From: Allobacillus saliphilus | GTDB taxonomy: Bacteria; Bacillota; Bacilli; Bacillales; Alkalibacillaceae | Direction: 5' to 3' | DNA length: 64,000 nucleotides | Assembly (NCBI RefSeq): GCF_018138385.1 | Contig: NZ_JAGSIE010000016.1 | Coordinates: 1 to 64,000, forward strand | Shown here: positions 1 through 64,000 of the stretch, in pieces | Position numbering within the stretch: position 1 is the first letter of the stretch | Layout of the letters: the number at the start of each line of letters is the position of its first letter | Translations under genes and position numbers: made by a program | Notes under the pieces: generated by a model | What the model was told of the DNA's origin: nothing | The model's input: only the letters and a program-made list of their open reading frames with translations | The model's database searches: none

Positions 1-351
1 TGGAGTGTTGATACGAAGTATCAAGTCGAACGAATTAACCAGCTCATAAGAGGGTGGGTTAATTATTTTAAGATAGGTTACATGAAGAATGTTCTTAAAC
101 GAATCGACTCCCACACAAGAATGCGTCTAAGAATGTGTATTTGGACGAAATGGAAAACACCAAAGAACCGAAGAAAGAATCTGATTAAACTGGGTATGAG
201 CAAATATAATGCCTACATGAATAGCTATACGAGTAAGGGTGCAGTCCGCATCGCTTATTCGTGGATTCTTACTTCTACTATGACAGATAAAAGATTAGCC
301 GGGTTTGGGCTATTCTCCGGTGTACAACACTATATGAAATTACATGCCTAA
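1..351 (+). CDS. ltrA: group II intron reverse transcriptase/maturase, C-terminal fragment
   Basis: The frame is open from base 1, so only the last 116 residues are visible and the start lies upstream of the window. The segment matches the thumb/maturase end of intron-encoded proteins: a RGWVNYF motif typical of the GIIM maturase domain, then a basic RMCIWTKWKTPKNRRK region, and an ending of the LTSTMTDKRL type. The maturase helps the intron fold, splice and retrotranspose. No HNH endonuclease is visible after the maturase region, as in bacterial introns lacking an En domain. The stop is followed at once by domain V, the usual arrangement. Whether the upstream part is intact cannot be judged. 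Confidence 0.85.
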   Translation, partial: WSVDTKYQVERINQLIRGWVNYFKIGYMKNVLKRIDSHTRMRLRMCIWTKWKTPKNRRKNLIKLGMSKYNAYMNSYTSKGAVRIAYSWILTSTMTDKRLAGFGLFSGVQHYMKLHA

Positions 352-432
352 TATAAAATTGAACCGCCGTATACGGAACCGTACGTACGGTGGTGTGAGA
401 GGTCGGAGGTTAACTACCTCCTCCTACTCGAT
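1..432 (+). mobile_element. 3' end of a group II intron (truncated by the window edge)
   Basis: This stretch holds the C-terminus of an intron-encoded reverse transcriptase/maturase, then the structured intron 3' end. At 364-393 the sequence folds like domain V: an outer stem CCGCCGTA/TACGGTGG, an inner stem TACG/CGTA capped by GAAC, and a two-base CG bulge on the 3' side. A domain VI-like hairpin (GGAGGT/ACCTCC) follows at about 404-423, and the intron probably ends near 432 in CTACTCGAT. The 5' part lies outside the window. The 3' boundary is an inference from group II intron architecture. Confidence 0.8.
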
Positions 433-450
433 TTGTGATTGCAGAAAGTG

Positions 451-762
451 CGTCTCGACGCACTTTTCATGTATCCGGCAGCGGATTTGGTCGTTGAGAA
501 CTCGTCTCGATGCACTTTTCACGTATCCGGTAGTCCATTCGGTCGTCGAGAAGCCGTCTCATTGCACTTTTCACGTATCCGGTAGTCCATTCGGTCGTCG
601 AGAAGCCGTCTCGATGCACTTTTCATGTATCCGGTAGTCCATTCGGTCGTCGAGAATCCGTCTCGATGCACTTTTCACGTATCCGGTAGTCCATTCGGTC
701 GTTGAGAGCTCGTCTCGAAACACTTTTCAACTATCCAACAGTCCATTCGATCGTCGAGATCG
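451..762. repeat. tandem array of six 52-bp units
   Basis: Units begin at 451, 503, 555, 607, 659 and 711, exactly 52 bp apart. Each starts cgtctcg, followed by cacttttca, tatcc, gtccattcg and tcgtcgaga or variants. The end of one unit (TCGAGA) and the start of the next (TCTCGA) form a hairpin of 6-8 bp across each junction, with a 5-base loop whose sequence varies. The array fills the gap between the intron end and the stop codon of the flavoprotein gene at 767. There are no spacers, so it is not a CRISPR. The remaining bases between 352 and 450 are intron tail plus a small hairpin (445-467). Confidence 0.95.
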
Positions 763-766
763 TGTA

Positions 767-2032
767 TCAACGACTTAGCGCATGTTCCGCAGCATTCATC
801 CCAGCAACATGGCCGGTTGAAAAGGCTGCGGTTATATTAAATCCACCTGTGTAGCCGTGAATATCTAAAATCTCTCCACAAAAATAGAGCCCGTCCATAA
901 ATTTCGAAGCCATTTGATTCGGAACAATTTCTTTTAACGAAACGCCGCCACCGGTAATGAATGCTTTTTCGATGGAAAGTGTCCCGTTCACTTTTATCTG
1001 AAAATGCTTGAGTTCTTGCGCTAACTCCATAACTTTTTTCTTTTCCAGATGGTGATAGGTCGTATCCGGATTCAAAGCGATCCGGTCTAAAATAAATAAT
1101 AAAAATCGTTCTGGTAATAACGGTTTCCAAACAGATTTAACAGCTTTGTTCGGTGATTCTTTTGCCATTTTTGTTAGTCGATCAAGGAGTTGGTTTTCAT
1201 GTTCATCAGGGAAACTATCAATCTCAACAATCAATTCATCGACCTCAAATTTTTTCAAAGCTTTAACGACGAATTGACTTAATCGTAAAGCTGCTGGTCC
1301 AGAGATGCCTTGATGGGTAAAAAGAAGGTCCCAACGATGTGTTTTAATTGGTTTTCCATTTGGCTTTAAGGCAGTGATTGCGACATCTCTCAAGGAAATA
1401 CCCTGTAAAGTACGATTGCGGATAAATGGTTCCTTAGAAGTCATAGGAACTTCTGTCGGATACAATTCGGTAATCGTATGTCCGGCTGTTTTGGCCCATG
1501 CATAGCCATCGCCTTCACTTCCGGTTTTCGGAACAGATTTTCCGCCGGCCGCAATAATGACAGATTTCGTTGCTACTTTTTCTTTTCCTGGTAAAATAAT
1601 CTCGTGGAGCTCATTTCCATAATGAATCGCTTCGACGCGTGTGTTCAATCGTTTCTCTACATGATGACGATCCAATTCACGCAACAACGTTTGCACGACT
1701 GTTTGGGCGGAATCACTGACGGGAAACATGCGTCCTTTATCTTCTTCTTTCAATGCGACGCCAAGGTTTTCAAAAAAGTCGATGATTGCTTGATTGTCGA
1801 AAATTGAAAACGCACTATATAAAAAAAGTCCATTTCCGGGAATATGGTCGATGAGTTCTTTATCAGGAAGCACATTCGTCACGTTACAGCGACCGCCGCC
1901 ACTGATGGCCAGCTTTCTTCCGAGTTTGCTTCCTTTTTCAATAATTAGGGTATTTGCGCCATTTTTCGCAGCAGTATGGGCTGCCATCAACCCAGATGGT
2001 CCACCGCCAATGACGACGACATCATATGTCAA
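767..2032 (-). CDS. ytfP: HI0933/YtfP-family FAD-dependent oxidoreductase
   Basis: A 421-residue protein with an N-terminal Rossmann FAD-binding site (GGGPSG, residues 9-14) and, near the C-terminus, the family motif FCGEILDIHGYTGGFN that closes the FAD site. Length and motifs fit the HI0933-like flavoprotein family (B. subtilis YtfP, often labelled aminoacetone oxidase family). The physiological substrate is not established. The start codon is TTG at 2032, preceded by an AAAGG ribosome site. The gene runs towards the 52-bp array, whose last unit ends four bases after the stop on this strand. It is divergent from the flippase gene at 2123. Confidence 0.85.
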   Translation of the reverse strand: MTYDVVVIGGGPSGLMAAHTAAKNGANTLIIEKGSKLGRKLAISGGGRCNVTNVLPDKELIDHIPGNGLFLYSAFSIFDNQAIIDFFENLGVALKEEDKGRMFPVSDSAQTVVQTLLRELDRHHVEKRLNTRVEAIHYGNELHEIILPGKEKVATKSVIIAAGGKSVPKTGSEGDGYAWAKTAGHTITELYPTEVPMTSKEPFIRNRTLQGISLRDVAITALKPNGKPIKTHRWDLLFTHQGISGPAALRLSQFVVKALKKFEVDELIVEIDSFPDEHENQLLDRLTKMAKESPNKAVKSVWKPLLPERFLLFILDRIALNPDTTYHHLEKKKVMELAQELKHFQIKVNGTLSIEKAFITGGGVSLKEIVPNQMASKFMDGLYFCGEILDIHGYTGGFNITAAFSTGHVAGMNAAEHALSR

Positions 2033-2122
2033 ATTGGTTCAAGCCTTTCTTTTTGTAATGTTATCTTAAATAGTATGATAAAATAAAACTGTTACAATGA
2101 ACAATAATTTGTAGGTGAAATT

Positions 2123-3745
2123 ATGTCGAAACCAAATATATTACGGGGCACCATGATGTTAACGAGTGCCAATTTTTTGTCGAAAATCCTGGGAGTCATA
2201 TACGTGATCCCTTTTTACATGCTCGTCGGTGATGTTGGCGGGACATTATTTAATTACGGATACATACCATACATGATTTTTATCAGTATATCGACGATGG
2301 GGATTCCCCTTGCAATGTCGAAGTTTGTATCGAAGTATCATGCGCTTGGCGATTATGCAACGAAAGAAGCGATGTATCGAACAGGTCTCACCATAATGAT
2401 TGGGACTGGTTTTTTTGCGTTTGCGCTCATGTTTTTAAGTGCAGATTGGTTAGCGGGAATCATTATACCAAATGAGGAATTTGCGAATTCACAGGATGAT
2501 GTTGCTTTTGTCATTCAAATGGTCAGTTTTGCTTTGTTGGTCATTCCTGCCATGAGTATAACCCGTGGATATTTTCAAGGCCATAACTCGATGGGGCCGA
2601 CAGCGGTGTCCGTCGTCGTAGAGCAAATTGCACGAATCATTTTCCTTTTAGGTGCCACATATATTGTAATTAAAGTTATGAATGGTTCACTGACAACAGC
2701 TGTTGGGATGGCGACCTTCTCTGCTTTAATCGGTGCGATTGCTTCGAGTATTGTACTTCTATGGTTTTATCGAAAACGAAAACCGCTGATTGATCGAGAG
2801 CTGGAAAATACTCCAATTGAACCGTCGATTTCGAAAAAGAAAATGGTTCTTGAGTTATTATCCTATGCTGGTCCTTTCGTATTAGTGGGTGTCGCAATCC
2901 CACTTTATCAATTAATTGACACGCTTACGTTTAACCGAGCGATGGCAGTAGCAGGCCTAGGCGATGTATCTGAACAATTTTTGTCAGTAATCTCTCTTTA
3001 TGGACACAAAATAGTTGTTATACCGATTACCATTGCAACCGGTCTTGCTTTGGCATCCTTGCCTGCGGTAACACAAGCATTTACGCAAAATGATGCCAAT
3101 ACGTACCACAAATATTTACAGCAAACGGTTTTGACTGTCTTTTTATTCATTTTTCCGGCAGTTGTCGGCATTATGGTATTGGCGGAGCCGTTATATGGAA
3201 CATTTTATTCACCAGAAGCGGCTCAAGATTTTGCTGCACCGCTGTTGGCCTATTATGCACCGGCAGCATTATTTTTCGGTTTATTTACAGTAACAGCGTC
3301 TATTTTACAAGGGATTAATCGTCAAAACTTTACTGTTGTTAGTTTGTTAACTGGATTGGTAATTAAGGGGAGTGCCAACGTACCGATGATCATTTGGCTC
3401 GGCCCAGAAGGTGCAGTGTTTGCGACCATATTGGCGGCACTTGCAGCTAGTAGTTTGAACTTATGGAAAATCCAACGAGTTACCCAGTTTAATCATAAAA
3501 AAATGTTTAAGAAAATTTTGCTCATCGTCATCTTAAGTGCCATCATGGCGTTAATCGTATTCCTTGTAAATTACACGATTGGATTTGTGTTTGGTCCAGA
3601 AGCTACAAAATTGAAGCATGTCACTCAGCTTCTTGTATCCGTCGTCATTGGTATGTACGCCTACTTCTGGATGGCTTATAAAACAACGTTGCTTGAACGT
3701 TTGCTAGGTACGAAAGTTAAGCGTTTCTCGAAATTTTTCATTTAG
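2123..3745 (+). CDS. murJ: lipid II flippase, MurJ/YtgP type
   Basis: A 540-residue polytopic membrane protein of the MVF/polysaccharide biosynthesis superfamily, close in length to B. subtilis YtgP (MurJ), with about 14 predicted hydrophobic segments. The N-terminal RGTMMLTSANFLSKILG and GYFQGH motifs are typical of this group (MurJ and SpoVB-like proteins). The family member YtgP moves lipid II across the cytoplasmic membrane for peptidoglycan synthesis. Start is ATG at 2123 after TAGGTGAAATT. A pseudouridine synthase gene follows after 8 bp, so the two are probably co-transcribed. A SpoVB-like role cannot be fully excluded, but gene order favours YtgP. Confidence 0.85.
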   Translation: MSKPNILRGTMMLTSANFLSKILGVIYVIPFYMLVGDVGGTLFNYGYIPYMIFISISTMGIPLAMSKFVSKYHALGDYATKEAMYRTGLTIMIGTGFFAFALMFLSADWLAGIIIPNEEFANSQDDVAFVIQMVSFALLVIPAMSITRGYFQGHNSMGPTAVSVVVEQIARIIFLLGATYIVIKVMNGSLTTAVGMATFSALIGAIASSIVLLWFYRKRKPLIDRELENTPIEPSISKKKMVLELLSYAGPFVLVGVAIPLYQLIDTLTFNRAMAVAGLGDVSEQFLSVISLYGHKIVVIPITIATGLALASLPAVTQAFTQNDANTYHKYLQQTVLTVFLFIFPAVVGIMVLAEPLYGTFYSPEAAQDFAAPLLAYYAPAALFFGLFTVTASILQGINRQNFTVVSLLTGLVIKGSANVPMIIWLGPEGAVFATILAALAASSLNLWKIQRVTQFNHKKMFKKILLIVILSAIMALIVFLVNYTIGFVFGPEATKLKHVTQLLVSVVIGMYAYFWMAYKTTLLERLLGTKVKRFSKFFI

Positions 3746-3753
3746 GAGAATGT

Positions 3754-4467
3754 ATGATGCGTTTGGATAAGTTACTGGCGAATCAAGGTTTTGGATCTCG
3801 AAAAGATGTAAAAAAGTTAGCCAAAAAGGGCCAGGTTTTACTGGATGGTAAGCCTGTCAAAGACCTTGCGACCCATGTCAATCCGTATACAGCTGATTTA
3901 GTCGTTGGTGGTAAGGCGGTACACTATCAAAAATATGTTTATTTAATGTTGAATAAGCCAGCAGGTGTGATTTCAGCAACAGAGGATGTGAAAGAAAAAT
4001 GTGTGACCGATTTGATTGGTGATGAGTTTAAACCTTATCATTTATTTCCAGTCGGTCGGTTAGATAAAAATACGACGGGTTTATTGCTGTTAACGAATGA
4101 CGGGCAATTAGCCCATCAACTGACTTCACCGAATTATCAGGCTGAAAAAGTATATGAGGCTGATATTCTCGGTAAAGTGACGGAAGAAGACGTAAAGGCA
4201 TTTGAACAAGGCGTAACTCTCGATGATGGTTATGTGACGAAACCGGCAAAGCTTTCGATCATTCGTTCCTTTGATGAGCGTTCTTATATTGAGGTTTCTG
4301 TAATTGAAGGTAAATTTCATCAAATTAAGCGAATGTTCCTTGCAGTAGGCAAAAAAGTGCTTCACCTTCATCGTAGGTCAATGAAAGGGTTGGAGCTTGA
4401 TACATCGTTAACACCGGGTGCCTACCGTGAGTTATCTGAAGAAGAATTAGATTTACTGAGAAGTTAA
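3754..4467 (+). CDS. RsuA/RluB-family 16S/23S rRNA pseudouridine synthase
   Basis: A 237-residue protein with an N-terminal S4 RNA-binding domain (about residues 1-60) and a pseudouridine synthase domain. The catalytic aspartate is D104 in GRLDKNTTGLLLLTNDG, and a second family motif, FHQIKRMF, lies near residue 190. It should isomerise a uridine in ribosomal RNA; the size matches the RsuA-like subgroup (16S position 516), but the target base is inferred only. It sits 8 bp after murJ with an AGGAG site. Two adjacent ATG codons (3754, 3757) are possible starts. Confidence 0.85.
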   Translation: MMRLDKLLANQGFGSRKDVKKLAKKGQVLLDGKPVKDLATHVNPYTADLVVGGKAVHYQKYVYLMLNKPAGVISATEDVKEKCVTDLIGDEFKPYHLFPVGRLDKNTTGLLLLTNDGQLAHQLTSPNYQAEKVYEADILGKVTEEDVKAFEQGVTLDDGYVTKPAKLSIIRSFDERSYIEVSVIEGKFHQIKRMFLAVGKKVLHLHRRSMKGLELDTSLTPGAYRELSEEELDLLRS

Positions 4468-4542
4468 AATAAAGATGATTTTTGTCGGAGTTTGTAGTAA
4501 AATAATCTTAATATTCTAATAAAAATGGAAAGAGAGTGACGA

Positions 4543-5157
4543 ATGTTGCCAGAAGACCCCCATTATTTTATTGGATTTCCTGTATCAGCGCTTGTAGAAG
4601 AACAGTTAGAAAAATGGCAGGAGATCCTTTCACCGTATGTGAACTACCGGAAATGGTTAAACCCAGAGGATTTTCATATTACGCTCAAGTTTTTAGGGAG
4701 TGTCAGTGACGAACAGTTGTGGCAAGTAAAAGAGCGTTTGGCGAATATATCGATCCCTCATGACCTTATGTTACATATTACCGGAGTGAATTTTTTCGGA
4801 AAAGAAGACCAACCACGTGTCATGTATGCTGATATAGCGCACACTGAATCGCTGCTCGCGTTACAGAAAGTCGTTGAGCAAGAGATGGTGTCGATTGGGT
4901 TTGATGTCGAGCGTCGTCCGTACCGGCCACATATTACACTCGCTAAAAAGTGGCTCAAGGATAAGAAATACTTTTCAGCTGATCGTTTAACCGAAAAGCT
5001 TGATATGGAGAAGTCGATTGATTTTCCAGTAAATCAATTGATTTTGTATACCGTCAAACGAGGACAAAACAACAAAAGCTATGAACCGGTGGCTGTTTAT
5101 CCAGATTTGAACATAGTAAATAAAACATGGGATGAAGAAGATGGGGCAATTAATTAA
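4543..5157 (+). CDS. thpR: RNA 2',3'-cyclic phosphodiesterase (LigT/ThpR family)
   Basis: A 204-residue member of the 2H phosphoesterase family. The two catalytic HxT motifs are HITLKF (H45, T47) and HITLAK (H130, T132), with the usual spacing. These enzymes hydrolyse 2',3'-cyclic phosphate ends to 2'-phosphates; B. subtilis YtlP is the positional equivalent. Start is ATG at 4543 with a weak AGAGAGTGA ribosome site. The 3' end overlaps the next gene in another frame, which suggests translational coupling within a ytlP-ytlQ-ytlR-like unit. Confidence 0.88.
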   Translation: MLPEDPHYFIGFPVSALVEEQLEKWQEILSPYVNYRKWLNPEDFHITLKFLGSVSDEQLWQVKERLANISIPHDLMLHITGVNFFGKEDQPRVMYADIAHTESLLALQKVVEQEMVSIGFDVERRPYRPHITLAKKWLKDKKYFSADRLTEKLDMEKSIDFPVNQLILYTVKRGQNNKSYEPVAVYPDLNIVNKTWDEEDGAIN

Positions 5158-6052
5158 ACTTCAAGATCATATATCACGGTATGAGACAGATATGTTTCAT
5201 TACCCTGGCCAATTTATTCGATTGAAAAATGATCGATACAATCGTTTGAAAGAACAGTGGCAGGAACAATTAGCAGAACAGTTGGTTGTTGATGAAGTGG
5301 AAACTTCTGAGAATAAACCCTTTTTTCGAAAATTGTTGTCTCAAAAAGAAGAGACAGAAGAGCAGGAACCAACTGTTGAGTTGCCTGAGACAGAAGAAGC
5401 GTTGAAGCAATGGTTTTTGGATCAATTAATGGATTTCCAATTACGGTGGGCATCAGGAACAATAAAAGAAATTTCTTATCCTGACGCTTCGCTTCGAAAA
5501 AATGAACAACTAAAATACTTTTTACAACGATTCCCAGATAGTTACTTGTTAATGTACCAACCGTTGTTTTTGATTAAAAAAGCTTTGATTGAAGGCGGCA
5601 TTTTGTTAATAACTCCGCTAGAAATAGTATGTATTTCCTTTTTAGATTCAGAAGATTCTTCTGTCATTTATGAACCAATAGATGAACGAAGATGGTTGAA
5701 GAAAACGGAAAAGATGGAGCAAACGATCCTAAATCCGATGCTTCAATTAAATCGGATTGAAAAGACGGTCAAAAGTCTATTAGACTATCATGACATCCAA
5801 TTTCCAGTCAAAAAAACATTGATCGCCAAGAATGCTTCTATCCATTCCATTCAAGCTCATCTAAACACAGATTTCATTGATAAGCATGTCTATGATCAAT
5901 GGTTTACTAAACATCGCTCTGGAAGAACGCCATTAAAATACCAACAATTAAAAGTTGCAGAAGCATTGCTTTCCCACACACAAACGACGTCATTCAACCG
6001 GCCAGAGTGGGACGAGGCGGATAATGATTTTATGCAGCAACCGGGAGACTGA
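5141..6052 (+). CDS. conserved hypothetical protein, YtlQ-like by position
   Basis: About 303 residues with no domain recognised with certainty. The protein is soluble-looking, with an acidic, glutamate-rich segment around residues 55-85 and no signal peptide or membrane span. It lies between the ThpR gene, which it overlaps, and the lipid kinase gene three bases downstream, exactly where ytlQ sits in B. subtilis. Two in-frame starts exist, ATG at 5132 and ATG at 5141. Neither has a strong ribosome site; 5141 gives the N-terminus MGQLIKLQDH and is preferred. Function unknown. Confidence 0.7.
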   Translation: MGQLIKLQDHISRYETDMFHYPGQFIRLKNDRYNRLKEQWQEQLAEQLVVDEVETSENKPFFRKLLSQKEETEEQEPTVELPETEEALKQWFLDQLMDFQLRWASGTIKEISYPDASLRKNEQLKYFLQRFPDSYLLMYQPLFLIKKALIEGGILLITPLEIVCISFLDSEDSSVIYEPIDERRWLKKTEKMEQTILNPMLQLNRIEKTVKSLLDYHDIQFPVKKTLIAKNASIHSIQAHLNTDFIDKHVYDQWFTKHRSGRTPLKYQQLKVAEALLSHTQTTSFNRPEWDEADNDFMQQPGD

Positions 6053-6055
6053 TCA

Positions 6056-6985
6056 ATGCATGTATTTATAATTAATCCGACGGCTGGCAAAGGAAAAGGG
6101 CAAAAGATTGTTGAAGAATTCTTAACAGAGCATCCGCAGTTGAAAAAAAGTTGTAAAACCTTCCATACAAAATATGAAGGTCATGCAACTTCATTAGCTG
6201 AGCAAATCGCGGCGATGCATCATGAACGAATGAAACAAATAATTGTCGTAGGAGGGGATGGAACGTTTTATGAGGTGTTAAACGGGCTAAAGGATTATCC
6301 GACTATCCCTTTAGCTTTTGTCCCAGTTGGCTCTGGTAACGACCTTGCCAGAGGATTGGAAACACCGTTGAACCCTAAACGCCAACTCAACGCATTGTTT
6401 TCTAGGATGAAAGGAAAACCTTATTGGTTTGGTACTTATCGAACAGATTTAGCGGCGAAGAATAGATTAAAACTTTTTGCTTCTACAATAGGCTTTGGGT
6501 TTGATGCGGAAATTACTGAACGAGTGAATGCATCACGTTATAAACGGTTATTAAATAAGCTGCACTTATCATTTTTAATTTATATCATTGGTATTTTAGC
6601 AACATTAATTTCCTTTCAACCAAAGACGTTTGAAGCAATAATTGATAAGAAGACCTACCGATTCGAAAATGTTTGGTTGATCACTTTGAGTAACCATCCT
6701 TACTTCGGTGGAGGCATGAAAATTGCTCCAAAAGCAAAGAACAATCAACACCATTTCTCTATAACGGTTGTACATAATATTTCTAAAATCAAATTATTGT
6801 TCTTATTTCTATCGATCTTTGTCGGAAAACATACAACGTTTAAAGAAGTAGAAGAACTGACCGGTTCACGGATTGAAATTAATTCGAGAAAAGAATTATC
6901 CTATCAAGCAGATGGCGTTACAGGGCGCTGCTATCGGTGTTTAATCGAAAAAGAGGATCGTTCAAGAATGATAAAAAGAAAATAA
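6056..6985 (+). CDS. diacylglycerol kinase-family lipid kinase (YtlR-like)
   Basis: A 309-residue protein with the DAGK catalytic signature: GGDGT at residues 66-70 and PVGSGND at 90-96. These bind ATP and magnesium in diacylglycerol, sphingosine and YegS-type kinases. A C-terminal beta-rich domain follows, as in the soluble bacterial DgkB/YegS fold. The exact lipid substrate is unknown. It is the third gene of the thpR unit, with a GGGAG ribosome site that overlaps the end of the previous gene. B. subtilis YtlR is the positional equivalent. Confidence 0.85.
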   Translation: MHVFIINPTAGKGKGQKIVEEFLTEHPQLKKSCKTFHTKYEGHATSLAEQIAAMHHERMKQIIVVGGDGTFYEVLNGLKDYPTIPLAFVPVGSGNDLARGLETPLNPKRQLNALFSRMKGKPYWFGTYRTDLAAKNRLKLFASTIGFGFDAEITERVNASRYKRLLNKLHLSFLIYIIGILATLISFQPKTFEAIIDKKTYRFENVWLITLSNHPYFGGGMKIAPKAKNNQHHFSITVVHNISKIKLLFLFLSIFVGKHTTFKEVEELTGSRIEINSRKELSYQADGVTGRCYRCLIEKEDRSRMIKRK

Positions 6986-7153
6986 AGTTTTAATTATCCC
7001 TTGAAATGTTTGTCGATAATGCGTTAATCTAATTAGGCAGATAAAAATAAATCGACAACTTATGACGTAATCTTTAGGTCGGGGGATTATCCGTGTCCCT
7101 GGACTTTTTCAATTTTTACTAGATAAATAGATTGAAGGACGAAAAGTGGTGAA

Positions 7154-7951
7154 ATGATGGAACAAATTCTCGGTTCTGACTGGTTGATTTCTCCCGCTGG
7201 AGGAACATCAGGCGAGGCCTTTATTGCCGAAAAAGAGAATAATAAGCTGTTTTTGAAGCGAAATTCAAATCCGTTTATCGCAATTTTATCCGCAGAAGGT
7301 ATTGTGCCAAAACTCATGTGGACAAAAAGATTGTCAAACGGTGATGTGATAACAGCACAAAAGTGGATGGAAGGTCGCGAGCTCACTCGTCCGGAAATGC
7401 AAAATGAAGAGGTTGTTGGTTTATTGAGTAAGATTCACCATTCGAGTGAAATACTAGATTTATTTATGCGAATGGGGAAAAAACCGGTAAGTCCATCAGC
7501 ATACTTAATACAGTTAATGAATAAGTGCAAAAAGCATGGCATGGTGGAAAATGAATCAATCTCTCAAGCAACGAGATACTTATCACGTTACGCTCACGAA
7601 ATTGACACTGAAAAGAAAGTTGTTTGTCATTCAGATATGTTCCATGAAAATTGGCTTAAAGGAGAAGACGACCACCTTTACTTAATTGATTGGGACCAAG
7701 CAATCATCGCTGACCCAGCACTCGACTTGAGTATGTTTTTGAGGGTGTATGTTCCGAGAAATCAGTGGAATGAATGGCTACAGCTATATGGCTTGGAAGA
7801 AACCAATGACTTGCTAGCACGCATGAACTGGTACTTAGTTGCCCAAACAATTTCATATATCCTTTGGCATATTGATCGAAAAGAAACAGAAAAAGTTAAT
7901 CAGTGGATGCAATTTTTACAGGAACAGCAATTTATCTATCGAAAATATTAA
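7154..7951 (+). CDS. ytmP: aminoglycoside/choline-kinase-like phosphotransferase (YtmP-like)
   Basis: A 265-residue protein of the APH/choline kinase fold. The Brenner box lies at 159-166 (H159, D161, N166) and the magnesium-binding LIDWDQA at 177-183. The small-molecule substrate is unknown; nothing suggests true aminoglycoside resistance. Gene order ytmP-trmB-ytnP is the same as in B. subtilis. ATG codons at 7154 and 7157 share a weak GTGGTGAA ribosome site. A strong terminator starts directly after the stop, so trmB is probably transcribed separately here. Confidence 0.82.
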   Translation: MMEQILGSDWLISPAGGTSGEAFIAEKENNKLFLKRNSNPFIAILSAEGIVPKLMWTKRLSNGDVITAQKWMEGRELTRPEMQNEEVVGLLSKIHHSSEILDLFMRMGKKPVSPSAYLIQLMNKCKKHGMVENESISQATRYLSRYAHEIDTEKKVVCHSDMFHENWLKGEDDHLYLIDWDQAIIADPALDLSMFLRVYVPRNQWNEWLQLYGLEETNDLLARMNWYLVAQTISYILWHIDRKETEKVNQWMQFLQEQQFIYRKY

Positions 7952-7987
7952 AAATGTCTATGAGTCTATTGAGCTCGTAGACATTTT
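7952..7987 (+). terminator. rho-independent terminator after ytmP
   Basis: AAATGTCTA/TAGACATTT with an inner GAG/CTC pairing, closing in six T residues. It begins right after the stop codon. Confidence 0.85.
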
Positions 7988-7997
7988 TTGTTGATGG

Positions 7998-8101
7998 AGG
8001 TTATATGAACAGTTGGCTAGCGCTTATCGGCAGTCAGCCAGCATTTATCTTCAGTTAGGTAGCGCTTATCAGCAGTCAGCAGCAATCCATCCGCAGTCAA
8101 A
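7998..8101. repeat. degenerate tandem array, 21-bp period
   Basis: Four 21-bp units at 8018-8038, 8039-8059, 8060-8080 and 8081-8101, plus a weaker partial copy at 7998-8017. Units share the pattern agcgcttatc-N-gcagtcagc. Units 1 and 3 are nearly identical, while 2 and 4 are diverged. The array lies directly after the ytmP terminator and about 70 bp before trmB. Confidence 0.8.
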
Positions 8102-8174
8102 ACCTAACTAAATCTACCAAATTATCTTTCTCTTTCAAAAGCATAATGATAAGATAGCAGTTGAGGTGAAAGAG

Positions 8175-8819
8175 ATGAGAGTTCGAAATAAGCCCTGGGC
8201 AGAAGATTATATTAAGCAACATGATGGTATCGTAGTCCTCGATCCTTCTCAAAATAAAGGAAAATGGAAACGAGTGTTTTCACATACGAATCGACCTGTT
8301 CACTTAGAAATTGGAAGTGGACGTGGTGGATTTATTCAAGGTATGGGAGCTAAAAACCCAGATATTAATTTTATCGGAATGGAAGTTCAGAAGAATGTCG
8401 TCGTGTCAGCCATTGATCGGGTTAAAGAAGCTGATGTTGAAAATGTTCGACTCCTTCATGAAAATGCCGATCATCTAAGTGATATTTTTGAAGAAAATGA
8501 ATTAGAAACAATTTATCTCAATTTTTCAGATCCATGGCCGAAGAACCGCCATGAAAAAAGACGGTTGACGCATCAATCATTTCTGTCACAGTATCAACGG
8601 ATTTTAAAGCCGGACGGGAAGATTGTTATGAAAACTGATAATCAGCATCTTTTTGAATATTCGCTTGTCAGTTTCTCACAGTTTGGCTTAAGGTTAGAAG
8701 AAGTCACCTTGGATTTGCATGCAACAGAAGACCCTACAAATGTGATGACAGAGTATGAAGAGAAATTTACGAATAAAGGTCAACCAATTTATCGTTGTAT
8801 CATTAGTAATCATAAATAG
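8175..8819 (+). CDS. trmB: tRNA (guanine-N7-)-methyltransferase
   Basis: A 214-residue SAM-dependent methyltransferase that makes m7G46 in tRNA. It shows the N-terminal RNKPW motif, the SAM-binding EIGSGRGGF (about 45-53) and the TrmB signature NFSDPWPKNRHEKRRL around 116-131. The frame extends upstream to GTG at 8166, but AGGTGA at 8164-8169 is the natural ribosome site for ATG at 8175, and the family begins MRxRNKPW. The lactonase-like gene starts 15 bp after the stop. Confidence 0.93.
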   Translation: MRVRNKPWAEDYIKQHDGIVVLDPSQNKGKWKRVFSHTNRPVHLEIGSGRGGFIQGMGAKNPDINFIGMEVQKNVVVSAIDRVKEADVENVRLLHENADHLSDIFEENELETIYLNFSDPWPKNRHEKRRLTHQSFLSQYQRILKPDGKIVMKTDNQHLFEYSLVSFSQFGLRLEEVTLDLHATEDPTNVMTEYEEKFTNKGQPIYRCIISNHK

Positions 8820-8834
8820 GGAGTGAATCCAAAG

Positions 8835-9689
8835 ATGGAACAGTTAACTGTAGGAAGAGCGACATTGACTTGGTTAAATGGTGGTGTGACACATCTTGAC
8901 GGTGGTGCGATGTTTGGTGTTGTTCCCAAGCCACTGTGGTCAAAAATGTACCCAGTGAATGACAAAAACCAAATTGAATTACGCTCGGATGTAATTCTTC
9001 TTGAGATCGATCATCGTAAAATCTTGATTGAATCGGGTTTAGGAAAAGATAAATTTACAGATAAACAAAAGAGAAATTTTGGCCTATTAGAAGAGTCGGC
9101 TGTGGAGGAGTCTTTAGCTGAAAAAGGGTTGAAGCCAGAGGATATTGATACGATTTTAATGACTCATCTTCATTTTGACCATGCTTGTGGTTTGTCAAAG
9201 TATGAGGAAGATACACTTGTTTCAGCATTTCCAAATGCAACGATTTATACAACTGAAACGGAGTGGCATGAAATGCGTCATCCGAATATGCGATCAAAAA
9301 ATACGTATTGGAAAGAAAATTGGGAACCTATTCAAGAACAAGTGAAAACGTTTAAAGAAGAGGTTGAGATTGTTCCTGGGTTAACGATGCATCACACAGG
9401 TGGTCATAGTGATGGTCACGCCGTAATTAAGTTTCGTGATGGTGATGAGGGATTTTATCATATGGCCGATATTATGCCGACGCATGCCCATCAAAATCCA
9501 CTATGGGTATTAGCATATGATGATTACCCAGTAACGAGTGTCCATGCGAAGAAGGCATTACAAGAAGAAGCTATTCCATCTAATTATTGGTTCACATTTT
9601 ATCATGATGCCTATTATCGGGCGATTAAGTTTGATGAAGATCGAAATATTGTAAAAGAAGTAAAACGAGAACGGTATGAATATAAATAA
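8835..9689 (+). CDS. ytnP: metallo-beta-lactamase-fold hydrolase, YtnP-type putative quorum-quenching lactonase
   Basis: A 284-residue metallo-beta-lactamase protein with the zinc motif HLHFDH at 111-116, further metal ligands in HTGGHSDGH and a late HDAYYRA. N-terminal [20 protein letters not shown] closely matches the YtnP subgroup, reported as an N-acyl-homoserine lactone lactonase; whether that is its natural role is unclear. Start is taken as ATG at 8835, served by GGGAGTG. The in-frame GTG at 8823 overlaps that site. The small ytzH gene found between trmB and ytnP in B. subtilis is missing. Confidence 0.85.
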
Positions 9690-9701
9690 ATTTAAACGAT
9701 T

Positions 9702-9734
9702 ACCAGCTAGTAAAAAATACTAGCTGGTTTTTTT
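9702..9734 (+). terminator. rho-independent terminator after ytnP
   Basis: Perfect 11-bp stem ACCAGCTAGTA/TACTAGCTGGT with a 5-base loop, ending in seven T. Confidence 0.92.
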
Positions 9735-9828
9735 AAAAGAATTAGTGATCGTTAAATAAATTATGGTAAAATTTATATAATTTAATTACTGGGCTTCGTA
9801 TTTGAAGAATGGAGGTATTTATTTTGCG

Positions 9829-10305
9829 ATGGCATTCATCAAAAAAATATTTTTAAAGAAAAGAATAATTCTTTTTATTAGTGTGGCAGTACTATTTTTA
9901 TTATTACACTCAACACCAAATACAGCTTTAAGAACAAAAGTATTCTTTATGGGGTATCCTAAAGCAGCTTTAACGTCACCTATTATTGATGATGTTTATC
10001 ACAATGAAGTAGATAAGGATCAATTCGCTGAGATGAATGCTAAAGCATATACGCTAACAAAACCACCAATTGAAAAAGCAACTCAGGGTGAGTTGAGGAA
10101 CTATGTTGTGAAGAGACTTGGATTTATATATTTTGCTGAATACTATGGTGAAGGATAAGTCTTTACCCGACGTCTAGCTACTGCTATTTACATAAGCACG
10201 ATACCTTGGTTGATTAATCAGGCTTTCGCAATCATCTTATATATCATCTTTCTAACTATGACATTGTTTATATTTAAAAAAGTAAAAAATAAAAGTGCTT
10301 CTTAA
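9829..10305 (+). pseudogene. small membrane protein gene interrupted by an in-frame TAA
   Basis: Translation from ATG at 9829 (GGAGGT 12 bases upstream) gives 109 residues: a basic N-terminus, one membrane span (about 9-27) and an exported-looking segment. TAA at 10156-10158 stops it. The same frame then stays open for 48 codons to TAA at 10303-10305 and encodes a second clear membrane span (AFAIILYIIFLTMTLFIF) followed by a lysine-rich end. The natural product would thus be a two-span protein of about 158 residues. A nonsense mutation is the simplest reading. A genuine 109-residue protein or stop readthrough are alternatives. No family recognised. Confidence 0.6.
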
Positions 10306-10347
10306 CTCAAAAGTTGAAGAAACACAGTTTACGAATGCAATAACTAT

Positions 10348-10375
10348 AAAAGAGGTGCGAACTGCACCTCTTTTT
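10348..10375. terminator. bidirectional terminator
   Basis: GAGGTGC/GCACCTC stem with a 5-base loop, flanked by A4 on the left and T5 on the right. It serves the interrupted gene on the plus strand and the ytzB-like gene on the minus strand. Confidence 0.85.
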
Positions 10376-10407
10376 CATTTTCCAAAGCTCGATTTTATCG
10401 CTAATTA

Positions 10408-10719
10408 TTAATTAACTTGTCCAGTTGATAAAATTTCCCCATTTTTAGCATTCACTTTAAATTGATACTGTGAAGTGACGCCATCAATGTTTCTGGAGAT
10501 CCCACCGCGATAAATGGTATACGTTTCTCCATCTTTTTCAAAAGGTTCTTTTTGCATCATAATCCATGAACCACTAATCGGTCCATCTTCTTTATACATT
10601 TCTTTGACTCGGTTCAGAGCTACTTCAGGGATTAACCATTGATCTTTGACTTTTTTACCGATGACAGCTCCTGCAATCAAACCGACCGCTGCTGGAGCTA
10701 CAAGTTTATACCATTTCAT
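10408..10719 (-). CDS. PepSY-like small membrane-anchored protein (YtzB-like)
   Basis: A 103-residue protein with an N-terminal hydrophobic anchor (LVAPAAVGLIAGAVIG). A domain follows that reads like a PepSY/YtzB module: an ALNRVKEMY helix, then strands ending YQFKVNAKNGEIL. Function unknown; PepSY domains are often linked to protease inhibition or extracytoplasmic binding. An in-frame GTG at 10728 exists, but GGAGTG fits ATG at 10719 better. It is divergent from the ytoP gene, the same pairing as ytzB-ytoP in B. subtilis. Confidence 0.7.
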   Translation of the reverse strand: MKWYKLVAPAAVGLIAGAVIGKKVKDQWLIPEVALNRVKEMYKEDGPISGSWIMMQKEPFEKDGETYTIYRGGISRNIDGVTSQYQFKVNAKNGEILSTGQVN

Positions 10720-10878
10720 GTCATTCACTCCATCCGTCTTGTATAGAATCTACCACTCATTATATATGTTCTTTCATAAAAATTAAACAGTTTGAAAGGA
10801 AAGTGCAAGAAGAATGGAAAGAAAGTGTATTTTCCGTTAAAATAAAGAGTGGGTAAAAATATAAACGGGGGTGTACAT

Positions 10879-11946
10879 ATGGAACAAGAAACGAAAGATT
10901 TATTTAAGACGTTGACTGAACTTGCAGGGCCACCAGGATTCGAACATGATGTACGAAGTTTCATGCGACAAGAGTTGGAGAAATATTCGGATGAAATTGT
11001 CCAAGACCGACTTGGTGGTCTGTTTGGTGTTCGTAAAGGGGAAGGACCACGAGTAATGGTCGCCGGTCACATGGATGAAGTTGGTTTCATGGTTACTCAA
11101 ATAACGAAAAACGGAATGCTTCGCTTTCAACCGTTAGGTGGCTGGTGGAACCAAGTCATGCTTGCACAACGTGTTGAAATCATGACGGACAACGGTCCAA
11201 TTCCAGGTGTAATTGGTTCAATTCCTCCTCATAATCTAACGCAAGAACAGCGTAGCAAGCCAATGGAAATAAAAAATATGATGATCGATATCGGTGCAGA
11301 TGATGAAGCGGATGCTAAGAAAATTGGTGTGAAGCCAGGTCAGGCAGTTGTACCGGTTTGCCCGTTTACACCGATGGCAAATGAGAAAAAGATTATGGCA
11401 AAAGCATGGGATAACCGTTATGGTTGTGGTTTGTCGATTGAGTTATTGAAGGAGCTACAAGGAGAAACATTAAATCACCAGCTTTATTCGGGTGCAACTG
11501 TGCAAGAAGAAGTCGGTTTACGCGGTGCACAAGTTGCAGCAAACATGATTAATCCAGATATTTTCTTTGCATTGGACGCATCTCCGGCAAACGATATGTC
11601 CGGAGACGATAAGGAATTCGGCCAATTAGGAAAAGGGGCATTGCTACGAATTTTCGACAGAACGATGGTTACTCATCGAGGAATGCGTGAATTTGTCTTG
11701 GATACAGCGGAATCAAATGATATTCCATATCAGTATTTTATTTCGCAAGGTGGAACAGATGCGGGGCGAGTGCATACATCGAATGAGGGCGTTCCGTCTG
11801 CGGTAATCGGAATTTGTTCACGTTATATCCATACAAGCTCATCGATTGTTCATATTGAAGATTATCAGGCTGCACGTGAGCTATTAGTCAAACTAATTAA
11901 ATCTGTCGACCAAACGACAATTGATACGATCCGTCAAAATGGTTAA
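10879..11946 (+). CDS. ytoP: M42-family aminopeptidase (YtoP)
   Basis: A 355-residue metallo-aminopeptidase of the M42 (glutamyl aminopeptidase/cellulase M) family. Metal ligands are visible in AGHMDEVGF (H64), [20 protein letters not shown] (catalytic and metal glutamates), DASPAND and the final [10 protein letters not shown]. Such enzymes trim peptides in the cytoplasm and form tetrahedral dodecamers. ATG at 10879 follows GGGGGTG at 7-base spacing; upstream in-frame codons lack a ribosome site. Confidence 0.9.
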
Positions 11947-12041
11947 AAATGAATTAAACAAAAAATGAGTTTCTGTAGGAAAGATGTATCCAACTTTGTA
12001 GGGGAGATTAGCAGACTGAGTGTTCCGAGTACATCACCGGA

Positions 12042-12099
12042 TAAAAAAGGGCTTAGTTGAGTTCCTAACGTTCGGTATATGAGGAGCTCAATAAGCCGC
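12042..12099 (-). terminator. terminator for the ytoQ-like gene
   Basis: Read on the minus strand, a long stem (GGCTTATTGAGCTCCT against AGGAACTCAACTAAGCC, one bulge) is followed by CTTTTTTATCC. No matching plus-strand T-run is present, so ytoP has no obvious terminator of its own. Confidence 0.75.
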
Positions 12100-12160
12100 C
12101 CCTGAAAAGTGATGCGTTTCAGAAGCAGCTAAAGAGCATTGTAAATAAAGCTATCACTTA

Positions 12161-12601
12161 TTATTTATAATAATATTCAAGAACTTGAATCGCTTGGTCA
12201 ATTGTTTCCACAGTGACATGAGCTTTATTGGAAAGTTCTTTCAGTGGATGGACCAAGTTTTCAGGACGAATGAGGATTAATGGTTTACCTAAACCGATTG
12301 CAATGCCTGCGTCCATCGCTGTGTTCCATTGCTTATAGGAATCACCAAAAAGAGCAATGACTGCGTCAGCATTTTTAAGCATAATTTCCGTACGGAAGTT
12401 ATTGATTCCCGAAGCGGCATCGTCATGAACAACTTTGTTCGGTTGCTCACCAAGAACTTTTTCACCGATGTCATCGGATAAATCGTGTTCTTCTTGTGGG
12501 CCTGTGAATTCAATTTGTAGGTTCTTTTCGATGGCTTTGGCCTTTAATTGTTTGCGCCAATCATCATGGATTTGGCCGGCTAAATATACAGATAGTGTCA
12601 T
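12161..12601 (-). CDS. ytoQ: YtoQ-family protein
   Basis: A 146-residue protein of the YtoQ family, related by fold to nucleoside 2-deoxyribosyltransferase-like proteins: LAGQIHDDWR at the N-terminus, ADAVIALFGDSYKQWNTAMDAGIAIGLGKP in the middle. The reaction is not known. The frame is open further upstream, but GGAGGAGT directly precedes ATG at 12601, which gives the family N-terminus MTLSVYLAGQIHD. It is divergent from the lipoprotein gene at 12690, and the two share an 88-bp promoter region. Confidence 0.85.
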   Translation of the reverse strand: MTLSVYLAGQIHDDWRKQLKAKAIEKNLQIEFTGPQEEHDLSDDIGEKVLGEQPNKVVHDDAASGINNFRTEIMLKNADAVIALFGDSYKQWNTAMDAGIAIGLGKPLILIRPENLVHPLKELSNKAHVTVETIDQAIQVLEYYYK

Positions 12602-12689
12602 AAGTACTCCTCCAATCCTTTTTATATTTATATTGGATGGTTTACAGCTAGATGTCAACTTACATACTAATTTTACGGAGGATGCTAAA

Positions 12690-13199
12690 ATGATCGACAA
12701 AAAGATATTATGGATGGTTGTTGTATTGGGTTTATTGATGGTAGCTGCATGTTCGCCTTCTGAAGAAGAGGCTTATAGCGATGCAAAAAGTAAAGTGAAA
12801 GAAGCGGTTCTAGCCGATCAGGTCAAAGAGTCAAATAAGGAATTGGAAAACTTCTCATTGTATATACCTGAAGACATGAACATCATCGAACAAGGTCCTA
12901 CAAATGTCATTTTCCAAGAAGGTGACCAGCCTTATGTACTTTTCATTAATGAGTTTGAAGAACCGAATAGTCAATATTTATATAATCAATTACCAGAAGA
13001 GGATGAAGTTTATTTAAGTACAATCGAAACGACGGATGCTTTTTCTTATATACTCATTCAGAAACGTGAAGAGAATGAGTATGAGTTATCTGTCGGAATC
13101 GGCGGAATTAAAATGACAACGATGACGGACTTAGATCATTTATCAGATGAATCAAAACGGATGATTAAAATTATTCGTTCGATTGAAGAGAAGCAATAA
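12690..13199 (+). CDS. predicted lipoprotein of unknown function
   Basis: A 169-residue protein with a lipoprotein signal peptide: a basic N-terminus, a hydrophobic core and the lipobox VAAC at about residues 18-21, so it is probably anchored to the outer face of the membrane. The mature part is acidic and predicted alpha/beta, with no recognised domain. ATG at 12690 has an ACGGAGGATG site; the longer open frame upstream overlaps the ytoQ gene and is not used. It is followed after 25 bp by an EIIC-like transporter gene and is probably co-transcribed with it. Confidence 0.8.
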   Translation: MIDKKILWMVVVLGLLMVAACSPSEEEAYSDAKSKVKEAVLADQVKESNKELENFSLYIPEDMNIIEQGPTNVIFQEGDQPYVLFINEFEEPNSQYLYNQLPEEDEVYLSTIETTDAFSYILIQKREENEYELSVGIGGIKMTTMTDLDHLSDESKRMIKIIRSIEEKQ

Positions 13200-13224
13200 G
13201 ACAAAGTAGCGAAGGGGAAACAAC

Positions 13225-14247
13225 GTGAAATCATTTTTGAAAAAGAAAGGCATTGAACCATCTTTTCAAAATTACGCCATTAAAGCGTTAAGCTTCATGG
13301 CATCAGGATTATTTGCTTCATTGATTATAGGTGTAATTTTTAAAACATTAGGTGATGAAGTTCCGAATATACCCGCTTTTTTTAGCACTATCGGGGACTT
13401 TGCCATCCAACCAATTGTATATGGAGGAGCTGTAGGTGTTGCCATTGCACATGGACTACGCGCTCCCTCTTTAGTCTTGTATAGTGCACTTTTTGCTGGA
13501 GCCTATGGCGCAATGGAAGGCGGTCCGGCTGGCAGTTTCATTGCAGCATTAGTTGCGATAGAGCTAGGTAAACTCATTAGTGGTGAAACGAAAATCGATA
13601 TCGTCCTTACACCTTTTTTTACAATTTTAGTTGGATATTTAATGGGTTCATTTGTTGGTCCTTACATATCCTCTGCACTCATTGGATTCGGAGAAATTAT
13701 TGTCTGGGCAACAGATTTACAACCATTTCTGATGGGGGCAATCATTGCAGCTTTAATGGGATTAGCATTGACAGCGCCAATCTCAAGCGTTGCGATTGCG
13801 ATCATGCTTGATTTAGAAGGACTTGCTGCAGGGGCTGCGACGATTGGATGTGTTTCTCAAATGGTCGGGTTTGCCGTCGGTAGTTTTCGAGAAAATGGAT
13901 TCGGTGGTTTGATCTCTCAAGGATTAGGTACATCAATGCTCCAAATCGGAAACATTGTGCGAAAGCCTATTTTATTGTTACCACCGACATTGACAGGTCT
14001 CATACTAGGTCCAGTTGCAACCGTATGGTTACAGTTAGAAAATAACGCATATGGAGCAGGTATGGGGACAAGTGGACTTGTTGGACCGATTATGACTTTA
14101 GATACGATGGGTTACCAAGTGGAAACGTTCGTGATGATGTTGGTTTTTTATTTGTTCGTACCTGCCATTTTAAGTCTTTTAATGTTTGAATGGATGCGCA
14201 AAAAAGGATATATCTCTCCAGGTGATTTGAAGCTAGATATAAGTTAG
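13225..14247 (+). CDS. PTS EIIC-like membrane transporter (PTS_EIIC_2 type)
   Basis: A 340-residue polytopic membrane protein of about 9-10 spans, resembling the PTS_EIIC_2 family: glycine-rich hydrophobic repeats, TSGLVGPIMTLDTMG near the end. No EIIA or EIIB domain is fused or adjacent, so it may not act as a canonical phosphotransferase. Substrate unknown. The start is GTG at 13225 with GAAGGGG upstream. It forms a pair with the lipoprotein gene, at a place where B. subtilis has the thioredoxin-like ytpP. Confidence 0.75.
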   Translation: MKSFLKKKGIEPSFQNYAIKALSFMASGLFASLIIGVIFKTLGDEVPNIPAFFSTIGDFAIQPIVYGGAVGVAIAHGLRAPSLVLYSALFAGAYGAMEGGPAGSFIAALVAIELGKLISGETKIDIVLTPFFTILVGYLMGSFVGPYISSALIGFGEIIVWATDLQPFLMGAIIAALMGLALTAPISSVAIAIMLDLEGLAAGAATIGCVSQMVGFAVGSFRENGFGGLISQGLGTSMLQIGNIVRKPILLLPPTLTGLILGPVATVWLQLENNAYGAGMGTSGLVGPIMTLDTMGYQVETFVMMLVFYLFVPAILSLLMFEWMRKKGYISPGDLKLDIS

Positions 14248-14321
14248 ATTAAACAAAACGTTATCGTCTTTCGCCAGTATATTATATGATAGGGAAGGAA
14301 CCGACGAAGGAGGCTAACCAT

Positions 14322-15134
14322 ATGAGTATGACGAGCATCGAAATGAAACGCAAACTTCGCGAGCGTTTTTCAGAAGAACATTGGCAAACTCATTTTGATC
14401 GCGATAAAGATACATTCCGCATCGAATGGAAGGATACAGAGCAAGGAGTTACAATCTCTCTTCCAGGATTAATCTCCAAATGGGAAAACCGGAAAGAGAA
14501 AGCGTTGGATGAAATTGAAGCTCATATACGTGAAGCATTACGGATTATGAGTGAAGAGCAGCAGTTAGAAGGAAAAGAAAATCAAATCTTTCCTGTTATT
14601 CGTTCAGGTTCTTTCCCGAAAGAGTCAAAAGCTGGGGAGAAGCTGATCTATACAGATCACACTGCTGAGACGAGAATTTACTATGCCCTTGATTTAGGCA
14701 AATCATATAAATTAATAGATGAAAATATGCTTGAGCGAGAAAACTGGGAAGAACAGCGCGTGAAAGAGATTGCTTCATTTAACGTGCGAAAATTATCGAC
14801 CGAAATGAAGCAAGATGATGTGGCAGGAAATACATTTTACTTCTTGTCTTCTAAAGATGGATATGACGCGAGTCGAATTTTAAATGAAGCGTTACTGGAA
14901 GAAATGCGCGCGAACACAACTGGAGAGTTGGCTGTCGGCGTACCAAATCAAGATGTTTTGCTTTTTGCTGATATTCATAATGAGATGGGATACGATATTT
15001 TAGCTCAAATGATGATGCAATTCTTTGCTGAGGGACAAATCCCAATTACTTCCTTGCCTTTCTTATATGAAGACAAGCATTTGGAACCTATTTTCATTTT
15101 AGCGCAAAAGAAACCAAAACGAGATAAGGAGTAG
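14322..15134 (+). CDS. ytpQ: DUF1444 protein YtpQ
   Basis: A 270-residue cytoplasmic protein of the DUF1444 family, function unknown. Recognised from the N-terminal MTSIEMKRKLRERF stretch, the overall length and the position directly before ytpR. AAGGAGG precedes ATG at 14322 by 7 bases; a second ATG at 14328 is possible. The stop is 6 bp before ytpR, so the pair is an operon, as in B. subtilis. Confidence 0.85.
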   Translation: MSMTSIEMKRKLRERFSEEHWQTHFDRDKDTFRIEWKDTEQGVTISLPGLISKWENRKEKALDEIEAHIREALRIMSEEQQLEGKENQIFPVIRSGSFPKESKAGEKLIYTDHTAETRIYYALDLGKSYKLIDENMLERENWEEQRVKEIASFNVRKLSTEMKQDDVAGNTFYFLSSKDGYDASRILNEALLEEMRANTTGELAVGVPNQDVLLFADIHNEMGYDILAQMMMQFFAEGQIPITSLPFLYEDKHLEPIFILAQKKPKRDKE

Positions 15135-15140
15135 AACAAC

Positions 15141-15746
15141 ATGCAAATCATCTATAATCAACAAGGAATTGGAGACGTCCTGATCGTTACATTGGATCAA
15201 AAAAATACCGAAATCACATCTATTTCATCAGGGGACGTAACTGAAATTAAAGAAAAAGAATCAGGCGAAGTTGTTGGTTACAATATTTTTCAAGCTTCAA
15301 AGCATATTAACATTCCAGAGACTCATCCAATTATGCCTACGGATGATTTGATTGGAAAAGTCGGACAAGTTATTGAATCGGAAGGTTTTACCCATAACTT
15401 AAACGAAGTTGATCGCACACCGAAGTTCGTTGTCGGTAAAGTTGAAGAAATGAGTGATCACTCGGATGCTTCGAAATTAAATGTATGCCAAGTAAATGTA
15501 GGGGATCAACAACATCAAATCGTATGTGGTGCACCAAATGTTGATGCAGGACAGAAAGTAGTTGTCGCTTTACCAGGGGCAATCATGCCAAACGGGATGA
15601 AAATTGTTCCTTCACAGCTGCGAGGCGTAGATTCACATGGCATGATTTGCTCTGCAAAAGAATTGAATTTACCAAACGCCAGCCAAGAGAAAGGTATTCT
15701 TGTTTTGAATGATGAACGAACTGTTGGAGAGGCGTTTTTCCAATAA
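15141..15746 (+). CDS. ytpR: tRNA-binding domain protein YtpR
   Basis: A 201-residue protein with a small N-terminal domain and a C-terminal EMAP/PheT-type OB-fold tRNA-binding domain (about 95-200). Diagnostic motifs are VGKVEEMSDHSDASKLNVC, IVCGAPNV and LRGVDSHGMICSAKEL. This domain occurs in PheT and MetG; free-standing YtpR may bind tRNA but its role is unproven. AAGGAG lies between the ytpQ end and ATG at 15141. The sftA (ytpS) gene that follows ytpR in B. subtilis is absent here. Confidence 0.9.
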   Translation: MQIIYNQQGIGDVLIVTLDQKNTEITSISSGDVTEIKEKESGEVVGYNIFQASKHINIPETHPIMPTDDLIGKVGQVIESEGFTHNLNEVDRTPKFVVGKVEEMSDHSDASKLNVCQVNVGDQQHQIVCGAPNVDAGQKVVVALPGAIMPNGMKIVPSQLRGVDSHGMICSAKELNLPNASQEKGILVLNDERTVGEAFFQ

Positions 15747-15886
15747 GGGGATAAGGAAAAAAACTTATAACCAACAATGAGATATACTAGAGGCTTTTCT
15801 ATTTAGAAAAGAAGTTGAAGTGCATGTAATTTATCGTTATGATGATTGTATTCATGGACTCAATCAAGGAAAGAAGGAGTATACGG

Positions 15887-16999
15887 ATGAAGGAATTCGG
15901 TTTGAAGCAACAAGGGAAAATTGCGCGCTTAACCAATGAAACTTTTAAATTTGATGAACGAATCGGTGAAGGTTGGTTTTCCGCTGTTTACTTCTTAAAA
16001 ACGACAAAAATCGCTGAAAAGTATATGAATGGAAGCGAAGTTGTCATGCAATATTTCCAAAAGAAACATGCAGTCCTTTGTGGGACGGATGAAGCCATTG
16101 CTTTAATTCATAACTTTGCTAAAAATCCGCAAGACTTAGAAATTCACGCCTTGGAAGATGGCGATAAAATTGAACCATATGAGAGTGTACTAACCATCAA
16201 AGGAAGATATCAAGATTTTGGTTATCTTGAAGGATTAATTGATGGAGTGCTCGGACGAAGAACTTCCGTTGCAACGAATGTGTATGAAGTTGTGAGTGCT
16301 GCGAAATCTAGTGGAAAGAAAAAAGACGTCATTTTCATGGGAGATCGTGATGATCATTTTACACAGCAACCGGGTGACGGTTATGCTGCGTATATCGGTG
16401 GGTCCACAGCTCAAGCGACACATGCGATGAATGAATGGTGGGGCAAAGAAGGTATGGGAACAATGCCTCACGCATTAATTCAGATGTTTTCTGGTGATTT
16501 AGTTCGTGCGTGTGAAGCATATCGTGAAACATTTCCCGATGACGACCTCGTTGCTCTAGTGGATTATAATAATGACGTCATTACTGATGCTTTAAAAGTG
16601 GCACGTCATTTCGGTGATGAATTGGCGGGTGTCCGGTTAGATACATCAGGAAACATGGTGGATAAATATTTCTTTAGAAATCAACATCTAATGGGTCCAT
16701 TTGATCCGAGAGGTGTAAATAAGGAGCTTATTTTTGCATTAAGGAATGCATTGGATGATGAAGGTTATCATCATGTAAAAATCATGGCGAGTGGTGGATT
16801 CAACAAAGAAAAAATTAAGCGTTTTGAAGAAGCAGAAGTGCCAGTTGATATGTATGGCGTCGGTAATAATTTATTGAAAGTAAATATCGGGTTCACCGGT
16901 GACAATGTCATGTTAGACGGTAAACATGAAGCGAAACAAGGAAGAAAGTATCAACCAAATCAACGTTTAAAGAAAGTGAATTATCCAGTGAATGGATAA
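15887..16999 (+). CDS. pncB: nicotinate phosphoribosyltransferase
   Basis: A 370-residue NAPRTase-family enzyme of the NAD salvage pathway, converting nicotinate and PRPP to nicotinate mononucleotide. Recognisable segments are IGEGWFSAVYFLKT near the start, GVLGRRTSVATNVY, RLDTSGNMVDKYF and IMASGGFNKEKI, with GVGNNLL near the end. It is shorter than the B. subtilis enzyme and fits the compact bacterial/archaeal subgroup. AAGAAGGAGT precedes ATG at 15887; an upstream in-frame ATG at 15839 lacks a site. A terminator closes the unit. Confidence 0.87.
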   Translation: MKEFGLKQQGKIARLTNETFKFDERIGEGWFSAVYFLKTTKIAEKYMNGSEVVMQYFQKKHAVLCGTDEAIALIHNFAKNPQDLEIHALEDGDKIEPYESVLTIKGRYQDFGYLEGLIDGVLGRRTSVATNVYEVVSAAKSSGKKKDVIFMGDRDDHFTQQPGDGYAAYIGGSTAQATHAMNEWWGKEGMGTMPHALIQMFSGDLVRACEAYRETFPDDDLVALVDYNNDVITDALKVARHFGDELAGVRLDTSGNMVDKYFFRNQHLMGPFDPRGVNKELIFALRNALDDEGYHHVKIMASGGFNKEKIKRFEEAEVPVDMYGVGNNLLKVNIGFTGDNVMLDGKHEAKQGRKYQPNQRLKKVNYPVNG

Positions 17000-17030
17000 G
17001 TTATAGATAATGCTGAGAAAGAAATGAACA

Positions 17031-17069
17031 CCCGAGCGATTTAAATTCAAATTAAATCGCTCGGGTTTT
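17031..17069 (+). terminator. terminator after nicotinate phosphoribosyltransferase
   Basis: 14-bp stem CCCGAGCGATTTAA/TTAAATCGCTCGGG followed by TTTT. Confidence 0.9.
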
Positions 17070-17211
17070 CTGTTTGACTGGCGCTTCGCTTGTACTCAAA
17101 GGATATAAGGAGACATCTGTGATAAATCGCAGTGTTTTCTATACAGCATTTTGAAATTTATCACGTATTGAAGTTAGATAATCAATAGGTTAACTCTTGC
17201 AAGGGAGAAAC

Positions 17212-17365
17212 AACTTCAATAGTTAGCAGCCGAACTTCAACAGTCTGGAGTCAAACTTCAGCAGTCGGCAGCCGAAGTTCAGCAGTCAGCGGTCGAAGTT
17301 CAGCAGTGAGCAGTCAGCGGCCAAACATCAGCAGTCATCAATCGAACTTCAATAGTCATGCGTCC
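17212..17365. repeat. degenerate tandem array, 21-bp period (seven units)
   Basis: Unit starts are 17212, 17233, 17254, 17275, 17296, 17324 and 17345. All are 21 bp except the fifth, which is 28 bp because of a 7-bp cagt-type duplication. The consensus begins aacttcagcagtcagcag. The 17000-17490 gap otherwise holds only the terminator and AT-rich sequence; no gene was found in it. Confidence 0.88.
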
Positions 17366-17490
17366 GCATCTGCTAGGATTGACCGACCACAAGCTTTGGC
17401 GTGTTTTGAATCCTCTTCATATTTAAATATTCGCCTTTTTTATCAACATTTTTCATTAATTTCAGTTAGTAAAATTAGAGTTGATCTCCA

Positions 17491-17874
17491 TTAATGATTT
17501 GGTGAATAAGTGTATTTACGATCAAAACCGATATAGTTTCTGAGTAAATAATCATGGAAAAAGAACTCCCCAACTGCCAGTACAACAGAGGCGATGATCG
17601 CTCCACCAGCTAAGGTTCCTATTCCTAGACTGCTGATTCCCATACTGAGTAGCCAAATGACAAGAAATGCTATTCCTATATCGCTCAATGAAGCAATTAC
17701 ATTATTCGTTTTTGGTAAGATGTATAGGTCACCAACTAAATACGAAATAACGGCGAGAGCGATTGTAGTGATTAGGACATTTGTGAGTGACATACCGAAC
17801 ATAAGCCCTAAAACTAATAAAACGATCACGAATGTCACGAGGCTTTTAATAGCAAGTACTTTTCCGTGTACCAT
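17491..17874 (-). CDS. DUF2512 (YndM-like) membrane protein
   Basis: A 127-residue hydrophobic protein with four predicted membrane spans and a short polar tail ending YSPNH. Length and pattern (IKSLVTF, YLVGDLYILP, VGEFFFHDYLL) fit the DUF2512 family, to which B. subtilis YndM belongs. Function unknown. ATG at 17874 is preceded by a perfect AAAGGAGG site. It is a single-gene unit, divergent from murC. No clear terminator precedes the 21-bp array downstream. Confidence 0.82.
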   Translation of the reverse strand: MVHGKVLAIKSLVTFVIVLLVLGLMFGMSLTNVLITTIALAVISYLVGDLYILPKTNNVIASLSDIGIAFLVIWLLSMGISSLGIGTLAGGAIIASVVLAVGEFFFHDYLLRNYIGFDRKYTYSPNH

Positions 17875-18084
17875 GTCAATCCTCCTTTAAATGTACGATT
17901 TTAAGGGTATATTTACATGGTTCTTTCTGTCTATATCATACTTTTTCCCTTTGTAAATTAGATTAAACGTTCTAGTCTTAATGATATTTAGTGGATAAAG
18001 TTATATTTTCTGATATAATGAGAAAAGCAAAAAAAGAGCTATTAGCATATAATGACAACAGAAGCTTAACGGAGGTTCGATTGA

Positions 18085-19380
18085 ATGTCGGTATACCATT
18101 TTATAGGGATTAAAGGTACAGGTATGAGTGCCCTCGCACAAATCCTCCATGACTCAGGTAAACAAGTGCAAGGATCAGATATTGATCAAGAAATTTTTAC
18201 ACAAAAAGCTTTGGAAGAAAGAAACATTTCCATTTTACCTTTCTCTGAAGATAATATTCAAAAAGATCAAATTATTATTGCAGGTAATGCGTTTGATGAT
18301 AATCATGAAGAAATTGCGAAAGCGAAAGAATTGAAGCTACCATTTTATCGTTACCATGAATTTTTAGGTGAATGGCTTTCAAATTATACAAGTATTGGTG
18401 TCACAGGTGTTCATGGAAAAACATCTACTACCGGACTACTTGCACATACGCTAGGCAAGAATGTGCCTACATCTTATTTAATCGGTGATGGAACAGGATA
18501 TGGCCTAGAAAACAGTCAGAACTTTGTTTTCGAAGCATGTGAGTATCGTCGTCATTTCTTGGCATATAAACCAGATTATTTAATTATGACAAATATTGAT
18601 TTTGATCATCCGGATTATTTTAAAGATATTGACGATGTTTTCGATGCCTTTCAAGCCATGGCATTGAACGTTAAACAAGGAATCATCGCATGTGGAGACG
18701 ATGATCTTCTTAAACAAATTTATGCAAATGTACCCGTTGTCTATTATGGACTTTCGGAAGAGAACGACTTTCAAGCAAAAAATATTCATGAGACAGATGA
18801 AGGTACGTCATTTGAAGTGTATGTAAGAAATACGTATTATGACACATTCGTTGTACCGCAATATGGTACACATGCTGTATTAAATGCGCTTAGTGTCATT
18901 GCGCTTTGTCACTATGAGAATTTCAATGCTGAAGAAATCAAAGTGATGAAGGACTTTGGTGGCGTCAAAAGAAGATTTACGGAAACACCGTGGAATTTTG
19001 ATCAAGTTTTAATTGATGACTATGCTCACCATCCAACAGAAATTAAAGCAACGATTGATTCCGCACGAAAAAAGTATCATGATAAAGAAGTAGTTGCTGT
19101 TTTCCAACCACATACATTTACGCGCACGAAGCAATTTTTAGAAGAATTTGCAGAGTCTTTATCGCTAGCTGATCACGTTTATCTCTGTGATATTTTCGGT
19201 TCAGCACGAGAAGCAGATGGATCGCTACAAATTGAAGATCTTCAAGATCGAATTGAAGGCGCTAAAATTGTTTCGGAGGAAGATATTGAAATACTGAAAG
19301 AGCATCCGAACAGTGTAATTTTGTTTATGGGTGCAGGTGACATTCAAAAGTATGAAGAAAAATATAAACAACTAACGTAA
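18085..19380 (+). CDS. murC: UDP-N-acetylmuramate--L-alanine ligase
   Basis: A 431-residue Mur ligase that adds L-alanine to UDP-MurNAc in cytoplasmic peptidoglycan synthesis. It has the N-terminal UDP-binding [14 protein letters not shown], the ATP loop [15 protein letters not shown] (about 111-125) and the family [14 protein letters not shown] motif. Length equals that of B. subtilis MurC. GGAGG lies 9 bases before ATG at 18085. Single gene with its own terminator. In B. subtilis murC follows sftA, which is not present here. Confidence 0.95.
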
Positions 19381-19381
19381 T

Positions 19382-19426
19382 AAAAGCTGTTGTCCGCTGA
19401 CTGAGTCAGAAGGCAACAGCTTTTTA
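19382..19426. terminator. bidirectional terminator between murC and the aminopeptidase gene
   Basis: AAAAGCTGTTG/CAACAGCTTTTT stem; A-rich left and T-rich right flanks let it serve both convergent genes. Confidence 0.88.
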
Positions 19427-19437
19427 TGTGTAGTAGA

Positions 19438-20550
19438 TTACTTCAGGTTTTCAGGATTTAAAACTTCTAATTCTGGAATGACGAAGCGGCCATTTTTTCT
19501 GACAAGCTCGCCATCAAAATACATTTCTCCACCGCCATAGTCTTCACGCTGAATATGAACCATATCCCAGTGGATAGCAGAATCATTACCATTATAAGCA
19601 TCATCGTATGCTTGTCCTGGAGTGAAGTGGAAGCTACCATCTATTTTTTCATCAAATAAAATATCTGCCATTGGATGCTGGATAAACGGGTTGATACCAA
19701 TCGCAAATTCACCGATATAGCGGGCGCCTTCATCTGTATTAAAAATTTCATTGATTCGCTCGGAATCATTGGCAGTCGCTTCAATGATTTTGCCATCTTT
19801 AAATGTTAAAGAAACATTTTGGAATGTAAACCCTTGATAAGGTGAAGGGGTGTTGTAAGTCAATGTACCATTCACCGAGTCTTTGACAGGTGCTGTATAA
19901 ACTTCACCATCCGGAAGATTCATTTCACCCGCACATTTAATTTTCGGAATGTCTTTGATCGAAAACGTTAAATCCGTTCCCGGTCCAGTAATGTGTACTT
20001 GATCCGTGTTGTTCATTTTTTCCACTAGTGCATCCATCGCTTGGCTCATTTTACTATAATCGAGTGTACATACATTGAAGTAGAAGTCTTCAAATGCTTC
20101 TGTACTCATTTCAGCAAGCTGCGCCATCGATTCATTCGGATAACGTAACACACACCATTTTGTTTTCGGCACCCGGATGTTTCGATGCACATTACCGACA
20201 GTTTCGCCGTATAATTTGTTTTTATCGGATGGTATGTCTGAAAGTTCATTAATATTATCGCCTGAACGGATCGCAATATAGGCGTCCATCTCTTCCATTA
20301 CTGTCGACTCGTATTTTTCCCAAGCTTGCAGCTGTTCTTTTGAAGCACCTCTGAGAAGAGAACGATGAATTTTAGGCTCTTTTAAATTGACGAACGGTTG
20401 TCCGCCAGCTTGATAAGCTTCATCAATAATTGCAGATACGAGTTCTTGCTGTATTCCTGTATTTTCGATGAGCAACTTTTCGCCGGGTTGTAGTTTAACG
20501 GAATAATTAATAAGTAATTCTGCCAAGCGGTTGATTCGTGGATCTTTCAT
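19438..20550 (-). CDS. M29-family aminopeptidase (AmpS/PepS type)
   Basis: A 370-residue metallo-aminopeptidase of family M29. Expected metal ligands are visible in GEMNLPDGEVYTAPV (Glu), YIGEFAIGINPF (Glu), SFHFTPGQAY (His) and IHWDMVHIQ (His and Asp). It should release N-terminal residues from peptides in the cytoplasm. It is about 40 residues shorter than B. subtilis AmpS, with no visible interruption. ATG at 20550 follows GAGGAGGATTACAT. It is divergent from the ytxG operon. Confidence 0.88.
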   Translation of the reverse strand: MKDPRINRLAELLINYSVKLQPGEKLLIENTGIQQELVSAIIDEAYQAGGQPFVNLKEPKIHRSLLRGASKEQLQAWEKYESTVMEEMDAYIAIRSGDNINELSDIPSDKNKLYGETVGNVHRNIRVPKTKWCVLRYPNESMAQLAEMSTEAFEDFYFNVCTLDYSKMSQAMDALVEKMNNTDQVHITGPGTDLTFSIKDIPKIKCAGEMNLPDGEVYTAPVKDSVNGTLTYNTPSPYQGFTFQNVSLTFKDGKIIEATANDSERINEIFNTDEGARYIGEFAIGINPFIQHPMADILFDEKIDGSFHFTPGQAYDDAYNGNDSAIHWDMVHIQREDYGGGEMYFDGELVRKNGRFVIPELEVLNPENLK

Positions 20551-20627
20551 ATGTAATCCTCCTCGTATGTGTTGAAGTTTGAATAGTTTTATTTTAGCAT
20601 ATAAAGAGAAAACTTTGTTTTGAATGT

Positions 20628-20653
20628 GTTTGATTCACTATACTAATGGGTAT
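20628..20653 (+). promoter_or_regulatory. sigma-B-type promoter for ytxG-ytxH
   Basis: GTTTGA at 20628-20633 and GGGTAT at 20648-20653 are separated by 14 bp, matching the sigma-B consensus GTTTAA-N12-14-GGGTAT. It lies 37 bp before the ytxG start. The B. subtilis ytxG operon is known to be sigma-B dependent. Confidence 0.82.
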
Positions 20654-20689
20654 AGTTAGTATAGAATAAAAATGGAAGGTGTGTTTGTA

Positions 20690-21097
20690 GTGAACTTACT
20701 ACATATTGCAGCATTAATTGCAGCAGTAGCGTTTCTTGTTTTGGTTATTTTCTTGGCAAAAACATTGATGTCCGTATCCAAAACATTGGACAATGTTTCT
20801 ACAACGTTAGAAAGTGTTGAGAAACAAATGCAAGGAATTAGTGAAGAGACAACATTGTTATTACAGAAAACGAATTATTTAGCAGATGATATTTCAGAAA
20901 AAACAGCGAAGACGACTGTTTTGTTCGATGGTATTAAAGGAATTGGACAAACAGTGAATGAATTTAATCATTCTTTGCAACAACTGTCTAGAGAAGTACA
21001 ACAACAAGCTGGTGAACAGGCGCCTCAAGCTTCCCAAGCAATGAAATGGGGAGAAGCTGCCATTCACCTTTGGAAAAGCTACAAAGGAAAGAAATAA
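20690..21097 (+). CDS. ytxG: DUF948 general stress protein YtxG
   Basis: About 135 residues: one N-terminal membrane span (IAALIAAVAFLVLVIFLAK), then a long coiled-coil-like region rich in S, T and Q. This is typical of DUF948 proteins such as YtxG. Function unknown, probably a stress-related envelope protein. ATG at 20672 is in frame, but AAGGTG fits the GTG at 20690 better (8-base spacing). It is first in a unit with ytxH, behind a sigma-B promoter. Confidence 0.85.
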   Translation: MNLLHIAALIAAVAFLVLVIFLAKTLMSVSKTLDNVSTTLESVEKQMQGISEETTLLLQKTNYLADDISEKTAKTTVLFDGIKGIGQTVNEFNHSLQQLSREVQQQAGEQAPQASQAMKWGEAAIHLWKSYKGKK

Positions 21098-21124
21098 GTA
21101 GACAAAAAAGAGGAGGAATTCTAT

Positions 21125-21547
21125 ATGTCAAACGAAAATCAAAACAATGGTGGAATGAACGGGAAAGATTTTGTAATCGGCACATTACTTGGAGGAATTA
21201 TCGGTGCATCTGTTGCACTTCTATACGCTCCGAAAGCTGGTAAAGACTTAAGAGAAGACATTAACACTGGAGCTGGCCAAGTTCGCGAACGTGCTTCTGA
21301 GTGGAAGAACACTGCTTACGATAAAGGAAACGAATTATACGAACGCGCGCAAGAGTCTAGCAAAAATTTAGGTGAAAAGATCAAGCAGAAAAAAGATGAT
21401 ATTCAAGAGCGTGTTGACTATTTACGCAGTGAAAATAAAGAGCAAGGTCAAGAAATTGCTGAAGATGTCGCTGAAGCGATTGAAGAAGCTGCTGATGAAA
21501 TGGAACGTCAAGAAGCAGATATGAACTTCAAAAACTCACAAAACTAA
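21125..21547 (+). CDS. ytxH: YtxH-domain general stress protein
   Basis: A 140-residue protein with the diagnostic YtxH segment: a glycine-rich hydrophobic stretch (FVIGTLLGGIIGASVALLYAP) followed by KAGKDLREDI. A long charged amphipathic helix then runs to the end. Probably membrane-associated; function unknown. GAGGAGGAATT precedes ATG at 21125, 27 bp after ytxG. A terminator ends the unit, separating it from the ytxJ-like gene that is co-transcribed in B. subtilis. Confidence 0.9.
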   Translation: MSNENQNNGGMNGKDFVIGTLLGGIIGASVALLYAPKAGKDLREDINTGAGQVRERASEWKNTAYDKGNELYERAQESSKNLGEKIKQKKDDIQERVDYLRSENKEQGQEIAEDVAEAIEEAADEMERQEADMNFKNSQN

Positions 21548-21555
21548 TGAGCGGT

Positions 21556-21583
21556 AAGCCACTCCTTTTCGGGGTGGTTTTTT
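21556..21583 (+). terminator. terminator after ytxH
   Basis: CCACTCC/GGGGTGG stem with a TTTTC loop, followed by seven T with one G further on. Confidence 0.85.
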
Positions 21584-21611
21584 TGTTAGCGAGAGTTTTG
21601 CTGTAACAATC

Positions 21612-21736
21612 AATTGAACTCGCTAACCGTTCAAATGTGTGCGCTGATCGTTCAAACGGCCATGGTTAACCGTTTAAATGCTTGCGCTATCCGTTCAAAT
21701 GATTGCCTTAACCATTCAAACAAACGCCGTTCAACT
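21612..21736. repeat. degenerate tandem array, about 21-bp period
   Basis: Units at 21612-21633 (22), 21634-21654 (21), 21655-21676 (22), 21677-21697 (21), 21698-21718 (21) and a partial copy to about 21736. The shared core is ttgcgctaaccgttcaaat. The sequence differs from the cagcagtc family elsewhere in the window, but the period and the placement after a terminator are the same. Confidence 0.82.
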
Positions 21737-21819
21737 TAGCACAAGCGTGAATAGAGATTTTCATCTATCAGTTTGGTAAAATAGATGAGTAAAAGAGATT
21801 ATAAGGAGGAACATACGAG

Positions 21820-22140
21820 ATGTCTTATAAAGTTTTATCATCAGAGACAGAATTGAACGAAGTATTGGAAAAGGACTCATTTTTGTTATTTAAACATAGT
21901 CTGACATGTCCAGTCAGTGCAGATGCAAAAGAAGAATTCGAGAAATTCACTAGCGACAACACAATACCTGCTTATATGATTCATGTGCAGGAAAGCCGTG
22001 AGTTATCTAATCAGGTTGCTGAACATTATGATATTAAACATGAGTCTCCACAGTTGTTCTATGTGAAAGACGGTGCAGTCAAATATCATAACTCTCATTG
22101 GCACATAAAATACGATACGTTGAAAGATGTTGTAAAATAA
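21820..22140 (+). CDS. ytxJ: bacillithiol-system monothiol bacilliredoxin (YtxJ/BrxC)
   Basis: A 106-residue thioredoxin-fold protein with the monothiol active site TCPVS (C30) and a cis-proline region ESPQLFYV. It matches YtxJ (BrxC), which removes bacillithiol from protein thiols after oxidative stress. AGGAGG precedes ATG at 21820. The 21-bp array and a terminator separate it from ytxH, so it likely has its own promoter in the 21737-21800 region. Confidence 0.92.
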   Translation: MSYKVLSSETELNEVLEKDSFLLFKHSLTCPVSADAKEEFEKFTSDNTIPAYMIHVQESRELSNQVAEHYDIKHESPQLFYVKDGAVKYHNSHWHIKYDTLKDVVK

Positions 22141-22156
22141 ATTCAAAACCCGAACC

Positions 22157-22210
22157 AAAAATAAACCTGCCTACCGCATCACATGGATGAAAGTAGAGCA
22201 GGTTTATTTT
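22157..22210. terminator. bidirectional terminator between ytxJ and mntR
   Basis: AAAATAAACCTGC/GCAGGTTTATTTT arms with a long loop. The right arm reaches the mntR stop codon. Confidence 0.82.
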
Positions 22211-22631
22211 AACGGTCCTTGTTTTTCTTTTTAATTTCTTGTAGATCATTTAAACGCTGGGGATCGGCTTCAAAATATTCTACTAAATCCCCAATACGAA
22301 CGATGGTATCCCATTTTAGATGATGTTCAATACCTTCGACTTCTTCATAAATGGAATCTTCTTCCGCACCGATTATATGTAAGAAATCTTCTAATAGTTT
22401 ATGACGGTATAATAATTTTTCTCCAAATGTTCTACCTTTATCCGTCAAAGCTAATCCTCTGTATCTTTCATAGACGACATACTCTCTTTCATCAAGCTTT
22501 TTCACCATTTTTGTGACCGAAGAGGGGAGGACGTCTAAGTGTTCAGCAATGTCTGAAACTCTGGCATAGCCTTTTTGTTCTTTCAGTAGATAAATTGTTT
22601 CGATATAGTCTTCCATGCTCGGTGTCGCCAT
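22209..22631 (-). CDS. mntR: manganese-responsive DtxR-family regulator MntR
   Basis: A 140-residue winged-helix regulator. All six manganese ligands of B. subtilis MntR are at the same positions: D8, E11, H77, E99, E102 and H103. The recognition helix segment is [12 protein letters not shown]. With bound manganese it represses Mn uptake genes and activates Mn efflux. GGGGGTT lies before ATG at 22631. It stands alone and is convergent with ytxJ. In B. subtilis nothing lies between ytxJ and aroA, so this is a local insertion or rearrangement. Confidence 0.95.
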
Positions 22632-22868
22632 GAAACAACCCCCATAATTGTTCTTAATTATATTTTAGCAGACTTCATCACTTTTCAAAAGGAAGTTGAG
22701 TTTTCGGATATGAGACATTACTTTAGGAATATTTCGACTTGATGAGGTTGTAAACAGGTGACCTTAATGCTAGTCGATTGCGCCGAATTTCGATATAATT
22801 GTATACTTAACTAAATTAAATGTATCATAAAACCGTTTTTCTACAACAACATTTGGAGGCAGTGACTG

Positions 22869-23927
22869 ATGCAGGAACTAAATCTAGAAGAACTAAGAAA
22901 ACAATTAGATGAAGTAAATATAGAAGTTTTAAAATGGATTAATCGACGCGGTGAGCTCGTTAAAAAGATTGGTGAAATAAAAAAAGAACAAGGAATTAAA
23001 GTCTTTGATCCAGTACGTGAGCGAGAGATGCTCGATCATATTGTCGATCATCACGAAGGGCCTTTCCAAAGCTCGACGATTGAACACCTGTTTAAAGAAA
23101 TCTTTAAAGCAGCTAAGGAATTGCAAGAAGATGACCATCGTAAAACGTTGCTCGTCTCAAGGGAACAAAAACCTCAAGATACAATTGTCAAAGTCGGCAA
23201 TGTAAATATTGGTGGAGGAGAACGCCAGTACATCATGGGCCCTTGCTCTGTTGAATCTGAGGAGCAAGTAGATCTCGTTGCAAAAGCCATAAAAGAACAC
23301 GGCATTCCAATTTTACGTGGAGGTGCTTTTAAACCCCGTACATCACCATATGATTTCCAAGGATTAGGATTCGAAGGGTTAAAAATCCTGAAGAAAGTCG
23401 GAGATCGATATGGTTTGAAAGTCGTCAGTGAAATCGTCAATCCGAATCATATCGAAGAGGCTGTGGAATATTTGGATGTCATTCAAATCGGCGCACGTAA
23501 TATGCAAAACTTTGAATTGTTGAAAGAAGCGGGCCGATCAGATAAACCGATTTTCCTCAAAAGAGGATTAGCAGCGACAATCAATGAATTTATGAATGCT
23601 GCTGAATATATTATCTCTCAAGGAAATGATCAAATCGTCTTATGTGAACGTGGAATCCGAACGTATGAAACAGCGACGCGGAACACGTTAGATATCACTG
23701 CAGTACCTATATTAAAGCAAGAGACCCATTTGCCGGTATTCGTAGACGTAACACATTCAACAGGCAGAAGAGACTTATTGCTACCTGCTGCCAAAGCTGC
23801 TATGGCGATTGGAGCGGATGGAGTAATGGCAGAAGTACATCCAGATCCAGCAACAGCATTATCAGATGCACAGCAACAGATGGACTTGGATGCGTTTCAT
23901 CAATTTATGGACGAGTTACAGAAATAA
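22869..23927 (+). CDS. aroA: bifunctional chorismate mutase / DAHP synthase
   Basis: A 352-residue fusion. Residues 1-85 form an AroQ-type chorismate mutase ([16 protein letters not shown]) and residues from about 105 a type I-beta 3-deoxy-7-phosphoheptulonate synthase, with [43 protein letters not shown] and [15 protein letters not shown]. It catalyses the first step of the shikimate pathway, and the mutase domain serves as the allosteric sensor. B. subtilis AroA has the same architecture. GGAGG lies 10 bases before ATG at 22869. ccpA follows after 155 bp. Confidence 0.95.
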
Positions 23928-24082
23928 AGTAATAGTACGGTTTGAATATATATGCAAGGTTGGTGGTACACCGATTGCGGTCTGTAACCCTCAAGAAACT
24001 TTCACAAGTTATCTATTGAATCGTTTGATTGAGTAAAGTATTCTTACATTAAAATGAATCGTTATGAAATGAGGTTTTTAAG

Positions 24083-25084
24083 ATGAGTGTTACTATTTAT
24101 GATGTAGCAAAAAAAGCTAACGTATCGATGGCGACCGTTTCGCGGGTCATTAATGGAAATACAAATGTAAAGCCGATTACTCGACAAAAAGTGTTGGATA
24201 CTATTGAAGAGTTAGGCTTCCGACCGAACGCAGTGGCGCGTGGATTGGCAAGCAGAAAAACAACTTCTGTCGGTGTCATTATTCCGGATGTCGCTAATCT
24301 GTTCATTGCTGACTTGGCACGTGGTATTGAGGATATCGCAACAATGTATAAGTACCACATTATATTAAGTAGTTCAGACCAACAAAAAACGAAAGAAATT
24401 GATCTCTTCTACAATATGTTGGAGAAACAAGTAGATGGCATTATTTTCATGGGTACGACGATTACAGACGAACATATTGAAGCGTTTAAGAAAGCAAATA
24501 TTCCGGTTATATTAGCAGCGACAATCGCCGAATCCGAAGAGCTTGCATCTGTCAATATTGATTATTATCAGGCGATTCAGGATGCTATTCAGTTTATCGA
24601 AGAAAAAAGTAAAGGTGATATCGGATTTGTCACAAGTCCATTGAATAACCGCTCCAATGAAATTAGAAAACAATCCTTTGTCGATGCAATGAAAAAGTCA
24701 GGCAAAAGTGAAGATGATTTGGAAAAGCTTATTTTTAATAGCGACGACACTTATGACTCAGGTATTCAAGCAAGTCATTATTTTCTCGGATTGGATGAAA
24801 AACCAGAAACGATTCTCGTCTCTTCAGATGAATTGGCATTAGGTGTCATTCATGGATTACAGGATGAAGGATTGAAAGTTCCAGAAGATATTGCTGTAGT
24901 AGGGTTTGACAACACAAGACTTGCGACGATGGTGCGTCCGACATTAACGACCGTAATGCAACCGATGTATGATATCGGTGCTGTTTCCATGCGTTTACTA
25001 ACGAAGTTGCTTCAGGGAGAACAAGTAGAAGAAAAACAAGTCACTCTACCTCACCGAATCATCGAAAGAGACTCAACAAAATAA
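24083..25084 (+). CDS. ccpA: catabolite control protein A
   Basis: A 333-residue LacI/GalR regulator. The N-terminal helix-turn-helix (VTIYDVAKKANVSMATVSRV) and hinge helix (NAVARGLASRKT) bind cre sites. The core periplasmic-binding-like domain binds HPr-Ser-P. It is the master regulator of carbon catabolite control in Bacillaceae. Position between aroA and motP is the same as in B. subtilis. Weak GAGG before ATG at 24083. A possible cre site inside acuB (28592-28605) would be a local target. Confidence 0.95.
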   Translation: MSVTIYDVAKKANVSMATVSRVINGNTNVKPITRQKVLDTIEELGFRPNAVARGLASRKTTSVGVIIPDVANLFIADLARGIEDIATMYKYHIILSSSDQQKTKEIDLFYNMLEKQVDGIIFMGTTITDEHIEAFKKANIPVILAATIAESEELASVNIDYYQAIQDAIQFIEEKSKGDIGFVTSPLNNRSNEIRKQSFVDAMKKSGKSEDDLEKLIFNSDDTYDSGIQASHYFLGLDEKPETILVSSDELALGVIHGLQDEGLKVPEDIAVVGFDNTRLATMVRPTLTTVMQPMYDIGAVSMRLLTKLLQGEQVEEKQVTLPHRIIERDSTK

Positions 25085-25143
25085 AACGGATGCCGATATA
25101 ATAAATAGAGATAGATAAATCGGAATCAAGTAGGGTGAGAAGT

Positions 25144-25968
25144 ATGAAACGAAAAGATTTATTGACGCCAATAGGTATCGGTTTAGGTGCGACGATGATT
25201 TTAGTAGGCATCTATTTTAACAGTGGATTTGGGGGCGTTTCGACGTTTATTCAACTTTCTTCCATCGTCGTCGTTGTCGGTGGTTTAATTGGTGCTCTTT
25301 TAATTAACTTTTCGGTGGTAGAATTAAAGATGTTCCGAAAAGTGATGATGGAAGCATTCCATAGTCAAAATTATAATCTCCGAGAATTGATTCAATTGTT
25401 TATCCAACTTTCTGAAAAGGCAAGAAGAGAAGGTTTACTTGCATTGGAAAGTGAAATGGATGAAGTAGACGATCCATTTATTAGAAAAGGGGTTTACTTG
25501 GCGATTGATGGAATTGAACCTGAAGTTATCAATGAAATTATGAATGCAGAAATCGCGGCTATGGAAGAAAGACACCAAAAGGGACGAAATGTCGTAGAGA
25601 AAGCAGGGGAATACGCACCTGCCTGGGGAATGATCGGTACATTGATTGGGCTTGTATTAATGCTTAATAACTTAGAATCTCCAGAAACTATCGGTCCGAG
25701 TATGGCAATTGCCCTCCTGACGACTTTTTATGGAATGGTATTGGCAAATCTCGTTTTTATCCCAATTGCAGGGAAATTGTACTCACGTACGGAACAAGAA
25801 ATATTTATGAAACAGATTATCGTTGAAGGCGTTATTGGTGTTCAATCTGGTCAAAACCCAAAAATCTTGGAAGAGAAATTGAGTGCATTCCTCTCAACTG
25901 AAGAGCTCAAACTTAATGAGGCAGAAGAGGAAGAAGAGATGATCGGAGAGACGGTTAATGAATCGTAA
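25144..25968 (+). CDS. motP: sodium-driven flagellar stator subunit MotP
   Basis: A 274-residue MotA/TolQ/ExbB-family protein with four membrane spans. The late GEYAPAWGMIGTLIGLVLML and TTFYGMVLANLVF are typical of stator channels. With MotS it forms a Na+-coupled stator for flagellar rotation. GTG at 25135 is in frame, but AGGGTGAGA serves ATG at 25144, giving MKRKDLLTPIG. It lies downstream of ccpA and overlaps motS by 11 bp. Confidence 0.93.
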   Translation: MKRKDLLTPIGIGLGATMILVGIYFNSGFGGVSTFIQLSSIVVVVGGLIGALLINFSVVELKMFRKVMMEAFHSQNYNLRELIQLFIQLSEKARREGLLALESEMDEVDDPFIRKGVYLAIDGIEPEVINEIMNAEIAAMEERHQKGRNVVEKAGEYAPAWGMIGTLIGLVLMLNNLESPETIGPSMAIALLTTFYGMVLANLVFIPIAGKLYSRTEQEIFMKQIIVEGVIGVQSGQNPKILEEKLSAFLSTEELKLNEAEEEEEMIGETVNES

Positions 25969-26740
25969 GCGTAAAAAACTACCAAAACGCGAAGCACCAA
26001 TGTGGATGGTTACATATTCGGATATGATTACGTTAATTCTTGTTTTTTTCATTCTATTATTTTCAATGTCACAAATCGATGCGGTGAAATTTAAAGCCGT
26101 TGCTCAGTCTTATCAAGAACGGGTAATATTTGATTTTATGCCGTCGGCAATCGAAATGGATCATCCGACGGAAAACCAGGAAAATCAGTTGGATCCGGCT
26201 GAATCCGATTTCGAAGCTATGGTTCCAGACGAGCAAGATGAAGCGATGGAAGACGAAGAAAAGATGGACTCAACAGACGAGGAATCATTAAATGAATTAC
26301 ATGAAGAAGTGGAACAATTTTTAGATGAAGAAGAATTAAACGGTGTCATTTCAGCTAGCCGAACCGAGCAAGGAGTCGTTCTAGTTTTACAAGAACGTGT
26401 TTTGTTTGAATCTGGAGAAGCGGAATTGATTGAGGAAGGCTTTCCATTTTTAGAAAAGGTGGGAGTCTTGTTATCGAGTATCCCCAACAATGTAAAAATT
26501 GAAGGTCATACAGATAGTCGACCAATCAATACGTATCGTTTTCCTTCCAACTGGGAACTGAGTGGGGCTAGGGCGAGTAGTGTTGTTCGCTTCTTTGTAG
26601 AGAACCAGGGGTTAAATCCAGCACGGTTCCAAGCCTCAGGCTATGCGGATACGAAACCTTATGTTGATAATAATAGCTCAGAGAATATGCGTTTAAATCG
26701 TCGTGTAGAAATTACTATTTTAAGAGCAGAAAACCAGTGA
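25958..26740 (+). CDS. motS: sodium-driven flagellar stator subunit MotS
   Basis: A 260-residue MotB-family protein. One membrane span (about 23-40) carries the ion-binding aspartate D22 in TYSDMITLILVFF. A C-terminal OmpA-like peptidoglycan-binding domain follows (EGHTDSRPI, NWELSGARA, NRRVEI). Between them, residues 66-127 form an unusually long, strongly acidic linker. The protein anchors the stator to the wall and plugs the channel. GGAGAG precedes ATG at 25958 inside motP. A terminator overlaps its stop codon. Confidence 0.93.
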   Translation: MNRKRKKLPKREAPMWMVTYSDMITLILVFFILLFSMSQIDAVKFKAVAQSYQERVIFDFMPSAIEMDHPTENQENQLDPAESDFEAMVPDEQDEAMEDEEKMDSTDEESLNELHEEVEQFLDEEELNGVISASRTEQGVVLVLQERVLFESGEAELIEEGFPFLEKVGVLLSSIPNNVKIEGHTDSRPINTYRFPSNWELSGARASSVVRFFVENQGLNPARFQASGYADTKPYVDNNSSENMRLNRRVEITILRAENQ

Positions 26741-26769
26741 TTGACTTAACGTCATTCACTGGTTTTGTT
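26731..26769 (+). terminator. terminator after motS
   Basis: AAACCAGTGA/TCACTGGTTT; the left arm contains the motS TGA stop. Followed by TGTTTTG. Confidence 0.8.
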
Positions 26770-26844
26770 TTGAAATTACGAAGTATAGGAAAAATCGGAA
26801 AATTTACGTTATAATAAACAAAAATTTTTCGTTGCTAACTATTT

Positions 26845-28020
26845 TCATAAAATGTATTTTTGTTCGTTTCTAATAATCTCAAGCGCTTTACCTAAAGTCA
26901 GTTGATTCTTTTCAGTAATTTCTTTTTTACGAGGAATCTCTTTATAAACACGTGAAAGATCCTGCCAATGGGTTGGTAATTGTACTGGGCTTTTCGGTTG
27001 CCATTTTTCAAGCCACTCTTTAGGTAATGGACCTTGTAACGTTTGCCCATCTAAATTAGCAATATTCCATAACTGCGCCCAAGCTCGAGGGACTACACGC
27101 CATATATCGTAGCCACCGCCACCGAGAGCAACCCATTTGCCATTACAATACTTATGCGCTAATCGGTGAACAAGTTTAGGGATTTCTTCGAAGATTTTCA
27201 TTGAACAGCACAAATGAGTTAATGGATCGTATGCATGGGCATCTGCTCCGTTTTGACTAATAATGATGTCCGGACGAAAATACTCCGTGACTTCTTCGAG
27301 AGATTTAGAATATACTTCTAGAAACGAATCGTCTTCGGTGAAAGCATCGATAGGTAAGTTAAACGAATAACCGAAACCTTCGTTGTGCCCACGCTCGTTA
27401 ACGTTTCCCGTGCCTGGAAATAAATATCTTCCCGTTTCATGAATTGAAAATGTACAAACATTTGGATCATCGTAAAACGCCCATTGAACACCATCGCCAT
27501 GGTGGGCATCCGTATCAACGTAGAGAACTTTTAAGTTATAATGTTCGCGCAGGTATTTGATGGCAATTGCCGCATCATTGTATATACAAAAGCCAGATGC
27601 TTTTCCTTTAAATCCATGATGGAGGCCACCACCAATATTGACTGCGTGTGTATAGTCTCCGCTCATGACAGCATCCACAGCTGTCAGTGTTCCTCCAACT
27701 AACTGAGCTGAAGCTTCATGCATATTCTCAAAAATAGGTGTGTCTTGTGTACCGATTCCATATTGCATACCTTGTTCTGATGACAACAAACCAACACTTG
27801 CTTTTTGTACAGCCTCAATATAGTTTGATTTGTGAATCAGTTTAATCTCTTCATCCGTCGCCATTCGAGGTGGTATGATTTGTTCATCGTCCAATGCCCC
27901 ACTAGCTTTGAGTAAATCATACGTAAGGACCACACGTTTTTGGTTAAATGGGTGGTCGTCCCTAAATTTATAACTTAGAAATGCTTCGGAAAAAACGAAA
28001 GCTGATTTGTGTGCATTCAT
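26845..28020 (-). CDS. acuC: histone-deacetylase-family protein AcuC
   Basis: A 391-residue zinc-dependent deacetylase of the HDAC/arginase-fold family. Key motifs are GGGLHHGFKG, DTDAHHGDGVQ (zinc and catalytic histidines) and QNGADAHAYDPL. B. subtilis AcuC deacetylates and reactivates acetyl-CoA synthetase. Its start codon overlaps the acuB stop by 4 bp, so translation is coupled. It is last in the acuA-acuB-acuC operon. No acsA gene lies in the window, but an acyl-CoA ligase (ytcI) is 11 kb away. Confidence 0.93.
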   Translation of the reverse strand: MNAHKSAFVFSEAFLSYKFRDDHPFNQKRVVLTYDLLKASGALDDEQIIPPRMATDEEIKLIHKSNYIEAVQKASVGLLSSEQGMQYGIGTQDTPIFENMHEASAQLVGGTLTAVDAVMSGDYTHAVNIGGGLHHGFKGKASGFCIYNDAAIAIKYLREHYNLKVLYVDTDAHHGDGVQWAFYDDPNVCTFSIHETGRYLFPGTGNVNERGHNEGFGYSFNLPIDAFTEDDSFLEVYSKSLEEVTEYFRPDIIISQNGADAHAYDPLTHLCCSMKIFEEIPKLVHRLAHKYCNGKWVALGGGGYDIWRVVPRAWAQLWNIANLDGQTLQGPLPKEWLEKWQPKSPVQLPTHWQDLSRVYKEIPRKKEITEKNQLTLGKALEIIRNEQKYIL

Positions 28021-28664
28021 TCGCTCATCCCCGGCAAATTAGGCCAAATTACATGATAGCCTTGTTTTTTTAATTCATCGATGATGGGCATTGGGTTCAT
28101 CGTTTGAACTCGTAATACAATTACTCTTTCACTTTGATCTTCTTTTGATGGATAGAGGAAGACAGAAGAAATATTCGTATTCCGATCACTAATAATTTGA
28201 GCGATTTTCGGTAATGTTCCTATTTTATTAGGCACACGAATTTCAATTTGGGAGCTTTGCTCGCGAATACCTGTTACTTGGATTAATGTGTAAAGAATAT
28301 CCTTTTCGGTAACAACACCAATAAGCTTATTGGCATGCGTGACTGGTACACAGGCAATTTCATAATCATAAAAAAGCGAAGCAATATCTTCGATGAAATC
28401 GAGTGGGTGTGCAGTAATCACCGGACTTGACATAATCGATTGAAGTGGACTTTCTAATATATCCAAGTTTTGTTCAGCTGCTAATATGGAAGGTGCTGCA
28501 TCACGGATATCTCGGTCAGAAACAATGCCGACAACTTGATCTTCCTCATCTGTAATGGGGATGTGTCGAATATGGTGCTCATTTAACAATTTTAAAGCGC
28601 TTTCAATTTTGTCTTGAGGGGAGAGTGTAATCACATCTCTACTCATAACTTCTTCGACTATCAT
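28017..28664 (-). CDS. acuB: CBS-ACT domain protein AcuB
   Basis: About 215 residues: a tandem CBS pair (residues 1-130, e.g. HIRHIPITDEEDQVVGIVSDRDI) followed by an ACT-like domain (about 140-212). It belongs to the acetoin-utilisation cluster; CBS pairs usually sense adenine nucleotides, but its exact role is unclear. Start taken as ATG at 28664 by comparison with the MIVEQIM start of B. subtilis AcuB. A TTG six bases upstream (28670) has better spacing to AGGGGCG and is a real alternative. Confidence 0.9.
   Translation of the reverse strand: MIVEEVMSRDVITLSPQDKIESALKLLNEHHIRHIPITDEEDQVVGIVSDRDIRDAAPSILAAEQNLDILESPLQSIMSSPVITAHPLDFIEDIASLFYDYEIACVPVTHANKLIGVVTEKDILYTLIQVTGIREQSSQIEIRVPNKIGTLPKIAQIISDRNTNISSVFLYPSKEDQSERVIVLRVQTMNPMPIIDELKKQGYHVIWPNLPGMSE
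28592..28605 (-). promoter_or_regulatory. possible catabolite-responsive element inside acuB
   Basis: Minus-strand TGAAAGCGCTTTAA differs at one base from the palindromic cre form TGAAAGCGCTTTCA. It lies about 60 bp into acuB, where CcpA binding could act as a transcriptional roadblock. The sequence also encodes ESALKL, so chance is possible. Confidence 0.5.
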
Positions 28665-28683
28665 TCTCAATCACGCCCCTTTA

Positions 28684-29322
28684 TTATAAAAAGAAATCTT
28701 CACGCCCCATGAAACGCATGGAGTCAAACAACTTAATGGATTCCGCATCTACATTTTTTCCGATACGGACGAGTAAGCAATTCGCAGGGTGAGAAACAAT
28801 CTCTGGGTCATCTGTAGACATCGGTTTTAAGCCACCATGGGCCATCATTTTTTCCATTACTTTGCGATATTCCCAAATACTTAGTCCTGTTGTTTTCATA
28901 TCCCAATGCCAATGATACTCCGTCGTAATTGTAATATAATTTTCCATGTAATCATCTCTCATGGATAGTTCCAAAATGGTGGAGCCAACCTTCATCCCAC
29001 GGTATTCGTGAGAGACTTCAATAGCCCCTAATTCCAGTAAATTATCCATTTTGTATGTTGCCCAACGCTCCATTGGATCCGGGTGTAAAAAAGTCGCATA
29101 GCCAATAATTTTATCCTCATCGCGAGCGATAATAATTCGACCTTCTTCAAAATCGGCAATTGAAAGAATTGCATCATACTGTTTTTTGGGCGGCCTGAAT
29201 GCTTTCAACCCATCATCAAAGTAATAATTTTTAAGCTGTTCTGAATCGACAGGCCCTTCAATGATAATTTCTTTATTATTTTTTTGAATGGTTTGACTGT
29301 AATATGTTTTAGCGTGTTCCAA
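28684..29322 (-). CDS. acuA: GNAT protein acetyltransferase AcuA
   Basis: A 212-residue GNAT-fold acetyltransferase. The acetyl-CoA-binding region is around EVSHEYRGMKVGSTILELSM. In B. subtilis AcuA acetylates the active-site lysine of acetyl-CoA synthetase and switches it off. TTG at 29322 is the start, with AGGTGGTG five to six bases upstream. It is first gene of acuABC on the minus strand, 13-19 bp before acuB. A TATAAT box lies at 29359-29364 with a poor -35. Confidence 0.92.
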   Translation of the reverse strand: MEHAKTYYSQTIQKNNKEIIIEGPVDSEQLKNYYFDDGLKAFRPPKKQYDAILSIADFEEGRIIIARDEDKIIGYATFLHPDPMERWATYKMDNLLELGAIEVSHEYRGMKVGSTILELSMRDDYMENYITITTEYHWHWDMKTTGLSIWEYRKVMEKMMAHGGLKPMSTDDPEIVSHPANCLLVRIGKNVDAESIKLFDSMRFMGREDFFL

Positions 29323-29358
29323 ATCGACACCACCTACAAAAATTACGACTTCAGTTCA

Positions 29359-29364
29359 ATTATA
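29359..29364 (-). promoter_or_regulatory. possible -10 box for acuABC
   Basis: Minus-strand TATAAT about 37 bp before the acuA TTG. No convincing -35 hexamer at 16-18 bp, so this is tentative. Confidence 0.4.
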
Positions 29365-29411
29365 ACAGAAGATGATTTGGAAAAATAGAAGGAGGAGAGA
29401 GGGAGTCATAT

Positions 29412-29453
29412 CATAAAAAAATGGCAAGTAGCTCACTTACGCTGCTTGCCAAT
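29412..29453 (-). terminator. terminator for the penicillin-binding protein gene
   Basis: On the minus strand TTGGCAAGCAGC/GCTACTTGCCA is followed by seven T. It separates this unit from acuABC. Confidence 0.88.
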
Positions 29454-29491
29454 AAGGTTCAAGTGAAAAGTTGTTATCAAAAGAAAGAGTA

Positions 29492-32400
29492 TTAATCGCC
29501 TTGTTCAATTTGTTCGTCTTTCTTATCGTCCCCACCGTTACCATTTTCGTTTCCACCGGAGTTGTCGCTTCCATTTGAATTTCCGCCGCTTGATTCTTCC
29601 TCTTTTTTATCTTCTTCTTTCTTTTTCTCTTCCTCTTTTTTCTTTTCCTCTTCTTCTTTCTTCTTTTGCTCTTCTTTCTTTTTCTTCTCTTCTTCTTTTT
29701 TCTTTTTCTCTTCTTCAGAGGTTACGTTTCCGAATATGACTGTACTGGATATGCTCGATTCTTTACCGTAAAAATTCACTGCACGAACAGCGTAAACTTT
29801 ATTTTTCGATGGAACACGTATTGAAGTTTCTGTCGTAGCGTCAATCTGTTTAAAGTCTCCACCTTTTTCATTAGCCATAAAGACGCGATAGCCAATCGCA
29901 TTACTGCTATCGTTCCATGTTAATGTGCTACCACTCATGGAAACACCACTTGGCGTACCAGGATTACTGTTCTTAGGTGATTCAGATTCAGGGACGACTA
30001 GATCTTTCCAAGCTTCGTTGTCCGGCAATAATTTACTGAGGTCATCAATCTGGAACCAAGCAGGTCCCATCTCTTCAATGAAATCAGGTTTAATGAAATA
30101 GCCTTGTTCAGTAAATTCTTCTGGAGTTGAATCGGCAGCTTCATACGTTTTATCACCGATTTTTACATAGTTACCTTTCTTGACACTGTCATCTTTTTCG
30201 GTCGGAACATGTTCGATATTAAAGAGATCTGTTTGAACTAATCCAAGTGCATGACAAGCCTCACTTGGAAGCTTTCCAGAAATCAAACAGTAGCTACGCT
30301 GCACGATTCCACCTGGGCTTTCATGTCGTTTACTTGGCGTTACAAGTTCTGGATCGACATCGGCTGCTGCATTAACCAACGCAGACCAGTAACCGGTATT
30401 ACGACTACTATAGCCAAGCGAACAACCACCAGGACAACTGTTTAGACTCATAATATTACTTTCTCTACCTGAAACATGTCCATTGGAGTCTAAATCATAT
30501 AATCCGTACCCGAACCATGTACCGATTGTCACATTTGGATTTGTACCAACAAACCATGCATCCGCAAAGTTTTGAGATGTACCTGTTTTTCCTGCCCAAT
30601 CTACACTTGGGTTATTCAGGCGGCTCTTAATATATGTTGCTGTACCGTTTGATATAACATCACGCATAACATCCAGCGTTAAATATGCTGTTTGTGGCGT
30701 GAAGACTTCGGTTTCTTGAACCTCATGCTCATAAACAGGGTTTCCATCTTGATCTACTATTTTTTCAATCATAAACGGTTCAGCTCGTTTTCCACCATTC
30801 GAAAAAGCTGTAAACCCACTTGTCACATCTGCAACTGTTGAATAGAAAGATCCTAATACTGCAGGAGGAAAATTTTCCGTTTGTGCTTCTTCGTTTGAAT
30901 CAGCAATTCCAAGTTTCGTTAAATATCTTGCTGGATTATTATCAACAGCTAGCAAACCACGCATGATACGAGCAGCAGGCAAGTTATGTGATTTCGCCAA
31001 TGCTTCTCTTGCTGTCACAATACCACGCTCTCTACCAGCATAGTTGGAAGGTGACCAATCACCAATCGAAAAGCCAATATCAGGAACAGGAGTTCCCGGT
31101 TGGAAAATTCCTAATTCAAACGCTGGTCCATAACCGAGCAATGGCTTCATCGTACTTCCGTTTGGTCGAGTGTTATAAAAAGCATAGTTGATATTGTCAT
31201 TTTTATAGCCACGTCCACCTACAAACGAAATAATTCGTCCTGTGCTGTTTTCAATCATACTCGCGCCTGTTTCAATGGGTATTTCACGAGTTTCAAGTTC
31301 ACCCGTTTGTGGGTTAGTAACCTGAACTGTTTTCGTCGGATAGAAGTGACCGTAATTTGCAGTAGCATCCTGCCAAGCGTCATAAATATCCTTGTTGATT
31401 GTTGTATGGATACTATAGCCTTTATGTTTCAAATCACGTTCTGCTTGTTCACGATATTCCGTACGAGCTTCTTTTTCTTCCACTGAATAAAATTCTTCTT
31501 TTGAATAACCATCATTCTTAGCTAAATGCAATGCCATTTTTTCGATGGCACGTTCTTCGATCTCGATTGTTAAATAAGGGTAATCTGAGAAAAGTGATTC
31601 CTTTTTATCTGTCAAACTAGCAATTACATCAAAGTCTCTTGCTTCATTATATTGTTCTTCGGTAATCTTTCCCGTTTCTAACATTCTGCTTAAAACAATA
31701 TTTTTCCGGTCTAAGCCATCCTGTAATGCTTTTTCTGATTTCTTTTCGCCACCTTGTAGAAACGGTGTATAAGCATAAGGGTTTTGCGGCATACCTGCTA
31801 TGTATGCTGCTTGAGCCAAGTTCAGTTCACTTGGTGATACATCAAACAGACCATCTGCAGCAGCTTGAATGCCGGCTATGTTTCTACCCGAAGAATCCCG
31901 CCCAAAAGGAACGATATTTAAATAAGCTTCTAACAATTGATCTTTCTCGATGAACTTCTCAATTCTCGAAGCAATCAATATTTCCTTTGCTTTTCGGTCA
32001 AAGGAAACTTCACTGGAAAGAATTTGGTTTTTTACAATCTGCTGTGTTAATGTACTACCACCCGTTTGGGAGTCAGCATTTGTGAATTCTTGTAACATCG
32101 CACGCATAATCGCTTTCGGTACGAATCCATTATGCTCATAAAATAATTCGTCTTCTGTTGCTATGACAGCATTTTTTACATGATCTGATACTTTATCTAA
32201 TGTTGTTTCTTCTCTATGGATGTCACTACGAAGCTTCCCCATATACACATCGTTCGCAAAGTAAATATGAGAAGTCTCTTCGTAGTCAAATACGAGTTGT
32301 TTCATTTCATCTTCATCTTCAACGGGCATATCATCTACCAATGAAGCGAAATATCCTAATCCGACGCCCCCTACGATGAATCCGCCTACGAGTCCGATGA

Positions 32401-32515
32401 CGATAAAGAATAATAAAATATTCCAACCAACATCTAAGCCGATTCGTGTAAAACGAGGAAACTTTCCGTCTTGAAAAAATTTCAGGAATTTATTTTTTGA
32501 TTCATTTGAACCCAT
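29492..32515 (-). CDS. class A penicillin-binding protein (PBP1A family) with FN3-like domain and Lys/Glu tail
   Basis: A 1007-residue bifunctional peptidoglycan synthase. One membrane span (about 31-57); a glycosyltransferase domain with catalytic E121 in ATEDELFYEHNGF and GGSTLTQQIVKN (152-163); a transpeptidase domain with S454-TMK457, S509-HN and K643-TGT. A fibronectin III-like module follows (about 850-925), then a low-complexity K/E tail and a G/N/S-rich acidic end (933-1007). AGGAGGTTTGAAG precedes ATG at 32515; the frame continues upstream without a site. The domain order resembles B. subtilis PonA-type PBP1, but location is next to tyrS. Confidence 0.93.
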   Translation of the reverse strand: MGSNESKNKFLKFFQDGKFPRFTRIGLDVGWNILLFFIVIGLVGGFIVGGVGLGYFASLVDDMPVEDEDEMKQLVFDYEETSHIYFANDVYMGKLRSDIHREETTLDKVSDHVKNAVIATEDELFYEHNGFVPKAIMRAMLQEFTNADSQTGGSTLTQQIVKNQILSSEVSFDRKAKEILIASRIEKFIEKDQLLEAYLNIVPFGRDSSGRNIAGIQAAADGLFDVSPSELNLAQAAYIAGMPQNPYAYTPFLQGGEKKSEKALQDGLDRKNIVLSRMLETGKITEEQYNEARDFDVIASLTDKKESLFSDYPYLTIEIEERAIEKMALHLAKNDGYSKEEFYSVEEKEARTEYREQAERDLKHKGYSIHTTINKDIYDAWQDATANYGHFYPTKTVQVTNPQTGELETREIPIETGASMIENSTGRIISFVGGRGYKNDNINYAFYNTRPNGSTMKPLLGYGPAFELGIFQPGTPVPDIGFSIGDWSPSNYAGRERGIVTAREALAKSHNLPAARIMRGLLAVDNNPARYLTKLGIADSNEEAQTENFPPAVLGSFYSTVADVTSGFTAFSNGGKRAEPFMIEKIVDQDGNPVYEHEVQETEVFTPQTAYLTLDVMRDVISNGTATYIKSRLNNPSVDWAGKTGTSQNFADAWFVGTNPNVTIGTWFGYGLYDLDSNGHVSGRESNIMSLNSCPGGCSLGYSSRNTGYWSALVNAAADVDPELVTPSKRHESPGGIVQRSYCLISGKLPSEACHALGLVQTDLFNIEHVPTEKDDSVKKGNYVKIGDKTYEAADSTPEEFTEQGYFIKPDFIEEMGPAWFQIDDLSKLLPDNEAWKDLVVPESESPKNSNPGTPSGVSMSGSTLTWNDSSNAIGYRVFMANEKGGDFKQIDATTETSIRVPSKNKVYAVRAVNFYGKESSISSTVIFGNVTSEEEKKKKEEEKKKKEEQKKKEEEEKKKEEEKKKEEDKKEEESSGGNSNGSDNSGGNENGNGGDDKKDEQIEQGD

Positions 32516-32628
32516 CTTCAAACCTCCTAAATAATCTAATTTATTATAGCATAGATTAATAGACACTACATATTACAAATTACCTGATAATTCAACGAAT
32601 GATATGAAGAGAATAATATTGTTTCTAG

Positions 32629-32657
32629 TTGAAAAATAAATATAGATATGCTTTAAT
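32629..32657 (+). promoter_or_regulatory. sigma-A promoter for the tyrS leader
   Basis: TTGAAA at 32629-32634, 17-bp spacer, TTTAAT at 32652-32657. Transcription should start near 32664, just before the T-box leader. Confidence 0.6.
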
Positions 32658-32663
32658 AAATGA

Positions 32664-32900
32664 AAGAAAATCATATATAAATGTATTGAAGAGTGAGAGT
32701 AGAACATGTCTTAGGAGCAACAGAGAGCTGGTGGTTGGTGCAAACCAGTCCGATTCATGATTCGAATTACGACTTGGAGCATTCTCTAATGAAAGTTAGA
32801 GACGGTAAATCCGTTATCTGAATGAGTGACAGCTAAATTCTGTAACTAGGGTGGTACCGCGATTCCCTCGTCCCTATGACTGGACGTGGGATTTTTTTGT
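32664..32900 (+). promoter_or_regulatory. T-box leader (tRNA-Tyr-responsive) controlling tyrS
   Basis: The conserved T-box core AGGGTGGTACCGCG is at 32848-32861. A terminator (CCCTCGTCC/GGACGTGGGA plus seven T) follows at 32864-32897 and can be replaced by an antiterminator when uncharged tRNA pairs with TGGT. The likely specifier is TAC (Tyr) at 32768-32770 in GAATTACGAC. Together with the promoter this fills the 425-bp gap between the divergent PBP and tyrS genes. Confidence 0.95.
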
Positions 32901-32916
32901 GTAAAAAAATATATAG

Positions 32917-34209
<1,293 letters not shown>

Positions 34210-34248
34210 GCCCGATAAGGAAGTAGAGACAAATTTAATGAAACATGA

Positions 34249-34290
34249 AAGCCCGAACAATTTTGATGTAATAAATTGTTCGGGTTTTTC
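34249..34290 (+). terminator. terminator after tyrS
   Basis: 12-bp stem CCCGAACAATTT/AAATTGTTCGGG followed by five T. Confidence 0.9.
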
Positions 34291-34310
34291 TAATTCTTGT
34301 TTGGCAGATG

Positions 34311-34401
34311 TTTCTTCAGCAGTCATCGACCAAACTTCAACAGTCATCCGCCAAACTTCAGCAGTCAGCAGCCAGCAGTCAAACCTCAACAGCCTGGCTC
34401 A
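34311..34401. repeat. degenerate tandem array, 21-bp period (four units)
   Basis: Units at 34311-34331, 34332-34352, 34353-34380 and 34381-34401. All are 21 bp except the third (28 bp, with a 7-bp cagcagt-type duplication). The consensus aaacttcagcagtcagcagc is shared with the array at 17212-17365. It starts 21 bp after the tyrS terminator. Confidence 0.85.
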
Positions 34402-34501
34402 CTATCCTAATCCATAATAGATTGTTTTTATTGTAGCCATGTCGAGACAGTAAACGTATGATAAAATGGTTATATATGAAAGAAAAGTGAGGGAATACAT
34501 A

Positions 34502-37255
34502 ATGAATTGGACGACGAACGGTCCAAATGGGCCAAAAGGCAAATCGAAAACGGTTGTTTTTAATCAAAATAAAATGACCTCTACTCAAAAGAAGAAAATC
34601 TTTAAATGGGGAACGATCTTTTTCTTCATCTTTCTTCTGTTACTAACCATTCCAGTCATCTTTAATTTTTTGACGAATTATATTTGGATGGAATCATTAG
34701 GCTTTGAATCTGTTTATACGACAACGTTGATTACAAAGATCAGTTTAATCGTTGCTGGATTCTTATTGTTTTTTATTTTCACCTATTTTACCCTTGCCGG
34801 GATGCAAAAAATTATTATTGATACAATCGGTAAGGCGAAGTTTATTCAACAAATCGGACCAAAAAAGATGGTTACATGGACCAATATCATTATTTCCATT
34901 TTAATTGGTTTACTTGGAAGTTTCATTGTCCAAAAAATTGGCTGGGAGCCTGTGTTAAAGGTGTTCAACCAAGTCAGCTTCAACCAAGCGGATCCGCATT
35001 TCGGACATGACCTTTCATTTTACTTTTTTACATTACCCGTGCTTAATTTCGTATTGAACGTTTTGATGATTCTTTCCTTAATTTTAGCGGGTGTCGCAGC
35101 TTTCAGTTATTTCATGTTTCAAGCATTTCATCACCGCATCGCTAAAATACAGTTAGCTTTTTACATGATTATTTTCGGACTATCATTAGCGGCTACACAT
35201 TACCTCGGTATGTATGATGCTTTATTTACTAATCAAGTAAATGCATTCCAAAAGAGCGCTGTTTATGGGGTAAGCTATACAGATGACGTCATTAACATTC
35301 CAAGTGCTTATGTACTTGCAGCAGTAACAGTGCTAGCAACTGGTTGGGCCGTAATAACGCTATTCCGTAAAAATTATATGCGGTTGATCATTCCGTTTGG
35401 TCTTTATTTACTTGTATTGTTCGGCAGTCAAGCAGTATCAGTAGTCGTTCAACAATTCATCGTCTCACCAAATGAATTCCAACAAGAGACCCCATATCTA
35501 GAAAAAAACTTAGCAATGACGCGCCAGGCGTACGAGTTGGAAGATATGGAAGTGAAAGATCATCCAGGAAATGCTTCGTTGGATGAGGAGATGGTCGAAC
35601 GAAATGAAATGACGATCAATAATATTCGAATTAATGACTCACGTCCTTTGAAGGATGTTTATAATCAAATCCAAACGTTCCGTACGTATTATGAGTTTAA
35701 AGATATCGATATTGACCGGTATATGATTGATGGCGAATACGAACAAGTATTTATCGGTGCTCGTGAACTAAGTATGAAAGATTTACCGGAGCAAGCACAA
35801 ACATGGGTAAACCAAAACTTACGATATACACATGGCTATGGTGTTGCAATGAGTCACGTAAATGAAGTGACAGCACAAGGGCAACCTGAATACCTCGTGA
35901 AAAACTTACCGACATCGGGTGAGATTGATGTAGAACGCCCGCAAATTTATTTCGGTGAACAATCGTATCCAACTGTCATCGTAAACTCAGCCGTGGATGA
36001 GTTTGACTATCCAGATGGCGAATCAAACGTATCTAATCGTTATGAAGCGGATACAGGGATTCCGTTCACTGGACTGAATCGATTACTCTTTTCATTGAAT
36101 GAGATGTCATTCCGGATGTTAGTGTCTGATCAAGTAACCGATGAAAGTCAGATCCTTGTCACACGAAACATTTTAGATCGGGTGAAACGCATTGCCCCAT
36201 TCTTTGAATATGAGGAAGACCCATATATTTATGTGCGGGATGATGGAAGTCTTGCATGGATTATCGATGCTTATTTAACAGATAGCCAATATCCATATGC
36301 AGAGAAATACAATGATAAAAATAACTATATTAAAAACTCGGTAAAAATCGAGATTGATGCTTATACGGGTGAAGTGAATTTTTACGTTGTAGATGAAGAA
36401 GATCCACTTGTCCAAACGTATGCGAATATGTTCCCGGATTTATTTACGGAAGACATTCCAGAAAATCTTCAAGCTCATTTCCGTTATCCGGAGCGGTTGT
36501 TCAGCATTCAAGCAGAAATGTATGGAACGTATCACATGGAAAACTTAGAAGTCTTTTATAATCGAGAGGATTTCTGGCAGTTCCCGACAGAGAAATATTA
36601 TGATTCAGATACCGAAATGGATCCATATTACGTAACGATGAAGTTACCAGATGCAGAACAAGAAGAGTTTATATTGATGATGCCATATACACCAAGGCAG
36701 CGACAAAACATGATTGCATGGATTGGTGTGCGAAATGATGGTGAGCATTATGGTGAGAAAATTGTTTATCGTTTTCCGAAACAACGGAATGTGTATGGAC
36801 CGCAACAAATCGAAAACCGAATTAATCAAGATAGTACTATTTCTCAAGAGTTGAACTTATGGTCGCAAGGGGGATCAAAAGTTATTCGAGGAAATCTTTT
36901 AGCCATTCCAATCGAAGACACGATGATGTATGTTGAACCCATTTATATCGAATCAAGTAATGAAACATCTTTACCGGAAGTGAAGCAGGTTATCATTGCT
37001 TATGAAGATTATATCGTGATGGAAGCGACGTTTGATAAAGCATTAAATCGAATTCTGACTTATATCGAATCGAATGCGGCACCTGATGAAATTGAAGAAG
37101 GTGAAGCAGGAGTACCGTTAGATGAAGCGAATGAGTTATTGAACGAATTCTCCGATTTATTTGAGCAATACCAGAATGCGTTATCGAATGGAGATTGGCA
37201 GGAAGCAGCAGACATCATGACCCAAATCGAAGAAAAATTGGCTGAAGTAGAATAA
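34502..37255 (+). CDS. UPF0182 family large membrane protein
   Basis: A 917-residue protein with about seven membrane spans in the first 320 residues, then a large, acidic, soluble domain (about 330-917). WMESLGFESVYTTTL near the start and the LNRLLFSLNEM segment are typical of UPF0182 (COG1615). Function unknown. The C-terminal 60 residues are strongly acidic. ATG at 34502 is preferred over the upstream in-frame codon because GAGGG lies nine bases before it. Single-gene unit. Confidence 0.88.
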   Translation: MNWTTNGPNGPKGKSKTVVFNQNKMTSTQKKKIFKWGTIFFFIFLLLLTIPVIFNFLTNYIWMESLGFESVYTTTLITKISLIVAGFLLFFIFTYFTLAGMQKIIIDTIGKAKFIQQIGPKKMVTWTNIIISILIGLLGSFIVQKIGWEPVLKVFNQVSFNQADPHFGHDLSFYFFTLPVLNFVLNVLMILSLILAGVAAFSYFMFQAFHHRIAKIQLAFYMIIFGLSLAATHYLGMYDALFTNQVNAFQKSAVYGVSYTDDVINIPSAYVLAAVTVLATGWAVITLFRKNYMRLIIPFGLYLLVLFGSQAVSVVVQQFIVSPNEFQQETPYLEKNLAMTRQAYELEDMEVKDHPGNASLDEEMVERNEMTINNIRINDSRPLKDVYNQIQTFRTYYEFKDIDIDRYMIDGEYEQVFIGARELSMKDLPEQAQTWVNQNLRYTHGYGVAMSHVNEVTAQGQPEYLVKNLPTSGEIDVERPQIYFGEQSYPTVIVNSAVDEFDYPDGESNVSNRYEADTGIPFTGLNRLLFSLNEMSFRMLVSDQVTDESQILVTRNILDRVKRIAPFFEYEEDPYIYVRDDGSLAWIIDAYLTDSQYPYAEKYNDKNNYIKNSVKIEIDAYTGEVNFYVVDEEDPLVQTYANMFPDLFTEDIPENLQAHFRYPERLFSIQAEMYGTYHMENLEVFYNREDFWQFPTEKYYDSDTEMDPYYVTMKLPDAEQEEFILMMPYTPRQRQNMIAWIGVRNDGEHYGEKIVYRFPKQRNVYGPQQIENRINQDSTISQELNLWSQGGSKVIRGNLLAIPIEDTMMYVEPIYIESSNETSLPEVKQVIIAYEDYIVMEATFDKALNRILTYIESNAAPDEIEEGEAGVPLDEANELLNEFSDLFEQYQNALSNGDWQEAADIMTQIEEKLAEVE

Positions 37256-37263
37256 TTCATATT

Positions 37264-37296
37264 AAAACTCCTCATTCATCACGAATGAGGAGTTTT
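37264..37296. terminator. bidirectional terminator
   Basis: 14-bp stem AAAACTCCTCATTC/GAATGAGGAGTTTT with a 5-base loop between the UPF0182 gene and the convergent peroxiredoxin gene. Confidence 0.92.
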
Positions 37297-37309
37297 AATG
37301 ATGGGTTGA

Positions 37310-37972
37310 TTAATCGAGCGATTTTTTGGCTAAATACCAATCGATCATCTCTAAGCTGTCATCTTTTTTACGTTCGTCTAGCTCTTTTTGAGTAGAAGGT
37401 GGTGGAACGATGACCTTATCACCAGGCTCCCAGTTTGCAGGAGTAGAGACTTTATGTTCGTCAGTCGTTTGTAATGCTTTGATCAAGCGAACGATTTCGT
37501 CCATGTTTCTTCCCGTTTGTAATGGGTAATAGATAATTCCACGAACAATTCCTTTATCATCAATGACAAAAACAGCGCGATTTGTTTCTGTGGAATTATG
37601 TTCTGGTGTTAACATACCGTATTTAGATGCGACGTCTTTATTCAAGTCAGCAATAACCGGAAATTCAATTTTAATATTAAAATTTTCTTCGATATTGTTG
37701 ACCCAAGCTAAGTGAGACTGATTACTGTCGATACTAAGACCTAACAGTTCTGTGTTCAATTCACGGAGCTGTGGATAGATCGCTTGGAAAGCAACAAATT
37801 CAGTTGTGCAAACCGGTGTGAAATCTGCTGGATGGGAGAACAATACTAAATACTTCCCTTGGTAGTCTTCCAACCTTTTCATTCCTTGAGTTGTTAATGC
37901 TTCAAAATGAGGTGCTTTTTCACCTACACGTGGTATGCGAATCTCAGGTTGCTGATTCATTTCTTCAGACAT
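37310..37972 (-). CDS. 1-Cys peroxiredoxin (Prx6-type)
   Basis: A 220-residue AhpC/TSA-family peroxidase. The peroxidatic cysteine is in HPADFTPVCTTEF. No other cysteine occurs in the protein, so it must be reduced by an external thiol such as bacillithiol or thioredoxin (inference). The C-terminal extension (about 170-220) is typical of the Prx6 subgroup. TAGGAGGG precedes ATG at 37972. It is divergent from the nitroreductase gene, a plausible redox pair. Confidence 0.92.
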   Translation of the reverse strand: MSEEMNQQPEIRIPRVGEKAPHFEALTTQGMKRLEDYQGKYLVLFSHPADFTPVCTTEFVAFQAIYPQLRELNTELLGLSIDSNQSHLAWVNNIEENFNIKIEFPVIADLNKDVASKYGMLTPEHNSTETNRAVFVIDDKGIVRGIIYYPLQTGRNMDEIVRLIKALQTTDEHKVSTPANWEPGDKVIVPPPSTQKELDERKKDDSLEMIDWYLAKKSLD

Positions 37973-38096
37973 AGTGTAACCCTCCTATAATTTAATTCCT
38001 ATATGTTTACTAGGATTTATATTCTATTATAATCCCTTGCAAACGATTTGTGAACTAATATACGATATAGATTGAAAATAAATGGAGGTATGATGA

Positions 38097-38843
38097 ATGA
38101 ATACAACGATTGAAACAATCCTAAATCACCGTTCCATTCGGAAATATACGAATGAACCCGTATCTGATGAACAAATCGAAACCATTATTCAAGCTGCACA
38201 AAGCGCTTCCACGAGTAGTTTTGTCCAAGCATATTCAATCATTGGGATTAAAGACGATGAAGGAAAGAAAAAAATTGCTGAGCTTTCTAAAAACACACAT
38301 GTGGAACATGCTAGTCGTGTTCTTATTTTTTGTGCGGACTTTCATCGCCATGAGTTATTGGCTAAAAATAAAGGTGAATCGATTTCCGATACGCTCGAAA
38401 GTACAGAAAAATTCATTGTTGGTATTACGGATGCTACGCTTGCAGCACAAAATGCAGCTATTGCGGCAGAGTCGATGGGACTCGGCATTTGTTATTTAGG
38501 CGGAATTCGAAACAATATTGGGTCCGTTTCAGAATATCTGGGCTTGCCTTCACATGTTTTGCCGTTATTTGGTATGACTATTGGCTATCCGGCAGACCAG
38601 TCCAATCCAAAGCCACGTTTACCTTTACACCATGTGTATCATGAAGGGAAATACAATTCAAACATTGACGTATATACGAATCAATTGAAAGAATATGATG
38701 AGACTGTATCCAGTTACTACAATACGAGAACAAGCGGTGAAAGACAGGATCGGTGGTCTGATCAAATGACGAATATGCTTAGCAAGCAAGTTCGTATGAA
38801 TATGAAAGACTTTGTACAAGAAAAAGGATTCAACAAATCATAA
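38097..38843 (+). CDS. nfrA: NfrA-type NADPH-dependent FMN-binding nitro/flavin reductase
   Basis: A 248-residue nitroreductase-family enzyme. N-terminal HRSIRKYTNEPVSDEQI binds FMN, and ESMGLGICYLGGIRNN is the second conserved block. The extended C-terminus fits oxygen-insensitive group A reductases such as NfrA. Such enzymes reduce FMN, nitroaromatics or disulfides using NADPH. GGAGG lies 10 bases before ATG at 38097. A strong terminator follows. Confidence 0.88.
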   Translation: MNTTIETILNHRSIRKYTNEPVSDEQIETIIQAAQSASTSSFVQAYSIIGIKDDEGKKKIAELSKNTHVEHASRVLIFCADFHRHELLAKNKGESISDTLESTEKFIVGITDATLAAQNAAIAAESMGLGICYLGGIRNNIGSVSEYLGLPSHVLPLFGMTIGYPADQSNPKPRLPLHHVYHEGKYNSNIDVYTNQLKEYDETVSSYYNTRTSGERQDRWSDQMTNMLSKQVRMNMKDFVQEKGFNKS

Positions 38844-38859
38844 TTCATCTGAAACCATA

Positions 38860-38907
38860 AACACCCTCACACGGACTCAATCAGCGTTCGGGAGAGGGTG
38901 TTTTTTT
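38860..38907 (+). terminator. terminator after nfrA
   Basis: AACACCCTC/GAGGGTGTT with seven T. Confidence 0.87.
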
Positions 38908-39068
38908 GGTGGTTCTGAACATGAGCAATTATCAAAGCTCACACTTTTTAATACAAGGCCGCATTGAATATTATGCAAATGATTTCATCTTTTTTGATTA
39001 TTTAATTTAAAATATTAGAAAATTTTGATATAATAATACAACATAATTAGAAAGGGAGTTGGAACTAG

Positions 39069-40637
39069 ATGAACGAAACAGATTTAATTGCCCCTGCAAC
39101 TTACAACATTGTATCCGAAATGGAAAAATATGCTGACGGTTCTAGCAAAAAAGCAATCGTTTGGTTGGATGAGGAAGGTAACCGAGAAGAGTGTACGTAC
39201 GATGATTTAATGAAAAATGTAAATAAAATTGGAAACGCTTTTATGAAGAATGGACTTCGAAGAGGCGATAAGGTCCTCGTCATGATTCCACGCTTGATCA
39301 AAGCGTACGAAGTTTATCTGGCTGCGTTAAAAACGGGGATTATTGTCATACCAAGTTCGGAAATGTTGAAGGAAAAAGATTTACAGTACCGTGTGAGTCA
39401 TAGTGAAGCAAGAGGTGTTATTTCTTATTATCCTTTTGTTGATCAATATAAAGGGTTGGAAGAATACGATCAATTGGTAAAATTCTCTGTTGGTCAAGCC
39501 GTTGAAGGTTGGAAACATTTAGATGAATTAATGGCTGATGAATCTGATGAGTTGGAAATGGCAAATACAGAAAGAGATGATATTGCATTTTTACCTTATA
39601 CTTCAGGAACAACCGGCAATCCAAAAGGTGTCGTTCATACACATGGATGGGGATATGCTCATTTAAAAACGGCCGCTCCCAATTGGTTATCCATTAACGA
39701 AGGAGATAAGGTTTGGGCTACAGCAGGTCCGGGTTGGCAAAAGTGGGTTTGGAGTCCATTTCTTTCTGTATTAGGTTCAGGTGCTACTGGATTTGTCTAT
39801 AATGGAAAATTCAAGCCAAGCACTTATTTAACACTTTTACAAGACGAGAAAATCAATGTGCTATGTTGCACACCGACAGAGTATCGTTTAATGGCTAAAG
39901 AAGATAACTTAGATCAATATAATTTGTCTTCATTGCACAGTGCAGTCTCTGCAGGAGAACCGTTGAACGTTGAAGTTATCGACACCTTTAAGAAGTACTT
40001 TGATATTACCGTACGCGATGGATATGGTCAGACTGAAAATACATTACTATTAGGTTTCATGAAAGATATGGAAGTAAAGCCAGGTGCCATGGGTAAGCCT
40101 ACACCAGGAAATGATGTCGATATCATTGATGATTTAGGGCAATCGGTTAAAGCAGGAGAAGTAGGGGATATCGCCGTTAAACTGGATACTCCAGCACTTT
40201 TCCGTGAATATTACAAGGATCCTGAACGCACAGCGGCATCTAGACGCGGAAACTATTATGTGACGGGTGACCAAGCATCAAAGGACGAAGAAGGTTATTA
40301 CTGGTTCGAAGGTAGAAGCGATGATATCATCATCAGTTCTGGTTATACAATTGGACCGTTCGAAGTTGAAGATGCTCTGGTGAAGCACCCAGCTGTTCAA
40401 GAATGTGCAGTGGTTGCCAGCCCACATGAAGTTCGTGGAAATATTGTCAAAGCATTCGTCGTCTTGAAAGGTGAAAATGAACCTTCTGACGATTTGATTA
40501 AAGAACTACAAGATCATGTGAAGAATTCAACAGCACCATATAAATATCCAAGAGAAATCGAATTTATCGACGACTTACCAAAAACGACTTCAGGGAAAAT
40601 TAGACGAGTGGAATTACGGAAGCAAGAAATGAATTAA
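39069..40637 (+). CDS. ytcI: acyl-CoA/acetyl-CoA ligase, YtcI type
   Basis: A 522-residue ANL-superfamily adenylating enzyme. ATP-binding LPYTSGTTGNPKGV, RDGYGQTEN, the hinge YWFEGRSDDIIISSGY and the C-terminal PKTTSGKIRRVEL with catalytic K510. It activates a short or medium carboxylic acid to its CoA thioester; closest in layout to B. subtilis YtcI. K510 is in the context acetylated by AcuA-type enzymes, so it may be a substrate of the AcuA encoded here (inference). GGGAG precedes ATG at 39069. TTTAAA-N17-TATAAT upstream is a weak promoter candidate. Confidence 0.88.
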   Translation: MNETDLIAPATYNIVSEMEKYADGSSKKAIVWLDEEGNREECTYDDLMKNVNKIGNAFMKNGLRRGDKVLVMIPRLIKAYEVYLAALKTGIIVIPSSEMLKEKDLQYRVSHSEARGVISYYPFVDQYKGLEEYDQLVKFSVGQAVEGWKHLDELMADESDELEMANTERDDIAFLPYTSGTTGNPKGVVHTHGWGYAHLKTAAPNWLSINEGDKVWATAGPGWQKWVWSPFLSVLGSGATGFVYNGKFKPSTYLTLLQDEKINVLCCTPTEYRLMAKEDNLDQYNLSSLHSAVSAGEPLNVEVIDTFKKYFDITVRDGYGQTENTLLLGFMKDMEVKPGAMGKPTPGNDVDIIDDLGQSVKAGEVGDIAVKLDTPALFREYYKDPERTAASRRGNYYVTGDQASKDEEGYYWFEGRSDDIIISSGYTIGPFEVEDALVKHPAVQECAVVASPHEVRGNIVKAFVVLKGENEPSDDLIKELQDHVKNSTAPYKYPREIEFIDDLPKTTSGKIRRVELRKQEMN

Positions 40638-40642
40638 AAGGA

Positions 40643-40682
40643 AAGACTCCTCCCAATACAATGGTGAGGAGTCTTGATTTGT
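40643..40682 (+). terminator. terminator after ytcI
   Basis: 10-bp stem AAGACTCCTC/GAGGAGTCTT, with a short and interrupted T-run. Confidence 0.7.
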
Positions 40683-40788
40683 TACGAACGATTCATGTGC
40701 TACATTATTTCATCCATTCGCTTGTCGAATAAAAATGCAGTCGATATACTTAACTAAAGCTAATCATTATGAAACTGTAGGTGACACG

Positions 40789-41472
40789 ATGAAAATATTA
40801 GTTATTGAAGACGATAAAAGTTTATTCCATGAAATAAAAGAAAGGCTTTTACAATGGTCTTATGAAGTGTATGGGATTGAAGACTTTTCAAATGTGATGG
40901 AAGAATACAGCACAATTCAACCGGAATTAATTATCATCGACATTCAACTACCGAAATTTGATGGTTTTCATTGGTGTCGAATGATTAGGTCAACCTCAAG
41001 TGTACCCATCATCTTTTTATCATCACGTGACCATCCGACCGATATGGTCATGTCCATGCAGCTAGGTGCAGATGACTATGTTCAAAAACCATTTCACTTC
41101 GATGTGTTGATTGCCAAAATCCAAGCTATTCTTCGTAGAGTCTACAATTATAATAATGATCAAGTCCAAATAAAAACATGGGCTGGTGCAACGATAGATT
41201 TTGAGAAAAATATGGTGTCCACGAATGAAGCGTCCATCGAGTTAACAAAAAACGAAGCTTTTATATTGAAAGAATTACTGGAAAAGAAAAACAATATCGT
41301 TACAAGAGAAGAATTGATTCATCGTTTATGGGATGACGAACGATTTATAAGTGACAATACGTTAACCGTTAATGTGAATCGCTTACGTAAAAAGTTAGAC
41401 GAGATTGGGCTCGGTGAATATATTGAAACGAAAGTCGGACAAGGCTATTTGGCGAAGGAAGGCACAGAATGA
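40789..41472 (+). CDS. BceR-type response regulator
   Basis: A 227-residue OmpR/PhoB-family regulator: receiver domain with phosphoacceptor D51 (IIIDIQLPKFDG) and conserved YVQKPF lysine, then a winged-helix DNA-binding domain (about 130-225, TLTVNVNRLRKKLD). Together with the next genes it makes a complete Bce-type antimicrobial peptide response module. The frame is open upstream, but GTAGGTGACACG precedes ATG at 40789. Its stop overlaps the kinase start by 4 bp. Confidence 0.92.
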   Translation: MKILVIEDDKSLFHEIKERLLQWSYEVYGIEDFSNVMEEYSTIQPELIIIDIQLPKFDGFHWCRMIRSTSSVPIIFLSSRDHPTDMVMSMQLGADDYVQKPFHFDVLIAKIQAILRRVYNYNNDQVQIKTWAGATIDFEKNMVSTNEASIELTKNEAFILKELLEKKNNIVTREELIHRLWDDERFISDNTLTVNVNRLRKKLDEIGLGEYIETKVGQGYLAKEGTE

Positions 41473-42473
41473 TTTTGAAATACATAAACGAACGGAAAAG
41501 TTGGATCAGTGTGTTTGTTCTTTTTGAATTGCTTCTGCTGTTTATGGCTTACTTGGATCGAAATTGGCCAGTCAGTTCTGTCACATATTTTGTATTTTTG
41601 ACATCGGTCATCTTTGTCATTTTTCTCATCATTCGTTATTTACGAGAATCGAAATTTTATAAATCTATGGACAATCAATCATCCGAACTGGATACATCGG
41701 AAATACCAAAGCCTTTTACGCCTTTTGAGAAAGTGGTTGCACATCGACTGAACCAACAGTTTGACAAACTAAGATCAATGGAGACAGAAAACCGAATTCA
41801 ATTGGAAGAAGAAAAAGACGAACTGCTATCATGGATTCATGAAATAAAAGCACCATTAAGTGCAATGAATTTAATCATTGATCGCATTGAAAACCCTACT
41901 TTAAAATCAGACTTAGACTATGAATGGCTGCGCATCCACATGTTGCTCGATCAACAACTACACCAGAAGCGGATTGCTGTTATTGAAAGTGATTTGTACA
42001 TGGAAAAGGTTTTTTTTGAACCGTTAATTCATGAAGAGATTCGTACAATGAAATCATGGTGTATTTACAAGAGCATTGGTTTTGATATCGACTTACAAGA
42101 AGAAACGGTTTTGACAGATGTTAAATGGCTCTCCTTTATCCTAAGGCAATTGTTATCTAATGCCGTTAAGTATAGTGAAGAATCTGATATATACATACAA
42201 AGTGAACGACAAAATGGCCAGGCTTATCTTTCGATACGAGATGAAGGACAAGGCATTCATGCAAAAGATCTGCCGAGAATATTTGAAAAAGGATTCACTT
42301 CTACGTTCCAGAAAAATCATGGAGCAACTGGAATGGGTTTGTTTTTAGCAAAACAAGCCGCCGAATCTTTGCATATTAAACTCGAGGTAGAGTCAAAACC
42401 AACGTTTGGTACGACGATTACGTTAATCTTTCCGAAGAAAAATGAAGTAGTCGATTTATGGGATTCTCGCTAA
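41469..42473 (+). CDS. BceS-type intramembrane-sensing histidine kinase
   Basis: A 334-residue kinase with two close membrane spans (about 14-60) and almost no extracellular loop, the mark of intramembrane-sensing kinases that read the activity of their ABC transporter. Phospho-acceptor His is in SWIHEIKAPLSAMN. ATPase boxes: LLSNAVKYSEE, DEGQGIHAKDLPRIFEKG and TGMGLFLAKQ. It is expected to phosphorylate the regulator encoded just upstream. ATG at 41469 overlaps the regulator stop as ATGA. Confidence 0.92.
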   Translation: MILKYINERKSWISVFVLFELLLLFMAYLDRNWPVSSVTYFVFLTSVIFVIFLIIRYLRESKFYKSMDNQSSELDTSEIPKPFTPFEKVVAHRLNQQFDKLRSMETENRIQLEEEKDELLSWIHEIKAPLSAMNLIIDRIENPTLKSDLDYEWLRIHMLLDQQLHQKRIAVIESDLYMEKVFFEPLIHEEIRTMKSWCIYKSIGFDIDLQEETVLTDVKWLSFILRQLLSNAVKYSEESDIYIQSERQNGQAYLSIRDEGQGIHAKDLPRIFEKGFTSTFQKNHGATGMGLFLAKQAAESLHIKLEVESKPTFGTTITLIFPKKNEVVDLWDSR

Positions 42474-42504
42474 TTATTAACGATTCACGTGATTAACCTA
42501 AACA

Positions 42505-42528
42505 GCATGTGACAAAAATGTCATATGC
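42505..42528 (+). promoter_or_regulatory. palindromic BceR-like operator
   Basis: GCATGTGACA-AAAA-TGTCATATGC is a near-perfect 24-bp palindrome. Its core TGACA-N4-TGTCA resembles the BceR-type site TnACA-N4-TGTnA. It lies about 73 bp before the transcription start expected from TACAAT at 42578-42583 and controls the transporter genes only. The poor -35 suits activator dependence. Confidence 0.75.
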
Positions 42529-42614
42529 TTTTTCTGTTTTGTTCGTTAAAACACAGGAGACTACATGATTGTCACGATACAATAAAGATAGAAATGACGA
42601 GAGGGGAATCAATC

Positions 42615-43376
42615 ATGCACTTATTGAAAGCTCAAAAAATTTATAAAAGTTTCGGAAACAAATTCAACCGTACGGAAGTATTAAAAGGAATCGATTTTAC
42701 CATTGATCAAGGTGAATTCGTAACAATTATGGGGCCTTCAGGATCAGGTAAAACGACGTTATTAAATGTATTGTCATCAATTGATCAAGCGAGTCACGGA
42801 ACAATAACGATAGACGGTCACATCATTACAAATATGAAATCAAAGAAGCTTGCTGAATTTAGAAAACACCACTTAGGTTTTATTTTTCAGGAATACAATC
42901 TACTTGATACGCTAACCGTCAAAGAAAACATTTTGCTTCCTTTATCAATACAAAAAGTATCCAAGCAACAAGCAAATGAAAGGTTCGACTTAGCTGCAAA
43001 AGAATTGGGGATTTATGATCAAAGGAACAAATATCCAAGTGAAATCTCAGGCGGTCAAAAACAAAGAACATCTGCAGCACGGGCATTTATTCATCAACCG
43101 AGCATCATTTTTGCAGATGAGCCGACGGGTGCACTTGATTCGAAAGCTGCTTCAAGTTTATTGAACAAAATGGTTGAAATGAATGAGAAACACGAAGCAA
43201 CCATCTTAATGGTTACGCACGATCCAGTGGCTGCTAGTTATAGTGATCGTGTCGTTTTGTTGAAAGACGGAGAGGTATACTCACAATTATATAAGGGGGA
43301 TGAAGACCAACAATTATTCTTCAAAGATATTGTGAAAACACAAGGCGTGTTGGGCGGGGTGCAACATGAACGTTAA
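42615..43376 (+). CDS. BceA-type ABC transporter ATPase
   Basis: A 253-residue ATPase of the MacB/BceA group. Walker [15 protein letters not shown], signature [16 protein letters not shown] (the usual LSGGQQQR carries Ile and Lys here), Walker [14 protein letters not shown] and the H-loop VTHDPVAA. With the permease it removes peptide antibiotics such as bacitracin from their lipid targets. AGAGGGGAATC precedes ATG at 42615. It overlaps the permease gene by 11 bp. Confidence 0.93.
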
Positions 43377-45336
43377 TCAATTGATCTATCGAAACTTGAA
43401 GAACAACCTAAAAAACTACTATCTGTACGTATTTGCTTTAATTTTCAGTATATCCATTTATTTTGCATTTGTGACGCTTCAATACGATGCTTCTATGGAT
43501 CCAGCTACTGGGACGATCAAGGGGCAAGCAGCAGTCAGAGCAGGTACAATTGTTTTAATCCTAATTGTTGGTGTGTTTTTAATTTATGCAAACAACCTAT
43601 TTATTAAAAGGCGCAGCAATGAGATTGCATTATTTCAGCTTATTGGTATGACGAAGGGGAAGGTTTTCCGATTGTTGACGATAGAAAACTTAATTCTTTA
43701 TCTTGTTTCATTGGCAATCGGAATCGGCGTCGGGTTTTCCATTTCTAAGTTAATGGTTATGATTGTTTATAAATTGACCGATGTAACCGACATTGCGACG
43801 ATGCATTTTTCTACGGAAGCGCTTAGTCAGACTCTAATCGTCTTCGGTGTTATATACTTATTCATCATGCTTGTGAACTCTTTATTTATAAAAAAAGAAA
43901 ATATTCTATCTTTATTTACTATTCAACAGTCAGCAGAAATTAAAGTGAAGAAGCTATCCATTATTCAAGTGTTACTTGGTCTTTTAGGCATTGGTTTAAT
44001 CATTGCAGGTTATGTTGTGTCCCAGCAGTTATTCAGTGGGAATTTTACCACAGTCAATGAGCTATTCTCTGCGATGGGATTCATTTTGATGGCAGTAATA
44101 TTTGGCACATATTTATTTTATAAAGGATCTGTTACATTTGTTTTGCAATTGATTCGAAAAAGTCATAAAGGGTATCTATCAATTAATCAAGTCCTATCAT
44201 TGTCGTCGGTTATGTTCCGAATGAAATCCAATGCCTTATTACTGACAATCATTACGACAGTATCAGCACTTGCAATCGGGTTACTAAGTTTAAGTTATAT
44301 CTCTTACTATTCAGCTGAGAAACAAGCAGAGAATTTTGTTATTAATGATTTTTCGTTAGTGAATGAAGAAAGCTATAAACAATTTACGTCAATCTTAGAA
44401 GAGAACAACATTGACTATCAGGTAAATCAAATCGAAGTATTCAATGTTGAGTTAGATGCATCACAAATTATGGACTTTAACTTCGAAGAGGACTCTTCGG
44501 TGACAATGAATCCAAGTGAATTACAATTGCCGATTATCAGTGATGAATCAATCGAGGGAATTGATGTGGACGAAAATCACTTCTTATTATCGGGCTATTC
44601 AGATTTTCTTCAACGATTTATGTCATTTAAAAATTCAGGAAAAGCAACGATTAAAACGGAAAATGATGAGTTCTCGATGAAATTTCTAGGTTTGAATCGT
44701 GAGTACTATGTATCTAGTTACTTTACAAATGGTGGCGGAATGCCAATCGCTATTGTAGATGAAGAGAAATACCAACAATTAAAAGTGGATTTGGACCCTG
44801 AATTACAACATCGATCACAAGATGCTGGTGCTATAACCTTCAGAGGTGTCGACGTTAGTGAGCGGGACATCGAGAAAGCAAATGAGCTTTTTCTAACCGA
44901 AGAAATAGACCGATGGGCAGGAAATGATTCACAACAAAACATGGCTAGAAACCAAAAGATGAATATGGGCTTAATCATGTTTATCGTCGGATTTCTAGGT
45001 CTTACATTTTTAGTAACATCCGGTTGTATATTGTATTTCAAGCAAATGGATGAAAGTGAAATTGAAAAACCGAGCTATACAATTTTGAGAAAACTAGGTT
45101 TCACACAACGTGATCTGATAAAAGGTATTCAGCTCAAGCAATCTTTCAACTTTGGAATTCCTTTGTTCGTCGGACTTCTTCATAGTTACTTTGCTGTTCA
45201 GTCTGGTTGGTTTTTCTTTGGTACAGAAGTATGGACACCAATGCTCATTGTCATGAGCTTATATGCGGTTCTTTATTCATTGTTTGGCCTCTTATCCGTA
45301 TTGTATTATAAGAAAATTATTCAAGAAGCTTTATGA
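43366..45336 (+). CDS. BceB-type ABC transporter permease
   Basis: A 656-residue FtsX-family permease with ten predicted membrane spans. A large extracellular domain (about 320-530) lies between spans 7 and 8, the layout unique to Bce-type transporters. That domain binds the antibiotic-target complex and signals to the kinase. Which peptide it handles cannot be told from sequence. ATG at 43366 lies inside the ATPase gene with GGGCGGGG upstream. A terminator closes the module. Confidence 0.93.
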
Positions 45337-45351
45337 TCTATTTTAATGATG

Positions 45352-45391
45352 ATAAGCCCCGTCATTGTAAGAGAATGACAGGGCTTATTTT
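45352..45391 (+). terminator. terminator after the Bce-type module
   Basis: ATAAGCCC-GTCATT/AATGAC-GGGCTTAT stem with one mismatch, followed by five T. Confidence 0.87.
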
Positions 45392-45562
45392 TGAACATCA
45401 AAACAATCACTCGTTAAGAAAAATCGGGAATTTTTTGTTAAACACTTGGCTGTTCTTGTCGATATATAAACTGTAACGGGAAAATTTCATAGTAATGTAC
45501 GACGAGTTTCGCTATACTAAAACTATACAAGACAATTTAATGCATAAGGACGGAAATGTTCA

Positions 45563-46285
45563 GTGACATACATAAAAGAAATTTCTCCAATAAAAAAACT
45601 TAATATATTTCATGTTTTCCAACCCATCATAAATTTGTCGAACGATGAAATTATCGGGTTCGAAGCACTGATCCGTTCTGAAGAAATACCGAATCCAGAG
45701 GTGCTTTTTCAGAAAGCTAAAAACGAAGGGTTGCTATATGAATTAGATATGTTTTCCATTCGTATGGCATGTGAAACATTTAAGAAGGATTGCTTACAAG
45801 AGGAGTGTAATACATCCACTCTTTTTATTAACATTTTTCCATCGACGCTATGTCATCAGAATTTTTATGAAGAGTTTATTGAAATCATTGAGAAAGTTTC
45901 ATTGGATTTTCAAAACATCGTAATTGAAATTAACGAAAAAGAAAATACAAATATGTACAAACTTAATAAGAATATTCAACAGCTAAAACAGGTCGGGTTT
46001 CGCATAGCTTTAGACGATTTAGGTAAGGGGAATAGTTTTATTAACAGTATGGAAATTGATACCCATATTGCAAAAATCGACCGTTTTTATGCAATGAACT
46101 TGAATGAGAGTTCGAAAAAGAAATTATTTATTCAGTCAATCATGAAATCTTTCCCGACGGATATTTTTATCGTATTGGAAGGGATTGAGACTGAAGCGGA
46201 TTGTCAAGTAGCGAAAAAGTTAGGTATTCATTATGGTCAAGGCTACCATTTTGGTCGACCTGGACCTATAAAGAATTTTATATAA
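45563..46285 (+). CDS. stand-alone EAL-domain protein, probable c-di-GMP phosphodiesterase
   Basis: A 240-residue protein made of one EAL domain. Catalytic residues are all visible: E34 in GFEALIR, Asn in LFINIFP, Glu in IVIEINE, DDLGKG, Lys in IAKIDRF, Glu in VLEGIETEA and the GQGYHFGRP end. An active c-di-GMP hydrolase is thus likely. There is no GGDEF partner, sensor or membrane domain. The start is GTG at 45563 with AAGGACGG upstream at long spacing, so it may be weakly translated. Single gene; no terminator directly behind it. Confidence 0.88.
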   Translation: MTYIKEISPIKKLNIFHVFQPIINLSNDEIIGFEALIRSEEIPNPEVLFQKAKNEGLLYELDMFSIRMACETFKKDCLQEECNTSTLFINIFPSTLCHQNFYEEFIEIIEKVSLDFQNIVIEINEKENTNMYKLNKNIQQLKQVGFRIALDDLGKGNSFINSMEIDTHIAKIDRFYAMNLNESSKKKLFIQSIMKSFPTDIFIVLEGIETEADCQVAKKLGIHYGQGYHFGRPGPIKNFI

Positions 46286-46407
46286 ACGGTTTAGTTGGGT
46301 CACCTTCTGTTGATTGAAAGACATACAAATGAAAAAATGGTCTCATCAATTAATATATAGATATGTTATCATTAAGGTAAACAGAAGACATTTAGGGAGG
46401 CCAATCG

Positions 46408-46596
46408 ATGTACTTTTATCTTTTCCTCATAATGGTTATTTCTATTATTGCACTCATATTTACCTTCATGATTGGTAATAAAGGAAAGAAAGATTATAAT
46501 TTATACAAAAGTTTTTCTAGTTTGTCCGTCATGTATGTTATTTTGATTCCTTTAATTATCGTTTTTGGATTTATTGGTTGGTATTTATTTTTATAA
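46408..46596 (+). CDS. small two-span membrane protein, unknown
   Basis: A 62-residue protein: two hydrophobic segments (about 3-22 and 40-61) joined by a lysine-rich loop. AGGGAGGCC lies eight bases before ATG at 46408, and a terminator follows, so it looks like a real gene. No family recognised. It lies between the EAL gene and the spore-surface island and could be co-transcribed with the former. Confidence 0.7.
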   Translation: MYFYLFLIMVISIIALIFTFMIGNKGKKDYNLYKSFSSLSVMYVILIPLIIVFGFIGWYLFL

Positions 46597-46630
46597 GAGA
46601 TTATATCATTTACATAGGAATTGACAGTGG

Positions 46631-46672
46631 TCCCTATAACATTGATGAACTAAATGTTATAGGGATATTTTT
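46631..46672 (+). terminator. terminator after the small membrane protein gene
   Basis: 13-bp stem TCCCTATAACATT/AATGTTATAGGGA followed by an interrupted T-run. Confidence 0.82.
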
Positions 46673-46706
46673 CATTTACTACTAACTTTGGAGCCCAATT
46701 ATACAG

Positions 46707-47375
46707 TTAATCAACTTTTTTAACACAAATCTTAATGACATCTTTTCCATGATATCGATAAAATAATCGCTCACCTGCTTGATCGCTAGTAAAACCTGAT
46801 TCTTCGTTTAATATTTCACAAAAAAAAGTTTTTTTGGTTATTGTATATGTCTGATTCGGTTTAATTTCTTCGCTCTCGATTAAACAATGGAAGGGAAGCT
46901 CGTTTTCGATGGTACGAACTTCATTGTTTTCCGATACATATTGAAAGGTTAATTTTATATTTCCTAAAATAATAAGCACTCCATCGCAAACTTTCTTAAT
47001 TCGAGCTGTAATTTCTTTGTTTACGGTGACACTGCCTACACGAGCAGGAGGTATAAGCTGCGTTCGATGGTCAATTAATTGAACACAACATAATTTATTC
47101 TTAGCGGGTGGTCCCGGTGGTCCAGGTGGCCCAGGCGGCCCTGGAGGCCCTGGAGGCCCGGGCGAACCTGGCTCACCCTTTTCACCAGGTGGTCCTTGTG
47201 TGCCTCTCGGGCCTCGAGGACCTTGCTCGCCTTTACTACCCCTTTTTCCACGTTTACCTCTCTTGCCTGGAGGACCAGGACAGTTACACTCATGTGAGCA
47301 ATTACATGCTTTATCATTATTTATGTCCCATTTGTTCTGTTTGTCTTTATGCTTTTTTGAAGAATTAAAATCCAC
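46707..47375 (-). CDS. collagen-like spore-surface protein with SPOCS-like C-terminal domain
   Basis: A 222-residue protein in three parts. Residues 1-33 are polar and cysteine-rich ([10 protein letters not shown]). Residues 34-90 are 19 uninterrupted Gly-X-Y triplets: basic GKR repeats first, KGE/EKG salt-bridge types in the middle, six GPP triplets at the end. Residues 91-222 form a domain that aligns by eye with the N-terminal part of the protein encoded at 48004-48891 (CC-Q-DH-QL-PA at the start, DVIKICVKK at the end) and resembles SPOCS/DUF3794. It should trimerise as collagen filaments on the spore coat or exosporium. GTG start at 47375 with a perfect AAGGAGGTGA. Confidence 0.82.
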
Positions 47376-47457
47376 ACCTTCACCTCCTTGCTCATCAATA
47401 ACATTGTATGAAAGGAAGCATAAATTTGATTATGTTCAGCGATTAGTCGAAACCCAA

Positions 47458-47485
47458 ACAAATTAAATTCAAAAACCATACGATA
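47458..47485 (+). promoter_or_regulatory. sigma-K promoter for the cotZ/exsY-like gene
   Basis: AC at 47458-47459, 17-bp spacer, CATACGATA at 47477-47485: an exact fit to the late mother-cell consensus AC-N16-17-CATAnnnTA. It lies about 35 bp before the GTG start. Confidence 0.82.
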
Positions 47486-47519
47486 GTAAGACAGAATAGT
47501 CAGGGAGGGGGAGGATTGT

Positions 47520-47942
47520 GTGAGTAGAGATGAATGGGAACATACAGAAAGTAAATTTGACTGCGTTTGTGATACTTTATTATTAATCCAAAAAACACAG
47601 CAAAAAGCTAAGAGTATGTCCTATTGTGGGTATAACCATCGATATGTTCCTGTTGTTCTTCAGACACCGTACGGCAATCCGTTTGTTACTTTCGGCTCTG
47701 TTGGAAAAAAAGACTGTTTTTTGACCGTCTTCTTTAAGGTTATTCGAGTTGATTGTGAAAACAACTGTGCACAATTGGAACTGCTACGTCCCAATAGATC
47801 AATTGTTGATGAAGAAACAGGCGAAGTAGAGTGGGAAAAGATATGTCAGGTTGAATATGTAACAAAAACAAGTGAGTGTATTACTGTAAAGCTCGGTTGT
47901 TATAATGCAGTGAAATGTTTACCATACACATTCGGAAAATAA
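47520..47942 (+). CDS. CotZ/CotY/ExsY-family spore crust/exosporium protein
   Basis: A 140-residue cysteine-rich protein with the family pattern: CVCDTLLLI near the N-terminus, NPFVTFGSVGKKDCFLTVFFKV in the centre, AQLELLRP, and SECITVKLGCYNAVKCLPY near the end. These proteins self-assemble into disulfide-linked hexagonal lattices forming the spore crust or exosporium base layer. GTG at 47520 follows GGGAGGGGGAGG. It is preceded by an exact sigma-K promoter, divergent from the collagen-like gene and flanked by a second SPOCS-like gene. Confidence 0.85.
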   Translation: MSRDEWEHTESKFDCVCDTLLLIQKTQQKAKSMSYCGYNHRYVPVVLQTPYGNPFVTFGSVGKKDCFLTVFFKVIRVDCENNCAQLELLRPNRSIVDEETGEVEWEKICQVEYVTKTSECITVKLGCYNAVKCLPYTFGK

Positions 47943-47959
47943 CAATTATACAATAAAGT

Positions 47960-47992
47960 AGTACCTGCTAGAATGCTAGCAGGTACTTTTTT
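47960..47992 (+). terminator. terminator after the cotZ/exsY-like gene
   Basis: Perfect 12-bp stem AGTACCTGCTAG/CTAGCAGGTACT with an AATG loop, then T6. Confidence 0.92.
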
Positions 47993-48003
47993 GGTTTTAT
48001 ATT

Positions 48004-48891
48004 TTAACCACAGAAAGGAAAGCCATCTTCTGCATAGGCACCTTCGTTAAATGCTGATAAAATATCGATTGTACCAACTGGTGGCGGGTCTGGATTATTT
48101 GGGTCGGTATTAGCGAAATAATCATCAGCTGTTTCCATAGCCGTTGCGACCTCTTCAGGAGGTTGTAAACTTGGGTCCTCAACATTCAATTGACAACGAC
48201 GTAGATTTAATTTAGCTGCTAATAATTGGCGTCGGAGTTGGTTATATTGAGGTGGTGGTGTCGTTTGAATAATCGTTCTTGCTTCATCTGGTGTGGTTAC
48301 GATTATTGTGAAATCTCCTCCAGGGGTACCAATATTCTGAGGTAAATACATTTGATATTCAGAATCTGGAATTGAGTCATTTCTGTCCCCCCACCAGCCG
48401 ATGGTGTTAGTACAACACTCACCTGGTTCAGGCGGTTCTTCAGTTCTACGCACGCACACTTTGATAATATCTTTTTCGATTAGTTTAAAAGCGACCTCCT
48501 CCTCGAACTCATCGCCAATTAATGGACGCGTGCCAAAGTTTATTAATTCTTCGAATACTGTACCCAAAATTGTACATCCAACAACTTCAAAAATTTCTTC
48601 ATCTCCTTCGTTTGCATCATCACGGTCAATCATGCATTGAAAACGCACTTCGTCTTCCTTGACCGTATCTTCTTCTACAATTCCAGCTGAATTCAACGCT
48701 TGATAGGTGACTGTTTTCAATAACCGTCCACCGACAATGACTTTTTCCGGAACGACTCCTTCAATCCATGCTTCACAAGTTCTTTCAATCTCAATACCTC
48801 TTCTAACTATCGCTGGTTCTACAAGTTGCATCTTATGATCAAGCATGATTTGACAACATGTCTGAGGATTTGAGAGTAAATGATGATTCAT
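48004..48891 (-). CDS. SPOCS-like domain protein with a C-terminal GWW...AAKLN region
   Basis: A 295-residue protein. Residues 1-150 match the C-terminal domain of the neighbouring collagen-like protein and look like a SPOCS/DUF3794 module (PEKVIVGGRLLKTVTYQ, VRFQCMID, EKDIIKVCVRR). Residues 155-295 start CCTNTIGWWGDRND and include LRRQLLAAKLNLRRCQ, a spacing seen in secreted proteins with a CTxGYW...AAxLN module. The end is acidic, Asp/Pro/Asn-rich. A spore coat role is inferred from SPOCS and neighbours. An in-frame ATG at 48909 exists, but AAGGAGG at 48900-48906 serves ATG at 48891. Confidence 0.75.
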   Translation of the reverse strand: MNHHLLSNPQTCCQIMLDHKMQLVEPAIVRRGIEIERTCEAWIEGVVPEKVIVGGRLLKTVTYQALNSAGIVEEDTVKEDEVRFQCMIDRDDANEGDEEIFEVVGCTILGTVFEELINFGTRPLIGDEFEEEVAFKLIEKDIIKVCVRRTEEPPEPGECCTNTIGWWGDRNDSIPDSEYQMYLPQNIGTPGGDFTIIVTTPDEARTIIQTTPPPQYNQLRRQLLAAKLNLRRCQLNVEDPSLQPPEEVATAMETADDYFANTDPNNPDPPPVGTIDILSAFNEGAYAEDGFPFCG

Positions 48892-49040
48892 TATTTTTTC
48901 CTCCTTCATATTATGACTCTTTATATAACTATGATAAATATATGAAGAGGAAAGTGGCTATGCCCTGTATGTAAAGAAAAAGGCGGTTGAGCTAAATAGT
49001 CGGGTTGAATATAAAGACAAAACAGTACATTTTTCATACA

Positions 49041-49085
49041 AAAAACTCTCGAATCTGAGTAAAATCAGAATTCGAGAGTTTTTGA
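49041..49085 (-). terminator. terminator after rpsD
   Basis: ACTCTCGAAT/ATTCGAGAGT stem; on the minus strand it ends in six T. A-rich and T-rich flanks allow action in both directions. Confidence 0.9.
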
Positions 49086-49110
49086 TTATAAATTCTACAA
49101 TGTTAACTAA

Positions 49111-49713
49111 TTAACGAGAGTAGTACTCAACGATTAACGCTTCGTTGATTTCAGAAGGCATTTCTTCACGCTCAGGGTAGCGGTTGAAAGTAGCTTCTTT
49201 TTTGTCAGCATCGACAGTTAAATACTCTGGTACAAAGTTATTCACTTCGATTGCTTCAACAATAATGTCAAGGTTTTGGGATTTTTCTTTCAATCCAATA
49301 ACTTGACCAGGTTTCACACGGTAGGAAGGAATGTCAAGACGGCTTCCATCTACAGTGATGTGACCGTGGTTTACAAGCTGACGCGCTTGACGGCGTGTAC
49401 GTGCAAAGCCAGCACGGTAAACAAGGTTATCCAAGCGAGATTCTAGCAAGATCAAGAAGTTCTCACCGTGAACACCTTTCATGTTACCTGCAATAACGAA
49501 AGTGTTGCGGAATTGACGTTCAGTAATTCCGAACATATAACGTAATTTTTGCTTTTCTTGAAGCTGTAAACCATACTCGGAAAGCTTTTTACGCTGTGTA
49601 GGACCATGTTGGCCTGGTGCGTAAGGACGTCTTTCCAATTCCTTTCCAGTTCCGGTTAAAGAAATACCGTAACGTCTGGATTTTTTCCAGAGAGAGCCTG
49701 TGAATCGTGACAC
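49111..49713 (-). CDS. rpsD: 30S ribosomal protein S4
   Basis: A 200-residue S4 protein: N-terminal [16 protein letters not shown], then an S4 RNA-binding domain (about 90-155, [20 protein letters not shown]). It binds 16S rRNA early in 30S assembly and represses its own synthesis. Start is GTG at 49713 with AAAGGAGGAGAAGCTC. It is monocistronic with a long leader and its own terminator, as in B. subtilis. Confidence 0.97.
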
Positions 49714-49895
49714 GAGCTTCTCCTCCTTTTATGTTATATTTGCATAAAATAGTAACAGTGTGTCCCTCAGTCACCATGCGTATTTTGCTTTCATGTATCT
49801 TCGCTCCAGCAGCAGAGAGTTACGGGATACACCTCACATTGGAGGTACAAAATACAACATAGCTGGTACACATAGGCTGCTCTTTATTTTACACA
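49714..49895 (-). promoter_or_regulatory. rpsD 5' leader, probable S4 autoregulatory RNA
   Basis: About 180 bases separate the promoter from the GTG start. The leader contains complementary arms such as GTGTATC and GATACAT flanking a CTGCTGGAG region and could fold into a pseudoknot like the Firmicute S4 leader. The assignment rests on position and length; the fold was not computed. Confidence 0.6.
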
Positions 49896-49901
49896 AAGAC
49901 C

Positions 49902-49930
49902 ATTATAAGCGTAATACCTATTACCGTCAA
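49902..49930 (-). promoter_or_regulatory. sigma-A promoter of rpsD
   Basis: On the minus strand TTGACG (49925-49930), 17-bp spacer, TATAAT (49902-49907): close to consensus, as expected for a ribosomal protein gene. Confidence 0.85.
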
Positions 49931-49948
49931 GGATATTTACTAGAAAGT

Positions 49949-50431
49949 TTAATCTATAAAAGGGATGAGTGTATTGACGAATTCTTCGAGATATTTTTGA
50001 TCTGTTTCATCAAAACGATTTTTAATTGGACTGTCAATATCTAATACGCCGTATACCTCGTCCTTTATAATAATCGGAACAACAATTTCGGACTGGCTTC
50101 TAGCATCACACGCAATGTGTCCAGGGAACTGATTCACATCAGCTACTAACTGTGTTTTTCTAGTCTGGGAGGCTGTCCCACAAACACCTTTACCATCTGC
50201 AATCCGAACACAGGCAGGAAGTCCTTGAAATGGCCCGAGAATTAACTCATCACCTTTCATGATGTAAAACCCGACCCAGTTAACTTTATCTAAAAATTGA
50301 TTCAGTAACGCACTTGCATTCGATAAATTGGCAATGACATCTTTTTCACCTTCCAATAAACTCGCAAGTTGCTTAATCAATAGTTGATAATTTTCTTCTT
50401 TCGTTCCATTATAGGAAATCGTTTCAAACAT
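49949..50431 (-). CDS. ytsP: free methionine-(R)-sulfoxide reductase, GAF domain (YtsP)
   Basis: A 160-residue single GAF-domain enzyme of the fRMsr family. Active-site cysteines are visible in QGLPACVRI, GKGVCGTA and HIACDARS, with SEIVVPII after them. It reduces free methionine-R-sulfoxide using thioredoxin. The frame is open further upstream, but AAAGGAGAATTACAT directly precedes ATG at 50431. It is divergent from refZ, the same arrangement as ytsP-yttP in B. subtilis. Confidence 0.9.
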   Translation of the reverse strand: MFETISYNGTKEENYQLLIKQLASLLEGEKDVIANLSNASALLNQFLDKVNWVGFYIMKGDELILGPFQGLPACVRIADGKGVCGTASQTRKTQLVADVNQFPGHIACDARSQSEIVVPIIIKDEVYGVLDIDSPIKNRFDETDQKYLEEFVNTLIPFID

Positions 50432-50523
50432 ATGTAATTCTCCTTTTTGTCGTAATCTCCCGAAATAAATGGGAAGGTTTTTCAATCATTCTATCGAATG
50501 GTATAATAATATGAGGTGATTTC

Positions 50524-51132
50524 ATGTCAGAAAAAAGTTCTAGAGATAAAATAATGGAATCTGCTGCGGAATTATTCTACTATAATGGCTTTAAAGGGAC
50601 ATCGATTCGAGCGATCACAGCGAGAGCGAATGTTAATGTTTCTTTGATCAGTTATTATTTTAAAAATAAACAAGGATTACTTGAAACGATGACTGTCGAC
50701 TATTATGAACGCTACCTAGAGTTAGTCGAAAATTTACTTGAAGATCGCCAAGATGATCAGCCAGCAGAACGTATTCTTAATGTAATTGAAGAAATTATAC
50801 AATATAAGTATGAGAACTTTCAATTTACTTGTTTTATTCAACGTGAGTTGTCATTAGATAATATTTTTATCAGGGAAATGTTTTCCACATATGTCGCGAA
50901 AGAGCGTTATTTAATGAATGAGATGGTGAATACAGTGGCGAACGTATTGGAATTGAAAGGGGCTTCAAAGGACGCCTTACATATTCAATTGAAAAGTTTA
51001 CTGAATGCGCCGTTCATGTATGCAAATGATTGGCAAAAGGGGTATGCCTGGGACCAAAGTAGTCAATCTTTTATTCGCGCATACATCGACACATTCAAAA
51101 AGTGGCTGCCGTTATCCGAACATTCGACATAA
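50524..51132 (+). CDS. refZ: TetR-family forespore capture/FtsZ regulator RefZ
   Basis: A 202-residue TetR-family protein with an N-terminal helix-turn-helix (about 25-50: GTSIRAITARANVNVSLISYYFKNK) and a helical dimerisation domain. Position between ytsP and ezrA matches B. subtilis RefZ (YttP). That protein binds motifs near the origin and affects FtsZ ring placement and chromosome capture at sporulation. ATGAGGTGATTTC precedes ATG at 50524. Confidence 0.88.
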   Translation: MSEKSSRDKIMESAAELFYYNGFKGTSIRAITARANVNVSLISYYFKNKQGLLETMTVDYYERYLELVENLLEDRQDDQPAERILNVIEEIIQYKYENFQFTCFIQRELSLDNIFIREMFSTYVAKERYLMNEMVNTVANVLELKGASKDALHIQLKSLLNAPFMYANDWQKGYAWDQSSQSFIRAYIDTFKKWLPLSEHST

Positions 51133-51254
51133 AAACCGAGAAACGGATAGATTTTTATATAAAATGCTTAAAATTTTAGCCAATTATTGTTTAAACATGC
51201 TATCATATAGAAATAAAGATAGGATTCACGAGTCGTGAGGTTGGAGGGCTTCTG

Positions 51255-52958
51255 ATGGAACTGATTTTAACAATTTTAATCATCATTGTTGCATTTATTT
51301 CGGTTGGTGTTTTTATGAGGCGGAAGATATACCAACGTGTAGATGCATTAGAAGAAAAGAAAGTCTATTTGATGAATCGTCGAGTAGCGGAAGAATTGGG
51401 TAAAATCAGGCACCTCAATCTATCAGGTGAAACAGAGGAGCTGTTTGAATCCTGGCGAGAAGAATGGGATGAAATCAATCATCAAACATTTGGATCGTTA
51501 GAAGACCAATTACTCGCATCAGAGGAAGCTGCTGAGAAATATCGATTCCGAAAAGCTTTTCTCGTATTACAATCCGCTGAAGAAACGTTAAATCAAGTTG
51601 AATATACAATTGATGAGATTTTTGCAGAAGTGGAACGCTTGCTTCATTCCGAACAAAACAGTAGAGAAGAAGCAAAAAAGGTAAATCCACGAATTAAAGA
51701 AGTTCGTAAAAAAGTGTTGGAAAACGGTTATCAACTCGGTAAAGCAGAAGTCGTTTTTGAAGTTGAGTTAGATGAAGTTGAAGCTGAGCTGGCTCGTTTT
51801 GAAGAGCTGAGTGACGAAGGTAATTATACTGAAGCTCAATCATTGGTCCATGACTTGCAGGCTCGTCTAATTGAGATTGAACGAAAATCAAATGATTTCC
51901 CAGAGTTGTACAGAGCATGTAAACAGTCCCTTCCTGAAGAGTTGGATCATTTGCAAAATGGCTTACGTGAAATGAGAGATGAAGGCTTCCGAATTCAACA
52001 CTTAGGTGTCGATAAAGAAGTTAATTTATTGCATGAAACATTGCTGGCTTTAATTGAGCAATTGAACCAAGGAAATGACGATGGAGTCAGTGAAAAAATA
52101 GCCGAAGTAGAATCTAGAATTAAAGAAATCTATGATGATTTAGAAAAAGAAGCAATGGATAAGAAATACGTGGTAGAACATGTTCCGAAAATGGATGAAC
52201 AATTACAGCAAGCAAAAGAAACATTTGAGAAAACGAAAGAAAATGTTGCCGCAGTGCAAGAAAATTATCATCTAAATAGCGAAAAACAAGAAAAACAAAA
52301 AGAGCTTGAACAATTAATCAATGAGTTGGATCGGGCAGCCATTGAAATTAAACAAACGCTTGAAGACGAAAATAAACCATTCTCGACGGTCCGTACATCA
52401 ATCGAACAATGGTTCACGCAGTATGAAGAATGGCAAGAACCACAAGAAGCTTTTGATCATTACCTCCATAATTTGAGAAAAGATGAGCTTGAGGCCAGAG
52501 ATCAAATTGCAGAACTGAAACATCAAATTCTTGTTGTTAAACAAAAATTGCACAAACACAATTTGCCTGGTGTGCCAAATTATTTGGTCGAACTCGTTAA
52601 CCAAGCGAGAGAGCTGATTGAACAAGGGCATGAGAACATCGAAGAACAGCCGCTTGATATGGACAAAGCTGCTGAATTATTGAATGAAGCAGAAAAATGT
52701 GTCAAAAAAGCTGTTGAGCAAACGGATTTACTTATTGAACAAGCAACACTTGCCGAACGAGTGATTCAATATGCGAATCGGTACCGTAGCCAATATCCAA
52801 TATTAGCTGCAAACATTGCAGAAGCAGAAGCAGACTTCCTCGATTATGAATATGAACGAGCATTGGAAAAAGCCGCACAGTCCTTAGAAGAAATTGAACC
52901 TGGTGCATTGAAACGAATTGAAGAATTCGTTGGAGCAGAAGAGACTTCGGTTTCTTAA
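51255..52958 (+). CDS. ezrA: septation ring formation regulator EzrA
   Basis: A 567-residue protein with one N-terminal membrane span (about 3-20) and a very long, charged, helical cytoplasmic part of spectrin-like repeats. Length and topology equal EzrA. It limits FtsZ ring formation to mid-cell and links FtsZ to penicillin-binding protein 1. TTGGAGGGC precedes ATG at 51255. A short unknown gene follows after 15 bp. Confidence 0.94.
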   Translation: MELILTILIIIVAFISVGVFMRRKIYQRVDALEEKKVYLMNRRVAEELGKIRHLNLSGETEELFESWREEWDEINHQTFGSLEDQLLASEEAAEKYRFRKAFLVLQSAEETLNQVEYTIDEIFAEVERLLHSEQNSREEAKKVNPRIKEVRKKVLENGYQLGKAEVVFEVELDEVEAELARFEELSDEGNYTEAQSLVHDLQARLIEIERKSNDFPELYRACKQSLPEELDHLQNGLREMRDEGFRIQHLGVDKEVNLLHETLLALIEQLNQGNDDGVSEKIAEVESRIKEIYDDLEKEAMDKKYVVEHVPKMDEQLQQAKETFEKTKENVAAVQENYHLNSEKQEKQKELEQLINELDRAAIEIKQTLEDENKPFSTVRTSIEQWFTQYEEWQEPQEAFDHYLHNLRKDELEARDQIAELKHQILVVKQKLHKHNLPGVPNYLVELVNQARELIEQGHENIEEQPLDMDKAAELLNEAEKCVKKAVEQTDLLIEQATLAERVIQYANRYRSQYPILAANIAEAEADFLDYEYERALEKAAQSLEEIEPGALKRIEEFVGAEETSVS

Positions 52959-52973
52959 ATAGGAGTGTGAACA

Positions 52974-53294
52974 ATGGGGAATCGTTTAGTAATCAGTAGT
53001 GCCGTTGCCTGTTTAATGACATGGTCAGTTGTATTGCTCGTTTTCTTGAATATGAACGGTGAGGTCATTCATAGTTCACTTTTTAATGAAACAGCTGAAA
53101 CGAATATGATGAAAAAAGAATATGTAACTCTGATTGAAAGTGAATCAGTTGTTACTGCTCAAGTTCAAGACGAATCAACAACGAATAAAACAATTGATCA
53201 ATACAAAGAAAAACAACAATTCACTGATGGTGTACCAATCGATGAGTTGTTGCATTGGTTAGAGATTGAACAAGAAGCCGTTCCTTCCTCATGA
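52974..53294 (+). CDS. small single-span protein, unknown
   Basis: A 106-residue protein: one N-terminal hydrophobic segment (about 8-27; VACLMTWSVVLLVFLN) followed by a polar, acidic exported-looking region. It could be a signal anchor. AGGAGTGTG precedes ATG at 52974. It lies 15 bp behind ezrA, and the operon terminator overlaps its last codons. No family recognised; not a standard neighbour of ezrA in B. subtilis. Confidence 0.72.
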   Translation: MGNRLVISSAVACLMTWSVVLLVFLNMNGEVIHSSLFNETAETNMMKKEYVTLIESESVVTAQVQDESTTNKTIDQYKEKQQFTDGVPIDELLHWLEIEQEAVPSS

Positions 53295-53311
53295 GGAACG
53301 CTTCTTTTTTT
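53272..53311 (+). terminator. terminator overlapping the end of the 52974-53294 gene
   Basis: Stem AAGAAGCCGTTCCT/AGGAACGCTTCTT with one mismatch, then seven T. The left arm and loop are inside the coding region. Confidence 0.88.
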
Positions 53312-53432
53312 GATATTCGGTAAGATTTTTTAACTTATTGTAGATTTCTCTCTACACAGTCTTGTTAATCGGTGAGATTTTGTTAATATACTAAGGTGGA
53401 AAAAACGTCGTGTTTTTAAAGGAGTACGGAAA

Positions 53433-54569
53433 ATGATTTATTTAGATAATAGTGCAACGACAAAACCGGATGATTCTGTCGTCCAATCCTACACAAAAGT
53501 GGCGACCGATTTTTTTGCTAATCCTTCGTCTATTCACATCGCTGGCGGAGAAGTCGAAAAATTGGTGAGTGAATCACGTAAACAAATCGCTTCGTTACTA
53601 GGGATTCATGAGAAGGAAGTCTATTTCACTTCTGGTGGTACAGAAAGCAATAATATGGCTATTCAAGGAATTGCTTATGCGCATAAAAAACGAGGGAACC
53701 ATATTATTACGTCTACCATCGAACATCCATCCGTTTTAGAAACATGTCGGCAGCTAGAACGAGAAGGGTTCCAAGTCACCTATCTTCCTGTTAATAAGAC
53801 AGGTAAGATCTCAATTGATGACTTAAGACGATCGATCCGAGAAGATACAATATTAGTCACACTCATGCATGTGAATAATGAAATTGGAAGCATCCAGCCA
53901 ATCGAGCAGGTTGCGGAATTGCTAAAAGAATGGCCAACTGCACATTTTCATGTGGATCATGTACAAGGTTTTGGAAAGGTTTCGCTTCCATACTCGCACG
54001 AAGGCATTAATTTAATAACGATTTCTGGACATAAAATCCATGGAATAAAAGGTACAGGCCTTTTATTGAAGCGGAGAGGAGTAACATTACAGCCATTGTT
54101 TCATGGTGGCGGTCAACAAAACACCCTTCGTCCAGGGACTGAAAACCCAGCTGGGGCCGTATCACTGGCAAAAGCGATGCGCTTAGCGTTGGAACAGAAT
54201 AGGAATTATCAAACCATTGCTACATTGAATCAGACATTACGGGATCGTCTGAAGGATATGCCTAATGTGCGTGTTAACTCGCCAAATGATGCTATCGCAA
54301 ACATTTTGAACTTTTCTGTGTTAAAGTTCAAACCGGAAGTATTGATTCATGCCTTAGGTGAAGAAGGAATCATGGTTTCAACGAAGTCCGCTTGTTCCTC
54401 AAAACAAAATGAACCAAGTCATGTACTTCTAGCATGTGGTTATGATACAAAAGAGACTGCTGCTGCCATTCGTGTTAGTATGCATATGAACCAATCGGAA
54501 GCAGATATTGAGACGTTTCTTGCTGTTTTACAAGAAAAAATAAAAAATATTGAAGAATTAATGGGGTAA
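53433..54569 (+). CDS. nifZ: cysteine desulfurase (IscS/NifS-like, NifZ)
   Basis: A 378-residue PLP enzyme. N-terminal MIYLDNSATTKPDD, PLP lysine in SGHKIHGIKGTG and catalytic cysteine in STKSACSSK. HVDHVQGFGK has His where most relatives have Ala. It passes sulfur to ThiI for 4-thiouridine in tRNA and possibly thiazole synthesis. AAAGGAGTACGG precedes ATG at 53433. thiI follows after 4 bp, the same operon as in B. subtilis. Confidence 0.93.
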   Translation: MIYLDNSATTKPDDSVVQSYTKVATDFFANPSSIHIAGGEVEKLVSESRKQIASLLGIHEKEVYFTSGGTESNNMAIQGIAYAHKKRGNHIITSTIEHPSVLETCRQLEREGFQVTYLPVNKTGKISIDDLRRSIREDTILVTLMHVNNEIGSIQPIEQVAELLKEWPTAHFHVDHVQGFGKVSLPYSHEGINLITISGHKIHGIKGTGLLLKRRGVTLQPLFHGGGQQNTLRPGTENPAGAVSLAKAMRLALEQNRNYQTIATLNQTLRDRLKDMPNVRVNSPNDAIANILNFSVLKFKPEVLIHALGEEGIMVSTKSACSSKQNEPSHVLLACGYDTKETAAAIRVSMHMNQSEADIETFLAVLQEKIKNIEELMG

Positions 54570-54573
54570 TTTT

Positions 54574-55776
54574 ATGGAATATAATCATCTTTTAATACGA
54601 TACGGAGAATTAGTGCTTAAAGGAAAAAATAAAAAGCACTTTATTCAGAAGTTAGAAAATAATATGCGTAAAGCACTAGTCGACTTTCCAAACACAAAAA
54701 TACAAGCAAAAAGAGATCATATGTATATTTTGTTAAACGGTGAATCTGCTGAAGGTGTCAGTGATGTATGTAAGCAAGTTTTCGGAATCCATTCTTTCAG
54801 TTTAGCGCTGAAAGTCGACAATGAAAAAGAAGCGATTAAAGAATCGGCTTTAGCTGCACTTGAAAAAGAAACGGGACATACGTTTAAAGTAACAACAAAG
54901 CGACCAAATAAAAGCTTTCCAATTTCATCACAAGAGATGAATCAAATTCTCGGTGGCCATCTACTCAGTCATACTGAAGGATGGGTGGTGAATGTTCACA
55001 AACCAGATGTTGAAATACGAGTCGAAATAAGAAAAGACGCAACGTACATTACTTCGTCAAAAACACCTGGTAAGGGTGGTATGCCTGTCGGTACAGCTGG
55101 TAAAAGTTTGTTGCTTATGTCTGGCGGAATCGATAGTCCTGTTGCTGGTTATTTAGCGATGAAACGAGGCGTCGAGCTAGAAGCAATCCATTTTCATTCG
55201 CCACCATTCACAAGTGAACGTGCGCGTCAAAAAGTTGAAGATTTAGCCGAAAAATTAACACGTTTTGGTGGGAAAATTACGCTTCATATCATTCCATTTA
55301 CAGAAGTTCAGCAAAAAATCCATAAAGAAATGCCTGAAAATTACGGAATGACAATTATGCGTCGGATGATGCTTCGAATTAGTGAAATGGTCGCGGAACA
55401 GCGTGATATTTTATCAATGATTACCGGTGAAAGTCTTGGTCAAGTTGCAAGCCAGACAATGGAAAGTATGCATACAATCAATGAAGTAACAAATTATCCA
55501 GTTCTGAGACCGCTAATCTCAATGGATAAATTAGATATTATCGATATTTCAAAAGAAATCGATACGTACGAAATTTCAATACGTCCGTATGAAGATTGCT
55601 GTACGATTTTTGTGCCAAAACAGCCGAAAACGAAACCACGCCGTGAAAAAGTAAATGCATTTGAATCGAATGTGGATTTCACCGAAGAGTTACAACGTGC
55701 TATTGAGGGTATGGAAACAGTAGAGTTTGAAGGCTCACGATCCTCTAAAGCTGACATTTATAATGACTTGTTTTAA
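54574..55776 (+). CDS. thiI: tRNA 4-thiouridine synthetase ThiI
   Basis: A 400-residue protein: an N-terminal ferredoxin-like and THUMP RNA-binding part (about 1-165) and a PP-loop adenylating domain with SGGIDSPVAGYLAMKRG (about 183-199). No C-terminal rhodanese extension is present, as in Bacillus. It uses persulfide sulfur from the upstream desulfurase to thiolate U8 of tRNA. Start ATG at 54574, 4 bp after nifZ. Confidence 0.95.
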   Translation: MEYNHLLIRYGELVLKGKNKKHFIQKLENNMRKALVDFPNTKIQAKRDHMYILLNGESAEGVSDVCKQVFGIHSFSLALKVDNEKEAIKESALAALEKETGHTFKVTTKRPNKSFPISSQEMNQILGGHLLSHTEGWVVNVHKPDVEIRVEIRKDATYITSSKTPGKGGMPVGTAGKSLLLMSGGIDSPVAGYLAMKRGVELEAIHFHSPPFTSERARQKVEDLAEKLTRFGGKITLHIIPFTEVQQKIHKEMPENYGMTIMRRMMLRISEMVAEQRDILSMITGESLGQVASQTMESMHTINEVTNYPVLRPLISMDKLDIIDISKEIDTYEISIRPYEDCCTIFVPKQPKTKPRREKVNAFESNVDFTEELQRAIEGMETVEFEGSRSSKADIYNDLF

Positions 55777-55888
55777 ATGGTAATTATCTTACGAATAACC
55801 GATAGCTAATCCATACCTTTATTTCCATGATTTACACAGTATTGATTTCCTTCTTTGAACCACAATAGGTAACGAGGAGGTGATAGGA

Positions 55889-56092
55889 ATGGCAAACCAA
55901 AACTCAAACCAATTAGTTGTACCTGGAGTTCAAGCAGCTCTAGACCAAATGAAAGTTGAAATCGCGCAAGAGTTTGGTGTTCAGCTAGGTCCAGATTCAA
56001 CATCTCGTTCAAACGGTTCTGTTGGAGGCGAAATCACAAAACGTCTTGTACAACAGGCTCAACAACAAATGTATGGAAAATAATAAGTAAAA
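55889..56092 (+). CDS. sspA: alpha/beta-type small acid-soluble spore protein
   Basis: A 64-residue SASP whose frame ends just before a short A-rich stretch near 56083-56092. Key motifs are [12 protein letters not shown], with the GPR protease cleavage region, and [16 protein letters not shown], the DNA-binding helix. It coats spore DNA and protects it from UV and heat. GAGGAGGTGATAGGA precedes ATG at 55889; a GTG at 55880 lies within that site. The stop codon is TAA at 56081-56083. A sigma-G promoter is expected but no clear one was found. Confidence 0.9.
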
Positions 56093-56103
56093 AAAGTTTG
56101 ACT

Positions 56104-56150
56104 AAAAGCTGTTCCCGGTTTCATTTATTGAAGCTGTGGAACAGCTTTTT
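56104..56150 (+). terminator. terminator after sspA
   Basis: AAAAGCTGTTCC/GGAACAGCTTTTT stem. Confidence 0.9.
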
Positions 56151-56254
56151 ACTGTTATGAGCCAGATTTAGTGAGTTAGAAACTGATATGACTATGTTTG
56201 CTGGCATAGTTTTCCTCTTATTGGATTACCCTAAGTAGTTGAGGAGGTCAGCAG

Positions 56255-56830
56255 ATGGGTATTTGGATTGGATTCGGGATTTTGACATTAGTGATCTTTT
56301 TAATTGTTTTATGGGTATTACATAGACATATTGAGATATCTCTACGACTCGTTTACTCGAAGGATGAAAAGGTAGCGAATATAAACGTCACATGGTTATT
56401 CATATCTTATGAAAAAACGATTATTCTTCCACAAAATGAGCAATTGCTTGACCAATTGGTAATGAGGTTAAATGAAAAGCATAAAAAACAAACGCTGAAT
56501 AACTATCGAAAAGCATATCAACAATTAATGGAAATAGCCGCTTCATTAGAGATGAATGAGTTTAAATGGAGAACGGTATACGGTCTACGGAATGCTAATG
56601 AAACAGCTACCCTTTATGGGATCGGTTATGCTGTTAAGCATGCATTTTTCCATCATATGAATCGAATTGTAAAATCCTCGGCTAAGCCAGAAATCATCAT
56701 TGAACCTAATTTTCAACAACCAGAATTCGAAACGAACTTCTCTTGCATATTCTTTGCTCCACTCGGTCACATTATAGGTAACTTAAGAAAATTGAAATCG
56801 ATTGTTAATGAGGTGGACAAATATGAGTGA
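56255..56830 (+). CDS. ytfI: DUF2953 protein (YtfI-like)
   Basis: A 191-residue protein with one N-terminal membrane span (about 4-23) and a cytoplasmic or surface domain of the DUF2953 type (ATLYGIGYAVKHAFFHH, EPNFQQPEFETNFSCIFF). Function unknown; in B. subtilis ytfI is paired with the sporulation gene ytfJ, as here. GAGGAGGTC precedes ATG at 56255. The end overlaps ytfJ by 8 bp. Confidence 0.85.
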   Translation: MGIWIGFGILTLVIFLIVLWVLHRHIEISLRLVYSKDEKVANINVTWLFISYEKTIILPQNEQLLDQLVMRLNEKHKKQTLNNYRKAYQQLMEIAASLEMNEFKWRTVYGLRNANETATLYGIGYAVKHAFFHHMNRIVKSSAKPEIIIEPNFQQPEFETNFSCIFFAPLGHIIGNLRKLKSIVNEVDKYE

Positions 56831-57287
56831 GGAACATCCGATTCAAGATTTGATGACAACGGCGCTGGATAGTATTAAAGATATGGTCGATGTAGACACG
56901 ATTATAGGAGAACCGATAGAAACGCCTGATAAGACAACGATTATTTTGCCTGTTTCAAAAGTTGGCTTCGGCTTTGCTTCTGGTGGAAGTGAGTTCGACA
57001 ACTCATCAGGTTCGAATGATTCAGATTCATCGTCTCAATCTTTACCATTCGGAGGTGGAGCAGGTGGTGGCGTATCCATTACACCAATTGCATTTCTGAT
57101 CGTCAGACCTGATGATATTCAAATGGTTCATATGAATGACCAAACCCACTTAATGGAGAAACTTCTTGAATTAGCACCGATGGCCGCTGATTATATAAAA
57201 GGCTTTATTCAAAATCAAAGTGGCCACAACAGTAACCAATCGAATGCTCAACAAGGACCACCACCTTCCGCGCCTGAACAATCTTAA
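56823..57287 (+). CDS. ytfJ: sporulation/germination protein, GerW family (YtfJ)
   Basis: A 154-residue GerW/YtfJ-family protein. Conserved N-terminus HPIQDLMTTALDSIKDMVDVDTIIG, then IILPVSKVGFGFASGGSEF and a glycine-rich GGGAGGGVSITPIAFLIV. The last 30 residues are Gln/Asn/Pro-rich. Members are made in the forespore; the cereus homologue GerW affects germination. GAGGTGG inside ytfI serves ATG at 56823. Confidence 0.9.
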   Translation: MSEEHPIQDLMTTALDSIKDMVDVDTIIGEPIETPDKTTIILPVSKVGFGFASGGSEFDNSSGSNDSDSSSQSLPFGGGAGGGVSITPIAFLIVRPDDIQMVHMNDQTHLMEKLLELAPMAADYIKGFIQNQSGHNSNQSNAQQGPPPSAPEQS

Positions 57288-57293
57288 TATCCG

Positions 57294-57347
57294 AAAATCA
57301 AGGACGACGATGCGTACGATAAGTACTATTGTTGTCCTTGATTTTTT
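57294..57347 (+). terminator. terminator after ytfJ
   Basis: AAATCAAGGAC-AC/GT-GTCCTTGATTT arms around a long loop, followed by T6. Confidence 0.87.
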
Positions 57348-57473
57348 CATAAAAGATAAAGTGTTAAAAAAGATGCAGTTCTCTGTTGCGCATGCCTAAA
57401 CTGCTTATGATTAGGAATAGACCTTGTTTCTCTGCTAAAATAAACAGAGATTGTTTGAAGCGGAGGAATGTAC

Positions 57474-58463
57474 ATGGCAGAACAAATGGAACGAGTAGAG
57501 CGTCTATTCGATTGGATCGATCATACGACGAAAATTATTGAGAGTGAAGAGTCTGTGCCTTATTTAGAAGCACTGATTGCTTCCAGTGGACTTTTATTCG
57601 ACCCTCAATTACCTGAAAACATGAAGTCTACATATGAAGAAAGTTTAGTCAATCAATTGGATCGAATCAATCTAAAAGATTTTTCCATGGAAGAACGACG
57701 TAAAGCGATGCAGATTGCAATCTTGAAAGGAATGAAAGGTGCAACGCAACAACACCACTATGTAACACCAGATACCATTGGAATACTGATGGGCTATCTA
57801 ATTGAAAAGTTTATGGATGGTCAATCCGAATTCCGTATGTTTGACCCAGCAGTTGGAACAGCAAACTTTTTATTAGCTGTATTGAATCAACTAAAAAATA
57901 AGAAAGTAGAAGCCTTCGGAAGTGAAGTCGACCCAACGTTGATGCGTTTAGCATATAATCATACAAACTTACAGGAAAGAGAAATAGAATATTTTCACCA
58001 GGACAGCTTAAAACCAATTTTATTAGAACCGGTTGATGTTGTCTTGTCCGACTTACCTGTTGGTTATTACCCGGATGACGAGAATGCACAAGGCTTTCAA
58101 CTAAAAGCTGAAGAAGGACATTCTTTCGCGCATCACTTATTTATTGAACAAAGTTTAACCTATACGAAACCTGGCGGATATTTATTTTTTCTAATTCCGA
58201 ACTTCTTATTTGAAATGGATAAAGACAAAAAGCTAAATCAATTTCTCGCCGAAGAAGCGTATATTAATGGCGTACTGGAATTACCGTCCTCTTTATTTAA
58301 AGAAGAGAAACAAGGAAAAAGTATTTTGATTTTGCAAAAGAAAGGGAATGAAGCGAAGAAACCGAGAAAAGTCATGTTGGCTCAGCTTCCATCTTTTAAA
58401 GATGCACAAGGCATGAACCGAACGATTGATCAAATCAATGAATGGTTTGCTAATGATCGATAA
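57474..58463 (+). CDS. ytxK: class I SAM-dependent methyltransferase YtxK
   Basis: A 329-residue protein resembling N6-adenine DNA methylases of type I systems. SAM motif FDPAVGTANFLLAVL, then SDLPVGYYP in place of the catalytic NPPF/DPPY motif. The missing second proline and Tyr/Phe make DNA adenine methylation doubtful. B. subtilis YtxK has the same length. GGAGG is 7 bases before ATG at 57474; the ATG at 57468 is too close. In B. subtilis ackA follows; here an EcsC-type gene does. Confidence 0.88.
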   Translation: MAEQMERVERLFDWIDHTTKIIESEESVPYLEALIASSGLLFDPQLPENMKSTYEESLVNQLDRINLKDFSMEERRKAMQIAILKGMKGATQQHHYVTPDTIGILMGYLIEKFMDGQSEFRMFDPAVGTANFLLAVLNQLKNKKVEAFGSEVDPTLMRLAYNHTNLQEREIEYFHQDSLKPILLEPVDVVLSDLPVGYYPDDENAQGFQLKAEEGHSFAHHLFIEQSLTYTKPGGYLFFLIPNFLFEMDKDKKLNQFLAEEAYINGVLELPSSLFKEEKQGKSILILQKKGNEAKKPRKVMLAQLPSFKDAQGMNRTIDQINEWFANDR

Positions 58464-58481
58464 GATTATGGGAGGGATTAA

Positions 58482-59297
58482 ATGGGAGAAGAACGCGTCT
58501 TGCGTGAAATTGATCGTTGGGTAAATGAGATGTCCAGTTATGAACTCAATGATTTTGAGAAGTTATACGACGATTGGATGATGCAATACTTTTCAAAGCT
58601 TCCAGATTCAATAAAGAGGAATTTCTTCGAATCCATCGATCAATGGTTTTTATTTACGTATACCTTTTTGCAGAATACGAATAGTCAAACAGAGGCAACA
58701 CAACGAATTTTGCAAATTGCTCGTACCTATGACGAGCACATTGAACGAATTGAGGATTTGCAGGAGCTGTCGATTGAAAAGCTGACATATCTAGCTGATC
58801 AGCAAGTTGCGAAAAATCGGGTATACAGTTTTGCACAAGGTGGAATTACTGGTGCAGGTGGTTTTCTATTACTAGCTGCTGATTTGCCGTTAATTGTTGC
58901 GTTGAACTTGCGGAGCATTCAACTGATTGGGTCGTCATTTGGTTATAATTTGAACAACCCGATTGAAATGTTGATCGCATTGAAAGTGTTTCATGCCGGT
59001 TCCTTACCGAAGCGTTTGCAAGGTGCCGCGTGGGAAGACTTGCAAGAGCAAGTTAAAGAATTAGAGTCAGTTATGAAAAACAAAGAATTACTGACGGATG
59101 AAACATGGTTGAACCAACCGATTCGCCAGCTCTTTAAAACATTATTCATTGTTGGTTTCCGTAAGAAACTATTCCAAGGAATCCCTCTTGTCAGCGTAGG
59201 AATAGGTGCCGCTTATAATTATAAGTTGGCAAAGCAATTGACTGACTTTGCGAAACGATTTTATCAATATCGGTTCATCCAAGATCGTCAATCGTAG
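58482..59297 (+). CDS. EcsC-domain protein
   Basis: A 271-residue EcsC-family protein with a glycine-rich amphipathic/hydrophobic central segment (QGGITGAGGFLLLAADLPLIVALNLRSI) and a second hydrophobic stretch near the C-terminus (GIPLVSVGIGAAYNYKLA). Function of the domain is unknown. GGGAGGG precedes ATG at 58482, 18 bp after ytxK, so the two form an operon ended by a terminator. Confidence 0.85.
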   Translation: MGEERVLREIDRWVNEMSSYELNDFEKLYDDWMMQYFSKLPDSIKRNFFESIDQWFLFTYTFLQNTNSQTEATQRILQIARTYDEHIERIEDLQELSIEKLTYLADQQVAKNRVYSFAQGGITGAGGFLLLAADLPLIVALNLRSIQLIGSSFGYNLNNPIEMLIALKVFHAGSLPKRLQGAAWEDLQEQVKELESVMKNKELLTDETWLNQPIRQLFKTLFIVGFRKKLFQGIPLVSVGIGAAYNYKLAKQLTDFAKRFYQYRFIQDRQS

Positions 59298-59310
59298 TGA
59301 CAATATAACT

Positions 59311-59355
59311 AAAAAATGGCCTAATGAGAAAATGAATCTCACTTAGGCCATTTTT
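59311..59355. terminator. bidirectional terminator
   Basis: AAAAATGGCCTAA-GAG/CTC-CTTAGGCCATTTTT between the convergent EcsC-type and universal stress protein genes. Confidence 0.92.
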
Positions 59356-59357
59356 CC

Positions 59358-59813
59358 TTATTCTTCACTGTCTACACTTGAACGAACGACAAGCACGTCC
59401 GTCGTTGCGAAACGTGTAATATGTTCAGAAACACTGCCAATGAAGAAACGTTCAACGGTGTTTAATCCGGTTGCTCCACAAATGATTAGATCAACATTAT
59501 TTTTAGGCGCAATTTCTTTAGGTATTTTCACTTTTGGTGAACCACTTTCAAGAATGGTTTCAACATGTTGGCATTCTGCTTTTTCTGCACGTTCTTTATA
59601 ATTATTGACTAATTGTAATCCGTCATTTTGAATTCGTTGCGAAATCCCTTGATCATAAGCTTCAATAGAAGAGTAAGCTCGCGTATCAATCACGTGGGTA
59701 ATAAATAACTTGGCATCATTCCGTTTGGCAATCTCAACCGCTTTTTTAAACGCTAGCTCAGACGTTTTTGAACCGTCAACCGCGACAAGGATCTTGTGAT
59801 ACTTCATTGCCAT
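59358..59813 (-). CDS. universal stress protein (UspA family)
   Basis: A 151-residue Usp-domain protein: N-terminal YHKILVAVDGSKTSELAF and the ATP-binding GATGLNTVERFFIGSVS (G-2x-G-9x-G-S/T), so it is probably of the ATP-binding type. Cytoplasmic; role unspecified. GGAGGTG serves ATG at 59813; the frame remains open further upstream without a site. Confidence 0.92.
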   Translation of the reverse strand: MAMKYHKILVAVDGSKTSELAFKKAVEIAKRNDAKLFITHVIDTRAYSSIEAYDQGISQRIQNDGLQLVNNYKERAEKAECQHVETILESGSPKVKIPKEIAPKNNVDLIICGATGLNTVERFFIGSVSEHITRFATTDVLVVRSSVDSEE

Positions 59814-59966
59814 ATGAACACCTCCAACGAATTTTGATTCTATTTTCATTATATCATTATTTGAATCAAATGAAAAGCAATGCGTATAGGACGATCATTG
59901 CTTTTATATGTATTGTTCGTGTTAAAATGAAAGATATGTAATTGTAGTGATATGAGGTGACTAAAA

Positions 59967-60731
59967 GTGCGACATGTGTTAATTACAGCAGGTTCGAAAG
60001 GTCTAGGGAAAATGATGACCGATTATTTTTTGAAAAAAGGTTATAGCGTTACGGCAACGTACCGTTCAGACAAGGCACGGGCAAACCAATTAGTCGAGAT
60101 GTATAAAGATAAACAAGACCGACTTCAAGTGTTGCAATTAGATGTTACTGATAAGAAACAAATTGATAAGGTGGTTGACCAAGCAGTAAATCGTTTCGGC
60201 CGTATTGATTGCTTTGTGAGTAATGCTGGACCATACATTTTTGAACGAAAAAAATTAGTGGACTATGAAGAAGAAGAATGGAATCAAATGGTCAATGGGA
60301 ATTTAGATGTATCATTTTATTTCTTGAAAAAAATTATTCCAATAATGCGTAGTCAACAATTTGGGCGAGTTGTATTTTTAGGTTTCCAAGGTGTGAACAA
60401 TACACCAGGCTGGATCTATCGCTCAGCGTTTGCCGCGGCAAAAGTGGGAACAGCTTCATTGATGAAAACAGTAGCATTAGAAGAAGCAGAATTTGGCATT
60501 ACCGCCAATATGGTCGCTCCAGGCAATATTACTGGTGAGATGAAGGAAAGTCCGATTGAGGAGAGTCGCCAAGTCGCTGAAACCGAAACGCCAATCGGTC
60601 GACCTGGAACGGGAGAAGATATTGCACGAACGGTCGGCTTCTTATGTGAGGATGATTCCGATATGATTACAGGCTCTGTCATAGAAGTAACCGGAGGGTT
60701 AGATGTTATTCATCGTCATTTGACAAAATAG
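59967..60731 (+). CDS. SDR-family protein with altered catalytic residues (YtkK-like)
   Basis: A 254-residue short-chain dehydrogenase-fold protein, nearest by look to FabG. The NAD(P) loop reads TAGSKGLG rather than TGxxxGxG, and the structural SNAG motif is kept. In the active site K159 is present, but the position of the catalytic Tyr holds F155 (YRSAFAAAK) and that of the catalytic Ser holds G142. It may therefore be non-reductive or use another tyrosine (Y151). B. subtilis ytkK is the likely counterpart. GTG start at 59967 with GAGGTGA. Confidence 0.82.
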   Translation: MRHVLITAGSKGLGKMMTDYFLKKGYSVTATYRSDKARANQLVEMYKDKQDRLQVLQLDVTDKKQIDKVVDQAVNRFGRIDCFVSNAGPYIFERKKLVDYEEEEWNQMVNGNLDVSFYFLKKIIPIMRSQQFGRVVFLGFQGVNNTPGWIYRSAFAAAKVGTASLMKTVALEEAEFGITANMVAPGNITGEMKESPIEESRQVAETETPIGRPGTGEDIARTVGFLCEDDSDMITGSVIEVTGGLDVIHRHLTK

Positions 60732-60800
60732 TTTCACATTTTAGAAAGCTAATGATATATTTGAATGAGATACATATCTATTTGCTAGGAGGGGTGGGGT

Positions 60801-61922
60801 ATGAGAATTGGAGTACCCAGAGAGATTAAAAATAACGAAAACCGTGTCGCTTTGACACCAGCTGGCGTTGTGTCTTTTGTAGAACAAGGACATGAGGTTT
60901 ATGTAGAAACGAATGCAGGTGAAGGTTCTAATTTTACCGATGACCAATATGCTGAGGCGGGGGCTACGATTGTTTCAACCGCAAAAGAAGCTTGGCAACA
61001 AGAGATGGTTATGAAAGTAAAAGAGCCATTGGAAGAAGAATTTGATTATTTTTATGAAGGGCAAATTCTTTTAACATTCCTTCATTTGGCGAATGAACCG
61101 GAAGTAACGAAAGCGTTGATTGATCGGAAAGTAATTGGTATCGCTTACGAGACAGTTCAATTACCGAATGGCGCATTGCCACTATTGACACCGATGAGCG
61201 AGGTTGCTGGACGAATGGCCTCACAAATCGGTGCGCAGTTTTTGGAAAAAACAAAAGGTGGTAAAGGTGTTCTCTTAGGTGGTATTCCAGGTGTGGTACC
61301 AGGGAATGTCACTGTCATCGGCGGTGGTGCTGTCGGAACGGGTGCTGCGAAAATTGCAGTCGGTTTAGGTGCAAATGTAACGATGTTGGATGTGAATGCT
61401 GCCAGACTTCGTGAGCTGGATGACTTGTTCGGCAATCAAGTGAATACAGTTATGTCGAATCCGTTAAATATTGAGCATGCGGTTGCGAATTCAGATTTAG
61501 TGATCGGCGCTGTCTTAATTCCGGGTGCTAAAGCGCCAACATTAGTAACGGAAGCTATGGTGAAGAAAATGTCACCAGGTTCTGTAATAGTTGATGTTGC
61601 CGTTGACCAGGGCGGAATTTTTGAAACAATCGACCGGGTGACGACGCATGATAATCCAACGTATGAAAAACACGGCGTTGTTCATTACGCAGTAGCGAAT
61701 ATGCCAGGAGCTGTTCCACGTACGTCAACCATTGGCTTGACAAACGTTACAGTCCCATACGCTTTACAAATCGCTAATAAAGGATACAAAAGAGCGTGTG
61801 AAGATAATGAGAATTTACGTAAAGGAATTAATACATTGGATGGCTATTGCACCTTTGAAGCGGTTGCAGAAGCACACCAATTGGATTTTAAAGATGTCAC
61901 TGAGTTGTTAGCTTCAAAATAA
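60801..61922 (+). CDS. ald: alanine dehydrogenase
   Basis: A 373-residue NAD-dependent alanine dehydrogenase: [23 protein letters not shown] at the N-terminus, the substrate-binding HLANEP region, Rossmann motif [15 protein letters not shown] and VDVAVDQGG. It converts alanine to pyruvate and ammonia, and supports alanine use and sporulation. AGGAGGGGTGGGGT precedes ATG at 60801. Single gene with a terminator. Confidence 0.96.
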
Positions 61923-61923
61923 T

Positions 61924-61966
61924 AAAAGCTGTCCACCGTCGACGAATGACGCTGGACAGCTTTTTT
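61924..61966. terminator. bidirectional terminator between ald and the M24 peptidase gene
   Basis: 12-bp stem AAAAGCTGTCCA/TGGACAGCTTTT followed by further T. Confidence 0.9.
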
Positions 61967-61976
61967 AAAGATATTG

Positions 61977-63065
61977 CTACAGTTGAATAAGATCTTTAGT
62001 GAATGTGGTTAACGTCTCTGCACCTTGCTTGGTGACAAAAACATCATCTTCAATGCGAACTCCACCAACACCTGGCAAATAAATTCCCGGCTCAATTGTG
62101 TAGCACATACCTTGTTGCAGTAGCGAATCATTATTTGAAGCGAGTGATGGGAATTCGTGGACTTCGATTCCTAACCCGTGTCCAATTCGGTGCATAAAAT
62201 ATTCACCATAGCCGGCTGCTTCAATCACTTCTCGTGCAGCACGGTCGATTTTACCGAGAGGAACTCCGATTTGGCTTACCTCTAACGCTTTCTTTTGTGC
62301 GTTTAAAACCGTTTGATAAATATCTTTTTGTTGGTCAGATACTTCTCCAATAGCAACTGTTCGAGTGATATCGGAACAATAACCTTTATGGACGACACCT
62401 AAATCCATTAACACAAAGTCGCCCGATTTCATCTTTGTTAGATCCGGATTTCCATGTGGTGCTGCCGATTTTTCCCCTGTTAAAACCGTCGTACCGAAAG
62501 ACATTTCGCGAATGCCTTCTTTTTTTAGCGCAAATTCAATCTCTGCAATGAGTGAAAGCTCAGTCTGTCCAACTTCAATATGCTTGGTTGCAGTTTCAAT
62601 AGCAAAGTCGGCATATTCAGCGGCTTCTTTTAAATAACGATATTCTTGGTCGTCTTTTATTAAGCGGAGATTATTTAAGATTGTTTGTCCATCAACTAGA
62701 TCAGCTGTATGAAAAACACTTTTCAACTGCTCAAATCGATTAACATTCAATACTTCTTTTTCAATCGCTAAACGGTTTATTCCACTTATACCTGAGAGAC
62801 TCTTCTTCAATAATTCCCATGGATTTTCGTGATCTCCATAATAGATGACATCCTCTGTAAACCCAGCATTTTTCACATCTTCTTCTTCAAGTGAAGGACA
62901 AATCAATAAGACATTTCCGCGAACATCTACATACAAAGCAAGTAAACGTTCATGGGCTTCTGCGTAAATATTGGTGTAGTAATACAAATTTGCTTTGGAT
63001 GTCATGAAGACAGCGTCCATTTGTTCCTTTCTTAATTCTTTTGTCAGTTGTTCAATCCGTTCCAT
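61977..63065 (-). CDS. M24-family Xaa-Pro peptidase
   Basis: A 362-residue creatinase/prolidase-fold metallopeptidase. N-terminal domain about 1-130; catalytic domain with metal ligands in DLGVVHKGYCSDITRT (two Asp), HRIGHGLGIEVHE (His), YTIEPGIYLPGVGGVRIEDD (Glu, Glu). It should release the residue preceding proline, as in B. subtilis YkvY or YqhT. GGAGAGGTGACGAA precedes ATG at 63065. It is divergent from ytkL. Confidence 0.92.
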   Translation of the reverse strand: MERIEQLTKELRKEQMDAVFMTSKANLYYYTNIYAEAHERLLALYVDVRGNVLLICPSLEEEDVKNAGFTEDVIYYGDHENPWELLKKSLSGISGINRLAIEKEVLNVNRFEQLKSVFHTADLVDGQTILNNLRLIKDDQEYRYLKEAAEYADFAIETATKHIEVGQTELSLIAEIEFALKKEGIREMSFGTTVLTGEKSAAPHGNPDLTKMKSGDFVLMDLGVVHKGYCSDITRTVAIGEVSDQQKDIYQTVLNAQKKALEVSQIGVPLGKIDRAAREVIEAAGYGEYFMHRIGHGLGIEVHEFPSLASNNDSLLQQGMCYTIEPGIYLPGVGGVRIEDDVFVTKQGAETLTTFTKDLIQL

Positions 63066-63175
63066 TTCGTCACCTCTCCAATTTTTGTTCTTATGTGTTA
63101 TCCTATCGTAAGAAGGGAAAATAAGAAACTGTCTAAAACCCTTGATGTATGGAATTATTTAAAGGAGGTCTTTTC

Positions 63176-63856
63176 ATGAAAGTATCTTATCACGCGCATT
63201 CTGTTGTAAAAGTTGAAGCAAATGGGAAAACAATTTTAATTGATCCGTTCATCACAGGGAATGAAAATTGCGATTTAAAATTGGAAAGTGTGAAAGCAGA
63301 TGTTATTTTACTGACACATGGTCATAATGATCATGTAGGAGATACTGAAGAAATCGCCAAAAATAATAATTCACTTGTCATAGCACCATTTGAATTGGCA
63401 AATTATTTAGGCGATAAAGGGTTAAACACTCATCCAATGCACATTGGTGGATCACATGAATTTGACTTCGGAACGGTTAAGCTGACGCAAGCGTTCCATG
63501 GATCTAGTTATACAGAAGAAGATGGCACGATTGTTTATACTGGCATGCCAGCTGGGATTATTCTCACGATTGATGGCAAGACCATTTATCATTTAGGTGA
63601 CACAGCACTATTTACGGATTTGAAAATGTATGGAGAAATGCACGACATAGATTTAGCTTTCGTTCCAATCGGAGACAACTTCACAATGGGACCAGCAGAT
63701 GCGAAATTGGCTTCGGAATGGATTCAAGCGAAACAAGTCGTTCCAATTCATTACGATACATTTCCAGTTATTGAACAAGATCCTAATGCCTTTGTTGAGA
63801 AGTTAGGCAAAGGAGTAGGGAAAGTGATGAAAGCTGGAGACATGGTTGAGTTATAA
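63176..63856 (+). CDS. ytkL: UPF0173 metal-dependent hydrolase YtkL
   Basis: A 226-residue metallo-beta-lactamase-fold protein: [13 protein letters not shown] at the N-terminus, metal motif [10 protein letters not shown] and later HLGDTALF and PIHYDTFP. Length equals B. subtilis YtkL; the substrate is unknown. An upstream in-frame ATG (63149) includes the ribosome site AAAGGAGG in its coding frame, so ATG at 63176 is the start. A strong terminator follows. Confidence 0.93.
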
Positions 63857-63872
63857 GAGTGATGTAATAGAT

Positions 63873-63899
63873 GCCACGAGGCTTGCCTCGTGGCTTTTT
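63873..63899 (+). terminator. terminator after ytkL
   Basis: Perfect 9-bp stem GCCACGAGG/CCTCGTGGC with a CTTG loop, then T5. The remaining 101 bases of the window hold no gene. Confidence 0.93.
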
Positions 63900-64000
63900 C
63901 ATTATTGCATTTCGATAATTTAGTCGCCTTTTTGCTTGGAAGTGTAGGCGTCTCAACACCCGAATGGTGCTCGAATGTGTTTATTTGGTCGAATAGAAGC

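Follow-up and report, generated by a model that had tools for sequence, protein, structure and literature searches.

Why a gene for a collagen-like protein should lie beside rpsD, together with a CotZ-family gene and a gene for a SPOCS-like protein, is the question raised by one locus in the window (the 64,000-nt stretch of the Allobacillus saliphilus contig NZ_JAGSIE010000016.1 that was analysed here). A first-pass annotation had described three such genes in alternating orientation, and all three open reading frames were found (Table 1). It had also interpreted the trio as a spore-surface system that supplies its own basal layer, an interpretation that took the right direction and was too strong in its detail. 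Here we tentatively favour the reading that the trio is a sporulation-controlled spore-surface decoration island, in which an extra CotZ would serve as adaptor, SPOCS domains would provide docking and collagen would be displayed.

Table 1. Features of the island and its surroundings (coordinates are positions in the window).
Feature	Position	Strand	Details
Island	46690-49036 (boundaries approximate)		Between the terminators of a small gene (46408-46596) and rpsD
Collagen-SPOCS gene	46707-47375	-	222 aa; GTG start; AAGGAGG 7 nt upstream
SPOCS-type domain A	46710-47111	-	134 aa; PF12673; AlphaFold2 model
Collagen triple-helix repeat	47109-47276	-	PF01391
Divergent spacer between collagen-SPOCS and CotZ genes	47376-47519		144 bp
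SigK/SigE-like -10 of collagen-SPOCS gene, CATACAATG	47402-47410	-	Starts 35 nt upstream of the start codon
SigK-like -10 of CotZ gene, CATACGATA	47477-47485	+	AC 17 nt upstream
Island CotZ paralogue	47520-47942	+	140 aa; PF10612
Terminator-like hairpin between convergent CotZ and SPOCS-B genes	47960-47987		Predicted on both strands; clear T-run on +
SPOCS-B gene	48004-48891	-	295 aa; N-terminal SPOCS-type domain, then tail
SPOCS-type domain B	48436-48879	-	Homology to domain A; domain alignment
Weak SigK-like -10 of SPOCS-B gene, CATATATTT	48936-48944	-	Motif match
rpsD, flanking gene adjoining the trio	49111-49713	-	ORF list and sequence identity

Ribosome-binding sites were seen by eye ahead of all three chosen starts. 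The SPOCS-B gene has a further ATG upstream, at 48909, and the end at 48891 is probably right since an AAGGAGG sequence stops 8 nt short of the ATG there. From N- to C-terminus, the collagen-SPOCS protein consists of a Cys-rich N-terminus, 19 consecutive G-X-Y triplets and a SPOCS domain. It scored 42.3 bits against PF01391 (Pfam cut-off 27.2), and its gene was the only collagen match in its own genome (98% complete, 80 contigs) at E ≤ 0.001. PF12673 was matched at 26.4 bits (cut-off 23.6), with 55 of the 134 domain residues covered, while SPOCS-B remained below the cut-off of the same family (12.9 bits vs 23.6); these two proteins were the only PF12673 matches in the genome at E ≤ 1. That the two outer proteins have a domain in common, as had been proposed, was confirmed by BLASTP (E = 1e-11, 24% identity over ~140 residues). 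Among NCBIfam models, the adhesin and His-Xaa-Ser-repeat matches in the collagen-SPOCS protein were sub-threshold, and a GreA match was dismissed as of no meaning.

Bacteria do have collagen-like adhesins, and the gene could thus encode a vegetative collagen-like surface protein unconnected with spores, a reading with which weak hits to Scl-type adhesins in NCBIfam (scoring far short of the cut-offs, and due to the collagen repeat) would agree. We regard it as highly improbable, given the CotZ neighbour, the SPOCS domain and the SigK-type motifs; moreover, neither an LPXTG motif nor an obvious signal peptide was seen by eye in the reading frame.

As the SigK-type -10 motif we take CATAnnnTA. 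It was found upstream of one of the three window island genes, and the looser CATAnnnT upstream of all three. Across the related loci described below, CATAnnnTA preceded 21 of 52 SPOCS genes vs 28 of 250 genes of other kinds in those loci (p = 2.5e-6, which is optimistic because the loci are related). This count omitted duplicated upstream regions and genes for which <100 nt of upstream sequence could be used; an earlier version of the count gave 23/54 SPOCS genes vs 49/360 others. None of eight CotZ genes of relatives had CATAnnnTA upstream, and three of the eight had CATAnnnT. The collagen-SPOCS promoters of six of nine islands share, by eye, a pattern ahead of the CATAnnnTA box that was not seen by eye in the window spacer. 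The spacing of CATACGATA and its upstream AC is compatible with PMC517825. At the level of sequence, the domain families support the proposal of spore-surface proteins, and the SigK-type motifs a putative control by sporulation. A simple sigma-70 scan, which gave 15 sites vs 10.2 expected, was not used.

Compared to the only other genome of the genus among the 22 family genomes compared (G007, given as 95% complete), the trio is extra sequence at a conserved site. The distance from rpsD to the small gene on the other side is 176 bp in G007 vs 2514 bp in A. saliphilus, and the trio is missing there, which bears out the placement of an island beside rpsD. This comparison makes a point similar to the one that the first-pass annotation drew from B. 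subtilis, where it took this region to be free of coat genes. The two genomes have 98% identical rpsD genes and share the opposite flank, a small membrane-protein gene followed by an EAL-domain gene, with 81–94% identity for the genes on that side. Terminator-like hairpins of both neighbour genes are recognisable by eye in G007 as well, which places the extra ~2.34 kb in the gap that separates two convergent genes; it would have been either gained in A. saliphilus or lost in G007. SPOCS-B had no match anywhere in the G007 genome, which also has two CotZ genes vs three in A. saliphilus. Nor was the trio seen beside rpsD in the stretches read from two genomes of other genera (G010 and G021). An origin as a mobile element was set aside: no flanking duplication was noticed in the repeat list, the trio genes fill the whole island and leave no room for a transposase, and their G+C content is ordinary (39.0% vs 38.3% for the whole window).

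The first-pass annotation had suggested that the trio is a filament system complete with a basal layer of its own. The evidence does not reach that far, as the genome has two further CotZ genes, one on contig C25 and one on contig C20 beside fabI and a CotO-like gene; fabI-cotO-cotZ is the arrangement of the crust locus in B. subtilis. The island CotZ scored 65.9 bits against PF10612 (Pfam cut-off 24) and 33.7 bits against the CotZ-related NCBIfam equivalog NF040827, below the cut-off of 90. It shares its family with the crust-locus CotZ of the same genome, but falls in a separate clade, and no collagen or SPOCS gene occurs in the stretch read around the C20 gene. In a tree of 29 CotZ proteins (FastTree, midpoint-rooted), all nine island copies formed one clade (support 0.998), to which the CotZ beside fabI did not belong. 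Identity to the window CotZ was 43–51% for the island copies vs 24–37% for other CotZ in the tree. A third CotZ was present in four of four searched genomes with a CotZ/collagen-SPOCS pair (G000, which is the A. saliphilus genome, G008, G009 and G341) and in one of 18 searched genomes without it; G015 (82% complete) was excluded from this count and from the rpsD comparison. In the one such genome (G003), the third CotZ gene diverges from a gene that matches the endospore-appendage family PF13157 (29.8 bits, cut-off 22), and a CotZ paralogue placed next to an appendage-type gene would be consistent with a dedicated adaptor role.

The linked group recurs in other genera of the Bacillaceae. SPOCS-B was matched in 3 of 22 family genomes, and the SPOCS profile in 10 of 397 genomes drawn from the order (G008 was not drawn); six of these ten have at least two SPOCS copies and four have a collagen-SPOCS protein (G000, G009, G039 and G341). 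A named genome collection was then scanned with the SPOCS alignment alone as bait, yielding 38 loci, 11 of which carry collagen-SPOCS. In eight of the 38, a CotZ gene is divergent from collagen-SPOCS. CotZ was thus present in 8/11 loci with collagen-SPOCS vs 0/27 without (Fisher p = 3.4e-6, for loci that are related and in some cases short). These eight pair loci belong to Ornithinibacillus californiensis, Filobacillus milosensis, Paraliobacillus salinarum, Paraliobacillus quinghaiensis, Aquisalibacillus elongatus, Aquibacillus halophilus, Virgibacillus sp. LDC-1 and Virgibacillus halodenitrificans, and their divergent spacers measure 127–187 bp vs 144 bp in the window. A second SPOCS protein with a Thr/Ser/Pro-rich stalk is encoded in six of the eight; the V. 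halodenitrificans locus has a further SPOCS protein that, by the threshold used, lacks such a stalk, and the Virgibacillus sp. LDC-1 locus ends directly after the collagen gene. The three collagen-SPOCS loci without CotZ are those of Pseudoneobacillus rhizosphaerae, Paenibacillus sp. LHD-117 and Litchfieldia salsa, the last of which (L064) is cut off at the contig start. Neighbourhoods outside the island vary by genus, those of Filobacillus and Aquisalibacillus being alike.

In 54 of 56 SPOCS proteins from the 38 named loci, the SPOCS-type domain is C-terminal (≤17 residues after it). By simple thresholds, 11 of the 56 have collagen, 13 a Thr/Ser/Pro-rich stalk and 9 the length of a multicopper oxidase, 8 are nearly bare, 14 have other N-terminal regions and 1 has a C-terminal extension. 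One of the nine long proteins was scanned and matched three multicopper-oxidase families above their cut-offs; the other eight have, by eye, the same sequence just ahead of the domain. The domain is what these otherwise unrelated proteins have in common, nearly always at the C-terminus, and we infer from this that it may be a module for docking on the spore surface. In the literature covered, most subscription papers lying outside the search, no account of collagen-SPOCS or oxidase-SPOCS proteins was found.

The earlier idea of SPOCS as an anchor was therefore a good guess as far as its position in these proteins goes; it has a rival in the opposite polarity, as in BclA and F-Anchor. Here the Cys-rich N-terminus of the collagen protein would be disulfide-tied to a Cys-rich CotZ layer and the rod would project, with SPOCS at its tip trimerising and/or co-assembling with SPOCS-B. 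Collagens usually need a trimerising end domain, which SPOCS could be, and, by eye, the window protein and the relatives read all begin with a Cys-rich stretch that leads into GPPGK(R/K)G. In F-ENA, the collagen anchor and the fibre subunit share a C-terminal domain family, like the SPOCS pair of the two outer proteins (PMC11952670). However, SPOCS is also found on multicopper oxidases and on nearly bare proteins without collagen, a distribution that an attachment role fits better, and we consider the reversed orientation less likely than docking through SPOCS, though it is the main rival.

PF12673 was matched at E ≤ 1 by 15 of the 19 aligned domains, and three cysteine columns are invariant across all 19, both window domains among them. 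The alignment used for the fold excluded four domain pieces that scored <120 bits. The AlphaFold2 model of domain A has a beta fold of six long strands (mean pLDDT 95.4). Compared with PDB chains, it gave a best Foldseek E of 0.012 and a best VIA Z of 5.2 (rmsd 5.7, 83 aligned), and neither Foldseek nor VIA found a clear solved-structure match. Matches to alpha-crystallin-type folds (Z ~5) were within the range of common arrangements and were set aside. The fold matches listed included neither ENA nor other spore proteins, which excludes nothing. By sequence, the A2 profile, CotZ and SPOCS-B found no significant match in the PDB.

Taken as a spore-surface decoration island, the trio might work as follows. 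SigK-type promoters, whose motifs are present, would switch on the three genes in the mother cell. The extra CotZ would join a CotZ/ExsY-type lattice built mainly by other CotZ proteins and, judging from its family, linkage and clade, would be a dedicated adaptor within it. Collagen-SPOCS and SPOCS-B would use their SPOCS domains to dock on this adaptor or on nearby coat proteins; SPOCS is widely used where no CotZ lies close by, which suggests that a protein other than the island CotZ could be the adaptor. The domain may be cross-linked through its conserved cysteines, among them a CC pair at its start. The collagen rod would point outward, with SPOCS-B as a second surface component, which in most island-bearing relatives is instead a Thr/Ser/Pro-rich, probably glycosylated stalk. 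More generally, and just as tentatively, a C-terminal SPOCS-type domain could be a general module by which Bacilli and Clostridia sort proteins to the spore surface, placing very different cargo there (collagen rods, Thr/Ser-rich mucin-like stalks, multicopper oxidases and unknown domains), coupled in some Bacillaceae to a dedicated CotZ adaptor as a separate class of collagen nap.

In several relatives, glycosyltransferase genes stand between the island genes, and the A. saliphilus genome would have lost them or never had them. Filobacillus, Aquisalibacillus and Litchfieldia have such genes in the stretch that separates their two SPOCS genes, where Aquisalibacillus also encodes ATP sulfurylase, APS kinase and a sulfotransferase. 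The GT4 gene of the Filobacillus island has close relatives in G008 and G341 (72 and 75% identity), none in the A. saliphilus genome and at most a 28% match in G007. DUF7164 is likewise absent from A. saliphilus, though among the seven genomes searched it was found in one (G009). As neither was found, the window version may be a small form that possibly lacks glycosylation, or else a reduced relic. The second of these would be a larger ancestral glycoprotein island that has decayed, with three genes kept and little function, and the lack of a Thr/Ser/Pro stalk in SPOCS-B points the same way as the lack of GT4 and DUF7164. We nevertheless judge a relic improbable. The three frames are open and have ribosome-binding sites and plausible promoters, the convergent genes are separated by a hairpin, and the cysteine columns that are invariant elsewhere are intact in both window domains. 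The 19 collagen triplets are also inside the range of relatives (18 to 42), which makes decay less likely.

Judged from sequence, the trio resembles ExsL/L-ENA, F-Anchor/F-ENA and BclA systems in outline. It is no member of the BclA, F-ENA or ENA systems, since no BclA-C, DUF4183 or Ena match was obtained. At E ≤ 1, Pfam matched only Collagen and SipL in the collagen-SPOCS protein, and thus no BclA-C or C1q-like C-terminal domain; neither DUF4183 nor the endospore appendage domain PF13157 was matched in any trio protein by the Pfam scan. A PF13157 search of the whole genome also gave no match, yet the search controls were likewise unmatched.

L-ENA, a dedicated surface appendage in the Bacillus cereus group, is joined to the ExsY lattice through a CotZ-type domain, the N-terminal CotZ domain of ExsL mediating integration into ExsY sheets (PMC12921279). 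In ExsL, however, the CotZ domain is fused to DUF3992, whereas the island CotZ is a separate protein and its partner domain is SPOCS rather than an Ena domain. With F-Anchor/F-ENA the island shares a collagen protein whose C-terminal domain family recurs in a second protein of the locus, although that domain is DUF4183 there vs SPOCS in the island, and F-Anchor docks by an N-terminal leader onto ExsF (PMC11952670). The BclA hairy nap on its ExsY/CotY basal layer likewise pairs a collagen-like protein with a Cys-rich lattice of the CotZ family (PMC8546674), but the BclA C-terminal domain was not found in the collagen-SPOCS protein of the island (Pfam scan). SpoVID, CotE and SipL set a precedent for a SPOCS-type domain in spore-coat assembly (PMC10867305, PMC10659427, PMC6436350), the SPOCS domain of SpoVID interacting with CotE and SafA (PMC10867305). 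These are morphogenetic proteins, SpoVID and SipL with LysM, whereas the domain here is mostly a C-terminal module of diverse proteins. If our reading is correct, SPOCS would be another route of spore attachment besides the BclA leader and the ExsL CotZ domain, a ~140-residue C-terminal tag would be at hand for spore display, and a collagen-bearing spore surface could be built by spore-formers outside the B. cereus group.

SPOCS-B departs from most of its relatives in having its domain at the N-terminus, followed by a 143-residue tail. The tail had no Pfam match, and in a model of the whole protein the domain alone was confident, with a tail pLDDT <70 over most of its length. By eye, this tail resembles that of a SPOCS protein at a locus of Anaerobacillus alkalilacustris (L066).

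The divergent partner of the third CotZ gene of G003, a member of the Alkalibacillaceae, matched the Pfam family of endospore appendages (ENA; PF13157) at 29.8 bits against a cut-off of 22, and the pair is possibly an ENA locus in a bacterium that does not belong to the B. cereus group. A SPOCS-type domain also closes nine proteins of 734-747 aa (loci L059-L063, L065, L067, L071 and L079), most of them assigned to Clostridia by the titles of their records, which are candidates for a class of oxidases carried on spores; that of L059, the sole one of the nine scanned, matched three multicopper-oxidase families. The sulfation genes of the Aquisalibacillus island could point to sulfated glycans on the spore surface.

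Coordinates of spore-surface features in the window and in other loci
Feature	Location	Remarks
ATP sulfurylase, APS kinase and sulfotransferase genes	L012 6534-9045	Aquisalibacillus island; next to glycosyltransferases
Second non-canonical CotZ paralogue, 200 aa	G000:C25:13239-13715 (L002)	Own genome
Third CotZ and PF13157-matching gene	L131 4781-5227 (-) and 5420-5821 (+)	G003; divergent pair; Pfam match
Unnamed protein, 224-236 aa	L035 7765-8475 and L037 7532-8206	G093 and G199; SPOCS gene on either side
SPOCS-B C-terminal tail	Window 48007-48435	

The CotZ paralogue on contig C25 adjoins a nucleoside-kinase-like gene and has counterparts in several family members. Pfam gave no meaningful match for the SPOCS-flanked protein of L035 (the only one of the two scanned), and none of its families matched the SPOCS-B tail, to which the tail of an Anaerobacillus protein (L066 7971-8837) appeared similar by eye. 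The SPOCS protein of a Cytobacillus locus (L073) closely resembled one in L069, a record titled Chryseobacterium sp. ISL-80 that is probably mislabelled or contaminated.
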